A DNA stretch of 64,000 nt from Arenicola marina. Lineage: Eukaryota; Annelida; Polychaeta; Arenicolidae. Position 1 is the first letter of the stretch, and each line of letters opens with the position of its first letter. The translations under genes and the position numbers were made by a program. The notes under the pieces are model-generated. The model ran no database searches. It was given only the letters and a program-made list of their open reading frames with translations, and had not been told where the DNA came from. Location: contig OZ025258.1 in the NCBI GenBank assembly GCA_964019135.1, positions 12,183,771 through 12,247,770 on the forward strand. The letters run 5' to 3'. This document shows, in pieces, positions 1-64,000 of this stretch.

Positions 1-1077
1 TGACGGACTTAAGTACACTTAACCGAAATATTATGTGATCAATAAACTCATTGAGGGAGGTCAAGTGTACATTACCTCTAAATAGCCGTGCTGAACCGGT
101 GTTAATTAGATTTGCTCATAATAATGTGAAAAATGCCTTGTGATAGCTATGTATGTTTACTGGTTGAAAGTGATAACGATCTCTGAGGAAGCCACTTGGG
201 ACCAGAAGCGGTGAGTGCCGACCACTAGACATGATAATGATTGTCCAACTGAGAAAAACTAAGCCCGAGTCGGGATCACAGCATCGAACTAATCGGGCAG
301 TAAGCGGGGTACGAGCCCTCAACGTTTGACCTTCGCTATGTGTATTAAACCATCAATAAATTAATAAAGAAGAACTCTCTCCTCCACTCTTATCCCGAGC
401 GATTCCGTACGCTACACACCCATATATCTTGTTACGTATCAACGCCCGACCAAATCGAACACAACTCAAACGCAGGAATTTTCAGTTAAACCCAAACAAT
501 ACAGGGCCGCTTGGGCGCTACATTACCTTGAGAAGAACAAGTACAAATAGGTATCTACTGGTAGATCGCTTACGTCTCATGTCTGGAAGACTTTTATTTG
601 GATCTAAAAACGCGTACGCGTCATGCATACGTTATGAAATAAAGCTACCGTACTTTCTTCATTAGATGAACATGGAAAGAGTGCTAAAAATACTTACTCT
701 GGCAACAGTTTGCTTGCAAACTTGAGACATGATGATTAACTTGTTCCTTAAAAAGAAATCACAAGGGAAGTTCATTACAGAATGGCCGACGTTTTTCCTT
801 AAAATTGAAAAACATTTTAAACTGAAATATGTAACACCTCCATATGCATTTATTCCAAACCGCTATGCTAACTTATGATGGGTAATGTTTTATCTGTAAA
901 GCCAGAAAAATGACAATCATTATCATATCTATATTTCAAATTCGACAGCAACATTGGAGAATTAGAGACAAAAAAGCACGATTTATACAAGGGAAAATAC
1001 GGAACCTCTATATCAGGCATACCAGCAGCGCCCTTTCTCATAAAAGGGAATATACGGTACTTCTACATGAGGCATAC
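1..1077. other. No coding sequence recognised (probable TBCCD1 intron)
   Basis: TBCCD1 should continue here toward its TBCC domain, but I could find no further exon. Two similar segments around 1003-1090 (tatcaggcataccagcagc type) are partly duplicated. Confidence 0.5.
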
Positions 1078-4000
1078 CCTTTGACATGGTCTTTCGGCAC
1101 CAGCAGTGCGTTGGTAGCAATACGCCCTCTCTTGCTGTCGGCCCGGGACTCTTTGTCTTCACCTTCGGGAGAGAGCACCACACCCACATAAACTAAAGCA
1201 CAGACTAGTTTTTTTTTTGTTTTTTTTTTAATACGAAAACCATCATATTGGTTTGCTTATTAAGTGTTACATAAATAACAAAACTGTTCCCGAACAATTC
1301 AATAAATGCATATAAACATGCGAAGATTCCATTTTATGTTTTCAAGCCTTGACTTTGTTGTGTAGCGAATAAAATCGGTTTCATTTTTTCGCATACTCAA
1401 AAAGGATCCTACAGAATGAAAATGCGCTATAATGAAAAGAAAGCGCCACAGGACAATGTACACGACTAAGCATAAGTTCACGGCCTTGACCTTGACATAC
1501 CCGCCAGTGGCCATGACAACCGACGACCTTGAGCTATGCAGGATGAGACGCCGAAGGGATTTTGACCAATGTGAGACCGCAGCCAGGATTGTAGACTCCG
1601 GAATGAGTAGCTCCTGGAGATCTGCAGTGGGAAGGGGCAGTCATGACGTCACTGGTTAGTTTGATTGGATGGTTTAAGAAGGGTACTTTAACAACTGGGA
1701 ATTCACATCGCAGTATAATGTATAATGCGTTCGAACAAATTGTTGCTGTAACCATGTACCGCCGGTGAAAAGTGCAAAAAAATATATATACATATATAAA
1801 AATATGAGAAGGATGTCATGAGCTATGTTCCAAAGGGGAACTCCAAATGCTTTACGAAGAAGGACATGAGATATGTATCGTGTACGAACAAACACATTGG
1901 CGCAGAGGCTGGCCCAGCAATGGTTGGCCCAGCAGTGGCGGACCAAACATAACTTACTGGACCGAGAGCGCCAACCGCCAGACCATTCGGGTGGTCCCTG
2001 ATAGTTATATGATCGAAGGGAAACACATAAAGGGTGTATACATTTGGTCTTAAGGCACGTTACGTTACGAGTCTCCTTACGTTACATATAAACAATCAAC
2101 GGATTCGTTAAATATATCTCAATAAACATTCACCATTAACTCATCATAGCGATAATATAATCAATCTTTTAATTAACGATAATGACACATCTAAGCGATG
2201 CATTGCATATCCATTTTAGTTCTAAGAGCCCCGTCTATTATATATAAAGAAGTCAACTGCAAACCTCACTAACCGCCATAAAACCCGGACCCATGCTTAA
2301 CACATATTCCGCATATTCTATGCGGCCATGCGGTTAATGAACACTGCTTTACATTTCAGATGTGAAGCAACTCCATCCACATGCAATGACGAGTCTGATC
2401 TTGTGTTCTTCTCTTTTCGAAAGCGTTCAGTTTATATTTGCCACAAGATGTACAACCCAGTAATCACACGCCACGGAACTTTTATGCGACTCAATTATGA
2501 CCTTGATTGTGGGGCATAACAAGACCCGATTACGGAACATTACAAGACGCGATTATGGAACATTACAGGACGCGATTATGGAACACTACAAGACGCGATT
2601 ATGGGACATTATACAAAACTCGATTACGGGCAACGCAAGAGTAGATCATGGTGCATTACAAGACTCGATTATGGGACATATTATATAACTCGATTGCGGC
2701 AAATGTGAAAGTAGGTCATAGAACATCACAGGATTCCATTATATGAGACATTACATGTCTTTAAAAATAGCACTTTATCACAGCTTCTAACGCGAAAGAA
2801 AACCCATACACCCGCCCATACGTTACAGACCATAGGCAAAAATAGTCCCTGTCGGTAACCCGAACGACCCATCAACCACAAAAGGAAGGACATATGTGTG
2901 GGCAAGAGAGTTCATGATCGTTCTATCATTCAACTTGATAAACGACTGGCTAATAGACCGTTTCAGGGGAAATTCTGGCAGGCGCGTGTTTCGGGTGAAC
3001 TTACTGCATAGCATGTAAAAGGCGAGTACTGACTTATAGCTGCCTAAGTTTCAGCAGTTTATCAGCAGGCTAGCAGGGTGTTTTCTAAAATCACTTAGTA
3101 CAGATAAATATCTTGACTATCAATAGTATCATTTTGAGGACGAGATGGAGGCATAAAAGCCGAGAAAACAGCTAATATAAATGCCAACCGGCGAGTGGAA
3201 AGACGCTGTGCGTATCAGGAAGTTGCCATATTCCCAGTTTGCTGATGTTCTTCAGTGCGGAAAAAATTATCATACTGGCGTCTCTTTTTGTCTGGATATC
3301 TTAACAATTTAAATCAAGAATATATATTGTACAAAATACATAACTTGGTACCCGATGTGTGCCGATTATAACTTGTTATAAAGCGAAGATATGGACCGTC
3401 GCTGTCACTGTCTTTTCAATATAAATCTGAGTGCACTAGAGTGGCTCGAGCCTTGTTGCGTAGCAACCATGAATGTCGAACGGGAAGCCCAACAGATAGG
3501 ACTGCTCAAACTGTTCTTAATCTAGTGAAATATAAGCTGTGATTCTATTATATAATGTAATACTTACAGGAAAGTTTATAGAGACATCCTGTTTGTTTGT
3601 TCTATGAGTAACAATGCCATAGAACCAATCTTCGGGGTAGTCATTAAGATGTGTATGCGCTGTTGATAACCTCGTTAAATAAATGAAGTTTACACACACA
3701 AAAACCAATCTATCCCTGGCAAAAGAAACGTTGAAGCCGGGCACCCGAACTCCATAGGCATGCATGGTTAACGCATGCGATAATCTGTTTTCTAACCCGT
3801 AACACGCAGTGTCTATTTTTGACGCTAGATGTCGCCTGGGGTATCTGGAACGGTCTTTTAAGAGCTGGTTTGGAGCATCAAACACCGGTGTGCGCCATCG
3901 CAGACAGATCACCTTCACAATGTTAACATGCATTGTTATCTTCGCACTACATAGCAGTTAATAGTTATTGCGTCTTTCGACATCTATATGCGTCATGTTG

Positions 4001-7000
4001 TAAGAAACAGTCCCGAGGTCTATGAATAATATGCCTGATGAAAGATACAATATGGCTGTCTTGGATTGTAGACGGCGGGGTAGAGGGCATGGAGGGCTAA
4101 GCATGCATCGCTTGGGGGTCAGGCATAAAGACAGGTGAGAAGGAGTAGGAGTATGACCGGGGCGACTCAAGAAGAAGACACACATGGAACATGGCAATAT
4201 TGAACCAGCACCAAGACGCCATGAGGTAATTAGTTTATGGCCTAATTCCTGTTATATTCTTTCAAATGAAAGCGTTTACGGGTGAGCTGAGCTTTAAAGT
4301 ATGCAAGTATGCTAGTTTCTTAGACCAATTTAGTCTGTTATTCCATTATACAGTTCCGCTTTACCACTAACCCTTCCTGTCGAAAAAATAGAACCTTATT
4401 CCCGTTAACGCGTCTCACACAAACCAACCGGGATTCCAACCGGTTTTATCATGCCAGGGACTATATTATCGCCCAGTCACATGGCCATCGCAGGCGGAGA
4501 GGTTCAGGGGGGTGGGGACGGGGGTGTGGTTGAGGATGGATAGATCCCAAGGCCATTATATCGTTCTCCTTTGGTTGGTCTTACCCTCAGCTTCCAACCC
4601 CTCGGACTACGAGAGGTTTCCACATTAACCTGTGACGTACATCAACTATTAATACGAAACAAAAAAATGAAATTCGTCCGTCGATCCATCTTAACTACAG
4701 ATCATTACTTGATAAAGAAAAATTATCAGTTTGTATTGTTTCTGAATAGTTTTATATGAATATGTATCAGCACAAAACGTTGCTTTACTTGCTTTAGTCG
4801 TGATATTATTCCTGTATACATATTTAATTTGTGCAAGCAGCTTAGCAAGAAAAAGTTAAAAAAGAAAAGAATGCTGGTCTATTAAATAAGGCGTGTCTAG
4901 AGCCGCATAATTCAATTAAGATTAAACACATATATACAGGTGTGGAAAAATCGATGTAGCAGCATACAACAACCGAAATATTGCAGCGTACCTTGGAATA
5001 TCCACTTGTCTGATGAATCTGCTGCATCTGAGCAATATCCTTGAGCGGTCGCAGACTTCTGGTGACGTAAGTGTCAGTCAAACCAATACAACATTATTTA
5101 CAAAAAATACACCCCAAAAATCGTAAAGTAAGAACTCCGTATCCCGCTACTGAAACACTACACTGTGACAAAATAAACACTGAAACACATCCAACCCCAT
5201 TTAGCTAGAATGCATGGTTGAAATCGAATTTAAAACTCATGCTAGAAAAACTTAAATATCGTGGCACGTGACAGCCCAAGGGCACGTGGATCGTGGGTTC
5301 TAGCTGCTTTGTGGCCATGTTTGTGTGGTCGCAGGATAAAGTTCCTATGTCCTTCTTTCTATACAACCAATCAACACAAGGAGAGGCATATGCGGGTTGT
5401 TGTGTGTGGTCGGTTGGTTAGTCAGGACGCTTTAACCACTTTTGGTCATATCGCGTCAACGGAAGAAGAAAGTGAGTGCACCATGTCCCGGGGGGTAACC
5501 CCCTACTCTTTACGAAGACATGGAATGTTTATCCGGCGACCACATAGACATCATCACAGCAGGGCTCAAACAACCGATCCACGTGCCGTTAGGCCCTCAG
5601 GTGACGAGAGCACTCAATGCAAACGCTCTAGCCCACTGAGGTATCGCGCCGCCCCTTGTTGTGTGTAGTCACGCGGCGAGCAGACCGCTAACCTGTTATG
5701 ATCCACAGACCCCGCAATGAGCAGTCCCAGGGCGTCCACAGCGTCAATGGACAGGTTGAGGTCCCCGGCTCCCAGGCCGCCTCCATAGGAATCTGCGGCA
5801 CGGCAAGGGAATAACATTGGAATCTGCGGCATGGCACGGCAGTAACATTGGAATCTGCGGCAAAGCACGAAAAGAACATCGGAACCTGCAGCAAGGCCCG
5901 GGAATAACATTGGAATCTGCGGCATGGCACGGAAATAACATTGGAATCTGCGGCATGGCCCGGGAATAACATTGGAATCTGCGGCATGGCCCGGGAATAA
6001 CATTGGCATCTGCGGCATGGCACGGAAATAACATTGGAATCTGCGGCATGGCCCGGGAATAACATTGGAATCTGCGGCAAGGCCCGGGAATAACATTGAA
6101 ATATGCGGCAAGGCACGGGAATAACATTGGAATCTGCGGCATGGCACGGGAATAACATTGGAATTTGCGGCATGGCCCGGGAATAACATTGGAATCTGCG
6201 ACATGGCATGAGAATAACATTGGAGTCTGCGGCCTGGCACGGGAATAACATTATAATCGGCAGCATGGCACGGGAATAACATTGTAATCTACGGAATGAC
6301 TCGGGAACATTTGAATCTACGGCATTGTACGGGAATAACATTGGAATCTGCGGCATGGCACGTGAATAACATGGGAATCTGCTGCAAAGCACATGAATTG
6401 CATGAGCATAACATGAGAATAACGTAGGAATCCGCGTCATAGCATAGGCATAACATGGGAACAAGGTAGGAATCTGGGGCATAGCACGACAATAACCGAA
6501 ATAACATAGAGATAAGGTAGGAATATCCCGTACAGCATAGGAATAACAGGAATAACATGGGAATCTGCGTCATAGCACGGAAATAATATCGGAATATGCG
6601 GCATATCACGGGAATTACATTGGAATCATATGGGAATCTGCGGTATAGCAATGGAATGACATTGCAACAATATGGCAAACTGTGGTATTGCATGGGAATA
6701 ACAACACATCAATCTGCGGTATAATGTGTACACGGCATATTAATATCACGGTATGATAGTAGCACGGACGCCACAAGCACTTACCCGGCTCCAGCAAAAT
6801 CTCCATGATTTCGTTGAGATTATTGAGGACAAACGTCATGTGGGAATGTTCATCTAACAGCTGAAAAGAAAAGTTAAGCAACTGTGCCATTATCCACTAT
6901 GCGCTAAAGTCATACACACATATATATATACAGCGTGTATGCTAGAAATGAAATATTAGTCCATTTTTAGTGCACCTTCGTGCACACGAGGACCACTTTG

Positions 7001-9843
7001 AACTACCAAATAAAACTCATGACAATGAAATGAGGTTGGATGAACAAATGCAGGTGCCAGGGCGCGAACCCACGACCTGTTGATCTGCAAGTCAGCCTGC
7101 TTACCAACTGAGCCAGAGAGACTTCATATGACAGACGTATGTACAGCGTATGTATGTGTGGTACACTACCTTGCCGCCTCCAGTGGGCGTAGACCGTCCA
7201 TCCAGATCTGGAGAGCGAGTCCGGCTTGGCCATCTGGACACAGTTAAAGCTGCTTACATAGATCCTGATCATTCCTGACAACTTTATACATTCTAAGACA
7301 CCAATAAGAGGGGAAGAGCTTGAGGTATGTAAGTGGTAATGGCCCATATGCCATGTGCGAAGATTTGAACTGTTGCTATCACATATATAACATACATTTC
7401 ATGTGTCCTGTCTTCTCCAGCTTATCCTTGTCTTATTTTTAACCTAATGTGGATTACAATATGTTTCCGAACATTCAAATTATGATTCATTCTAACTTTG
7501 TTTCACCCCCAGAATGTTATCAAAGGATACTCGTCGCTTCCGGACACTAAAGAGGCGCGCAGCGATATCTTTTGCATCTGTTGTATGTACAGGTAGAGAA
7601 CAAACTTCAGCAGCGGCACCGACATTTGGCTTTTGACCATTTCTGCAACAAACCAAAAACAATTGGGTCTTTGTTCCGTCATTCATGGACGACGCTCAGT
7701 TCTGTGTGTCCCTTTATTAAACTTCCGTTATGTCAGCCCGAAACCCCTTATATGTTACTTTAAATGTTGAAATTGCAGTTATATGTCAATGAAATCAACT
7801 TATATAAAAATTTAGTGGCATAAGATACACAGTCGTAAGGTTAGGAGTTACCAGCCTGTGGATTGTATAGAATCATAACGTCATCGTTCTTGATACATAC
7901 ACTGCTACTACATGTACATCCATAACATGCGGATCAGAATCATATTTGGCTACAGTTTTTCATAATTGTTGTAATATAGGAACATTCATCATATGACCTA
8001 AAGCGCTGCTCACAAGTGATAAGATGGACTGAAGTGAAGGCTACTCTTGCATTTCTCACTTTCGGAAATGTACAGATCTAAAGAAACAGCCTGGCAGGGC
8101 TCTACACTAACTCCTAACGTCTACTTGTCCTGTAGGACAAATGCTTTCAATCTTTATTTGTCCCACCTAATATTTACTTTTCCCCCTCTCCCAAAAAACA
8201 AATGACAAAAACATTGTTATAAAAAAAGTGTTTGTGCCATGGCGAAAATAATATCCTATTGGCCCATGCATATAAAAGATAAATATCTTACAATTAAATA
8301 AATACACTGCTTTTATTTGTAAAACAAAAACACATGCTGTACAACCTCTTCAAAGAGCACCACCATGCCATTTACTTGGTAAACGTTGCACTTGTCAGCC
8401 AAGCACTTGTCCTCTCGGACAAGTACACTGAAGTGTTTACTTGTCCCACCGGCAAAATCAATTGTCCCAGACAAGTGGACAAGCGTTAATGTCAAGCCCT
8501 GCCCGGCCTGTACCTGTTTCCTGTGGTGCAGCACATCTGGCAAATCGCTTGTTCATGAGAATGCGGGAATCTGAAGTTGAGTCTTGGATAAGGTCGAATG
8601 TTAGAAAGTATCTAAAAGAAGAAAATAAAGCTTTTATGTAGAAAAAGGATTCTTTCGTACAGATATTCAGACAAAATTTATAGGGTCTAGGTCCAACTAA
8701 TACAATTACTTGACATACAATTCTGATTTGGTACAACACTGTTGGTTAGATATGCATTGCCCAGTTGGATGATTCTAACAGCATATTTAATTGGCACTTT
8801 ACATCTTCTGTCATTTCACATATACCTCTGACAGGATGCCACAAACTAAATCAAACAAAACTGCTGTTTGTCTAATGTTAAATATATCTTACTAGACTAC
8901 TAATAGAACAAGCCTGGTATTTGAAATACACCAAGACTGGTGAAAAACTAATAATTGACATTGCCAATATTAACTATTTAATTTCAAAGAAATCATCCAT
9001 TAAATTAAATTAAATACATATGATCTGAAGAATATTATAGATACATACGTCCATGCTAAATCTTCAGTGAGTTGTAATTTATTACAACCAATATGCTTCC
9101 AGACAGAATAACTGAAAGAGATAAATAAAAATAATATATAAACTTGCTGGACACATTTAATAATGGCATAAATAATTATTGTATTGTTTTTTTCTTTGTA
9201 AACTATCACCAATTATGTGATCTACTATACAGATATTTATAAATTTCAAACAAATTGATTTAAACATTTAAAATGAAACATAAGTTGATACATATTCATT
9301 AACACAACATTTATTACAATTTATTAGGCTTTTCTTCAAGATCATTTATACTGGGTATACATTTTTTGTCTTCCAATTGCAGTCTGAGTCTCACACATAT
9401 TGTTACAGGCATACTGTGCACCAGTACCTGAGATTAGGAAATCCTGTTTTACCCTTAGCCTTGGCATATGTCACAATCTTCTTGATGTTCTGAAGAAGAA
9501 GGTATCACAAACTTTATCGCTGATGGCAGTTTGCCAGATTAAGAAACAGGTATGCTGCATGCTAGATGTATAAGCTTAATTATTCTTATTGGTTCAGCTT
9601 GAGTTTATTTGCAAAGATTACTGTCTTTACAATGCTATTACCAGAAATATATAATATTTTTCTTAAGCAATATATATATATATTACTTACTACTTTTCCA
9701 AATATTCAAGATGTTGTCATCTGACAAATGTACAGACTTACCAGTGTGTTCAATCTTGGATTAGGTGGGATTGGTAAAACTCCCAAAGTAAATGGTTCAG
9801 AACGAACCCAGAGATTTACATTGGGAGTCAAGGTTGCCATCAT
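1078..9843 (-). CDS. TBCCD1: TBCC domain-containing protein 1 (3' part missing at window edge)
   Basis: TBCCD1 is a tubulin-cofactor-C-like protein known for centrosome/basal-body and Golgi positioning. Exons, transcript order: 9742-9843, 9428-9489, 9049-9111, 8514-8611, 7531-7642, 7170-7233, 6785-6860, 5693-5792, 4992-5058, 1501-1621, 1078-1162. All have AG/GT borders and the phases agree throughout (0,2,2,1,2,0,1,2,0,1,2). The reading (about 316 residues) carries family-like stretches: LWVRSEPFTLGVLPIPP, VWKHIGCNKLQLTEDLAW, LYLYIQQMQKISLRASL, WPSRTRSPDL, SWLRSHIGQNPFGVSSC and KRGRIATNALLVP. I recall the human protein as about 550 residues, so the rest, including most of the TBCC domain, should lie beyond position 1. 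The start is the first of two adjacent ATGs at 9843. Exon 8 abuts a 31-bp minisatellite containing copies of its own acceptor. Identity is inferred from remembered family motifs. Confidence 0.87.
1622..4991. other. Large TBCCD1 intron, no other gene seen
   Basis: Lies between exons 9 and 10. Short open frames here (for example 3517-3933 minus) have no recognisable motif and no splice logic. The only structure seen is the repeat at 2517-2760. Confidence 0.6.
2517..2760 (+). repeat. About 23-bp degenerate tandem repeat
   Basis: Units of the gattatggaacattacaaga type, best preserved at 2521-2620 and decaying afterwards, in a large TBCCD1 intron. Confidence 0.85.
5265..5376 (+). mobile_element. 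tRNA-derived SINE (family 1), partial copy
   Basis: Starts in the middle of the family consensus (cacgtggatcgtgggttc, then gtgtggtcgcaggataaagt) and ends in the family tail (tatacaaccaatc). It is followed within about 30 bp by an inverted longer copy. Confidence 0.7.
5405..5660 (-). mobile_element. tRNA-derived SINE (family 1), near full length
   Basis: Minus-strand order: tRNA-like head with box A-like gatacctcagtgggctagag, a box B-like segment, body with gggggttaccccc and gacatgg, tail with gaccaaaagtggttaaagcg. Lies in the TBCCD1 intron between exons 8 and 9. Confidence 0.85.
5786..6720 (-). repeat. 31-bp minisatellite carrying copies of a TBCCD1 3' splice site
   Basis: About 17 regular 31-bp units (5786 to about 6330), then increasingly degenerate copies to about 6720. 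On the minus strand each unit holds ccgcag|attccaatgtt, matching the acceptor and first bases of TBCCD1 exon 8 (gccgcag|attcctatgg at 5792). The array lies directly upstream of that exon in transcript order. Because 31 is not a multiple of three, the array is open in several frames and gives spurious minus-strand ORFs. Confidence 0.95.
7035..7123 (-). mobile_element. tRNA-derived SINE/pseudo-tRNA (family 2)
   Basis: On the minus strand: tggctcagttggtaagcagg (box A), then a poorly paired anticodon arm, then gtgggttcgcgccctgg (box B). It resembles a tRNA but the anticodon stem is mismatched with an 8-base loop. A sister copy lies at 31775-31848. Confidence 0.65.
8093..8507. mobile_element. Inverted-repeat element in the TBCCD1 intron after exon 4
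   Basis: The ends cagggctctacactaac and gttaatgtcaagccctg are inverted; inside are repeated cttgtcc/ggacaag motifs. A hAT-like terminus (CAGGGCT) is suggested. Its right end lies about 7 bp from the donor of TBCCD1 exon 4 (8514). Confidence 0.7.
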
Positions 9844-10589
9844 GTCATTTAAACATCACCTGTATATAAATACCTATAAATATTTCATTCAAATCCCTGA
9901 AGATAATATGAACATTCAAAGCACAAAAATTACTAAAACATAAAATATTTTTCTTTTTATATCCATATAATTTAACCATGTTTATGTTAACATAGCCATG
10001 AATCCATGGCTATGGTTGAAGGGCTAATGTTAACAGGGTCGGGGTGATGGAATTAATCCTGGAGATATCAAAAACGATGCACTTGACACTGGTTAGGCTT
10101 AACAACAACAGAACTGTGTGTGTCAGAATGAAGTCTGAACAGGTTCTTTCAGTGTCAACTTCCACTTCCATGTCAACAAAACAACTGAAAATTTTCACAA
10201 GTCAAGTGACAGTTGACCAGTTGACTGTGATGAGTTACCAGGTTACCATTCCCATTTAAATTTCAGAGAACTAAGTTACCCTTTCATCCAAATGATTCCT
10301 TTACCGAATTACTTTATTAACGCCTCGACAGTCTCATTTGAGCATTTGGTAAGCAGTAAGTTTAATTTGATCATGAAATTATACTGACGAGTGGACTGTC
10401 TGACGTCTTGTCAAAATTCCTATATCGTTGATGGAAGAGTAAATTTCCGATTCCAAAAGTGCGTCCTTACTTTTGCGACTTCCGTCAGTCAATGTGTGCC
10501 TCGATTTGATTGGTCCACATCAGCAAGCGCCAGACCACGCGAAAGCAAAGAGCGAAGAGGGTGTGCTCAGGTGCTTGCGGCAAGTGAAA
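9844..10589. promoter_or_regulatory. Divergent (shared) promoter region of TBCCD1 and ERp29
   Basis: The two start codons point away from each other and are 746 bp apart, so this stretch must hold both promoters unless unseen 5' non-coding exons lie elsewhere. A CCAAT-type motif on the plus strand (tgattggtcc) lies near 10507, about 80 bp upstream of the ERp29 ATG. I see no convincing TATA box. The half near TBCCD1 is AT-rich, while the half near ERp29 is GC-richer with several CpGs. Transcription starts cannot be placed from sequence alone. Confidence 0.5.
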
Positions 10590-13500
10590 ATGTTCGGACA
10601 GGTTGGAATCCTTGTGCTTTGCGCCATTTTACCCCTTTTTAAAGGGGAGGTGGTTAAAGGCGTAGTGCCTTTGAATTCCGGAACGTTTGATAAGGTAAGA
10701 GATCACATCTGGGTAGAAAGTTATAGCTTCATGTGTTTGTAATCGCTTCATGACCAGAAACGTCAACACCACCAGTTGGGCAGTTCTGTTACCGTAAATT
10801 CACGCATGTAAGACGATAGGATGAAACTATATTAGTACATAGCCTGAAAGTTCAGACGTTACACAGTCTTAACACTTGTTCTTGTGACAAACTGTAACGT
10901 CTGAACATTCAGGCTAATTAGTACATAGACATCATACGCACAATCACAGCGACAGTAAGTCAGTGCCAGTGGAGGGATGGGTGCACTGGTGCATATATAC
11001 GGACCATGTATACAACCACAGGAACCCCAGGTTCGTGACTCAACTATTTTATGAAAAAACATTGGATGGATTTGTACTGTTGGATTTGTTTTGGTCTGGC
11101 TGTTTAGTTCCTTCTCTCTCTTTTGGACTTTCATGTCAACCTCCCCTCCCTTCCACCCCCTCTTGCGCTTCAGGGACCTGTAAGTGTAATTGAATGCATA
11201 TTGCATACATGACATGTGATTTGTTGTTGCAACACTCTCCCTCCCCCACCCCTCCCCCCTGTTCCTACCTCTATTGAGTTACTTATATGCACAAAACTGA
11301 TAATCATAGATACCTCTTATTTTAATATAGTTGCATCTTTAGGGCCCCTGAAGGGGGTAGCCATTTTGCATATAAATTTTAAGTAGAAGTCCATGTTGAT
11401 TGTCGCTAAATGTAAAGCTGTATTGATACTGTCCTTAAATCATTTCCTTGTCTCCTCCATATTTGTATATACCGTAAACTGCCTATTTGAAGCCGCAGCT
11501 TACATTAGGAAGTTGGAGGTTCAACTTTCTGGGTTTGAGTCGCAAGTCAGGGTACAGCTTTAACTAGGGCCTTTTGTCGATTTCAAGTGAGCGTGGCGAG
11601 ACAAGCGGGGGGGGCAATACGAAACTTGATACTGGGTAGGTATGACAGTGATTCATAAACATGCAGTAAGAGCCAGGAGAGCAAGCCAATGGGGTGACAC
11701 TTGATAAGAGCTGCGATCAGAGAGGGAGAGGTGAATGTTGTTAGTAGTTGTGACTGCTTGTATAAGCAATTAATTAAGCAGGGATTTCAAGGGGGGGGGG
11801 GGGTCGAGAGGCCAAAGTCCGGGTGCGGCTTATAATATGTAGTTTTCTGGAAATGGTTCTGGGTGCCTGCCAACCCGGTTTTAAGGCCAAAGTTGGGGTG
11901 CAGCTTCTAATATTTATGCGGCCTCAAATAGGCAGTTTACGGTACATTTTAAACTATTGAAGCTAACTGCATAATTCGCTGTTTAAACTTGGAATACCAA
12001 AATTCTTTCCATCAGCTAAATAAATATTGTACTGTATATTATATAACAGTTTCTCTGCTTGGTGAAGTTTTATCCGTATATAAATATTTCAACTTATTTA
12101 AATTATTGTGATGAAGTTTTATCTATATATAAGTATTTCAACTTATTTAAATTATTGAAAAAGCAAGTCCTGCATTATATCAGATAATGATAATGTTAAT
12201 ATTTTAAATAATAAGTAATCACACGTATAAATCATTTGAAAATTGATACAAAATATAATTGATCTATAATTATATTATAAAATCTATCTGTCTTATTTAA
12301 TATTGACTTGATAACATTTATTTATTATGATATTGTGGCTTCTCTAGCTCATCCCCAGATTTAAGGCAACACTGGTGAAATTTGACGAGATGTATCCATA
12401 TGGTGACAAACATGATGAATTCAAGAAGGTAGCTGAAGCAGCTATTGGCCAGCCAGACTTGCTTATTGGTGAAGTTAATGTTGCTGGTGAGTACTGCATT
12501 TTGCATTAATTTTCATATACAAATCATTAATAATAAAGGTATATATTAATAATGCTTTCTCAAATATATTTTATACCTTAAATGTAATTGAGGTCTAATT
12601 TCATATATGAACTTTTGTATTGTGTATTTATTGTATTAGATTTCTGATAAATAGGGTCTAATTATAGTAATATAACATAGTCATACATTATATCACAAAT
12701 GTTCATGTATTACATGTAATTACTTTCAGCATGAAAACTAATTGATATATTTCCTCATGATCATGACTGGTTTTTTTCAGATTATGGGGAAAAAGATAAT
12801 TCAGATCTAAGTGATAGATTTGGATTGAGTAAAGACGATTTTCCAGCAATAAAGATATTTGTTGAGGGCAAGGAGAACCCTGTAGCTTTCAAAGGAGATC
12901 TTAAAAATGCAGATGAGATTAAACAATTTATCATGAAAGAATCAGGTATATGAAGTGAAAAGTTACAACTGGTTGAAAGTATATTTTTCTGTGTAAAACC
13001 ATGATATTTCAGTGTATCAGTGCAACTCTGGTAGTCCTTCCTTTTTTATGTATCATATTTTAAAATTTGTTTATTCGCTTTGATGGAGGATGATAAGAAT
13101 GTAAACACCAAGATGACACTATCAGAGTTGTTCTGTCATTGACATAATGGTTGTTTTGCACAGAATGACACGGGTTGGCTGAATATTGGTTCCTGCTTCT
13201 GCCTTAATTAGGGTAATGAATTGCTTATTATTTCCATTCTATGTAGCTTTTTAGGGTGATGTTTAACCTTTATCATTCCCCAACCATTAAGCTTTTTTTT
13301 CCTATTGCACTGATATAGATTATGGCAAGAAGGATAACATGGACTTGCAGAATCGGTTTGGTGTAAAAATTGCGGACTATCCAGTGTATAAGCTGTTCTT
13401 ACAAGGAAAATCATTGCAAGAACCAATAGACTACACAGGCGACAAAAGCCATGAAGACCTCAAGTTATTTGTGGTCAACGAAGGAGGTACTGTAGCTACA

Positions 13501-16500
13501 GAGTTTTGAATTTGTAAAAATAATAAGACACGGGTTGTTTTCCGATTTTACGCCAAATCAAGATTCTGCTAGGTTCAATCCAGTTCGTGCTTGTATTAGA
13601 TGGTGGTGGTTTAGTTGCTTTATGTTTCTTTTCAGTTTTATTTATTATTTATTACTGATTCAGCTTACAATTCCAGTATGTTGCGCACCGTGTATGGCCT
13701 ACACTCCGTTCATCTTCTATTATTAGATAATGTGTGTAACTATAACAGCTTTGGGTGCATGAATTGCCATTAACTTTAGATGCAAATGACAATTGACTAA
13801 TCATCAGTTCCCGCGCCATTTTGATCAAAGTGATCCCTACCCGAAATCGGTGAACCGTATTCGTAAATGCTTCCGTATCTGCTGATCACCCGCCCTACTC
13901 CCATCCCCCGTCTTGAGGTCGAGATACAAGTCAAATCGAGTTTCTGGTGCTGGCTTCATAGGCTAGAAGTCGAGGTGACAGCGGTGGCACCATGCAGCAA
14001 GGTAGCCAGGCACCGAGAAGCCCCATGATAACGCTACGAGTGTGTGTGTGTCTTTGCGCCCGATAACGCTCGAACACTTATAGCTATCGTTGTCAATCTT
14101 CGTCAGATTCCGAAGGACAAAGGTCAAGTTTGACAAGGGACAAAATCGGGGAAAGGTCGACGTTACGATGACGTCATACGTCTAAAACATATTTCCCGGT
14201 TAATACTAGAGCTAGAAGGCGATGGCATCAGCATGTGAAGCTGCGAAAAACTTCTTTAATAATCGGCCCAGAAGATCCCGGTTTGAATTATCCCGGTTTG
14301 GCTTTAAATACGCAGCGAAAGACCCCTGGGCAAGTGTTGTCATTGCTGTCGGGACGGGCGGAGGGCTTGCTCTGTGGGAATGCTCAATTTCCGTCATCAT
14401 CCTTCATCCTGTGGGTGCCGGTTCTCGTGTTAAATTCACGAAACGTTCTCATTCCGTTAATAATCCACCCAGAAGGTTCCGGTTTGGCTTGAAATACGCA
14501 GCATGACGACCCCCGTGTATTATTTGGTCAGCCATGCGTCATAAGACGTCTATTTACGTCAGAAGCTCTCCGCCGCCAGGGTGATTTGCCTTGTATAATT
14601 GTTCACTTAACTTAAGTTATTGAGTGCCTCAATAGGTCCTGGGTTCGAATCCCGGTTTAGGCACCTCATCTGGGGCTTGTATCATCCGTGTTCATCCTTC
14701 ATCGACCCGGGAGGTTCCTTGGCCCAGTTTGGCCCTTATGAGCATAAAAGCGGCATAAAACAAGCAATTCATTTTATTTCATGACACACTGAGAATCGAT
14801 CCCTCCACCCGAACTGGTCGTGGCCTGTGTCCACACCGTTCTGTGTCCACACCGTTCTGTGTCCACACCGTTCTGTGACCACACCGTTCTGTGTCCACAC
14901 CGTTCTGTGTCCACACCGTTCTGTGTCCACACCGATGATTCGGGACGTGCTAAACATCAACACATGAGGTTTATTCGCTGTTTACCAAATGATGAAGTGC
15001 AGTATTAGTTCATCAGCCATGCGTCATCAGACGTCCATTTGAGCCATAAGCTCTCAGCCGCCATGATGATATGCCTTGTTAAGTAATTCGGTTGGGGGTG
15101 GGGGTGGACCCTTCGTGGTAGTGACGTAGCGTGTTCGGCAGCAAACAAACCCTATCATTTTCATTGGCCTAGGACACGATCATCACTTGATGTGTGTCGT
15201 CTGTCCAAAGGGATCGTTGCGTCTAGAGGGTGTGTTTTTCCTTAACGACAATAAGGGGAATGCTACAATGATCTGCCAAAGTGGGAGATTTGCTTGATTT
15301 GTTAAAAACATGCGCCTTGGGGCCCCGAGTTGGGTATATATGCATATACCGGTAATGTTGTGACGGCAGTACATTTGATAGACGTCAGTTAGTGCTGTTT
15401 GCTGCAGGAACCCGCACTGAATGTGATACTTTCACGGTATTGTCCACAGGACGATTGATGTCTACAGCCGTTCCAAGATGCCCCCTCCACATACTCTCTT
15501 CTGAGGCTCTTCCCCACAAACTGATTGCACTAAATAGTCTAAGTTAATACGACTCAGGCGTATTTCAGAACACAGTGGTGGCGACGGTCGACAGATCGCA
15601 GACAGGTTTGGCATAGAGAAGGAGCACCTGCCCAGCATTAAGCTCTTTCTTCCTGGTCAGCATTGGCCTATCGATTACAGGGGCGGTCTGAAGGGGGATG
15701 AGTTGAAGAAGTTCATTGCCATGGAGGCTGGTAGGCTAGCTGTCTAGGGAGCGATTTGCTCATTTGTGCTGTTGTTGTTTTCTTGACGTGATGAGGTGTA
15801 TGTCTTCTCATGATATATGTTCCGTAGCTGCTCACTTGGATCTGTGACTTTCTGTGTCTGACCCCCTGGCATCAAGGCTGGGGGCATGGCGTGTGCAGAG
15901 GTAGGTCGTCTGCTACGGTATCGACCCCTCGATGGGCTGCTGTATATGACCCTCTGGCACTAATGCTGGGGGTATGGCGTGTGCAGAGGTTTGTAGTCTC
16001 TTAGGGTCTCCCGTCTGTGTGCTTCTGTATCTGACGCCCCGGCAGTATAACGTTGGGGGCTGCTATGCATATGGCCTTCACAGACGTAGGGGGGAGAATA
16101 TATTTTCACACTGCCTTCGGGTCAGAATTGAAAAAGAATTCAGAATCGACAACAACAGACGTAGGTAAATTTGCAAGGGCCTCTTGCTTGGAGTCGAACT
16201 GATTTTCCTTCGGCATTGCTGTATGTTTCATCCAACCCCATTTTATTGTCTCCGAGAGGTTTGATGTCTCAGTTTAGCCAGAAACATCAACATTTCACCT
16301 GAATATGTCCTTGTCATTGGCTGCCCCAGTCGAGCGGTATTTGCCAATGCTAAATCCCTAGATGCGGAAGGCCTTATGTACCGTGTGCGTCGTTTTCTAA
16401 AGGTATATGCGTGCTACGTACATGTATCCATATTACAGTATATTACGTGCATTTAGTATTTTCGGCAATTAACTACGGTAGTGCTATTTATGTTGTCATT

Positions 16501-17265
16501 TTACTTAAGTTCTTGACTGATTTCCGGGACTGATAATGTCTAACTCAAGCTTCTTGCATGTTGGTTCATATACAGAACTTTTATGTACTATTATATGGCA
16601 AGTAACTTGATGTACACGTTTCCAGTTATGCAGCTGTGATGTTATTTAACATATCATTTTATATGGTAATCAAAATGTTTGAAATCTGATAATCAATGTC
16701 ATTTTACTATTAAGATTATCTTAAATATTTTAAACATCAATATTATATTATAAAGATTCAGTGGCGTGTACGTAATTATTAATATTTATAAGTTTAATGT
16801 AACTACATTTCATCAACTTGGTAAGTACATTTAATGTAATTATATTTCATCAACTTGGTAAGTACATTTAATGTCATTATATTTCATCAACTTGGTAAAT
16901 GCATTGTTTTGGCGCTACTTCTTCACCATGCAGGGTTGTGGTTGGGATTGCCGGCGTGTATAGAGGAATTCGACGTTCTGGTCCAGCGATTCTTCAAGGC
17001 TTCCGGCGACGACCGGAAGGCTGTGATAGCGGAAGCGGAAACAGCGGCCGCGGCCATCACGGACGAGACGGAGCAGGAACGCGCCACTATATACATCAAA
17101 ACGATGCAGAAGGTGCTGGAGAAGGGCGACGACTTCGTCGAGACGGAACTCACCCGTGTCGATAAATTGAGTGAGGGAAAACTGAGCGAGAAGAAGAAAA
17201 ATCAACTCAAAGATAGAGCCAGCATTTTGACTTCCATGAGGTTGCGCCTGAGAGATGAACTGTAG
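10590..17265 (+). CDS. ERP29: ERp29-like endoplasmic reticulum chaperone with three alternative exons
   Basis: ERp29 is an ER-lumen, redox-inactive PDI-family chaperone (Windbeutel in flies). Common exons: 10590-10694 (signal peptide MFGQVGILVLCAILPLFKG then mature start), 12348-12486 (first half of the thioredoxin-like domain, VKFDEMYPYGDKHDEFKK) and 16934-17265 (all-helical D domain, ending RLRDEL, an ER-retention tetrapeptide of the KDEL type). Between them lie three homologous phase 1-1 exons, A 12781-12945, B 13319-13486 and C 15569-15730, each able to complete the domain. One-exon isoforms would be 246 (A), 247 (B) or 245 (C) residues, close to the usual 250-260. There is no CxxC, as in vertebrate ERp29; the conserved Cys of the D-domain entry is present (LPACIEEFD). 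All junctions are GT-AG and in phase. The gene is head-to-head with TBCCD1 and converges with calpain. Confidence 0.92.
10849..10917. mobile_element. Hairpin (foldback) element with TAGCCTGAA ends, short copy
   Basis: tagcctgaaagttcagacgt facing acgtctgaacattcaggcta, a stem of about 25-28 bp with a short loop, in ERp29 intron 1. Confidence 0.75.
11470..11944. mobile_element. Inverted-repeat element in ERp29 intron 1
   Basis: 475 bp with terminal inverted repeats taccgtaaactgcctatttg and caaatAGGCAGTTTACGGTA-type, extending into gccgca/tgcggc. The interior has related accaaagt/gggtgcggctt segments. No coding capacity. Confidence 0.85.
12058..12166 (+). repeat. About 55-bp tandem duplication
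   Basis: gtgaagttttatc, then atttcaacttatttaaatta, occurs twice in ERp29 intron 1. Confidence 0.85.
12781..12945 (+). CDS. ERP29: ERp29 alternative exon A (second half of thioredoxin-like domain)
   Basis: 165 nt, phase 1 to 1, with a strong acceptor (tttttttcag) and donor (cag|gtatat). It begins DYGEKDNSDLSDRFGL and continues through FPAIKIFVEGK, the strand-helix half of the ERp29 thioredoxin-like fold. The DYG(E/D)K start matches the family consensus that abuts the substrate-binding surface. Homologous to exons B and C over its full length. Confidence 0.88.
13319..13486 (+). CDS. ERP29: ERp29 alternative exon B
   Basis: 168 nt, phase 1 to 1, acceptor tgatatag, donor gag|gtactg. It reads DYGKKDNMDLQNRFGV, then YPVYKLFLQGKSLQEPIDY. 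The NM-L core and the YPV segment look closest to the vertebrate consensus I remember. It lies 373 bp after exon A. Including both A and B would keep the frame but duplicate half a domain, so mutually exclusive use is the likely arrangement; that is inference. Confidence 0.88.
14505..14615 (+). repeat. Direct repeat, left copy (partner 14995-15105)
   Basis: Shares tcagccatgcgtcat-agacgtc, a cat/aagctctc-gccgcca segment and atatgccttgt with a second copy about 490 bp downstream, both in the ERp29 intron between exons B and C. Could be short long-terminal-repeat-like ends or a simple duplication. Confidence 0.6.
14625..14722 (+). mobile_element. Possible tRNA-derived fragment (box B only)
   Basis: cctgggttcgaatcccggtt forms a good T-arm, followed by an acceptor-like taggcacc, but no box A or anticodon arm precedes it. 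In the ERp29 intron between exons B and C. Confidence 0.4.
14827..14938 (+). repeat. 16-bp tandem repeat (7 units)
   Basis: Unit tgtccacaccgttctg repeated seven times, nearly perfect (one t-to-a change), in the ERp29 intron between alternative exons B and C. Confidence 0.95.
15569..15730 (+). CDS. ERP29: ERp29 alternative exon C (diverged)
   Basis: 162 nt, phase 1 to 1, acceptor gtatttcag, donor ctg|gtaggc. It retains IADRFGIEKEHLPSIKLFLP and the DELKKFIAMEA helix but has lost the DYG(E/K)KDN start, replaced by EHSGGDGRQ. It is open throughout, with intact splice sites, so it looks functional rather than a decayed copy. The changed entry could alter client binding. It sits 2.1 kb after exon B, behind a repeat-rich stretch. 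Confidence 0.8.
16795..16905 (+). repeat. 46-bp tandem repeat before the last ERp29 exon
   Basis: Three units of a ttcatcaacttggtaagtac-containing sequence. Two carry a consensus donor-like ttg|gtaagt. Located just upstream of the acceptor at 16933. Confidence 0.85.
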
Positions 17266-17864
17266 TAGTTGTAGTACAAGGTCGGAGTCATTTGTCATAT
17301 AATATATCGACGTGTTTGTTACTGTTTAAATGAATATGAAGGAGGATTGTTTGCGCTGTTGTTTGTATACAAGTACCCGTCACGATGCCGTGTTTAGTTC
17401 CGCAGAGAGAAAGAATTGTTAAGCTGAGAATGATTATGTTGTTGGGTTTGTGGAGTATAAAGTACGTAAATTATGAGGTTTTGTTTCCAAGCGTTGTATA
17501 ATTTCTTGCTGGGTTGCGACCAATGTTCATAGCATAAGATTTGGATTAGTGGCATTTGTTATTTTTCTCCTAGTAACTTTCTGTTCTCTGTAGTTACGAA
17601 CCTCTAACGCTATGATCATGAAGTACTTTACTCGAACATGTGCTTTGGTTGAAGAATTAAGTTGCATCATCAGAGTCCTATTCGGGCAAAAAGTCTCGGT
17701 TCTTATTGCTCAGTAGAGAGACCCGAGATATTAGATGTCTTAGCTGTCGGCTTGACGCATGGGGATATATTTTTTGCGCATATTGGCTGCTTCCAAACCG
17801 CATTTTGTTCTCGCTCATTCCATCACGCGTGTATTCTCTCATCAGACCGATTTCCTACATTTGT

Positions 17865-17870
17865 AATAAA
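17865..17870 (+). terminator. ERp29 polyadenylation signal
   Basis: AATAAA about 600 bp after the ERp29 stop codon, followed by a second AATAAA overlapping 17873-17878 and others near 17917 and 17985. The 3' UTR therefore probably ends between about 17890 and 18010. Confidence 0.6.
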
Positions 17871-18297
17871 AAAATAAAGATGTCTATTTCCTGGAAGAAA
17901 AAATATATTTCATGCAATAAACAATTATTTATATATACATTTCTCGTTACCTGGGGTTAATGTGGATATATTCTGAAAGTCGTAATAAAAAGACTATTCC
18001 TGAAGTTTGTGTTTTTGGCGTCTGCTTCTTCGGGTGCACAAGGAAAATATTGCGCTTATAAAGTATCCACCCCGACCATGGCGTTTTGCACGAGTTTTAT
18101 CTACATTTTAAACCGGATTCAAAAGCAATCCATTTCTTCTGTTCGTGTCCAAGAACGATTGTAGAAAAATTGTAAGCGTTATTAACACCCAAGCTGTATA
18201 CTGTAGCATTGTTTGGCTCGAACCCGAGAGAACGACCGATCCTTGTAAACTATAATGTCATCGCTTCTCTTCAAATTCAAGACTCCGTAATATCTGT

Positions 18298-18634
18298 GGG
18301 CGCATTTCTTTGGTAATCCGGGTGTATCCCTGCGGTGGACCGAATACGCACATTACGCATCGGTCCACCGCCCGACACTTCTTTCACCCAGGCATGGGTG
18401 CGCGCGAATCCGTTCGGTATGCCGATGTGCCCCGTTCAAAACAGCACGGGACATTTGTGAGAAGATGGCGGCTGATTGAAAGGTGAAAAGAGTAGGTTGG
18501 TTCCGGTGCACCGGATGTGAACGGTGTGTGTATTTCATTGGAATAGGCATATCCCTGTCGGCACACCCGGAAGTTCCCTGTCACGTGTTGCGGTCCCGGG
18601 CGGGATACCGAACCTGGCCCAAAGAAATGCGCCC
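18298..18634 (-). mobile_element. Small DNA transposon (family A), copy 1
   Basis: 337 bp bounded by inverted termini gggcgcatttctttgg and ccaaagaaatgcgccc. No coding capacity. Its whole length matches, in the opposite orientation, the copy at 49420-49761. The target duplication is not clear. Confidence 0.88.
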
Positions 18635-19088
18635 TGTATGTCCGCGGTTTCGTTTTCATGCGTAGTGGTTTTAGCCGGTGGGCCACCGGAGTATCCTAAA
18701 ACCGCAAGTGCGCAAGTCGAGCTGCTAGTCTCCCGCAGCCTGAAACTGCACACCGCATGAATACGCTATGGCAGTTCTACGGTAGTCTAGGTCTGGCGGT
18801 TTAAAGGGATGTACGTATATTTATCTTCATGCTTGAATTATATAAAAATATGTAAGCTGTAAAACACGGGGCCTGGCACAAATCTCTGTTGCTTGTGCTG
18901 CGTTTTTTTCGTTGTTTACTGATTTCCCGCTTCGACCGGAATTTCGGAATACATGTTCAGAAAGTAAACCATAAAGAAATCTAAAGCTCATTATTAGTCC
19001 AATGTCGTGGTAACAAACGGTAATGCATTTATCCTATGTCTCAGTGACGTTCTAACTGGTCCAGCACCGTGGTAAATGTCTAATATAT

Positions 19089-19348
19089 ATGGGGGGGGGG
19101 GGGGGGGGGGAGATAATTCTTCGTGAACTGGGAATGGGACAATAGCCGACCGTCGTGATCATGCAAGAATTTTCATCAATCGTGAACTGAAAATTTTAAT
19201 ATTAAATAACCGTGAATTGGGGAATGGCCAGTCTTTTTCATGTATCTGAGAGTTCTCCATGTAATTCATCGTGACCTGGGAATAAAAAAAATATTTTTCG
19301 CGATTTGGTAACAAACCCCTCCTTGCCCCCCCCCCCCCCCCCCCCCAC
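19089..19348 (+). mobile_element. Poly-G/poly-C bounded repeat (family C)
   Basis: Bounded by a G-run and a C-run, with repeated cgtgaactgggaat and attttaatattaaat motifs inside. Related copies lie at 44413-44583 (inverted) and about 50130-50338. Confidence 0.7.
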
Positions 19349-20430
19349 CACCCCTCCCCAATATCGCCGTAAGCATTAACTCACTTATTCTACGCCTATT
19401 TAACGCTAATGCCTACGCGTCGAATACAACCGAAAACTGGAACTCTCAATAATTTGTCTAACAGCGCTGTATACAGTAATGCTCACTGGTCCAATACCCC
19501 TTATTGATTTATTCAGATATATTCAATGCTATTCCCCAAAAGTTCACTATATCAATCCTAAAATCCTCAATTAACAGCGATAAAGTGCATTACGGGGTAT
19601 TTTGTAATTCACTGCGCTCAAATGTAGAGTAAACACCGAAAAAATAATTTATTTTAATAAATAATTTATTATACGACATAGACATATATATGTACAATTG
19701 GTTAAGGAGTCCTTCTAGATTACGAAATAGATAGACATGGACATTGATATCTAACATCAAAATGACATCGCATGAAAAAGACTGGAAACCATATTATTTT
19801 AACGTTCCACGCCCTTAGTTACATTGACGTAGGGTGCGTGTCGTACGTTATGGGTCATCAATCATTTGAATATATTGGATTAACAAGAAACATTCACGAA
19901 ACGGAAAAGAATTATTTATGAATAACTGTCCAGACATTGAAATGACTGGACACGTTAAAACGTGCATTATTATGGAACTATAATAGCTGGTCATACCGCA
20001 TCCTTCCTAGAATGTAATTTCCAAAACAAATTTCTCATCAGTTACCGCCCGGTCTTCATGCAATCTTGAAAATATTAATTGTTGACGGGATATTTAATAT
20101 TTCACGTCAATAGAAAGGGAACAATTTTCTCCCCTACTCCTGTCAATTGGTAAAAATATAACATACCGGGAATACAAGTCATAACAATAAGGCCAGTAAA
20201 AATATATCACTTCCTCAAAAGTACTTGAGGTTTCTAAATGCTGTTTGAGCAGCTATATACGTATTAGGTCACCAGTAAACAAATGTCGTTGTAGTCGCAG
20301 TTGTATTGTTATCGCCTCTTCCATGTGAAAGCTACAGATCAACTTCGTCGCGGACAAATAAGGTACCGACTTGGGAACAAGCATTTTAAGATTATCAATG
20401 CCTTTGCCCAGTTCTTTATTTAACTAAATA

Positions 20431-20897
20431 CGTATGCTAGAAACCAAAACGTCATATAGTGACAAAAACGCCATACCTTGTTAGAATGAAATACACAGTT
20501 TTAAGTTTCACTTCAACCATCCCGGTTATCATCCACCAAACCCTGCCTAACGTTTCTGAATGGCCCCTTGGAGACAGAGAAGTGACTAATTGACAATTAT
20601 TGACCTCTTGGAGGCCGATATGCGCGAATACAGCGCAGAAAAATCTAACGTTCAAGTCTAAGAGTAGACGGTTCCAAGGGTTAAACCGGGGGGGGGGGTA
20701 CCCCATATATGCCATCATTTATGAAAGCACATATATCTGAAACTAAAGAGTTACTGCCTCATATATTCATAGCCCCTTCAACAGACAAGGACACGGCGAT
20801 CAAGGCACAGTGTGCAAATGTAAATGTGCTGCAAGATGGCGCAGGCCATGTGGTATGACGTTTTCGTCACTATGACGTTTTGGGTCCTAACATACGT
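20431..20897 (-). mobile_element. Small DNA transposon (family B), copy 1
   Basis: Long inverted termini based on gttaggacccaaaacgtca and tagtgacgaaaacgtc; here the left end is slightly mutated. The interior matches the other two copies (tggttgaagttaaact-type segment). It lies between the ERp29 and calpain 3' ends. Confidence 0.85.
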
Positions 20898-21656
20898 ACA
20901 CGGAACTGTGTCTGATTAAGAACTGTCATGGAAGTTTTAAAGGGGACTGCAACGTACGAGAAGTTACATTTACTAAAACAGATATAAATTGATGCACATA
21001 TAAATTGATGCACTTTATATATAAATATTTTAACTATAACCAACATTTTAGGGAAAAGTACACCAACGAATGATAATAATATAATAATCGATACATGTAA
21101 ACAGCAATTCGTATTCGATTCGTGCGATGGAATCTGTACACATTGTTACCGATATAACAGAAACATACCGATAAAACATAGCGAATCAATGGAATATGTT
21201 TTTCTTACGACTGTACCATCTAACACGACGAGCATATAAACTTAATTATGTACTGATCTGAATTGCAATACATACACTGATTTATATTTCACCATACAAG
21301 CATTGTTATATTACTTTTACAATTAGCAACCGATACGCACAAATTTAAATGTTAGATCATTTACTTGGTAATGAAATTTCGTGTACCAAGTTGGTACATG
21401 ACATTTCATAAATAAGGGAGTAAGGGTAATCAACCCCTTCACAATCATTCGTACAGGGTTTCACGATTAATTAATAATCTTAAGGCTATCAATAAATACA
21501 CCATATAGCTTACGCTATAAATTACAATTAATTAATATATCATATTATAATAATATTAATAATATTAAACACTAGCAAATTTAACTTTGCCTCGCGCTTA
21601 ATTTTCGCGCTTTTGTGGTATTTATGAATAAGTAATAAATAAAATTTATAAAATGA

Positions 21657-21662
21657 TTTATT
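21657..21662 (-). terminator. Calpain polyadenylation signal
   Basis: AATAAA on the minus strand, about 100 bp past the calpain stop codon, in an AT-rich stretch with several near-matches. Confidence 0.55.
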
Positions 21663-21764
21663 AAATATTTGTTTAATACAAAATATCGTTTAAATACTTA
21701 TAGAGCAAACTCCTTGCCACATATAACATAACATATGGTACTTGTGAGTGGTGGACCTCCGGCA

Positions 21765-24735
21765 CTAACAGTAGACTGTCATTTGGATGAATTCATCCAG
21801 CGTGAAAGATACTGAGCCCTCCTGGATTCTCTCTGTGAATATGTCTACAGGGAAATATAAAAATATCTTTCATTAAGATTGCAAAGTAAATCTAGCAATA
21901 TTGTAGACTTTATACAACTTCAATTCAAATTGCTACATTCCTTTAACGTGAAAAAAAATTGCCATTAATCTACAGTAAAACCAGGGATAATCCTGTATAG
22001 CTCACGTATTACTTACGCCTAGCAATCACAGGAGTTATCGATTGTTGCGGACCATTAAAAAGAAACAGCGTCTATATACACTCACCAAACATAGTTTTTA
22101 ACTTGACAGCGCATGCTACAAAGTCGGCAAAGCTGAGGAAACCTTCCCGGTTACTGAAGCGCATCACCACAGTGTTGAAGGTGGCATTACTCAGCTGGTA
22201 GCCTGCGAAAGAGAAAAACACACATTATAATCGTGAAGCCAACGTTATGAGTAACCCATGAAAAACAAGTTCGAGATCTTGAGAGCCGGTTAGATGATAC
22301 ATGTACTTTGACTACGTTCAGTCTATAAGGTATCATAGTGAGAAGATTGCATGGCTCTTTGTTTTAAAAGGACACATTTACGGACGAAGTAGAAAAAGTA
22401 TAGACATACCAACATATTTGAGAGCTTCCCGGAGTTCACTGGTGTTAAAACTTCCGCTTTGGTCCGCATCAAACCGCTTGTAGATTGTCTGCAAAGTCGA
22501 AATAACAATTCAGCTGTATAAACAGAAGCGACGCTCTCTACACGCCAGTTAGACCAGAGATCTATAATAACCTTACATAAACCCGATTCGTGGATTCGAG
22601 CCCCATCCGGTGACACTGGCTACAGGTTTCTGCAGAACAAATATGCAAGGTCTTTCTTTGAGAAGACTACGATATACATTCTGAGACATTGCCGATTTCA
22701 CTATTTGCCTTGGCAATGCGTCTTACCATAGCCTATATATATATGGGCAGATGCTAACTGTATGAGATTTACCTTCCACTTCTGCAATTCAGCCCAAAGA
22801 TCTCGAAATTCTTCGAGTGCCAGTTTGCCGGTCTGGTCGCCCTGATACCTGTTAAGGTGCCTTCGTCTTGTGAATGAAACCAATACGAATCAATACTACA
22901 CGCGTCGGGCGAACGACATAGTCACAAAAGTGTCCAAATTAGTGATAAAATATGCAAATACAAATAATTTCATGGTAGTGCGACGGATTTGCAAATAAAT
23001 AGTTTCAAACTGAAATAATGTGATAATTAATGGATGAAAGTTAACTATTTAACTGAATGGACGAATAGGAAAGCGTAAATGACGTGTTTAGAGCCCATAC
23101 GGCAATACTAACTATGATTCCGAATTTACAATTTTCTTAAATAAAAAATAAGTTAAAAGACAAAGATTGTATATTTTACATTGTATGGTATATGTTCATG
23201 TTAGCGACCGAGATCAGTTTTGAAGAATAGATTCACTATATGTTTACATATTTAAAATTTAAAGGATTGTCTACACATTAACGAAAGAAATACGACACAC
23301 GCTTCTTTTGTTAAATAATCACGTCATGTTTATATCAAGAGCCAAACAAGGTCACGCGGGATTGTTGTCATGGCAGCCACAATCGCCGTACGTGGCACGT
23401 GTGTAGTTAAGGGCACGAGCGACAATGGGAAAGGGTTCGGCGATCGATATTCGTGGGATAGCCAGGTGGCTGTCCTCTTATATCTGTCCTTCTAATTCTG
23501 AAGATGAAAGGTGCGCGTCTGCCGCGAGATCACGTGTCAAGTGGATTGAATCATGCGGCGCATTAAACTAAAAATTTGTATCGGAATCGGCTTCAGTTTG
23601 TAATTCATTCCGCTGACGCGTCTCTTCTAAATTGTTTTGTGGTTCGCTCCCCGGACAAAGGGGGCATCGATGGTGCGTGATAATACGGCAGGAGGCAATA
23701 CCGCAGGTGTCCACGGAAGTGTTTGGCGGATGAATAAGGCGTTGGTGCACGGGCAAGAGGTGGCTTTCGCTCCAGAAGTGTCGGTGGGTGGGCTAGTGTT
23801 TTTTAGTAGCAGTGGGGGCGTATTGATTGCTGGATTGCTTGGGGTGTGATCTCTATTCTCCCCCTTCCTCTGCCCGCACGCACATGCCCCCCCCCCCCAC
23901 CCACCGCCCCCCATCCTTTCATTAATTTGCTTGGGAAATGAAATGTTGGTTTTCGAGTCCACATTGGGGCATATACAGGACAGATTAATTTGGTATCACA
24001 AGTTACCGGGATAATGAAATGGGGTTGGATGAAATAATCAGATGCCATGGGAAATATATCTATACGACGACAAGACGTACCCTATAACCTTATTAAGTAA
24101 GGCAAGAGAAATCAAGATAGGAGGACTGTTAAAGGCTGGGCGCTGACAACAGACTCAACAAAAATTCAAGTTTAAGGATACATCCTTCCATGCTAGCATA
24201 CTGCGACAGAGGTTGACATCGAAGCTGCCGAAATCAAAATCTGAAATAAAAAACATTTTAAATTCAGAACTCACATGTGCATTGATGAATATCTATCAGA
24301 TGTACTCTCTGGGTTCAGTCCCGGGGTTCAGTGAGTTGATTTTTGAAGCAAACTGGAGTTAATTTCAATCGGCACTTTTATAATCCTAATAGATGCACGT
24401 TAAAATATCAATGCCATTCATCGAGTTTGATTCTTTGCCTTCAATTTGTTTATTTTTATTTCCACGACACCATTTCTAAACAGTTGTTTTGGAGACATAT
24501 ACAAAACACAACCTATCAAATTAGTAGCATAGTCTTGGATTGTATCTGTGTATGTCTGTGCAGTGTCTCCATTAGTTTCTACTCCTGCAAACGAACCTTT
24601 GGTGAAGACCTCGTTGAGGACGTTCTGCAGTTCAAAGGCGTCCACTTCTTCGTCCTCGCCGCCATATTGCCGGAAGTGACGCTCCGCTTCCGCCGCAAGA
24701 CTCTGACTAGGCGCCGAATGAACCACATCGAGATT
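21765..24735 (-). CDS. Calpain gene, penta-EF-hand exons
   Basis: Exons 24597-24735, 24182-24240, 22773-22841, 22410-22488, 22086-22202 and 21765-21844. EF3 loop: [12 protein letters not shown], with good ligands at positions 1, 3, 5 and 12. EF4 loop: [12 protein letters not shown], also canonical. EF1 ([12 protein letters not shown]) is the PEF-type variant; EF2 is [10 protein letters not shown]. The C-terminal exon ([12 protein letters not shown] then stop) forms the dimer-type EF5. A nearer acceptor at 22848 was rejected because only the acceptor before 22841 keeps the phase and restores the EF3 loop. Confidence 0.92.
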
Positions 24736-27700
24736 CTGCGGGAATAATATATTGTTTGCCTGGATGTAATCATATTTATTAAAAGCGGATGATAGTTTTA
24801 CTGGATGTTCTCACAATACACCTACCATTATTTACATTTTTGGGACAACAAGCAATTTAGTTGTCAGCTGCTTGTGCCAATGGCCTGGAGTCTATACTGG
24901 GACCAGTAAAGATGATTCTATTTTATTTCGGGTCTTAGCTATTCCACATATATGACGGTAGTTAGGGTCGAGCATTGGGTATATTGCGTGTAACAAAAAC
25001 GTAACAATAACCGATCAGAAAGATGGCTCATCAACCGCTTGAAGAAAGACTGCCAGTTAGTAGTATGAACGCGCAATCTTCTTATCCCGATAGAAATCGA
25101 CTCATACGGTCGGTTTAATTGTCAACTATTATCGAATCGAATCGGTAAACTCTACATAAGATCGGAAAGCGCAAAAGTGTTATTGCTTTTTTATTGGATG
25201 AAAATCACTGCAGATCTTAACATTAAAAAACGCATTACATGCCTGGTGCTAACATAAAAAACAGCGGTGGAATAGTTGCGGCAAGTGCTTCAATCAGAGG
25301 CTGATATAGCTTTACAGGTGAACCCACGTGCCAAGCTCTTTGTAAACACAGCCCAGGGAAACGCGATCCACATTCTACACCGCCGTCGACATCTGCACAG
25401 CTGGGACATGGTTGGTTTAGCCGAACGAGACAAACAAACAAAACCCAGCTCGGGGATCAGTTGTGATTGCTGTGCCAATCAAATAGTCACTACACCCAAA
25501 ACGTCATAGTGACGAAAACGTCAGACCATCTAGAAGCATATGTACAGTTTCACACTGTTCCTCGATTGCCGTGTCTATTGACGAAAACTATGAATATATG
25601 AAGAAGCAACTCTTCAGTTTCAGATATATTTAGGCGCTTTCATAAACGATGGGGTATCGCCCCCAACCACCCCTTGGGTCCCTCCCTTGGAACCTCCTCC
25701 AAGAAACCTTAGATTTCCTTATTTTCCTGCGCCTTAATTGGCCCCGCCAGGGTTGTGTGAGCGATAACTAAGATGGTTGAAGTTAAACTTAAAACTGTAT
25801 ATTTAATTCTACCAAGGTATGACGTTTTGGTCACTATGACGTTTTGGGTTCTAACATATGTACGTGACACGTGTGAGAGCCTCGATCCACTGCGTAAGGG
25901 TAATTTTTACACTGCCTAAGTTATTTATGGATGTTTTTCTTTCTATCTAAATGGAAACCCGCCTACTGAGAGGAATGAAAATGTGTCCATGAAAGATATA
26001 TGAAATGGTAAACTAACCTGTGCTTGCACTATGGAAGTGTCCTCATCAACTTCTCTACAATACAAAAACATCAGTGTTATACATATGTTCAGCGTTTAAA
26101 ATTGGAAGATTATAAATTACTCTTGTTATATATTCTCGCGTTATAATGGCGGTTTACGGTGAAAGAGGTATACCCGACTCAAAGAGGGGGATGAAATCTT
26201 TATCTTGAGCATACATATATATTTTCACGCGAACTCTTAACTCTCGCCGATATGCGTTAAGTAAATTTCCACGATTTATTTCATAATTGTATCATGATTT
26301 ATTGTAATACATATAATATATTCATTGTAAGAGATATGATATACTCCTTGTAATAAATATGATATATTCCTTGTAATAAATATAATATATTCATTGTAAT
26401 AAATGTAATATATTTATTGTAATAAATATAATATATTTATTGTAATAAATATAATATATTTATTGTAATAAATATAATATATTTATTGTAATAAATACAA
26501 AATATTCATTGTAATAAATATATCATATTTATTGTAATAAATACAATATATTAATCGTAAATAAAATCGAAATAAATATAATATATTAATTGTAATAAAT
26601 ATAATATACTAATTGTAATAAATATAATAAACTAATTGTAATAAATATAATATACTATTTGTAATAAATATTATATATTAATTGTAATAAATATTATATT
26701 TAACAATTGTAATACATATTATATATTTATTGTAATACATATTATATATTTATTGTAATAAATTTAATATTAGCATTACTCACACGATGTCGCTTTCCTT
26801 CTCGCTAAAGATCCTCAGGATGAATGCGGCCTCTTCGTTGGGTTCAAAGGCGGTGGGGACGATGGCGTACTCGCCAGGGGGCAGTCTGTGCCTGGTGCAC
26901 ACTTCGCGCATGTTGATGTACGCAGACACCGCCGCCGGCCTGTGGCTCTTGAAGAAATCCTTTTCCAACGACTTCTTGCCATTCGTCTGAAAAGGGCAAA
27001 ATAGTTGCATGATTATTAGACGTTACGCATCCGTGCTCACAGATTTTTAAGGGCGAAGACAAGTACCTGTGGCAAGCGGTAGACCGATGGTGATGGCAAA
27101 TACGTTTGGCAAAAGTAATTCAAGACGTTTGCACCAAGATAAAAATAACATTAGGCGGGATAGACAACCACATACTAGAAAAGTCCATAATGGTATTGAT
27201 GGGTTTTACGTCTTAATGGATCTGTAATGGCATGCATAGATTTGTTTTTTTCGTTCATGGATTCAGTTACGTATTGCAACCGCTTGGAGCATCGCGGTTA
27301 CAACATATTTAGGGATGGTAAGACGACAATGAGAGTCGGTTCCTGTGTGCATGCCAAATAACATGTAAATCGGTATAGATCGACATTTGCTTCCTTTATT
27401 GCCAGGTGACAGGTGGGGGGAATATTCCGAACGTTGCAAAATGGAGGGTACGTCCGGTCAACATTTTCCGCTATATTAAGATCGTCGATCGTTGGCAACC
27501 GATTTAAAGATGTAAATTTCAGATAACTTTTGGTGCTCACATGGGCAAAGCTGGCTAAGGAACTCTTGGGAACAGATCAATCTCAATCAAAGTAATTATT
27601 AAAAAATCCCAATGGCATAAGCAGTGCCATGTTCGGATGTATAAATTGGTTTTTAGACCACTCTTTTGTTCACACACTAAAATAAACCGGTCCACGAAAT

Positions 27701-30700
27701 CCTAGGACAATGAGAGAAAGGTCGAAACCGCCACTGATACTGGTATAGGATTAGAACCCGCAATCATTTGCTTGGTACCACCTCCAAATAACAGAATATT
27801 CCTGCGCAACGTGATGATATCCTATGTTGCCGGGTAGTTTGAACGTTTTTCGGTATTTAGTTCTTTTGTTTGTGCGGGCATGCAAGCTTGTGCCATGTCT
27901 TCGGTGATCGTCAACGAGCGTTTTCCTGCTGACGATTTAGAGACGGAAGAAAAAGAATGAAGGCTACAATTTTGGGAGGCTTTCGAAGGATGTTCATACC
28001 AAGTAGAGTTCGTATCCCATGGTGAGATTGCCCTGGCCCTGCGCGCGCAGCTTGCGGCGATCGAGCTGCATAAGGCCGATAATAACGGTCCCGACGTCCT
28101 CGTCATCATCTTCGTCCACGTCTGTGATCTGTATCCGGTACTGAGGGTTGGTCGGAAAGGTCTCTGCGCAACGCCGACACATCCAAGACTTACTCCATTG
28201 TCAAGTACAAAACTTATTTAATGCACTTTAAGGATGCGATGAAATGGTAAAAAAGTTAATTTTCATTTGGCATAAAAATAAAAATAAATGTTTTATACAA
28301 ATTCGCATGACATTAACTTTTAACTATACAACATAATATTAATTTAAAAATAAAATATAAAAAGTAGTACTGCAAAACAACTGGAACAGAAGAAAAGTGT
28401 CTTTGCTGAAGGAAAACTTGCGGATGTTGTGGCGAAAGCAAACTAGAAGAGAAATAACTGAGGTCGGAGGAAACAAGAGCTTACTGAGGACGTTCCTGTA
28501 TGATGATGTCAAACTGAAGGGATTCAAGAAAATAAACTGGGGACGAACGAATGACAGCTTATGGTAGAACTTTGTGCGCTTGTAAGACCAAAAGGAAAGA
28601 AAAAAAGAGAGACAGAACAGATGTCACAAGCAATAAGAGTTTACCGGGGAAATTCGGGCTCATGTTACAGCGGAAGTAAAGCAAAAAGAAACAACTGAGC
28701 TACAGCGAAAGAAGAGCTATGTGAGACCGAAAAGACAGAAGAAAAGAAGGAACAGATGGCAGACGAACAATATCTTACTGGGGAAGTTTCTGCAGCCGCC
28801 TGCGGTGACGTTTTTCTTCCACGCGCCATTCATGACACTGCTCGCCCAGCGTTTGCTGAACGTTTCGTCTGCTACATCGGGACCAAGGTGACATATCTCC
28901 AGGCGCTGGAAGTGGGTCGAAAAGTCCTTGAACGACATCCTGGGAGAGACAGAAAGAGACTAATATTAAACACCACAGCATAATAAGTCATGATTTTAGG
29001 TCGGTTTTGATAGGTTAAAATGCAACGTTGATGTGAAACACAACTTTCACAAGTGAAATGCAATAGTCACGCATGAAGTGCAAGAAAAGTAATGTTTACA
29101 CAATAAAATTTGATCAGTACGATTACAACTCCTAAAACAACTCCCATAATACTTCTAATATGATCTTTTTCAGTATTGTTATTATTCCCGGGGTCAATGA
29201 GTTGGTGTTTTAGGCGAACATTTATTGAGTGCCCCAATACCTAAACCAACTGTCGGCACGATATGTTAGTTCACTGTTCTGCACATGCTGGTTATAATAG
29301 GTCAAAAGGAATCCCTTGGTCAATACAAAAAAACAAAGCTATGCCAAAAGTAAAAACGTTATCATTTTAGGGCCACAAGGCTACAGAGGTGTTTTTGAGT
29401 GCAAGACCTATGAATTGTTCATAACGGTAAGTCAAGACGTGGGCCGGCAGTCATAACGCACTGATGTAGCCAAAGGCGCAGGATAGTTCGGTTAGTTATC
29501 TAACTTCGGTAAATAGAGTGATAAAATCTCTTCGGGTTGGTTGGTTGGTTGGTTATTCAGGACGCTTTAACCACTTTTGGTCCTATCGCGTCAATGGAGT
29601 GGAGCCATGTCCCCGGGGGTAACCCCCTACTCTTTACGAAGAAAGACATGGGATCTTTATCCTGCAACCACAGACATGGCCACAGCAGGGCTCGAACCAC
29701 CGACCCACGTGCCGTTAGGCTCTCAGGTGACCAGAGCACTCAATGCGAGTACTCTAGCCCACTGAGCTGTCGCGCCGGCCCCGAATCTCTTCGAGATCAG
29801 TCGGTTTCCTGCGGCAACACGTGATTTATTTTAGCCAATCAGAAGGCCGCTATGGGACGCGGAGTTGGCTCTGGCTATTTCTCGGATCTTGGAAGCCGAT
29901 CGGTTTGAATTTTGCCCGCCACCACACCAACCCTGCCTGTCAGGCAAACTACCATGCGCTAGTTTCCTTACACACGAATGTCATATGCCTCATCTTGTTC
30001 CCACCTTTGCTGTGGTTTTGAAGAATGATGTGTAGGGTTAAAATTTGCCATTCAATAAATGACACATAGTGTTGTGTTTGTGTGTTGGTGGAGCGAACTA
30101 GCACTGTTGCGTCTCTCTGACACCGTACAGGCATAAACACAATTACATAAATGTTGCCGGGTAGTCTGAGCGGATTTCGGTATTTAGTTTATTTATGTTA
30201 ATTACGTGCAGGGTTTCGCGGGCTTCCGGTGCGCCAGACTCACATAGTCAATAGGGCTATCACGTGATGGCGCAAACGAATAAAAAATATGTCGTCTATC
30301 CGTTTTGTGAAGCTATATTTCTTAAATATTCTTAATCATATCGCTAGGCCTTTTGCAATGGACCCATCCCTCGGCGCCTGGCTTTTGCGCAGGTAGTCTG
30401 GTTTCCAGTCTCTCTCTTTGCGTAACATACACGTCACGCATACGCAGAGATAGTCAGGATACAATGCATGTGCGCAGAGATTCTAAACTCGTTCCGAACA
30501 CGTGCTTCGTTTGTTTGTCCCCAAAATGAGTAAACCGGAAGTCTAAGCGAACGAGACTTTAGCTGCCATATAGCCGTTGTGGATCCAGACAGGGAACATG
30601 TTGACATGAACTTAATCAACAGAAACCTTCATTTACCCGCGCAGACAACTCGGTCATAAATCTAGGTTTTTCCTGACCCTAAATCTCTGACTCTGAGGTT

Positions 30701-33700
30701 TTTCCTCTGACCCTAAATAAAGTTCATGTAAATGACACATTGCTGGGTGGTGTCAGTACATACGGAAGGCACCTGCAGACGCCAGGCAGACGCCAGGCAG
30801 ACAACACCACCTCCACCCGTTACATAAAACTGAAGGATTTGACATCAACATATATTGGTAATGTTACTAGACAGTTAATAACTCGGCAACTGAAATATAT
30901 ACTATATAATATTACAGACAGTAATTGTAACGTTGTGGCATTGAATATTTAATCCCTACCAGAATTCTCCGTCGTGGTCAAATTGAAGACCCAAGCTTTC
31001 CTTCACGTCCTCTGACAAATTCTGCCATTCATCAGATCTGGGAGAGAATAGCTTTGATTAGTTTAAGGCGTGCACTCACAATAATTAAAAAATGTCCATA
31101 ATTTAATGGATGACTGAATTGATGTGTGGGACATTTATATATGAGCTAAACCGTGTCGCAACGATACATGAGAACAAGACCTGCCTAGTGATCGGTTTAC
31201 GCTGCTAGTTTGTACTAAATTTGGTTTACATATGTAATAAACTAACTGTTAATACTGATAGTGAAAAAGGATAATAAGCCATCGCCTGATGGTCTGTTGC
31301 AAAATGGGAGAACAAAGTTTATGTATATATGATAAATATCAGCAAAAAACTAAATTATTTAATGTAAATATGATAAACTATATATGAGCAAAGAACTAAA
31401 TTAGTTAATGAAAATATGATAAATTGAGGCAAAAAACTAAGTTATTTAATGTAAATAATACCAACTAAATATGTATACTGACTGGTCGCTCCAAGCCCCC
31501 TTCCATTCGCTGTCATTGCCCCACGGGTTCCGGACTCTGACCAGCTCTTCGGCACCGCCATCCGACTCCACCTGATCACGTGGTCAAATCCGTCAACGCG
31601 TGTTTCAATCATATAGTATATTGATTACAAAAAATATCCAGGTAAGATATAACTACTGCGGACACAGATTAAATGAAATATTGGGGTGTAAATTAGGCCG
31701 TATTGAGCACATGAAGGCTAAACTGGCTAAATTACCCCCCCGCCCCCCCCCCCCCCCGGACAAGGAAATGCCCGAGATGCAGGTGCCAGTGCCAGGGTTT
31801 GAACCCGCGACCTGTTAATCTCCCAGCTTACCAACTGAGATAGGGACCTAGGATCCGAATAATACGAACAAGAGCGATATGAAATGTATAAGCTAGGATC
31901 ATCATGCCCCATATTATATAAAATACTGATTAAGAGTATAAGAGTCGAGACATTCCAGTTATGTTAATGGCACATTGTCTTTCGTACGGCAATGCGGTAA
32001 TCGATCGCTACTAATCCACTTTGAATCAGGAATTAATGTACTATCGATTATCATTCTCCTTTTTTCGTCGAGATTTTGCGAAGCATATGAAACGAATAAT
32101 TTATTCAGCAGAGCCGTGATATAACATTTTACTTTGTTAAAGCAATATTTAGAATAACATTGTAGACAGTAAACATTACATTATTTAATAGCGCCATTAT
32201 GACTTCAATTTGTGTATACATTTGAGCACAAGCACCGAAAACCCACTGTATTACGTAACCTAATTCCTGGGCTGCCGATAAGCAAAAGTCTTAAATAACA
32301 TGATTAATCTTACCATGTCATCAGAAAACTAAAAACATGAAACAGAGCGCACCCATAAATACACATAATACATATAGGACACCGGTAGGCTGCGGTATGT
32401 ATAAACAAACGAAACAAAGAGAACAATGCATATTAAGTCAAATCCAGCTTACACGTAATTTTCAATGAATTTCCGATTTAACATACATATTTTTTTTTAC
32501 ATAAGAACAACATAACGAATCGTACCCTAGAATTGTACTCACCAATTTGACGTCAGTTATGGAGTAGGCGTGGCCTATTATGAGACCGTTGTCCATTTCC
32601 TCTTCCATCTGGTCAGGATTCGCCTGCAATGGAATGTTGATCCATTATTAACGCATTTCGTCAGTCCCTCAAATAACCGCTGTGAGCCATCGACATTGAT
32701 GGCAATACATATCTTAGATGAAAGTTACATTGTACTTGTACGCGATGTTTAATGTTAAATTGTCACGTGTCACGAAAAGATAAAAAAAGACTTTGCAACG
32801 CAAGAATTCAATTCAAGGGACACACCCTTTTAGATACAATGCGCCAGCATTTATGTGGAAGCCAAAATTTGAACATTGGTCGAACTTGATATATATCTGG
32901 TACACATAATATCAGTCAAACACTTACGTCGATAGAACAGCCCAAAAGAGACCCCCTCTGCGTGGCCTTCAGCATGATCTGGAACAGGTTATCCGGGAGC
33001 TCTTCTCGGAAGTTGTATCTCTCCGTGACCCCGCCCGTGAAGTCTGTGAGCGCCTCACTGGCCAGGCCTCCGGAGAGGTTCTCATACGATCCGCAAAGTC
33101 TAGAGGAACAAAATATATGCTAAAGCGCAGTTGAGGAGAGGGTCTTATATACTTTGTGAAACAGTTATATTGAGTGCGAATAAGAATTGGGTGTCTTAGG
33201 CCGCTTTTTTGCACTCAAGAGCTAAATTAATTGGGGCAAAGAATCGAAAGATGAATGCATGAAATATGCCCCAAATAAGGTGCCCACGGGCCCGGATTTG
33301 AACCCAGAACCCAGGTCTCGTGCGATAAAAGGTCATTTGAGTAAAAAGCATCAACCGCTCTGCACTTGTTTGATATTGGCCGGGGTTTGGACGGGACGTT
33401 TTCATCTTCCATATAATTTTGCGTTACGGTAAGGGTCAAGGTAGAAATGCACCAGGTCACAGGGGGTAGGTACCCCGCTATTTCTTATTCTGCGTTTTTT
33501 CGAAGAAAGGCACAAAGATATATATAAGCCAGACACTGTTTAGAACTTGAACTTTATATATACTTCCACAGTTGGAACTTGACCCCACGCAACGACCGCA
33601 ATCAACAGACCACGCTCTTTTCTAGGCCCTGATGCAAGCGGATTTTGACGGTAAAACGCTCCGACCGAGCGGATTTTGGCGGTGAAAAAGGGGGGCTTTA

Positions 33701-36700
33701 CTGCGGAATACCCCCACCTACAGCATTGTATCCCCCTTGCAGTGGCCTAGTCCATGTCCACTCACTTCGCATACGCTTTCTCCAACAGCGGAGACCAGAA
33801 TTCGTTGCCCTCTGTGGAATGCATGAAGATCAGTTTACCGTCCAACGTGGGAAGACGGTCATCGACGCAGACCTCAACCCAACGACCGTACTGCCAGAAG
33901 ACGAAGCGAAATACGCCTGCAACATACAAGCCAACATATTAGTTTTACTATCGATTCACGCAGAAGCGTTAAGCTGTAGCCCAAGGGGAATTTGAAAGAT
34001 TCCTTTCTTCGTGTTACATAAATATTTTTAGTTTTTTAAGGCCAGCCTATAGTACGAAATAATCTATAACAAAATACTTTGTGTTAAAGCGGCATTTGAT
34101 AGCCGAACAAGGACCGAAATAGTCAAAAGCTTAACCGTTCATATATATGCAGGACAGGTTATACAAGAAGCAATACGAGACCCACTCCTCAACTGGCCAC
34201 GTTCTTTTACGTTGGTTGTATATTCAGAGCGCGTTTAACCCATCCTGATCATATCACGCCAATGAGAGAAGGAAGGGAAGAGCGGAGCCATGTCCCCGGG
34301 GTATTGTTCATTTACGCATTTCAATGTGATAGTTAGTAATATTTAGCTGGACGTACATTACGTCCAACGTTTGGTATGCCCCATATTTAATGTCCGGAAT
34401 TCTTACTACGCAATTCAGATCATGTTGTCGACATAATGACCCATTGCATATGATCTAACATACCTCATAAGCTACGTAACCTACCTCCATAGTCATTTTG
34501 GAACGACTGGTCTGCGGGAACGACTTTTCTGAAGAGTTTCTTATTGGTTGTCAAAGACGCAACAGCAGCCAGAAGCCAACAGTTCCCTGTTGGAGTGCAA
34601 ATAAAGTTTACAGTATTTATTCTGTTGCTTTCAATCGCAGAATGGGAGAAGGCAAGCAAGGATTTATATCAACTAAACAGCATTGTCACCATTCTATTAA
34701 TACTGAAATGTACATGCTGAAAGTTTATTTAGACCTTTACTTGAAACAGTTGGTGCCACGAAAAAAGCTTTGGCTCATATTAATCTTCTTTGTTCCCACG
34801 CTTATATTATCGAGTTATAACGCCCCAACTAGTAGAAGGGGAGACTTTTTCCACTCACACCTACCAATTTAAATTCTGGGAGCGAGGAAAGTGACGTCAA
34901 AAGGGAATACAAACACATGTGCTTTTACATTGAGGTTCAGATTATCTCCGCTTATTGGCTTGAGCACAACGAAAAGCACTCAATCTTGTCAAACTGGATA
35001 TCTCAGTGGGTCAACAATCAACCCAAGACTTACCCAGTACACCCTGCTTCACATCAAATCGACTTGCGCCACCTACAAACATCTGCGGATCATCGCAGAT
35101 TTCCTGGGAAAATAGAAAGAACAGTTATGTAGCGTACCATTCCGCTCCCACGGCTAGTAGAAGCACATTGGGTGAACGGAAATGGATTCGACTCCAACTA
35201 AGAGCTATTGATCGGCGGCATAGTGCTCTAACTACTACATCGGGGAGGCTTCCCGCTAGAAAAATAGCCTCGTATAAACGACTGACTTTATTCTGTTGCG
35301 TGGCCAGCCCGACAGCTTAGTGGGTTAGAGCGCTCGCGATCCCATGTCCTTCTTCGCAAAGAGTAGGGGGTTATCCCCGGGGACATGGCTCCACTCTCCC
35401 TTCCTTTTTCCATGGACGCGATTTGACCAAAAGTTTTTAAAGCGTCCTGAATATACAACCAATCTAGCCTGTTGTTTAAGCGAAATACAATTGCATAAAT
35501 GAAACGCCGTACGCTTCGATATTGTGGCTTGATCGCAATAAAAGTAGGGTAAGACAAAAAATTAACTACTGTAACAGAGAACGCGTCACCAGGTCACTGC
35601 AGTAAATATATGATTAACCATGGGAAAACAGGTGGAGAAAATGGAGAAATTGGAACTTGATACAACATGGAATAAATAGAAACAACCTAATTACAAATGG
35701 ACAAACAATAGGACATTAGTCGGAATTTGGCCGCTTGGGAGATTATTTCGCGCATCTGTATCAACATATATAACATGACACTTACGCTTGGTCTTTTCCA
35801 CTCGATGTCGCCAGAGACAGGAGCCTCCTTCACATACACAGACTCGGTTTCCGCCGCGAAATCCGGGTCCTCCCACAGCGACTTCTGTTTGCTGCACTTC
35901 TTCCGGATTTCGTCGTATTTTGATTTGCCTCCTGAGGAATCCACATCCTGAACCGTGGACCGAGGATCGGCTTTTTTCTCCTTCTTATCGCCCCGCTTGA
36001 AGAGCTTCTTGAAGAAGCCACCGATGGACTGTTGTTCATTCTCCTTTGACTTGGCAATGGTCGGTGGCGCCCCCAGGGGAGTGGAAGGTGAGTCATCCCG
36101 TGGAGCGTCCGTAAGTTCGCGTCGGGGCGGTTGAGACGGGATTCCCAATACCGGACGTCCATTTGCGGAGGAGTGAGGATGAAACGAATTCTGCAAAATA
36201 CCGCAATGGGAAATATCGGTGTTTAGGTGGCCATTTTTGTGCATGGATTAAGGCTCAATTGGACCACGAAATATCTCGATGAAAAATGTTTCTATGTCTT
36301 GAGTGGCCTTCGTGCCAAGAAACCTTCCGTGTCAATGGGACTAGCTGGATGAAACGTTCCCTATATACAGGTGCCATCCCGGGAAGACTATATGTTGGAG
36401 TTAAGCAAAACATGCCACCGAGGACGGTGCCAGGATTCCCATTCATGAAGTTTTGTGATGCTATTGAGCCCGCTTAGAGTCGAGCTTGGGAGGACGCCAT
36501 GTTTACTTCTTACCTAGTAAGGATATATGTTTATACGCGTCTGTTATCTGTTACTGTTGTCCAAAAGCAACACAAAATAGGACATAATTTACGCAAAGCC
36601 CAACCAGCACCCTCGTATTGACACCAGCATGCAGCAAACAGTTTAACAAAAGACAACGATAAGTAGACATCTTAATTACAGCCAACCACTATAAGGGCCC

Positions 36701-39700
36701 AGTACTTACCCGCATCATTGACTGTCGCTGTTGTTGCTGCTGCTGCTGTTGCTGCTGCCACTGTGATAACGGATCGGTAGCGTCTGGGAACATCTTCTCC
36801 ACTTTCTCCATCATCTCTTCTGGAGGTACCCCCCAAAAGTTTATTTGAGTCCCAGAGTCGTTAATAAAATTCAGCTTCCCGTCCTTACTTTGTAGAGTTC
36901 TGTTTTGCTCTAGCTTCTTCGGTTTAATTTTCATTTCTTTCTCTTCTTTGTCCTTCTTCTGTTCCTTTCCGTCTTTGTTTTTCTCTTTCTTTTTCTTCTT
37001 CTCATCCTTATCTTCATCTTTGTTTTTGTTTTTCACTTTCTTGTCTTCGTGGTCATCCTTATCTTTCTTCTTCTCGTCCTCATCTTCATCTTTGTTTTTC
37101 CTTTTCTCTCTCTCGTCCTCGTTGTCATCCTTCTTTTTCTTTTTCTCTTTCTTGTCTTCGTGGTCACTCTCGTCATCTTTCTTTTCTTTCTTCTTTTTCT
37201 TCCCTTCTTTTTCTCTGTCTTTTTTCCCATCATCCGAGCTGTCTTCCTTATCTTGCTTTTTCTGACTTCTCTCTTTTCGGTCCTTCGTTTTGTCGTCTTT
37301 TTCTTTCCCGCCTATTACTTTATGGTGTCTGTCTTTCCTGTCCTTATGTTCTCTACCCCCTCCTTCCAATACACCAAGCCGACTGCCGCGTGAGATTTCT
37401 GTCCCGTCCTCGCTGGACAACTCATAATCATATTCAACTCCCAGTGATCCACGTTGCCCTCTATTGTAGCCTCCTCCATGTCCCCTCTCTCCCTTCCTTC
37501 TCATCTTCTCTTCTTTCATCCTCCTTCTTTCACCAACGTCACCAGCATCGTCAACAGACGAACTATCCACATCGTCCACCCCGCTGGACGAATCACCAGT
37601 CTTTACCTTCCGGTCATTCTTCCCTCTTCCCTTTCCATCGTTCTTCCTTTCCCTCTTCTCAAACCGATCTTCACCGGACGTCTTGTTTTCACTGGGCAGG
37701 GAGCCCTCTGTATCCTCCACAACCGTCGACCCCGAGGTTTCCTTATCACGGAAGTACCCGGCGGCGAACCCCATTTCATAGGCCACCTCGGAGGTGGGCG
37801 TCGTGCGACCCGTATTCAACGTCTCCTCATCCCGGACCCGCTCTGCCGCTCTCGCCGAAATCTCGTCGCGTCTCTCAAGCAGTGGATCCCTAGTCACGCG
37901 AGAGCCTACGCGCTTGGAATCTCGGGAAAGAAGAGGGTCGTAGTCCATGGGGACGTCTTCAAATCGCACTCGTGGGGTTGCCTCGCTCCAAAAGGCGGGA
38001 GGCTCTCGAAATTCTGAAGCAATTAAAAGCAAAACAAATTGTAATGGATTTGCCAGGTCAAGTCTTCCTGCCGACAATTGTTTATTGCAACCACATGACC
38101 ACATGACAAAGTATAAGATGGCGTTACGCTTTGGCTTTATTGAAAACTGTAATACTGTTACATTACGTTATTATTCAAATGTGTTCAGTTATTCTGCTAA
38201 ACTTTGATAGTTTGGTTAATGTGTGTTAGTCACATAAATACCTGGCTCGTAACTTCGTCTGTGGTGCGTGCCTGGGCTCTGAAATAAGCAACAACACATA
38301 AATGATATACCGCGTGTGCCCATATTTATACATGGCATGCTATCCTAAAAATATAACCTTGAGGAACTCATTAAACGTTTCCTCAGATTCCAAGGTAATT
38401 GAGAATAAGGTAAATGTAATTGTTATAATTATAATAATTTGCTACCAGATGTTTTACGCTTTCGTGTACATAAAAATATACCTGTGGGTCATCTAATGCA
38501 ACTGAATGTAAAGAATATTCCTTAAAAACCGCGGCATCCCGATTAGTTATTACTCGTGAGCTACCTTAGACCGGGATCGCGGTCTTTCCCGGGAACGCGA
38601 GCGTTTCCTCTCCGGGGAAAGCGTCCGGTCAAGGGACCTTGACCTTCCACGTGGCCTCTCCAATGACCTATCCTTTGACCTTTCACGTGGCCTCTCCAAT
38701 GACCTTTCCCTTGAGCTTCCACGTGGCCTCTCCAATGACCTTTCCCTTGACCTTCCACGTGGCCTCTCCAATGACCTTTCCCTTGACCTTCCACGTGATC
38801 TATCTAATGACCTTTCCCTAGTTCTTCCTCCAGTCAGTTCTCTCGCCTTCACCAACACTCGTTCTCTTGACAGTTCTCTGGCCCGGGCCAACGACCTCTC
38901 GGCCGACAGGGGGTCATCGCGCCTTCGCGACTTGACGAAGTAGTTGCTTATTTCTGTCACGCCCCCGTCGTCTTCATCGTAGTCATGGATACATCTCTGG
39001 TTTTCCCGCCACGCCTGGCGGGTGCCGCGGTGGCCGGTAGCGGGACAACTGGGGCACTCGTGGCTGGGGCGATACGCCGCGTGCTGGGGCGGCGCGAAGT
39101 AAGCATCCAGCGCGGTCAGTCCACTTCTATCGGTCAGCATTCCGCTCCTGAGACGATTAATCAAGTGTAAATATATCACACAATTAATACAGCCTGACAG
39201 TCATCAAGTCAACACCTCTCGATGGCTTAACCAACGGGATCACGCGCGGCTGGAATGATGAGAGAAGTGATGGAGTACGTCAAACATACGTCAGTCCCAT
39301 GGAATACATACAAGTGCCAAGGGTTCTGGGATGGAACCAGGGTCTGTCTATCTGAATATATGTGTGCCACGCACTGATCCGTAAGAGAGTCCGAGATGCA
39401 ATGGTCACAACGATGACCTCCGGTTTGGGAAATCGCACAACACATCACTGCTTAATTGGGAGACTTGGTAATAGGCATGCAGCCCAGACAGAGCGACAGA
39501 ACATTAATGTGACGACTGAGGTAAGTTCTGTATTCTGTATTCAAGTTTAATCTCATATTGTTCTTCTCAGCCGTATAAGCCTTAAAATAAACAAGGAAGA
39601 CCGAAATTCGAACAAAATAAATCCATCCCCCGCCCTAAATGTACAGAACCAAACATGCAACCATACGGATGATTATAACATAATAATCAAAGGCTACAGT

Positions 39701-41302
39701 AATAGAAGGAATGATATATACCTTCCGCCGTCAGACTGCAGTTCGTTGATACGCGATGCGCCATCGAAGTGACTGTCCAAGATGTCGGATTCGACTTCGC
39801 TGCCGCAGTCCCTGGCTGAGCACAGAGTGCTGCTATCAGTGGAGATACCGTCAGATGAGAGACTGTCCGAGGTGACGCTGTCCCCGGGGTCGCGTTCAAT
39901 GTGCCTGTCATACAGCTGGGATTCCCTCAGTCGGTCTCGGAGATCCTTCTCGTAGTTTTCCAGCAGTCTGGAGCTGGCCTCTAACTCGTCTTCTAGAGTG
40001 ATGCTGCTTACATCAGAGGAAAGGCTAATGACGCTCTCACTCATCAGAGGAGGTGTCGTCATGGCATCATCTGACGTCACATCCGTTAGTTGGTCGACGC
40101 TGGATGCATCGTCGGAGTCTAAGAAGTACTGAGCCGACATCTCCACCACGATAAATGTCTGAGACGACACAGGGCTTTGATTGCGGCCATTTCTGAAACG
40201 AGAAGAAATAATTAATCCATACACTTCTGGGGAATGGCCGGTTTTTAAATATTTTATTTTATAATTTAAATGCAGTCTACAATTATTTAACAGTGTTCGG
40301 CGAGTGTTCAAATCAGGTTAAATGACAAACTGGCATACCCATCCAAGTGGCAGATATAAAGATTACCGGTGTATATACCGGTATATATATGCACACCATA
40401 ACATTTAGTTAATAACAAATTAATAACCGAAGTACACAATTAATTATACTTGAGTAAACCTGACCTGAACAGAACTGAAAAATCAATTTGGTTAATTCCA
40501 TTACATTCAAAGTAATTTGGTGACTGATCTATGTTATTTGCAAAAATCGGTCAATTATCGAAAATCGTTAAAGAGCAGTATACATGGACAGAATGTTGAA
40601 TGTGACTGACTGAGACTTGACACATGTACATATGTTAGAACAACTAACCGAGAGATTTCAACAGCCTTGACAGTTCTCGGGCCTGGTTTCATCCTGAAAG
40701 GACCTTTATACTTGAATGTGCTATCATCCTGAGGTCTGCCATGGTGGTAAGGACGAGGTTCAGAACCATTTGTGGTAAAGTAGACATGGTTTTGAGGATT
40801 GTCTGAAATTCAAAAATATATTGAAGGTCTGTTTAAGGTAAAGCTGAAACTAAGGAAACAAATTATTGCACCACTATCAGATTTCAGCTTCTAAGTCACA
40901 TTTACTTCAGCAAATGATATATATGTATTGTAAAACTAAGGTCTTTATTCACACAATAATAAATTGAAGGTATGATCGAGTCACGCAATTATATATGCAA
41001 CTTTAATGCTACTTAAATTATTTTACTAATTAATGTAATGAGAACATGTGTACAAATGCAAAGTGGCCTAAAAAATGATACATGCATTGATCATTGCTAT
41101 GATTTATAGCAAAAATAAAGCTGGATTGCCTTGTTTTTGAAACATGAATCATTTAACGGACAACTGACTGCAAAACCAAAATGTACAAACCTCTTTGTAT
41201 TTGAATGAAAGTATCACTAGTGATTTCTCCAGTTCTAGTTCCATGTGGTCTGCGAATTGGATTGATAGTTGGAGGCAGGATGGAGATGTCTCTAGATGGC
41301 AT
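21765..41302 (-). CDS. Calpain (classical, penta-EF-hand) with very long N-terminal extension
   Basis: A calcium-activated cytosolic cysteine protease. Exons, transcript order: 41191-41302, 40649-40802, 39722-40192, 38565-39147, 38242-38278, 36710-38013, 35786-36190, 35034-35103, 34485-34586, 33766-33916, 32928-33099, 32543-32623, 31483-31571, 30960-31037, 28779-28939, 28000-28163, 26784-26986, 26018-26054, 24597-24735, 24182-24240, 22773-22841, 22410-22488, 22086-22202, 21765-21844. All 23 introns are GT-AG with matching phases; the sum is 4917 nt, 1639 codons with stop. Domain order: chitobiase-C-like module (about 30-105), acidic Ser-rich, RS-rich (246-440), K/E/D-rich with polyQ (452-887), protease core (about 1010-1245), C2-like domain III (to about 1450), penta-EF-hand (to 1638). 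The triad is complete: Cys in GNCWLLAA, His in GHAYSIT, Asn in RNPWGN. The first ATG is provisional, since the frame stays open a little upstream. Confidence 0.9.
25493..25855 (+). mobile_element. Small DNA transposon (family B), copy 2
   Basis: Termini cacccaaaacgtcatagtga and gacgttttgggttctaac. The interior contains gcgataactaagatggttga. Located in a calpain intron; the left end is slightly truncated. Confidence 0.85.
26280..26765 (+). repeat. AT-rich 21-23-bp tandem repeat
   Basis: About 22 units of ttgtaataaatataatatat in a calpain intron; it ends about 20 bp before the donor at 26783. Confidence 0.92.
26784..31037 (-). CDS. Calpain gene, C2-like domain III exons
   Basis: Exons 30960-31037, 28779-28939, 28000-28163 and 26784-26986. 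They carry [47 protein letters not shown] (the acidic loop implicated in calcium/electrostatic control), [14 protein letters not shown] and [20 protein letters not shown] followed by a [19 protein letters not shown] end. Order and spacing are typical of classical calpains. Confidence 0.92.
29537..29782 (-). mobile_element. tRNA-derived SINE (family 1), full length
   Basis: The cleanest copy. The minus strand has box A (gacagctcagtgggct) and a perfect box B (ggttcgagcc), then the shared body and tail. It sits in a calpain intron. Confidence 0.88.
31318..31458 (+). repeat. About 50-bp tandem repeat (three units)
   Basis: Units of gataaa-gcaaaaaactaa-ttatttaatg in a calpain intron immediately beside the Asn-active-site exon. 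Confidence 0.8.
31483..36190 (-). CDS. Calpain gene, protease core exons
   Basis: Exons 35786-36190 (linker with [15 protein letters not shown] and the IEWKRPS entry), 35034-35103 ([10 protein letters not shown]), 34485-34586 (GNCWLLAA, catalytic Cys), 33766-33916 ([33 protein letters not shown]), 32928-33099 ([20 protein letters not shown]), 32543-32623 (GHAYSIT, catalytic His) and 31483-31571 ([13 protein letters not shown], catalytic Asn). Every family landmark is in order, so the enzyme should be active. The exon ending at 35034 uses a GTAAGT donor rather than the nearer GTGTAC; this restores the expected residues before the active-site Cys. Confidence 0.93.
31775..31848 (-). mobile_element. 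tRNA-derived SINE/pseudo-tRNA (family 2)
   Basis: Minus strand: tatctcagttggtaagctgg, then cgcgggttcaaaccctgg, then gcaggtg-type flank shared with 7035-7123. Same degenerate anticodon arm. Calpain intron. Confidence 0.65.
34210..34303 (-). mobile_element. SINE family 1 fragment (tail only)
   Basis: Tail-side fragment (gttggttgtatattcaga..., then gagccatgtccccgggg) without the tRNA head, in a calpain intron. Confidence 0.65.
35302..35463 (+). mobile_element. SINE family 1, internally deleted copy
   Basis: The head (cccgacagcttagtgggttag) is joined directly to the distal body (catgtccttcttcgcaaag) and tail, losing box B and the middle. Calpain intron. Confidence 0.8.
36710..39147 (-). CDS. 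Calpain gene, low-complexity exons (RS-rich and K/E/D-rich)
   Basis: Exons 38565-39147, 38242-38278 and 36710-38013. The first encodes tandem dodecapeptides of the [12 protein letters not shown] type followed by arginine-serine dipeptides, like SR-protein tails. The long third exon encodes several hundred residues dominated by Lys, Glu and Asp in KKKEKKDE-like runs, then a glutamine run near 36725-36765. No fold is recognisable; it should be disordered and highly charged. The minus-strand K/E bias shows on the plus strand as a pyrimidine tract (ctt/tct), which creates spurious Phe/Ser-rich open frames there. Confidence 0.85.
38636..38825 (-). repeat. In-frame 36-bp coding minisatellite
   Basis: About five copies of a 36-bp unit (12 codons, [12 protein letters not shown] with variants) inside the RS-rich calpain exon. 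The period is a multiple of three, so copy-number changes keep the frame. Variants such as RSKD and GSSRE mark older units. Confidence 0.85.
40649..41302 (-). CDS. Calpain gene, exons 1-2: chitobiase-C-like N-terminal module
   Basis: Exons 41191-41302 and 40649-40802, running into the start of the next exon. They contain [14 protein letters not shown], then [20 protein letters not shown] and an SSQTFIVVE end. This strand pattern (Y-x-T-x-G-S-x-P, a small-P-F-x-x-x-P-G step, then V-K-A-x-A/E-x-S) is that of the beta-sandwich module annotated as chitobiase/hexosaminidase C-terminal-like, which I recall at the N-terminus of DZANK1. The link to the calpain exons rests on unbroken phase and the absence of any terminal exon between them. 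Confidence 0.75.
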
Positions 41303-42203
41303 CTTGATTTTGTCAGATGTTATCAGCTTCCCTGTGGCATACCATGGCAGGAAAATAAGATAATATCATAAAAATATTTTAAGGAATTATTGATCATCAA
41401 ATATCATATATCTTTAACTTGAAATATAAATTACCAATGCTGTGCATTTGCCAAGAGAAGAAATAGAAGACCTGACAAAAATGCATCAGTCCAGAAATCA
41501 TGAGATGTTACAGACATTATCTGGGTCAGTGGGCTGGCATACTAGAGTGTCTAATTTTGAAGACAATGCCTTCCATCCCACCAACCAAGACTCCTCCCCT
41601 CCACCTGGTAGCAGCTATTAACATCTTTTACCTCCCCCCTTTCCCATTCCCCTCCACCTGCGCACTGACTCCCCCCAACCCTGATCTAGGTGGTAAAGAC
41701 TTCATACCTCTGGGGGGCAAGACTTTATCTAGCTAAATCTAGCCGCACACACCCCTCTTTTTTTTCTGATGGCCTGTGTAGCTGTATAGGGCTGCATCTA
41801 TGCATAGACGCTAGACAACTAGAGCTAGTAGACTGGTAGAGGGGAGTCTGCTGCTGACCTAAATCTTGGCGCAAGTGCCCTGAGGCAAGCCTGCTTCTCT
41901 AGGGGCACAACAGTACCAATGTTAAAATCCTTAGACGTTAGTAGGGAATCAGCTGTAGCTTTTATTATAATGTGGGCAAGTACAATAATAGTGCTTACAT
42001 ATTCTATATACCTTGTTCTATCTTCTGACATCAAGAAAGTGTGTCAATACCAAATTGTTGCAGTCATATTTTCGCGAACAAATGTTGGAGCATGCAACTT
42101 TTCCCTACCATGCAACCGCTATGAGTATGCAGCGCCATCTGGCAAATCCTGCCACCATTTGAACCATTTGTAGCCTGGGTCCGAAACTTAATTGCCACAG
42201 TCA

Positions 42204-42446
42204 ACTGGGCTCGCATTAGCATTCGCCCATTTGGCGAGAATATTCGGGATTTGGCGATAAGAACTTCCTGGACACTCGCCAAAATGGCGAATATAAAATT
42301 TCAACTAGAAACACATTTTTATTCATGTTTTTTTCAACAAATGGAACCAGAAAATCCTCGAACAAATATTTGGCTAATTTTGGCTAATGTTTTTCCACGG
42401 AATTAGCCAAATTGGCTAATGAAAAAAATATCCTAGCGCGAGCCCA
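42204..42446. mobile_element. Small inverted-repeat element (GGGCTCGC ends)
   Basis: Ends gggctcgcattag and ctagcgcgagccc, with internal ttggcga and ttggcta repeats in both orientations. Nested within the larger foldback element. Confidence 0.6.
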
Positions 42447-42540
42447 GGTCAATTACCTGTGAAAGAAGGCACCGCTGTTCTCCTTAAGTTCAAAGTGAGC
42501 GACTGATAATTAAAGCCCCCTAGCAGAGTCATATGCTAAC

Positions 42541-42684
42541 ATAGCCTGAAAACAAGACGTTACTGTCATTAGACAGTTGGAGGGGCAACAAAACAAGACG
42601 TTACTGTCGTTAGACAGTTGGAGGGGTGACTTACTGTCGCCCCTCCAACTGTCTAACAACAGTAACATCTTGTTTTCAGGCTAA
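42541..42684. mobile_element. Hairpin (foldback) element with TAGCCTGAA ends
   Basis: Ends tagcctgaaaacaagacgtt and its near-perfect inverse; the left arm itself is duplicated (two gttagacagttggagggg units). It could form a stem of about 45 bp. A second member lies at 10849-10917. Confidence 0.85.
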
Positions 42685-43847
42685 TGCTAACAGAGAGGAT
42701 AAACCAAGTCGCATTCATGCCACTGGCATCTGCCCAAAACAAATCTGGCAGATGGCTGGTCCGGAACAGTTGTGTGCTCCAACATTTCTTCACGAAAATA
42801 TAACCAAAACAACCTAGTGTCGATACCCTTTATTGATGTTAAATGATAGAATAAAGTGTATAGAATAAAATAAAAGCTACAGTTGATTCCCTACTAACGT
42901 CTATAGATTTTAACATTGATACCGTTGTGCCCCAAGTCTACAGAAGTGGGCTTGCCTGGGGGCACTTGTGCCAAACCTAAATCATTTTTTTTTTAATTGT
43001 AAGTTACGTGGCAGTCTCTGACTCTGGAAAGGAAGTAACATATTGAAATTCCCCTCGAATTTGCTGGTGTCAAAGCATATATAAGGGACATGTCAAACTT
43101 GAGAACAGAATAAGCTCGTTGTATGGAAATGGTGTTGACTAGATCTATTTACATCTGTTGACATTTGTCTATTCTTGACCATGCAGTCCGGAACTGGCAG
43201 TTGACAATTGACAGTCAAAGACAAAGTCAAAGACTCGAGAGTCAAGCTTCATAACAACAAAAACGACTGTTTGTGAAACGTACGAAAAGGCTAGCCCTTC
43301 AACACATCCTCAGATGTTAATTGGTGTGTTTCGCATGAGATTCAGCTTGCTATTTAGTACGGTGACATCGCACGGTACCTGTATAATGAAGTTTTGATTC
43401 CAAAACACGAGACAAGCAATGTCGCCAGGTTGCTAACAACGCATTCCAGAATATTTACCGCGAGACTACCAGACTGCTGCTGTTCACCAGATGGCGCCAC
43501 CGACTGGGGGCACTCTTCTCGACACTCTCCGACAGAGGGCGTTCGGTAGAGGAGTAATTTGCGCGAGTTGCGTGAGAGCCCTGGTGAGAGCCGTTACGTA
43601 AAAATGTTTTAAAAGGCCCGGGGGGAGGGGCAGTCCGCGGATGTCCCTTGATGCCTGAGAGAGCTGGCATTTGTGTGTGTGTGTGTGGGGGGGGGGGGGG
43701 GGTTTCTTTATTCCCAGGCCATGAGGCATTAAAAACAGAACTCTGCGCATGCATTGGAAGGGCGGATACATGATACTAAATTGACAATTTCACGACACGG
43801 TTATTTAATTGTGACCGATATGAAAAGTCGGCTTGCCATAGCGCCTG

Positions 43848-43972
43848 TGTGAGTGAGTGTGTGAGTGAATGTGTGAGTGACTGCTTTTCGTAAGGTGCGC
43901 CACTCTGGGTGCGCCAGGTTGGTGATGAGTGAGTATGAAAGTGAGCATGAAAGTGAGTTTGAGAGTGAGGGA
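43848..43972 (+). repeat. GTGAG-type simple repeat
   Basis: Interrupted runs of gtgagtga on both sides of a 45-bp unique stretch; intergenic. Confidence 0.75.
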
Positions 43973-44412
43973 GCGGCCACCGTAAGATGTTCATTTGATT
44001 GTTGGCCTGTATTAGCCAATCCGCCAGCGTTAAAATGCGTCTTGTCCCATCCTTTCCTTGTCACAGCGGGTATATAAACGTAAGGGATTCTGACTCGTGA
44101 CTATGGTTCCGTCGCAGCTCGGGGCAGGCTGATATTTATTAGTCGCTGTGGTCCGACTGGAAAGGTATGTCACCTGTTTGTATGATGCTTTGATATAGAT
44201 ATGCGTTTCTATTGGATTATTTAAATAGTATGGATTTAAATAACTATATGCCTTTATCCTTGTCATATATCTTGTATTTACGCTCGATATACTTCCATGA
44301 GTACTTAGATGTTTTTCGTCTTTCCCCAGACTACCACGCAATCTTAATCTTTGTATACATTTGTTAAATAAATGTACATGAGTGAACCACACCGGCTGTT
44401 TTAGTCTGTGTC

Positions 44413-44583
44413 ATAATATTAAAATTTCCAGTTCACGATTACTGAAAATCCTTGATCACGGCCGTCGGCTAATACCCCATTCCCATTTCGCGAAGAATTA
44501 TTTTCCTCATTCCCAGTTCACGGTGAAATGAAAAGCCCAATCTCGAGGAACGCAAATACCCCCTGCGCACCCCCCCCCCCCCC
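44413..44583 (-). mobile_element. Family C repeat, inverted copy
   Basis: Contains attcccagttcacggt and aatattaaaatttccagttc, the inverse of the family C motifs, ending in a C-run. Confidence 0.65.
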
Positions 44584-45487
44584 CCGCCTCCCCCGAAAGA
44601 CCGATTTAAGGCAGATGAACCGGGTGTGTGTGTTCTAGAGCAAGTATGTGAAAACTGAGGGTCTTTTGGGGCGAGAATATTTGAAAATAGTGGGTATTTC
44701 CCGCGGCATGCAACAAGGGTCAATTGACATGAAAGCCCCCTTATATTTTGTAACTCGCTTTCCACGTTAGCTAGGATCTTTGTGCTGTAACATGTCAGTC
44801 TATGGACCTACTATCGTTTTTGTTTTTATTGTGAGTATTTTTATTGAGTATTGAGTGAATCCTATGACCCGGACATTCTTTGCCTACTACCCTATGCATA
44901 TGATAAACCCAGTGGCACGTGAAAACTTGTGCACACGAGCGTTGTTGAACCCCGTATTTTACCCGGTATTGTATGATCGGAGCATATTATATAGATATTA
45001 TGCTGGGTATATGGAATTATGCTGACATATTTTATCTCATGAAGGGACCAAACTACCAATGTGGCAATAATTCGCCCCTCCCCCCTCCCCCCCCCCACCC
45101 CGCCCCCTCCATGCACGTATTGATTGACTGTGCCTGTGCCGTTGCCTGAACTAATCGGTCGCTTACGCCTGGATGCACAAGACTAATCTTAAAACAGTGA
45201 TGACCACTTTTATGGGAGAATGTGGTTGTTGCACGAAATGCAGGAAAAAAATAATTGCACCCCTCGGGATTGAACGCACGACCCCACTATCAAAGGGAGA
45301 CGTTTGATTTAATTTGCCGTTAACTTTCCAATGGACAAATCAACATATGGACCTTAGCTATCTTCCACTAAGCAGATAAGCTCTGTTGAACTGATAGCAT
45401 CCCACTGCTGGTCGGGGATACCCCCCAGCTGGAGGGGGTCACCCGTTCCGTGTGGCATAGACCTACACGTTCGGCTATTGCCAAATG

Positions 45488-46166
45488 CAGGGGCGGATCT
45501 AGGAATTTGCCAAGGGGGAGGTTGCTCTCTGAAAACTTGCGACCGGGGGGTGTGCTCTATTAAAAAAAAGGAACCGGGGGGGGGGGGGGGCGGAGGGCGT
45601 GCTCGGAGAAGCCGACTTTAACAGTGTATGTTCTGGTTCCCAAGGGGGGGGGGGGTGTTTCTCTCTGAAGACTTGCGACCAGGGGGGGGGGGGCGGGCGG
45701 AGGGCGTGCTTGGAGAACCAGACTTTAACAGTGTATGTTCAGTTTCCCAAGGGAGGGTTGCTCTCTGAAAACTTGGGACTTTAACATGTATGTTAATATG
45801 TATGTTGTATGGTTCTGGTTCCCAAGGGGGGGGGGTGTTTCTCTCTGAAGACTTGCGACCAGGGGGGGGGGGGGGCGGGCGGAGGGCGTGCTCGGAGAAG
45901 CCGACTTTAACAGTGTATGTTCTGGTTCCCAAGGGGGGGGGGTGTTTCTCTCTGAAGACTTGCGACCAGGGGGGGGGGGGGGGGGGGCGGGCGGAGGGCG
46001 TGCTTGGAGAACCAGACTTTAACAGTGTATGTTCAGTTTCCCAAGGGAGGGTTGCTCTCTGAAAACTTGGGACTTAACATGTATGTTAATATGTATGTTG
46101 TATGTTCTGGTTCCCAAGGGGGGGGGGTTGCAACCCCCCTAACCCCCCCATCTAGATCCGCCACTG
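45488..46166 (+). mobile_element. GGGGCGGATC-type element with internal tandem duplications
   Basis: Termini caggggcggatctagg and tctagatccgccactg, flanked on both sides by caaatg (45482-45487 and 46167-46172), a 6-bp target duplication. The inside is four to five repeats of a G-run plus tttaacagtgtatgtt and ttcccaagg units. It produces spurious Gly/Pro-rich ORFs. Confidence 0.88.
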
Positions 46167-47654
46167 CAAATGTGCTTGACAAAAATGAAAATTTGCAGAA
46201 ATATTCATTATTTGTTAACTAGGTTGAACAATAATGAGCTGACTTAATAGTGACCATTGACGGCATGAGAGAAAGGCCCTTGTGCCACTCACCAGGGCCA
46301 CACATCATATGCACTAGCCGTTCGCGTGCAAACTTGCAGGTATAGCCGTTCTCGCGTGGGAATTCCCAACATGTGGTTAAGGCCAATGGAACTGCGGCAT
46401 ATAGAGCGGGTCAACGGGAAAAAAACACCCCTCCCGAGCGCATTTTGGCCGCCACCCCACGAAAGTAGTATGAAAGTCGCGGCTGTGATTACGTGGTAGC
46501 ATGTTGTTTGAATGCCGAGAACACCGGGGTAGTGTGGAGGATGATGGTAAACATTAGGGATGGGGTAGATATCGCAAGAGAGCTAGGGGATGGATGTGAT
46601 GGTAGAAAGAGAATGGATACCTAGAGGGAAGAATGGCTATTCAGAGAGGCAGAATGGAAAGTGTGGCAGAGTAAGACGATAGTGTAAAGACCTTCCAGGG
46701 GCGGTATTCATAAACCACACGTAAATTTTTGTCCTATTGTTGTGTGTGTAAGCTCCGATGACTAATGGACCCACGGACACGGTGTGATCTTTCGTTTCTT
46801 TATTCGCAGTAAGCAATAATCCGGGAGTGTCGTGGCCGGGGATAAAACGTAAGCGATTCCAGTATTCAAACAGTATGTCTGTTCCCTTCAGTTCCTCTGG
46901 AGCAAGTGGCGCGGGAACGCGCGGCGGGAGCGAGTCCGCGAATCCCCACGCAAAGGCTCATGGGAGTCAACGTTCAAATAAAATTAATACTTCTCTAAAC
47001 ACCGAAAACACATTGCCTACCCGGCAACACTATTATTACGAGTTAGTGGTCATGTTAACTAGTAACTTACAATAGCATTAAATATGAAGGGCCCTGTTGC
47101 CCAAGCAATCGACAATCGTTGCCATATCGACATTGCATAGAACAATGAAAGATGACGGCATTTTATTGGCCCTTCATCAATCTCGTTATGGCAGCCCTTC
47201 CTTTTCATTTCATGAAAATGTGCGGGCTTCGCCATAAACCTGAGTTAGACGCTTCACTTCGCCATAAACCTGAGTCAGACGCTTCGCACCGCCATTAAAA
47301 CAGAGTGGCGGGGGCAGTCGGCGCGAGCGAGTCGCACTCAAAACGCTACACCCTGTAACATTGGGTGAGTTCGGGTTAGCCCCAGTTCTGTGGCTGTAGG
47401 AGGGGCAAAAAGCTGACAGGGCCCGTCTACAGCCACAGAGCCAACCAAGTATTTTATCCCTGAACGCCTTGGGTTGCCGTCTAACCGCATCTCTGTGAAA
47501 CAAACTAAGCAACACTCACCGCCAAATCCTCAACTCATTATATGTGTTATGTTACTGGGTAGCACCGTTGATATATTTGAACAGACTCGATGTTCCATGA
47601 CATGTCCATCAGTTCCCACACAACAAATTTCGAATCGCCCGCTCACTCGCCTCA

Positions 47655-47868
47655 CGCCTTATCACGGGCGAAATCACGCCGTGAGGAGCTGTCCCACCAT
47701 CCTCAGTCACACTACAATCCACAGCCAGAGACATTAATCGGGTCGGACACTTTATCACGGGTGAAATCACGCCGTGAGGAGCTGTCCGACCGTCCCCAGT
47801 CACTATTCAATCAACAGCCAGAGACGTTACACGGGTCGGACACCTTATCATGCGTGAAATCAAACAGA
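47655..47868 (+). repeat. About 92-bp tandem repeat
   Basis: Two full units and a partial third of ttatcacgggcgaaatcacg, then tgaggagctgtcc, intergenic. Shorter relatives (gacacc/tttatcacg-cgga) lie near 49355 and 54210. Confidence 0.85.
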
Positions 47869-49419
47869 GTTTAAAAGTTGTCCGTTCCGGCGCCGCCCCT
47901 TTTTCAAGATGTAACGATGCCAACTGTAACGCACATATTAACCCATCCGCTAATCAGACCTCTAAAATTAAACACTCTGGGGAAGTCACAATATTCCACA
48001 TTTCCACATATGATTCTTTTGGACGTAGTTTTGCAGATAATCCATTATCACGAAAATGAACCTATCAAAGTAATGACCTGTTCATGTAACAAATACATTA
48101 TCTCTGTATTTACGAACAATCATTGCCTGTTAGATTGGTACAGAGCGTATTAATGGTTATTTTAGCCCATCATATGCATCGTAGTCACTACATGGAAGGA
48201 ACAAAACATATTAATGTAATCCACTGAAGGTATTGCGGTTAGCTCAGCCCATCAAGTTGGACTTGAATCAATTTTACCCAGGAAATGTCTTCCTCCTCTG
48301 CACGATTTGCCGCGCGACCACAGGCCCTGCAGGTGTTCTCAAGATTCTCTATAAAACAAACTCTCGGGGTTGATCTTATGTCTGACCGTGAATTCACTTG
48401 TTATATGCGCAATTAACTATTGCAATTAGTCTAAAATGTAAGCTGCTAGGAATATCGGTGCTTACCAGCGAAGCTGATATATATATATAACTTCTATACT
48501 ATATATAACGCTAGCGTTGAATAAATAAATAATAAATAAATAATATTCATAAAACCCAATGACGAAGTATCCTCAAAATCGCAACACTTATACCAGATTG
48601 GACGAGAAGGGTTAAAGCGATCTCCCTACGATACAGATGCATGAACGGCTAACTTGCTCGACTCCTGCTTTGCAGGATGCAGTCAGCGAACTGTAAATGA
48701 AATACGCAGTCAATAAAGGAGCACATCATTAAGACGAAAATCTACGTCATACGTCCAAAACATAATTTTCCGCCCTAGGTCTCTTAATATTACAGCTAGA
48801 GATCCGCAATTAGTGTCAAAATACTCAGCTCCTCAAAATCTTTCGCGTTACTTGCATCAAATTTGACGTAGGATCAAACGTTTTCGCGCCACGGGCTGTT
48901 AAATCGCATCCAAGGTCAAGGTCACAACAAGCCCAAGGTCACGAATCATGTTTTTCTTCGTAGCTCCGTTAATATTGGCTCTAGAGATCCGCGGTTTGTC
49001 TCAAAGTATTCGGCTGAGAGAGGCACAACAGACATGTGGTCTAAGATTTCACCTCACTTTTATAGTTTTCGAGCTATTGGATGGTTAAATTTGACCCGAA
49101 TAAAGAAAAATCGCTGTGCCTACATAAATGCAAATAGACTTCCTGTATGTCGTGGAATAGGTACCAATATTACTGACATCATGTGTGCCAAATACCATAC
49201 AAATCAGACCAGTGCTTTGCACGCAAAAACACAAAAGAATTTAACATGGCCGATCCCATTATAAAGCTTCAATACGCCAAATGACTCACGGCGCACTGAA
49301 ATTTCGGCCTGAACTCTGTCAGTAATGCGCTGCGCATGCGCATTTGCCCCCCGGACACCTTATCACGCCGGACAGATTATCATGCTACACAGGCTCATCT
49401 TGTGACCATACGAATGTTT

Positions 49420-49761
49420 GGGCTCGTTTCTTTGGCCCAGGTTCGGTATCCCGCATGGGACCCACAACACGTGACAGGAAACTTTCCGGGTGTGCCGATA
49501 GGGGTATGCGTATTCCAACGGAATGCAAACAGCGTTCCGCACATCGGTACACGTGAAACCAACCTACCCCCATGACCTTTCAATCATGCAGCCGCCATCT
49601 TCTCCCGAATGTCCCGTGCTGTTTTGAACCTTGCACATCGGCATACCGAATGGATGCGCGCACCCGACCCGGGTGAAAGAAGTGTCGGGCGGTTTACCGA
49701 AGCGCAATGTGCGCATTCGGGTTACCGCAGGGATATACCGAGCTACAAAAGAAATGCGCCC
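49420..49761 (+). mobile_element. Small DNA transposon (family A), copy 2
   Basis: 342 bp with termini gggctcgtttctttgg and caaaagaaatgcgccc, an inverted homologue of 18298-18634. Shared internal landmarks include ggcccaggttcggtatcccg, gtgtgccgatag and gtgtcgggcggt. Confidence 0.88.
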
Positions 49762-50129
49762 TCTGATACACAACCGCCATAGAACACATGACTGCGAACA
49801 TCACATCACCCACGGACCCCCCCCCCCAACCCCCCTACATCCACCTCCCCACCCTCCTCACATCTTAGCTGTTTGTAATTTCTTTCCAGTAACTATGTCC
49901 ACCGCACATAGTCACAATTTCGACTTGACTGTATATCTGCCGGCAACACCTTGACAGATTTTGCTTGTCGGTCTTCGTTTTTTTGTTTTTTTTTTGCTAT
50001 TCTAGCAACTTTCAGCATATGTATAATTGATATCAAATGCGCGTTTTACTTCGAAGTGCGCAAAAAAACACAATTAAGATGGGGGGAGGGGGTGGCGGGC
50101 AAGGGGTACTCTCGTTTTCCTTGTAATAG

Positions 50130-50338
50130 GCTTTTCATGTCACCGTGAACTGGCTGGGAATTTTAATATTAAATGTATAACCGTGAATCGGGAAATCGTC
50201 AACTTATATCATGTATCCGCCCCTTCCGTTGTATGCAGGGAGTTATCCATTTAATTCGTCGTGACCTGGGAATAAAGAAATTTATTCTTCGTTATCTAGA
50301 GACACGACCCCGCCTTGCCTCCCCCCCCCCCCCCTCCC
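50130..50338 (+). mobile_element. Family C repeat, third copy
   Basis: Contains caccgtgaactggctgggaa, ttttaatattaaatgta and cgtcgtgacctgggaataaa, ending in a C-run as in the first copy. Confidence 0.7.
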
Positions 50339-51277
50339 CCAATTAATATTGCATCGTATCATGTGGACTCCGCACTGAATCTGATTCATAGTTATTCGTT
50401 CCGTCGACGTAAGATGGCCGACCCCAGCGTATGTTGTGATTTACGTATTCTGACTGCGCATATGACTGATAAATATGCGTGCTAATCTATCATTTTAGTA
50501 TACCCTGCGGATTTAAAAAAAAATAGGCGGCACATATCTGGATCAATAAGTTAATCTTATAAGTGACACTTATGGGGCCTTATAGAACGTACGTTAAGGG
50601 GCAAATGAATCTGGTGATATTTCACGGGAAGGTGGGGGGGGGGCATGTATGTGCTGTAGGCGAGGCAGCTGATGCGACAACTGACCGTTTGTCATTTGTC
50701 ACACCCGGGCCCGTCGGAAGCGCACTACTTTGGATGATTTGGCTATCATCCAAAAATGAAGACGTCACCGGTGGTAATTGGCAAATGTTCAGTACCGCCC
50801 CCGTCGCAAATTTGAGCCTTCTGCTTCTCCACTTTCATTTTGCTCCCGAGGGCGCTGGTCACACTTCAGCAGGTGGCTCTTTGTACGACCCTTTATTTCT
50901 ACTCATTGTATAATCAATGTATATGAAATACAATTAAGCACCAAAAGCCACAACTGCCCAAAACCTTGAGAAAATCGGAAAAGTCTGCAATTGAGGTTGC
51001 ATGAGGTAGTGACATTGTTATAAATAATAGAAAAAAAAGTGGTGACCCTGGAATAAAAACGCCAGGGTCGCAATCTTTAAAGACTACGATAACCAGACAT
51101 AACAACTTGCAGCTGAACAAACAACATTAGTCTTGCCGTAGTGAATTCGTTGATCAGTCGAAGGTATTTGCACTATGCGATGGAGTGTGAGAGTGCCCCG
51201 TTGAAGGGCAATTTACCTGGAGGCCACATAAAATTGATTGTCATACGGATTCATCGATCACTCAAGGTTATCAAGGC

Positions 51278-51284
51278 TATAAAA
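51278..51284 (+). promoter_or_regulatory. TATA box of the EGF-repeat secreted-protein gene
   Basis: TATAAAA 64 bp upstream of the ATG at 51348-51350. A pyrimidine-rich start-like stretch (tcaactctttc) follows about 20-25 bp later, which would give a 5' UTR of roughly 40-50 nt. Confidence 0.6.
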
Positions 51285-51347
51285 AGTGATTGCATTCAAC
51301 TCTTTCACCAGCAGTACCAGCATCGAGTTCAGAAAAAGGAATTCAGA

Positions 51348-54300
51348 ATGAGGATCTTGGTTGTCCTTCTTGTTGCACTTTGCCTCCGGGCTTCAGGTAT
51401 GGATGCTTGTTTATTTGTAATGAAGTATGGGTTAGACATGTCTACACGCTAAGGCATATCCGCACTGGTATGGATGCTTGTTTATTTGTAATGAAGTATG
51501 AGTTAGACATGTCTACACGCTAGGGCATATCCGCACTCGTATGGATGCTTGTTTATTTGTAATGAAGTATGGGATTTTTGTGTATAGTGCAATGCCTTAT
51601 TGCAAAGTTCTGCGGCTGCCTATGCGGGCTTCAGGCAATGCATCTTAGTGGCAAGAATCGATCATTTCTGCACCAAAATCAGGACATAAAACATAACAAT
51701 AGTAGAGCGGCAAGTTTGAATGGCTTAATTCACACGATGCAATACGTTGTACATTTCATTGAAAGAAATTTTTCGACCAACTCTGCAACTGGAGGGCCGG
51801 TTTTCCACGCATTGTAAGCTTTCGCTAGATGTTCTAAAGTTTCTATCAACTTCACGATTTGGGAATTGTCATCCAATGACAATTGCATTATGACAATGAT
51901 GAATGTATCTGTGGCTTGTATGCATGACGTTATAAGTGCTAACGCCCACTGGACGCGTTTTTGCGGCGCGGCGACGGAACGGACGCGGCGCGGAAAAATA
52001 GGACAGTTGAGTTGCGCTTGGCTAGCGCCCACTGCACGCGTCAGCGGAACGGCACAGGCGCGGTGCCGTCGCGGTACCGTCGAGGCCCCGCGGTGAGATA
52101 GGACTTGTTCTATTTTTCGGTCGTCGGTCGGCGCGCCGTAGACATTTCAGCTAATCAGAAAAAGGAATGAAATTCAGCGCGATGCACATTCTCCAACCTA
52201 GCGGCAAAAGTCTCTGTTTCGGGTACGCGCGAAAGTTGGTGGAGACGTGATACCAGATCCAGCAACTCCTGAAACTGCACTGGTGTCAATCTGAAGTAAA
52301 TTTAGGTCCGAAACCTCTTATCGTTTGCAATTTTTAGCTCCTGTATGAGCCTGTGTATTCTCCCAGCGCCAGTCTTCTTTGAAGAGTGCGATGAATCAAA
52401 TACCTCTTCCTTCTGCGACGTCTTTACGCTGCTAACAGCATGAGTGCGTCCTCATCAGAAAAATCTTTCCTTTATTTAAACATGCCGCTAATATCTAAAA
52501 ATAGCCTAAGCCGTTAATTCAGACAGCTGCCATACGGTCACTCACCGCGCGACCACCGCGACCGAACCGCGCCGCCTTGGTTCCGTCGCCGCGTCACGCA
52601 GTTCCGTCACCGCGCCGCGAACGCGTCCAGTGGGCGTCAGCACTAACGACTGTTGAAGGAATCGTCGTACCGTGTAAACCCGGCATTAATCGTGTCTTTG
52701 ACCTTGAACTTGAACAGATGCCTACGGTAAGCACCGCGAGAGATGGAACAACTATCTCAACAATCACGCTGACGATGACTCGGATGTCGATGACACAGAT
52801 GAAGCCACAAGCTGGGAGTTTGACGTCGATGAGAACACCATGGCTGATGGCGGAGCGGCCGACGCCGCCGTGACGGACCTCATCAACGCCGTAAGCAATG
52901 GAGACCGTAAGTGCCCGTCTACTCATTCGTGTGTTAGGACCCAAAACGTCACAGTGACGAAAACGTCAGACCACACGGCCTGTGGCGTCTAGGAGCAATT
53001 AATGTACAGTTCAGGGGCGGATCTAGGAATTTCAACAGGGGGGGGGGGGTTCTCTGTAACCTTGCGACCTGTGTGGGGAGGTGGGAGGTTTACAATGAAT
53101 GTTCAAGGTCCCAAGGGCCCGCCAGGCCCGCCCCCTGCAATTTCAAACTGTGCCTGGATCGCCTTTTCTATTGACGGCGGCAATGAATATATATGCGGCA
53201 GTAAGTCTTCCGTCTCAGATATATGCTTTGATAAACGTTGGACTATGGGGTATTGCCCCCGCCCTCCCCTGGGTCCCCCTAGGAATCTCCCACCTCTAGA
53301 AACCTTACAATTCCTTATTTTCTGGCGCCTTAACCGCGTACTACCATCTATAAGAGGTTGCTAATTGTCTATCAATCACTTCTTTAGCCCCAAGTGACCC
53401 CGCCCCGTCACGTTCAGAAACGTCACACGGGCTTGTGTGAGCGATAACCGGGATGGTTGAAGTCAAACTTCAAACTTCTCATTCTACCCAGGTCTGACGT
53501 ATTCGTCACTTTAACGGTTTGGGGTTCTAACATACATGTACTGCACGTGACATTATATGTGTGACTTCCAAAGTTCCCATTGCAAAAAGCCATAGTTCCC
53601 GCCTGTAGGCCTATAACACATCCTACCTTACATTTCAGATTTAACAAACTGTAATGCGCATCAAATGTAATGATAAAAACTGTGCTGGTAAGAGTTCAAA
53701 GCTATATGTGAACTACGTACGTCAGAGATGTACGCCCTTGGATAGTCGACTATACTTAATTAGTGATTAATTGAACGGTTTTAGGGATGGCGTACGTATA
53801 AGCCAGACAATAACAAAAGAATAGATTTATAATACATTAACGCCCATCCATTGTTACAGTAATTATAGACATGGCCAGCAATAACCAGCAAGTGCGCATC
53901 GCGTGATATCTTAATTTTCTTCAAGGTATAAATTAAAAAAACAATAACATAGTTAAAGACAAATTAAAAACCGACAACATAGTTTGCCCAAGAAAGTGAC
54001 GTTCGCAATAGATAAATATTGTATGATGATTTTGTACTTGTTGTGGCTTACAGTGAATGCGGTTCAGCTGTTGGGTGGATGTTGGGGAAGGTGGAAGCAT
54101 TACCTCAAGGAACACATCTGCGATTTGAACCGTAAGTCGATCAATCTATTTACTCTTATTTTTAATCGCCGCCCAATCCCATTCGCTGCGCATGCGCATA
54201 CGTCAGCTGGACACTTTATCACGGCGGACTGGTTATCGTGCTCCAATAACGGACAAAACTAAATTTGGTTCGTCGAATGCACTTTGGTATGGACGAAAAT

Positions 54301-57300
54301 GACTTCGGTTCATCGCATGTACTTTGGTATCGACGAACGTAACTTTGGCTCGTTGAAGGCCGTTTGGGGGGGACAGACTTCTATTTAGTTTACCGAATAA
54401 ACGAACGGCCACAACACACTTATATGTCGTCGACTTTCCAGTCTTTAGCTTCAATGAAATGCACCGGCAAATAAGCAGCGGATCAATTTATCCCTTTATC
54501 ATTCTGCTCATTGTGCTCTGCGCCTCCCGGACCGTCATGCAGTGGAGTTGGACTCTATCACCGACGAGGACATCGCGGCCTACGACCAGCATGGTAATAA
54601 CACATGTCTGAGTGAGCGATATCTAAAAATAATCGATCTTTAATGATGGCCTATACACTGAACAATGGTCCACATGGACCGCCGTTTAAAAATGACAATC
54701 ATTTAATGATGTTTTTATTTTATATAATAATAATAATTTTGTGTAATATTTACCACTTTAGTCCGTTTTTCGTACTGGTCGACATTTAGCCGTACTTTTA
54801 TTTTACGTAAACCTTTGCATGTTGATCAATAGATATATGAAACGAATAATAAATAACATGGATCGTGGACGATATGAAGTTAAAGGAACGCATAAACCTG
54901 GAAATTATCCGCGATTCCAATTTGGCAAAAGAGGATTTGCCAGCAATTTGTAATCCCGATCGTTATAACGCCCCACCCCCCCCCCCCCGAGCTACAAAAA
55001 CTCGGAAATTATCCATATAAGCAGAGGAGGTTTGCTAATCCGCAATCCTAATCCGAGTCGTTGTAAAGCGCACCCCCCCCCCCGCCATTCCGCCAACTCC
55101 CCAGCTCTTGGATTGTCCATTGGTCAGAGGCTAATGCATCAACATTGCGGCTCTGCTTCTAAGATGCGTCCAGCAGGAAGTTTATGAGGCGCTTCTGGAG
55201 GCGACTGTTCCGGCGCCTTCGTCGGCTGAGGAGCAAACACTGTCCCGGTGAGTTAATAGAAGCACTGTCCCGGTGAGTTAATAGAAGCACTGTCCCGGTG
55301 AGTTAATAGAAGCACTGTCCCGGTGAGTTAATAGAAGCACTGTCCCGGTGAGTTAATAGAAGCACTGTCCCGGTGAGTTAATAGAAGCACTCTCCCGGTG
55401 AATTAATTGAAGCACTGGGCCGGTGAGGTAATAGAAGCACTGTCCCGGTGAGTTACTAGAAGCACTGTCCCGATGAATTAATAGAAGCACTGTCCCGGTG
55501 AGTTAATAGAAGCACTGTCCCGGTGAGTTAATAGAAGCACTGTCCCGGTGAGTTAATAGAAGCACTGTCCCGGTGAGTTAATAGAAGCACTGTCCCGGTG
55601 AGTTAATAGAAGCACTGTCCCGGTGAGTTAATAGAAGCACTGTCCCGGTGAGTTAATAGAAGCACTGTCCCGGTGAGTTAATAGAAGCACTGTCCCGGTG
55701 AGTTAATAGCAGCACTGTGCCGGTGAGTTAAAAGAAGCACTGTGCCGGTGAGTTAAAAGAAGCACTGTCCCGGTGAGTTAATAGAAGCACTGTTCCGGTG
55801 AGTTAATAGAAGCACTGTTCCGGTGAGTTAATAGAAGGACTGTTCCGGTGAGTTAATAGAAGCACTGTTCCGGTGAGTTAATAGAAGCACTGTTCCGGTG
55901 AGTTAATAGAAGCACTGTTCCGGTGAGTGAATAGAAGCACTGTTCCGGTGAGTGAATAGAAGCACTGTCCCGGTGAGTGAATAGAAGCACTGTTCCGGTG
56001 AGTGAATAGAAGCACTGTCCCGGTGAGTGAATAGAAGCACTGTCCCGGTGAGTGAATAGAAGCACTGTCCCGGTGAGTGAATAGAAGCACTGTTCCGGTG
56101 AGTTAATAGAAGCACTGTTCCGGTGAGTTAATAGAAGCACTGTTCCGGTGAGTTAATAGAAGCACTGTTCCGGTGAGTTAATAGAAGCACTGTTCCGGTG
56201 AGTTAATAGAAGCACTGTTCCGGTGAGTGAATAGAAGCACTGTTCCGGTGAGTGAATAGAAGCACTGTTCCGGTGAGTGAATAGAAGCACTGTCCCGGTG
56301 AGTGAATAGAAGCACTGTCCCGGTGAGTGAATAGAAGCACTGTCCCGGTGAGTGAATAGAAGCACTGTCCCGGTGAGTGAATAGAAGCACTGTCCCGGTG
56401 AGTGAATAGAAGCACTGTCCCGGTGAGTGAATAGAAGCACTGTCCCGGTGAGTGAATAGAAGCACTGTCCCGGTGAGTTAGAAGAAGCACTGTCTCGGTG
56501 AGTGAATAGAAGCACTGTCCCGGTGAGTGAATAGAAGCACTGTCCCGGTGAGTGAATAGAAGCACTGTCCCGGTGAGTGAATAGAAGCACTGTCCCGGTG
56601 AGTGAATAGAAGCACTGTCCCGGTGAGTGAATAGAAGCACTGTCCCGGTGAGTGAATAGAAGCACTGTCCCGGTGAGTGAATAGAAGCACTGTCCCGGTG
56701 AGTGAATAGAAGCACTGTCCCGGTGAGTGAATAGAAGCACTGTCCCGGTGAGTGAATAGAAGCACTGTCCCGGTGAGTGAATAGAAGCACTGTCCCGGTG
56801 AGTGAATAGAAGCACTGTCCCGGTGAGTGAATAGAAGCACTGTCCCGGTGAGTGAATAGAAGCACTGTCCCGGTGAGTGAATAGAAGCACTGTCCCGGTG
56901 AGTGAATAGAAGCACTGTCCCGGTGAGTGAATAGAAGCACTGTCCCGGTGAGTGAATAGAAGCACTGTCCCGGTGAGTGAATAGACGCACTGTCCCGGTG
57001 AGTGAATAGACGCACTGTCCCGGTGAGTGAATAGAAGCACTGTCCCGGTGAGTGAATAGAAGCACTGTCCCGGTGAGTGAATAGAAGCACTGTCCCGGAG
57101 AGTGAATAGACGCACTGTCCCGGTGAGTGAATAGAAGCACTGTCCCGGTGAGTGAATAGAAGCACTGTCCCGGTGAGTGAATAGAAGCACTGTCCCGGTG
57201 AGTGAATAGAAGCACTGTCCCGGTGAGTGAATAGAAGCACTGTCCCGGTGAGTGAATAGAAGCACTGTCCCGGTGAGTGAATAGAAGCACTGTCCCGGTG

Positions 57301-60300
57301 AGTGAATAGAAGCACTGTCCCGGTGAGTGAATAGAAGCACTGTCCCGGTGAGTGAATAGAAGCACTGTCCCGGTGAGTGAATAGAAGCACTGTCCCGGTG
57401 AGTGAATAGAAGCACTGTCCCGGTGAGTGAATAGAAGCACTGTCCCGGTGAGTGAATAGAAGCACTGTCCCGGTGAGTGAATAGAAGCACTGTCCCGGTG
57501 AGTGAATAGAAGCACTGTCCCGGTGAGTGAATAGAAGCACTGTCCCGGTGAGTGAATAGAAGCACTGTCCCGGTGAGTGAATAGAAGCACTGTCCCGGTG
57601 AGTGAATAGAAGCACTGTCCCGGTGAGTGAATAGAAGCACTGTCCCGGTGAGTGAATAGAAGCACTGTCCCGGTGAGTGAATAGAAGCACTGTCCCGGTG
57701 AGTGAATAGAAGCACTGTCCCGGTGAGTGAATAGAAGCACTGTCCCGGTGAGTGAATAGAAGCACTGTCCCGGTGAGTGAATAGAAGCACTGTCCCGGTG
57801 AGTGAATAGACGCACTGTCCCGGTGAGTGAATAGACGCACTGTCCCGGTGAGTGAATAGAAGCACTGTCCCGGTGAGTGAATAGAAGCACTGTCCCGGTG
57901 AGTGAATAGAAGCACTGTCCCGGTGAGTGAATAGAAGCACTGTCCCGGTGAGTGAATAGAAGCACTGTCCCGGTGAGTGAATAGAAGCACTGTCCCGGTG
58001 AGTGAATAGAAGCACTGTCCCGGTGAGTGAATAGAAGCACTGTCCCGGTGAGTGAATAGAAGCACTGTCCCGGTGAGTGAATAGAAGCACTGTCCCGGTG
58101 AGTGAATAGAAGCACTGTCCCGGTGAGTGAATAGAAGCACTGTCCCGGTGAGTGAATAGAAGCACTGTCCCGGTGAGTGAATAGAAGCACTGTCCCGGTG
58201 AGTGAATAGAAGCACTGTCCCGGTGAGTGAATAGAAGCACTGTCCCGGTGAGTGAATAGAAGCACTGTCCCGGTGAGTGAATAGAAGCACTGTCCCGGTG
58301 AGTGAATAGAAGCACTGTCCCGGTGAGTGAATAGAAGCACTGTCCCGGTGAGTGAATAGAAGCACTGTCCCGGTGAGTGAATAGAAGCACTGTCCCGGTG
58401 AGTGAATAGAAGCACTGTCCCGGTGAGTGAATAGAAGCACTGTCCCGGTGAGTGAATAGAAGCACTGTCCCGGTGAGTGAATAGAAGCACTGTCCCGGTG
58501 AGTGAATAGAAGCACTGTCCCGGTGAGTGAATAGAAGCACTGTCCCGGTGAGTGAATAGAAGCACTGTCCCGGTGAGTGAATAGAAGCACTGTCCCGGTG
58601 AGTGAATAGAAGCACTGTCCCGGTGAGTGAATAGAAGCACTGTCCCGGTGAGTGAATAGAAGCACTGTCCCGGTGAGTGAATAGAAGCACTGTCCCGGTG
58701 AGTGAATAGAAGCACTGTCCCGGTGAGTGAATAGAAGCACTGTCCCGGTGAGTGAATAGAAGCACTGTCCCGGTGAGTGAATAGAAGCACTGTCCCGGTG
58801 AGTGAATAGAAGCACTGTCCCGGTGAGTGAATAGAAGCACTGTCCCGGTGAGTGAATAGAAGCACTGTCCCGGTGAGTGAATAGAAGCACTGTCCCGGTG
58901 AGTGAATAGAAGCACTGTCCCGGTGAGTGAATAGAAGCACTGTCCCGGTGAGTGAATAGAAGCACTGTCCCGGTGAGTGAATAGAAGCACTGTCCCGGTG
59001 AGTGAATAGACGCACTGTCCCGGTGAGTGAATAGACGCACTGTCCCGGTGAGTGAATAGACGCACTGTCCCGGTGAGTGAATAGACGCACTGTCCCGGTG
59101 AGTGAATAGACGCACTGTCCCGGTGAGTGAATAGACGCACTGTCCCGGTGAGTGAATAGAAGCACTGTCCCGGTGAGTGAATAGAAGCACTGTCCCGGTG
59201 AGTGAATAGAAGCACTGTCCCGGTGAGTGAATAGAAGCACTGTCCCGGTGAGTGAATAGAAGCACTGTCCCGGTGAGTGAATAGAAGCACTGTCCCGGTG
59301 AGTGAATAGAAGCACTGTCCCGGTGAGTGAATAGAAGCACTGTCCCGGTGAGTGAATAGAAGCACTGTCCCGGTGAGTGAATAGAAGCACTGTCCCGGTG
59401 AGTGAATAGAAGCACTGTCCCGGTGAGTGAATAGAAGCACTGTCCCGGTGAGTGAATAGAAGCACTGTCCCGGTGAGTGAATAGAAGCATTGACCTGGTG
59501 AATTAACTAAAACGCGTTAATTGAAACATATGCCTTTTCCCACTACCGTAACGGTGGGATAAGGTGCTCGTGTGACGTTATTGTTTGGTTCACATTTAAC
59601 TTTGTTATTGAAGATAAACAAATACGAATGTGTTTCAATAGCAGCTTACGGCTTTTACTTCGTGAAAACGCATACATCAAAATGCCAAAACTGAGGCCCG
59701 GCCTGTTTCTTTCTGGGGTCATTGTATATTTTGGAAATCATCATGTCACAAACTGGACATGCGGGCTTTGATGTTGTACAGTAATCTGTACCGTTCTTGT
59801 AGCGCGTCTTCTGTCTGCAAACCAACTATTTTATTTTGTTGTATGGGAATAACGTCGCCTTGGTTGAAACTTATTTATCTTATCTATTCAAATAACGACG
59901 TTGTCCACAACAGAACCCGACACAACGACTCCGGCACCGCCGACTACACCCACACCCACACGTAGGTTCCGCTGAAACTGATCTTCATGGGAATGAAGGT
60001 GGGGAATACCTTTTCCGGTCTCCGCGATTGGCATCCAGGAATTCTTGGAGATTCGCGATTAGCTGTTGGCAATTTATGGAGATTGTTATCGGCACGATTG
60101 CCCCTCCCCCCCCCCCCTCCCCCCCCCGGTAATGGTACAAATTGTCTAGAGTTGTCTAGAGTTGTCAGATGGCCTGAATTTTGCATTGAAAAACGGCATT
60201 CCTCCACCTTCCAGAAAAGGGTGGGTCTCTAGCTGGACCGCCCCCCCCCCCCCCATGGATCCGCCCTTGCATTACATATACTGTGGTAAATATAATGACG

Positions 60301-63030
60301 GCATGAGGAAATATAAAAAAAAAAAATGTATCTAATCTTTATTTATTATCAATTTGTCTTTCGTTTCGAAAATTTCATACAATCCCTGCAATATGACCAT
60401 CTACATAACTGTTGCAGCGGAGAACACGGCGTGCGAAAGCGAACCGTGTAATGGAGGTACCTGCGAACCAGTGGGAGCCACTGACTTCAGCTGCACCTCC
60501 TGCCCACCGTTATACGAGGGCCCGTTGTGCGACATTGTAGGTATGTAATACAAAAAGCTTCGCTTGCAATGACTATGGTATTAAAACCCTAATATTTGGT
60601 GGGACGAGAGGTTTCGTGCGTCTGGCATGCGTGGCAGGTTTAAATATGGCGCCAACAAATTGGCGTATCGATGTGTCTAAAAGTGTAAATATTTTTGGAT
60701 TTTCTTTTTTGGCAAAATTCTATGCGTTCATTTCTTGATTCCTTTCATTCAGCGTGCCCCTGCCTGAATGGCGGCTTCTGTGGTTTCATCATGCCGCCAG
60801 CATTCTCCTGCGTTTGCACCGCAGAGTTCGACGGGCTTCTTTGTGAAGAAGGTGAGACAAACGGCATCTGTTTGGCTAGTTTCATCACGTCAACGCTCCA
60901 CGAGAGCCCAGTCAAAGAGTGTAGTGCAGGTCTTATATTAGCCAAATTTGCCCAGTTAGCTGCACAACATGTTAACTCCGCGAGAAAAAAAATTCAGCAT
61001 GGCGCACCGGTCTATAAAATAATAATTGTGCGTTACTGTAACATGCATTGGTCGTATAATAATTGTCAATTATATATACGGCATATAATAATTGTCAATT
61101 ATTTATACGGCATATAATAATTGTCAATTATATATACGGCATAGAATAATTGTCAATTATATATACGGCATATAATAATTGTCAATTATATATACGGCAT
61201 ATAATTAATTACATATACGGTATATAATTAATTACATATACGATATATAATTAATGACATATACGGTAAATAATTAATGACATATACGGTAAATAATTAA
61301 TTACATATACGGTATATAATTAATTACATATACGGTACATAATTAATTACATATACGGTACATAATTAGTTACATATACGGTATATAATTAGTTACATAT
61401 ACGGTATATATTTAGTTACATATACGGTACATAATTACTTATACGGTATATATACAAGCTCGTTTGTGATATTGGTGTATTAAAATAGTTGTGATTCTGG
61501 TGTAAGTGAGGGAAAAAAAACGGAACGGTGGATTGAGAAAATACAATTAAAGGTATTGTGGTATGGTATAGTTATAGATAAATCCAACAGTAAAGAAATA
61601 TACGAAAGCACATAGTAGACTCAATTTGAGAATAGGAAACTATTATATGCTCGGCATATAAGCCAATTTAGAATGTTTCACTAACATGGAGTGACGGATC
61701 TTGGTCGTTGCAGCGGCCGAAAGCCCCTGCATGTCCGATATATGTGCCAATGGAGGCACATGTACGACGACCGAAGTAGGAGGTTTCACCTGCGCCTGCA
61801 CCAGCGAGTGGACTGGAGCGCAGTGCAACATTCCAGGTATACCCGGTGTCATTAAATCATGCCTTACTTAATTATCACTTAATGCCACGGGCTACATTCT
61901 ACCACTGTATAATTTGACTCCCACGGGCTAAATTCTACCACTGTATAATTTGACTCAAACGGAAAAAATGTCTACGCCGGTTTCAATCTAAGGGAGGGTG
62001 GTCGACCTCATTGCGGGTGGGCGTACTTTCTTTCCAGATCGAATATTAGGTGATATATAACTAGTAGATCAGGAAGCATGTACAGTAAAACCTCTCTAAG
62101 TCGACCGACGCAGGGACTGCTGCTCATCGATCGACTTAATTAAGGAGGTGATCGGGTTACAGAATATCAACATATCAATATCAGCATGGACTTAATGCCT
62201 TACTCGTGGCAAAAAACCCCCACAAAATGTGTGTATTCTAACAGGAGAGAGTTTTGTGATCAAGATCATCAAAGATCACGCCGTTCGCGGCTTGTATCGC
62301 CCGATTGTATGTATTCTAAAGGTATCAAGTTTTGTGATCAAGATTATCAAAGCTACAATGCATATACTCTAACAACCTGTAACAACTCACACACAGCTAT
62401 CCCACATTTCATATTGTTATCTAGTCCACAAAGTGCATAGGCGTTATCGCCTGAGTGTGCGTGCGTGTTCTACTAATTGCAATCAGCAGGTGGCACTAAT
62501 CCTTCCAAGTCTGTAGTGTGTGGACCTCCAGCCGACCACCGGTCGACTTTGGGAATGTGAAATGGGTTAGGTTATCGGGCTATAGAATACTGTTGCAATA
62601 CTAAGGCATAGGCCGACCGTCGGGACCAGAAAAATCGGTCGAGTTTGGGAGTGGATAGGGTTAGGGAGATGGTCGGGCAGGGAGGTTTTACTGTATTATA
62701 CACTTATTATATGAAAGCGATTGTTATCGGTCTGCTTCAGTTGGGACGGGAGATTACTAGACTATTAGTTTGCAGGTTTGATTTTTTGTGTGCCATATTA
62801 GTACACTTATTGTGTGTGTGTGTGGTGGGGAAGGGGGGGGGGCATCACAATGTGGTATCGCTTTGTACTTTTATTTAAATAACGTTTCTTTTATGAGATT
62901 CATGATATTGTTGTAACGAATTTAACGAATTTAAGTATTTTTTACTTAAATTATGGTTTTCGAAGTATTTTGGAAACAGATATAATTACAGATATTAAAT
63001 GTTTAATGTTTGCACTCTGCAGCCGTGTAA
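51348..63030 (+). CDS. Secreted protein: acidic segment, cationic helix, Pro/Thr linker, three EGF-like domains
   Basis: Ten coding exons: 51348-51396, 52718-52906, 54054-54131, 54543-54593, 55164-55247, 59914-59961, 60418-60540, 60753-60851, 61714-61836, 63023-63030. Every intron is phase 1 with AG/GT borders, and the total is 852 nt (283 residues plus stop). Signal peptide MRILVVLLVALCLRAS; an Asp/Glu-rich exon (ADDDSDVDDTDE); a Cys/Trp-bearing exon (LLGGCWGRWKHYLKEHIC); a short acidic exon; an arginine-rich helix exon; a Pro/Thr linker; EGF-like units with CNGGTC, CLNGGFC and CANGGTC; then Ala-Val-stop. The third exon could be a small disulphide loop. I do not recognise the whole protein. 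A TATA box and an AATAAA at 63135 bracket it. No transmembrane segment is seen, so secretion is inferred. Confidence 0.85.
51397..51572 (+). repeat. 71-bp tandem repeat starting exactly at the exon 1 donor of the EGF gene
   Basis: Two full units and a partial third begin at 51397, 51468 and 51539, each starting gtatggatgcttgtttattt. The first unit start is the splice donor of exon 1 (cttcag|gtatgg). The repeated copies are preceded by gcactg or gcactc rather than by exon sequence. Confidence 0.9.
51938..52643. mobile_element. GC-rich inverted-repeat DNA element in EGF-gene intron 1
   Basis: Inverted ends based on gcccactggacgcg and gcggcgcggcgacggaac, with several subterminal repeats of the gcgacggaac type at both ends. 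About 700 bp, far GC-richer at its ends than its surroundings, ending 74 bp before exon 2. No transposase seen. Confidence 0.8.
52933..53531 (+). mobile_element. Small DNA transposon (family B), copy 3, with a nested insertion
   Basis: Begins gttaggacccaaaacgtcac just after EGF-gene exon 2 and ends ggggttctaac. Same interior as copy 2 (gcgataaccgggatggttga). Another short element starting caggggcggatctagg is inserted at about 53013-53138. Confidence 0.85.
53013..53138 (+). mobile_element. GGGGCGGATC-type element nested in family B copy 3
   Basis: Starts caggggcggatctaggaatt with a G-run and ctctgtaaccttgcgacc, as in the larger element at 45488-46166. The right end (cccgccccctg) is degenerate. 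Confidence 0.65.
55164..55247 (+). CDS. EGF-gene exon 5: cationic amphipathic helix
   Basis: 84 nt, phase 1 to 1, read in the same frame as its neighbours. The core KFMRRFWRRLFRRLRRLR has paired aromatic/aliphatic residues every three to four positions separated by arginine pairs, a textbook amphipathic helix with about a dozen positive charges and almost no acidic ones. Other frames of the same DNA either stop or do not join in phase. The 3' end (cactgtcccg|gtgagt) is the seed of the minisatellite that follows. Membrane- or heparin-binding, or antimicrobial activity, is possible but not shown. Confidence 0.8.
55237..59490 (+). repeat. 25-bp minisatellite (about 170 units), each unit containing a 5' splice site
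   Basis: Consensus unit: agcactgtcccg followed by gtgagtgaataga. The first part is the last 10-12 bases of exon 5 and the second is its donor and first intron bases, so the array is a tandem amplification of that exon-intron border. Units up to about 55920 and at 56100-56215 carry gtgagttaat; most later ones carry gtgagtgaat. Rare acgcac variants occur in clusters (about 56985-57110, 57810-57840, 59010-59140), showing block duplication. The array fills most of intron 5. Confidence 0.97.
60000..60090 (+). repeat. Dispersed repeat shared with 63490-63580 (inverted)
   Basis: About 90 bp (catccaggaattcttggaga, then cgattagctgttggcaattt) recurs in inverse at 63490-63580. The stretch just after it ends in a G/C-run and ggatccgcccttgc, suggesting part of a GGGGCGGATC-type element. 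Confidence 0.7.
60418..61836 (+). CDS. EGF-gene exons 7-9: three EGF-like domains
   Basis: Exons 60418-60540 (41 codons), 60753-60851 (33) and 61714-61836 (41), one domain per exon, all phase 1-1. Cysteine spacing follows the EGF pattern C-x(4)-CNGGTC-...-C-x-C-...-C, with minor changes: the first has CTSC in place of C-x-C, and the second starts ACPC and is short. No Asp/Asn calcium-binding consensus precedes the domains. Confidence 0.9.
61050..61445 (+). repeat. AT-rich tandem repeats in EGF-gene intron 8
   Basis: About five units of ataataattgtcaattata, then about eleven of a shorter ataattaattacatatacgg unit, showing a switch of repeat type within one array. Confidence 0.92.
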
Positions 63031-63134
63031 GCGACATGGACGGTCGCAGTCGACACAGCTGACTCAGCGGAACCAAAGCAGCTGTGCAGAGACCTGAATA
63101 ATGGACGCACGACATAAGACCTCGGTCGTTTGAG

Positions 63135-63140
63135 AATAAA
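63135..63140 (+). terminator. EGF-gene polyadenylation signal
   Basis: AATAAA 105 bp after the stop codon at 63028-63030, followed by a T/G-containing stretch (actgtttgcttctgtc) suitable for cleavage. Confidence 0.75.
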
Positions 63141-63699
63141 AGCAAATTGAAAACAAATTTACTGTTTGCTTCTGTCATTCTATGCCCTGTAAAAAGTATT
63201 GCCCTTTATATATTGCCTCGCAGATGGAGGAGTCCTAAGAAACGAGGCTAGTTCCGTATTTTGTTATATCGAGATCCCGTGAGATAGATGGGTGGGTAGG
63301 AATCGGAATCGCGAATCCCCAACAATTAGGAAGAGCCATATCGAATCTACACGATGAGGACTGTTCAAGACCGGGCGCGAAAAAAAACTCCTTAACAGTG
63401 ATATCGCGAATATCGAGGGATTCAGACTGTTATAACGGATCGCGGTAAATAGGGTCTTCGCGTTGACCCAGGAATTGTACGGATAACGATCCCGCAAAAT
63501 TGCCAACAGCTAATCACGAATCTACAAGAATTCCTGGATGGCAATCCCGGAGATCGGAAATAGTATTCCTCCCCTCATGATATTATCAGACATATTAAAA
63601 ATATACTTTCGGACCTATGTTGTCCAAACCAGCCCTCCTGGCTGTACTTAGATCGAATATTCTTTTCGGAACTACGTTTACCTCACCTTTCCTCAGTGG

Positions 63700-63824
63700 G
63701 CGGCCGGCCCGATAGCTCAGTGGGTTAGAGCGCTCGCTCTGGGACATTGCTCCACTCTCCTTTCCTTCTCCGATTGACGCGATATGACCAAAAGTGGTTA
63801 AAGCGTCCAGAATATACAACCTTT
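63700..63824 (+). mobile_element. SINE family 1, internally deleted copy
   Basis: The head (gcccgatagctcagtgggtt, a perfect box A) is joined to the distal body and tail (tggttaaagcgtccagaata). It faces an inverted copy a few bases downstream. Confidence 0.85.
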
Positions 63825-63827
63825 CCT

Positions 63828-63976
63828 GAGTGGGAGAGTGGAGCCATGTCCCCGGGGGTAACCACCCTACTCTTTTGCGACGGACATGGAATCTTTATGT
63901 TGCGACCACACGGGCATGACCACATCGATCCACGTGCCGTTAAGCTCTAACCCACTGAGCTATCAGGCCGGCCTCG
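63828..63976 (-). mobile_element. SINE family 1, inverted partner copy
   Basis: Minus-strand head (gcctgatagctcagtgggtt) at 63976, body through gccatgtccccgggggtaac on the plus strand. Tail-to-tail with the preceding copy; together they form an imperfect inverted repeat. Confidence 0.8.
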
Positions 63977-64000
63977 GATCCCGGATGTTTTTGTTTACGG

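Follow-up and report, generated by a model that had tools for sequence, protein, structure and literature searches.

Mirages, the tandem repeats that span exon borders in lancelets, were reportedly introduced by Canestro in 2002. The accessible portions of two reports name them for a few genes (Adh3, the globins BflGb6 and BflGb9, troponin C and PGBD5) and describe head-to-tail units that carry an exon end and its splice signal beside the real border of a coding gene (PMC3087553, PMC3902484). In the same portions, unit sizes are 10–72 bp for Adh3 and 150–160 bp for BflGb6, concerted evolution affects cluster interiors to the exclusion of the edges, and splicing is said not to be disturbed (PMC3087553, PMC3902484). 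Mirages are further characterised by length differences among individuals and within the soma. More distant parallels include the earthworm metallothionein genes, which likewise come from an annelid and carry a minisatellite in the first intron, but with monomers averaging 178 and 181 bp and with no mention of a splice site in the monomer in the accessible text (PMC12783039). Human segmental duplications also contain border minisatellites that can alter gene structure; however, these comprise about four units averaging 30 bp and are considered a possible origin of new introns, and the accessible text does not name long donor arrays (PMC2812944). The kind of structure described here is therefore already known from lancelets, a parallel that the initial annotation of this DNA had correctly named, and our literature search, of limited coverage, found no report of border-spanning arrays in annelids.

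We analysed a 64-kb stretch of DNA (hereafter the window) from the annelid Arenicola marina. The mitochondrial order nad3-trnS-nad2-cox1-trnN-cox2-trnD, then trnY-trnG and cox3 (cox1 assigned by Pfam, the other proteins and the cox3 start by eye), agrees with the annelid blocks cox1-N-cox2 and nad3-S1-nad2 given in the accessible part of a published comparison (PMC2667193), and amphioxus was rejected as the host. A search for the GFP family gave no match, an uninformative outcome since the control genomes gave none either. The host gene, modelled by eye, is composed of 10 exons with GT-AG introns that are all in phase 1, and its 283-aa frame starts with a signal peptide. Three stretches of the predicted protein matched the Pfam EGF family (2.2e-11), corresponding to three EGF domains. 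Rfam and tRNA searches of the window returned no matches. The features are listed below.

Coordinates of the EGF gene and its border arrays within the window
Feature	Position	Strand	Basis
Exon 1, signal peptide MRILVVLLVALCLRAS, phase-1 donor G/GTATGG	51348..51396	+	gene model
Second donor array, 71-bp unit, 2.5 copies	51396..51571	+	TRF, sequence, donor model; boundary score 16
Exon 2	52718..52906	+	gene model
Exon 3	54054..54131	+	gene model
Exon 4	54543..54593	+	gene model
Exon 5, phase 1-1, 84 nt, DASSRKFMRRFWRRLFRRLRRLRSKHCP; its final 10 nt form the exonic part of the unit	55164..55247	+	gene model
25-bp array; unit is exon end, GTGAGT donor and 9 intron bases	55238..59501	+	TRF
Intron 5, 4,666 nt, about nine-tenths array	55248..59913	+	TRF and gene model
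Exon 6, Thr/Pro linker EPDTTTPAPPTTPTPT	59914..59961	+	gene model
Exon 7, EGF domain	60418..60540	+	Pfam and gene model
Exon 8, EGF domain	60753..60851	+	Pfam and gene model
Exon 9, EGF domain	61714..61836	+	Pfam and gene model
Exon 10, stop codon and 3' UTR; 3' end placed by eye after AATAAA	63023..63155	+	gene model

The array in intron 5 contains 170.6 copies according to TRF, with 98% matches and 0% indels, in agreement with the approximately 170 copies first claimed. A further decayed unit, counted by eye, carries it to about 59512, and the end originally placed at 59490 was about 10–20 nt short. Exon 5 ends in ...CACTGTCCCG/GTGAGT, and its last 10 bases together with the donor make up bases 1–16 of the unit; the array begins 10 nt inside the modelled exon, so that both the composition of the unit and its position directly at exon 5 were described correctly. 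The consensus CACTGTCCCGGTGAGTGAATAGAAG is matched exactly by 119 of the 170 full units, and GGTGAGT follows the exon bases in 166 of 171. Across the 867-Mb genome, the exact 16-mer CACTGTCCCGGTGAGT has 147 matches, which share one strand (reversed control, 0); because the unit table also totals 147, all of these matches lie in the array. The unit was found at one locus only in the one assembly searched, and gave no match to viral contigs. Frames as long as 1117 aa cross the array on the minus strand because the unit lacks stops there. The second array, at exon 1, has a unit that opens with the last base of that exon and its donor.

Like lancelet mirages, the EGF array spans a modelled border, its units carry exon and splice signal, and its interior is concerted, with the exon-side units differing in type and the far unit decayed. 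Position 17 of the unit is a T in the exon-side units and in the far decayed unit but a G in most interior units; because the T is common to both edges, the interior appears younger. The copy number of 170 compares with 3 and 6 in the two BflGb6 haplotypes given in the accessible lancelet text. The two arrays of the window have units of 25 and 71 bp, and units elsewhere in the genome measure about 34–119 bp.

Splicing consequences were computed on the gene model for donors 1, 2, 3, 4, 11 and 171. The first donor preserves the reading frame, donor 2 shifts the frame and reaches a stop at coding nt 555, and donors 3, 4, 11 and 171 reach a stop at coding nt 477. Of the donors computed, the first, exon-adjacent one alone yields an intact protein, which bears out the earlier claim that use of a later donor would cause a frameshift or run into a stop, and this donor is most likely the one used. 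In mammalian extracts, identical competing donors tend to be resolved in favour of the downstream one, a preference that runs counter to first-donor use. We considered RNA structure as the selecting factor. The unit is self-complementary (z −3.81), and the predicted openness of the first donor exceeded the mean of G-type units at a span of 60 (0.011 vs 0.004) and of 120 (0.0018 vs 0.0004) but was level with G-type units at 200. It was always about 0.011 or less and under the T-type mean; the other real donors of the gene ranged from 0.0008 to 0.19. This candidate was rejected, the effect being too weak and unsteady across the three spans.

The EGF intron 5 array is one of several border arrays in this genome. 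Donor arrays, shorter than this one, also start at exon ends in an ALDH1L1-like gene (family match PDB 2.2e-25), an annexin-like gene (4.9e-14) and a UBA6-like gene (4.7e-8). At these three loci, the amino acids specified by the exon-derived segment of the unit align with the family, so the exon preceded the array. In the annexin-like array, the first unit scores 0.93, inner units 0.86–1.0 and the last 0.76; the corresponding values in the UBA6-like array are 1.0, 0.96–1.0 and 0.89. In the EGF array, the exon-side unit is like its neighbours at 25/25 positions, whereas the far unit is identical to the exon-side type at 17/25. The exon side was thus intact and the far edge decayed in all three long arrays examined at both edges.

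Based on these comparisons, the EGF array is probably a mirage-type minisatellite that arose by duplication of the exon 5/intron 5 border and was then expanded and homogenised, with the first donor in use. A short tandem duplication would have spanned the border, grown through slippage or unequal exchange and later been homogenised; the inner donors would be silent passengers of the intron, and selection acting on the genuine exon end and its donor would keep the exon-side unit intact as the far edge decays. Amplification of the border, as first proposed, is seen in the conserved genes elsewhere in the genome; for exon 5 itself we infer it, because no paralog shows the pre-array state. The reverse order, in which a plain intron minisatellite came first and its first unit afterwards supplied exon 5 with a donor and its final 10 bases, appears very unlikely. 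A genome search for a paralog or homolog of exon 5 found none that would show an older exon end, and by eye the bases upstream of the first unit have no clear repeat homology, both as this order would allow; the precedence of the exon in the ALDH1L-, annexin- and UBA6-like genes argues against it. An assembly artefact, or an exon 5 that is no true exon, is more improbable still: the acceptor of exon 5 is weak by eye and the exon lacks a homolog in the genome search, but it holds phase 1 on both sides, and an invented repeat would not be expected to show variants in order, a stretch of about 12 seemingly copied units and a decayed end, as this array does. It is also quite unlikely that the inner donors are functional, serving as U1 sites whose array would buffer U1, prevent premature intronic poly(A) cleavage or tune exon 5 inclusion. 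With a donor weight matrix, 165 sites in the array reach or exceed the score of the exon 5 donor, compared with 8 plus-strand and 6 minus-strand sites outside it in the window (about 0.1 per kb), and the 84-nt length of exon 5 would keep the frame upon skipping. However, a length divisible by 3 is common to all eight internal exons, so nothing sets exon 5 apart in this respect, and distinct variants do not shun the donor columns in any of the three arrays (Fisher test): EGF, 4 in 7 donor columns vs 13 in 18 others (P 0.76); annexin, 6 in 7 vs 29 in 35; UBA6-like, 2 in 7 vs 8 in 38. Counted as variant cells, donor columns are less variable in the EGF array (5/1190 vs 74/3060), level in the annexin array (12/210 vs 56/1050) and opposite in direction in the UBA6-like array (6/140 vs 11/760), and GT is lost in 4 of 31 annexin units. 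Because these counts show no clear constraint on donor columns, the U1 decoy or buffer that the initial annotation had put forward as one option finds no clear support. A genome search for a U1 gene by two guessed 5'-end patterns gave no match.

Tandem arrays make up 45% of a 200-kb genome sample, so some overlap with exon borders is expected by chance. That the arrays at borders reflect only this abundance, with no special link to donors, we regard as somewhat unlikely; this explanation concerns placement at the border and is compatible with the border-duplication account of how the array works, and the odds given to the two overlap. Consistent with chance, intron windows were repetitive about as often as donor windows (4/20 vs 9/40), and motif scans of repeat units gave no clear donor excess. 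At score 8, 11 of 112 arrays contained the donor motif (shuffle mean 6.5, maximum 10; reversed control 4), counts at scores 7, 9 and 10 fell within the shuffles, and two genome scans gave 12,772 vs 5,661 matches, apparently driven by a few large arrays, and 401 vs 359. Sampling anchored on myosin exons points the other way. The repeat score was positive at 9 of 40 donor borders but at none of 20 acceptor borders (P 0.023) and in none of 20 exon interiors; exon and donor were clearly copied in six of these nine, and 6/40 myosin-head donors vs 0/20 acceptors gives P 0.17. Among the first 20 myosin exons, all four introns with repeats in windows to +155 nt have a repeat whose start lies no farther from the exon than +23 nt (P 0.016 if starts are uniform, with limits set after viewing the data). 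On whether donor-matching units exceed chance, a check that the initial annotation had called for, the answer is mixed: the motif scans gave no clear excess, and the exon-anchored sample was positive at donors and empty at acceptors. The sampled annelid set accordingly contains donor borders only and includes 6 of 40 myosin donors, whereas the accessible lancelet text describes both border types in few genes.

A broader reading, which we advance tentatively and at slightly less than even confidence, is that 5' splice sites seed minisatellites genome-wide, with about 1 in 7 donors (6/40 sampled) carrying an array under a strict first-donor rule. Duplication of the border would be harmless because the first copy retains the exon end and donor; this selected copy would serve as a clean template from which the array regrows repeatedly as the far end rots.

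Here, the mirage structure occurs in another phylum, where it recurs among several conserved genes and reaches copy numbers far above the lancelet ones. Such arrays bear on the seeding of tandem repeats at exon borders and on intron growth or gain by border duplication. With one exon followed by as many as 170 near-identical donors, the locus is a natural experiment on donor choice and prompts one to ask how the correct splice site continues to be selected. If genome-wide seeding holds true, arrays would reach hundreds of donors in length, and the splicing machinery of this annelid would have to obey a strict first-donor rule.

The 25-bp array lies at the end of exon 5 of an EGF gene that we modelled on frame, phase and splice signals as ten exons with GT-AG introns, all in phase 1, and a 283-residue frame. 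From its N terminus the predicted protein would have a signal peptide, then an acidic and a basic stretch (the latter from exon 5), and, after a Thr/Pro linker, three EGF domains. Pfam matched EGF (2.2e-11) in three stretches and nothing in the N-terminal half. A genome search found no second copy of exon 5, its 63 matches comprising six to this gene itself and 57 that all fall within its EGF half.

With units cut in register, 119/170 full units of the array were identical to CACTGTCCCGGTGAGTGAATAGAAG, and GGTGAGT was present in 166/171 units. Bases 1-16 of the unit are made up of the last ten bases of exon 5 and its donor, so the array starts within exon 5. The exact 16-mer CACTGTCCCGGTGAGT has 147 matches in the 867-Mb genome, on one strand only (reversed control, 0), and since the unit table of the array also totals 147, all of them sit there. 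Past the end called by Tandem Repeats Finder (TRF), a decayed extra unit runs to about 59512 and has 17/25 bases of the exon-side type (by eye). The initial annotation, which described the unit as the end of exon 5 plus its donor repeated head to tail, is borne out by TRF and the unit register; the array is real and striking, and its type is already known. The lancelet parallel drawn there also exists, in the form of mirages (minisatellites spanning an exon-intron border), which the portions of PMC3087553 and PMC3902484 consulted place at Adh3, globins, troponin C and PGBD5. Exon 1 of the EGF gene is followed by a 71-bp array of 2.5 copies that opens with the exon's last base and donor.

Features of the window (window coordinates) and of other loci in the genome
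Feature	Location	Strand	Size or repeat unit	Details
EGF gene	window 51348-63155	+	ten exons	predicted model
EGF gene exon 5	window 55164-55247	+	84 nt	
Array at exon 5	window 55238-59501		25 bp x170.6	98% matches (Tandem Repeats Finder)
Array in last intron of ERp29-like gene	window 16793-16905		37 bp x3.1	two GTAAGT sites; ~30 nt before acceptor
tRNA-like pair	window 63700-63980			two stretches (GATAGCTCAGTGGGTTAGAGC) as facing inverted pair (by eye); ARAGORN found no tRNA
ALDH1L1-like exon, array	C1, about 605765-612276 (edge in L042)		39 bp, ~6.5 kb	Pfam Aldedh 3.3e-8; PDB 2.2e-25
Cys-rich exon, array	C1		34 bp	Lustrin_cystein 2.5e-5 (below cut-off); preceding exon Antistasin 1.3e-9
Annexin array			42 bp x31	PDB 4.9e-14; Pfam 1.4e-4 (below cut-off)
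UBA6-like array			45 bp x20.9	PDB 4.7e-8; Pfam ThiF 0.015 (below cut-off)
Myosin exon array	L053		62 bp	49 exon bases
Myosin exon array	L060		37 bp	12 exon bases, GTACGT donor, C tract, CACAG
Myosin exon array	L076		42 bp x3.8	

The pattern AGGTRAGT three times in tandem occurs at 12,772 places genome-wide; the first of these, the matches listed, all belong to four arrays on contig C1. From 0.7-0.8 kb fetched at each, two windows were entirely array-internal and uninformative on the edge; in the other two (ALDH1L1-like and Cys-rich exons) the array begins at the exon end. In the ALDH1L-like array, gaps interrupt the exact pattern, and the unit, a multiple of three, is open in the exon's frame over the part read. 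We also sampled C1-C14 at round coordinates fixed beforehand, taking 20 stretches of 10 kb (L009-L028), two of which were array throughout. Eight arrays of this sample had a donor-like unit (score of at least 8 for fit to the 5' splice-site motif). Edges were read for seven, leaving out one in L020; two begin at exon ends (annexin and UBA6-like), and five showed no clear exon at the edge.

Exons not chosen for repeats were provided by Pfam Myosin_head, which matched 77 exon pieces in the genome. The best 40 by E-value were taken: the top 20 included 280 bp of sequence to either side, the next 20 had 130 bp on the donor side, and the exon end was approximated by the Pfam match end, which is off by some bases at several loci. 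Repeats including exon and donor were seen by eye at 6/40 donors (L053, L060, L073, L074, L076 and L078); L073, L074 and L078 hold fewer than two full copies within the stretch fetched and are therefore duplications, perhaps the onset of longer arrays. L070 has repeats where the match ends but no clear exon end, and at L048 and L067 arrays begin at or just past the donor, with exon plus donor not among the copied sequence. Most units of L060 resemble a micro-exon flanked by both splice signals, and the border copies of L078 carry a GC donor (CAG/GCAAGT, then TAG/GCGAGT). Several short myosin matches sit within open frames 377-1760 codons long; stop-free arrays on their flanks are the presumed cause.

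Overlap of arrays with exon borders by chance is a serious rival explanation, since tandem arrays of period at least 10 sum to 89,742 of the 200,000 bp sampled (small overlaps double-counted). At donor score 8 we counted 11/112 arrays, including that at exon 5, against a shuffle mean of 6.5 and a maximum of 10 over 30 shuffles (reversed control, 4); the 18, 4 and 2 arrays at scores 7, 9 and 10 all lay inside the shuffle range. Genome motif scans gave 12,772 versus 5,661 for the triple AGGTRAGT and 401 versus 359 for the triple CAGGTAAGTA. These motif counts in repeat units are compatible with chance overlap and with a link to donors alike.

One threshold of border repetitiveness (score 15) was applied to donors, acceptors, exon interiors and introns of the myosin set. 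Repetitive windows numbered 9/40 at donors, 0/20 at acceptors and 0/20 in exon interiors, and in introns 4/20, 4/20 and 4/19 downstream of the donor and 1/20, 3/20 and 3/20 upstream of the acceptor; the EGF gene gave 2/9 donors and 0/9 acceptors. By these counts repeats are roughly as frequent at donor borders as in introns, and no repeats were seen at acceptor borders (20 myosin and nine EGF gene windows). The comparison of donors with acceptors gave P 0.023 (9/40 versus 0/20), and P 0.17 when the six clear cases were used (6/40 versus 0/20). Among the first 20 myosin exons, the identical four introns were repetitive in every downstream window, with repeat starts at or before +23 (P 0.016 under a uniform start, with limits picked after the data were seen).

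Donor 1 of the EGF array keeps the reading frame. Donor 2 adds 25 nt and leads to a stop at coding nt 555, and the remaining donors computed (3, 4, 11 and 171) to one at nt 477, within the second unit, in agreement with the initial claim that later donors shift the frame or reach a stop. Skipping exon 5 would keep the frame because of its length; all eight internal exons, not exon 5 alone, are multiples of three. If the inner donors were U1 sites, donor columns would be expected to be conserved. The proposal of a U1 decoy or buffer gained no support, as distinct variants do not avoid these columns: the EGF array has 4 in its 7 donor columns and 13 in the other 18, the annexin array 6 in 7 versus 29 in 35, and the UBA6-like array 2 in 7 versus 8 in 38. 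Fisher tests for donor-column constraint were non-significant in all three. When variant cells are counted instead, variability is lower in the EGF donor (5/1190 versus 74/3060), the excess outside it lying mostly in three columns with variants common to many copies; the annexin array is level (12/210 versus 56/1050) and the UBA6-like array runs in the opposite direction (6/140 versus 11/760). GT is retained in 168/170, 27/31 and 21/21 units of the EGF, annexin and UBA6-like arrays, respectively. Homogenisation by itself can explain both the donor-column variation and the GT retention. Predicted folding gave the first donor no more than a slight and unsteady advantage. We infer first-donor use and an absence of function for the inner donors.

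Position 17 of the EGF unit is T near the exon, G in most of the interior and T again in the decayed far unit, and in the unit table units 23-34 and 35-46 resemble a block of about twelve units duplicated once, inexactly. These patterns suggest that the interior is younger than either edge; the exon side would be old but preserved, the far edge old and degraded. In a comparison with a typed reference unit, scores in the annexin array were 0.93 for the first unit, 0.86-1.0 for inner units and 0.76 for unit 31, and in the UBA6-like array 1.0, 0.96-1.0 and 0.89 (unit 21); the sequence past the last unit (0.52 and 0.67, respectively) may be flank. This pattern probably reflects selection on the true exon end and donor, which would shield the first unit.

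Contig C762 (15,942 bp; 4.3 kb read) carries, in this order, nad3, trnS, nad2, cox1, trnN, cox2, trnD, trnY and trnG, with TGA as Trp; its proteins apart from cox1 were named by eye. Its nad3-trnS-nad2 and cox1-trnN-cox2 runs are two of the six conserved annelid mitochondrial blocks listed in the consulted portion of PMC2667193, which include cox1-N-cox2 and nad3-S1-nad2. On this gene order the host is most probably an annelid. Border arrays are also present at several other genes of this genome, and, so far as the literature searched shows, annelids seem to be a new host phylum for mirage-type arrays.
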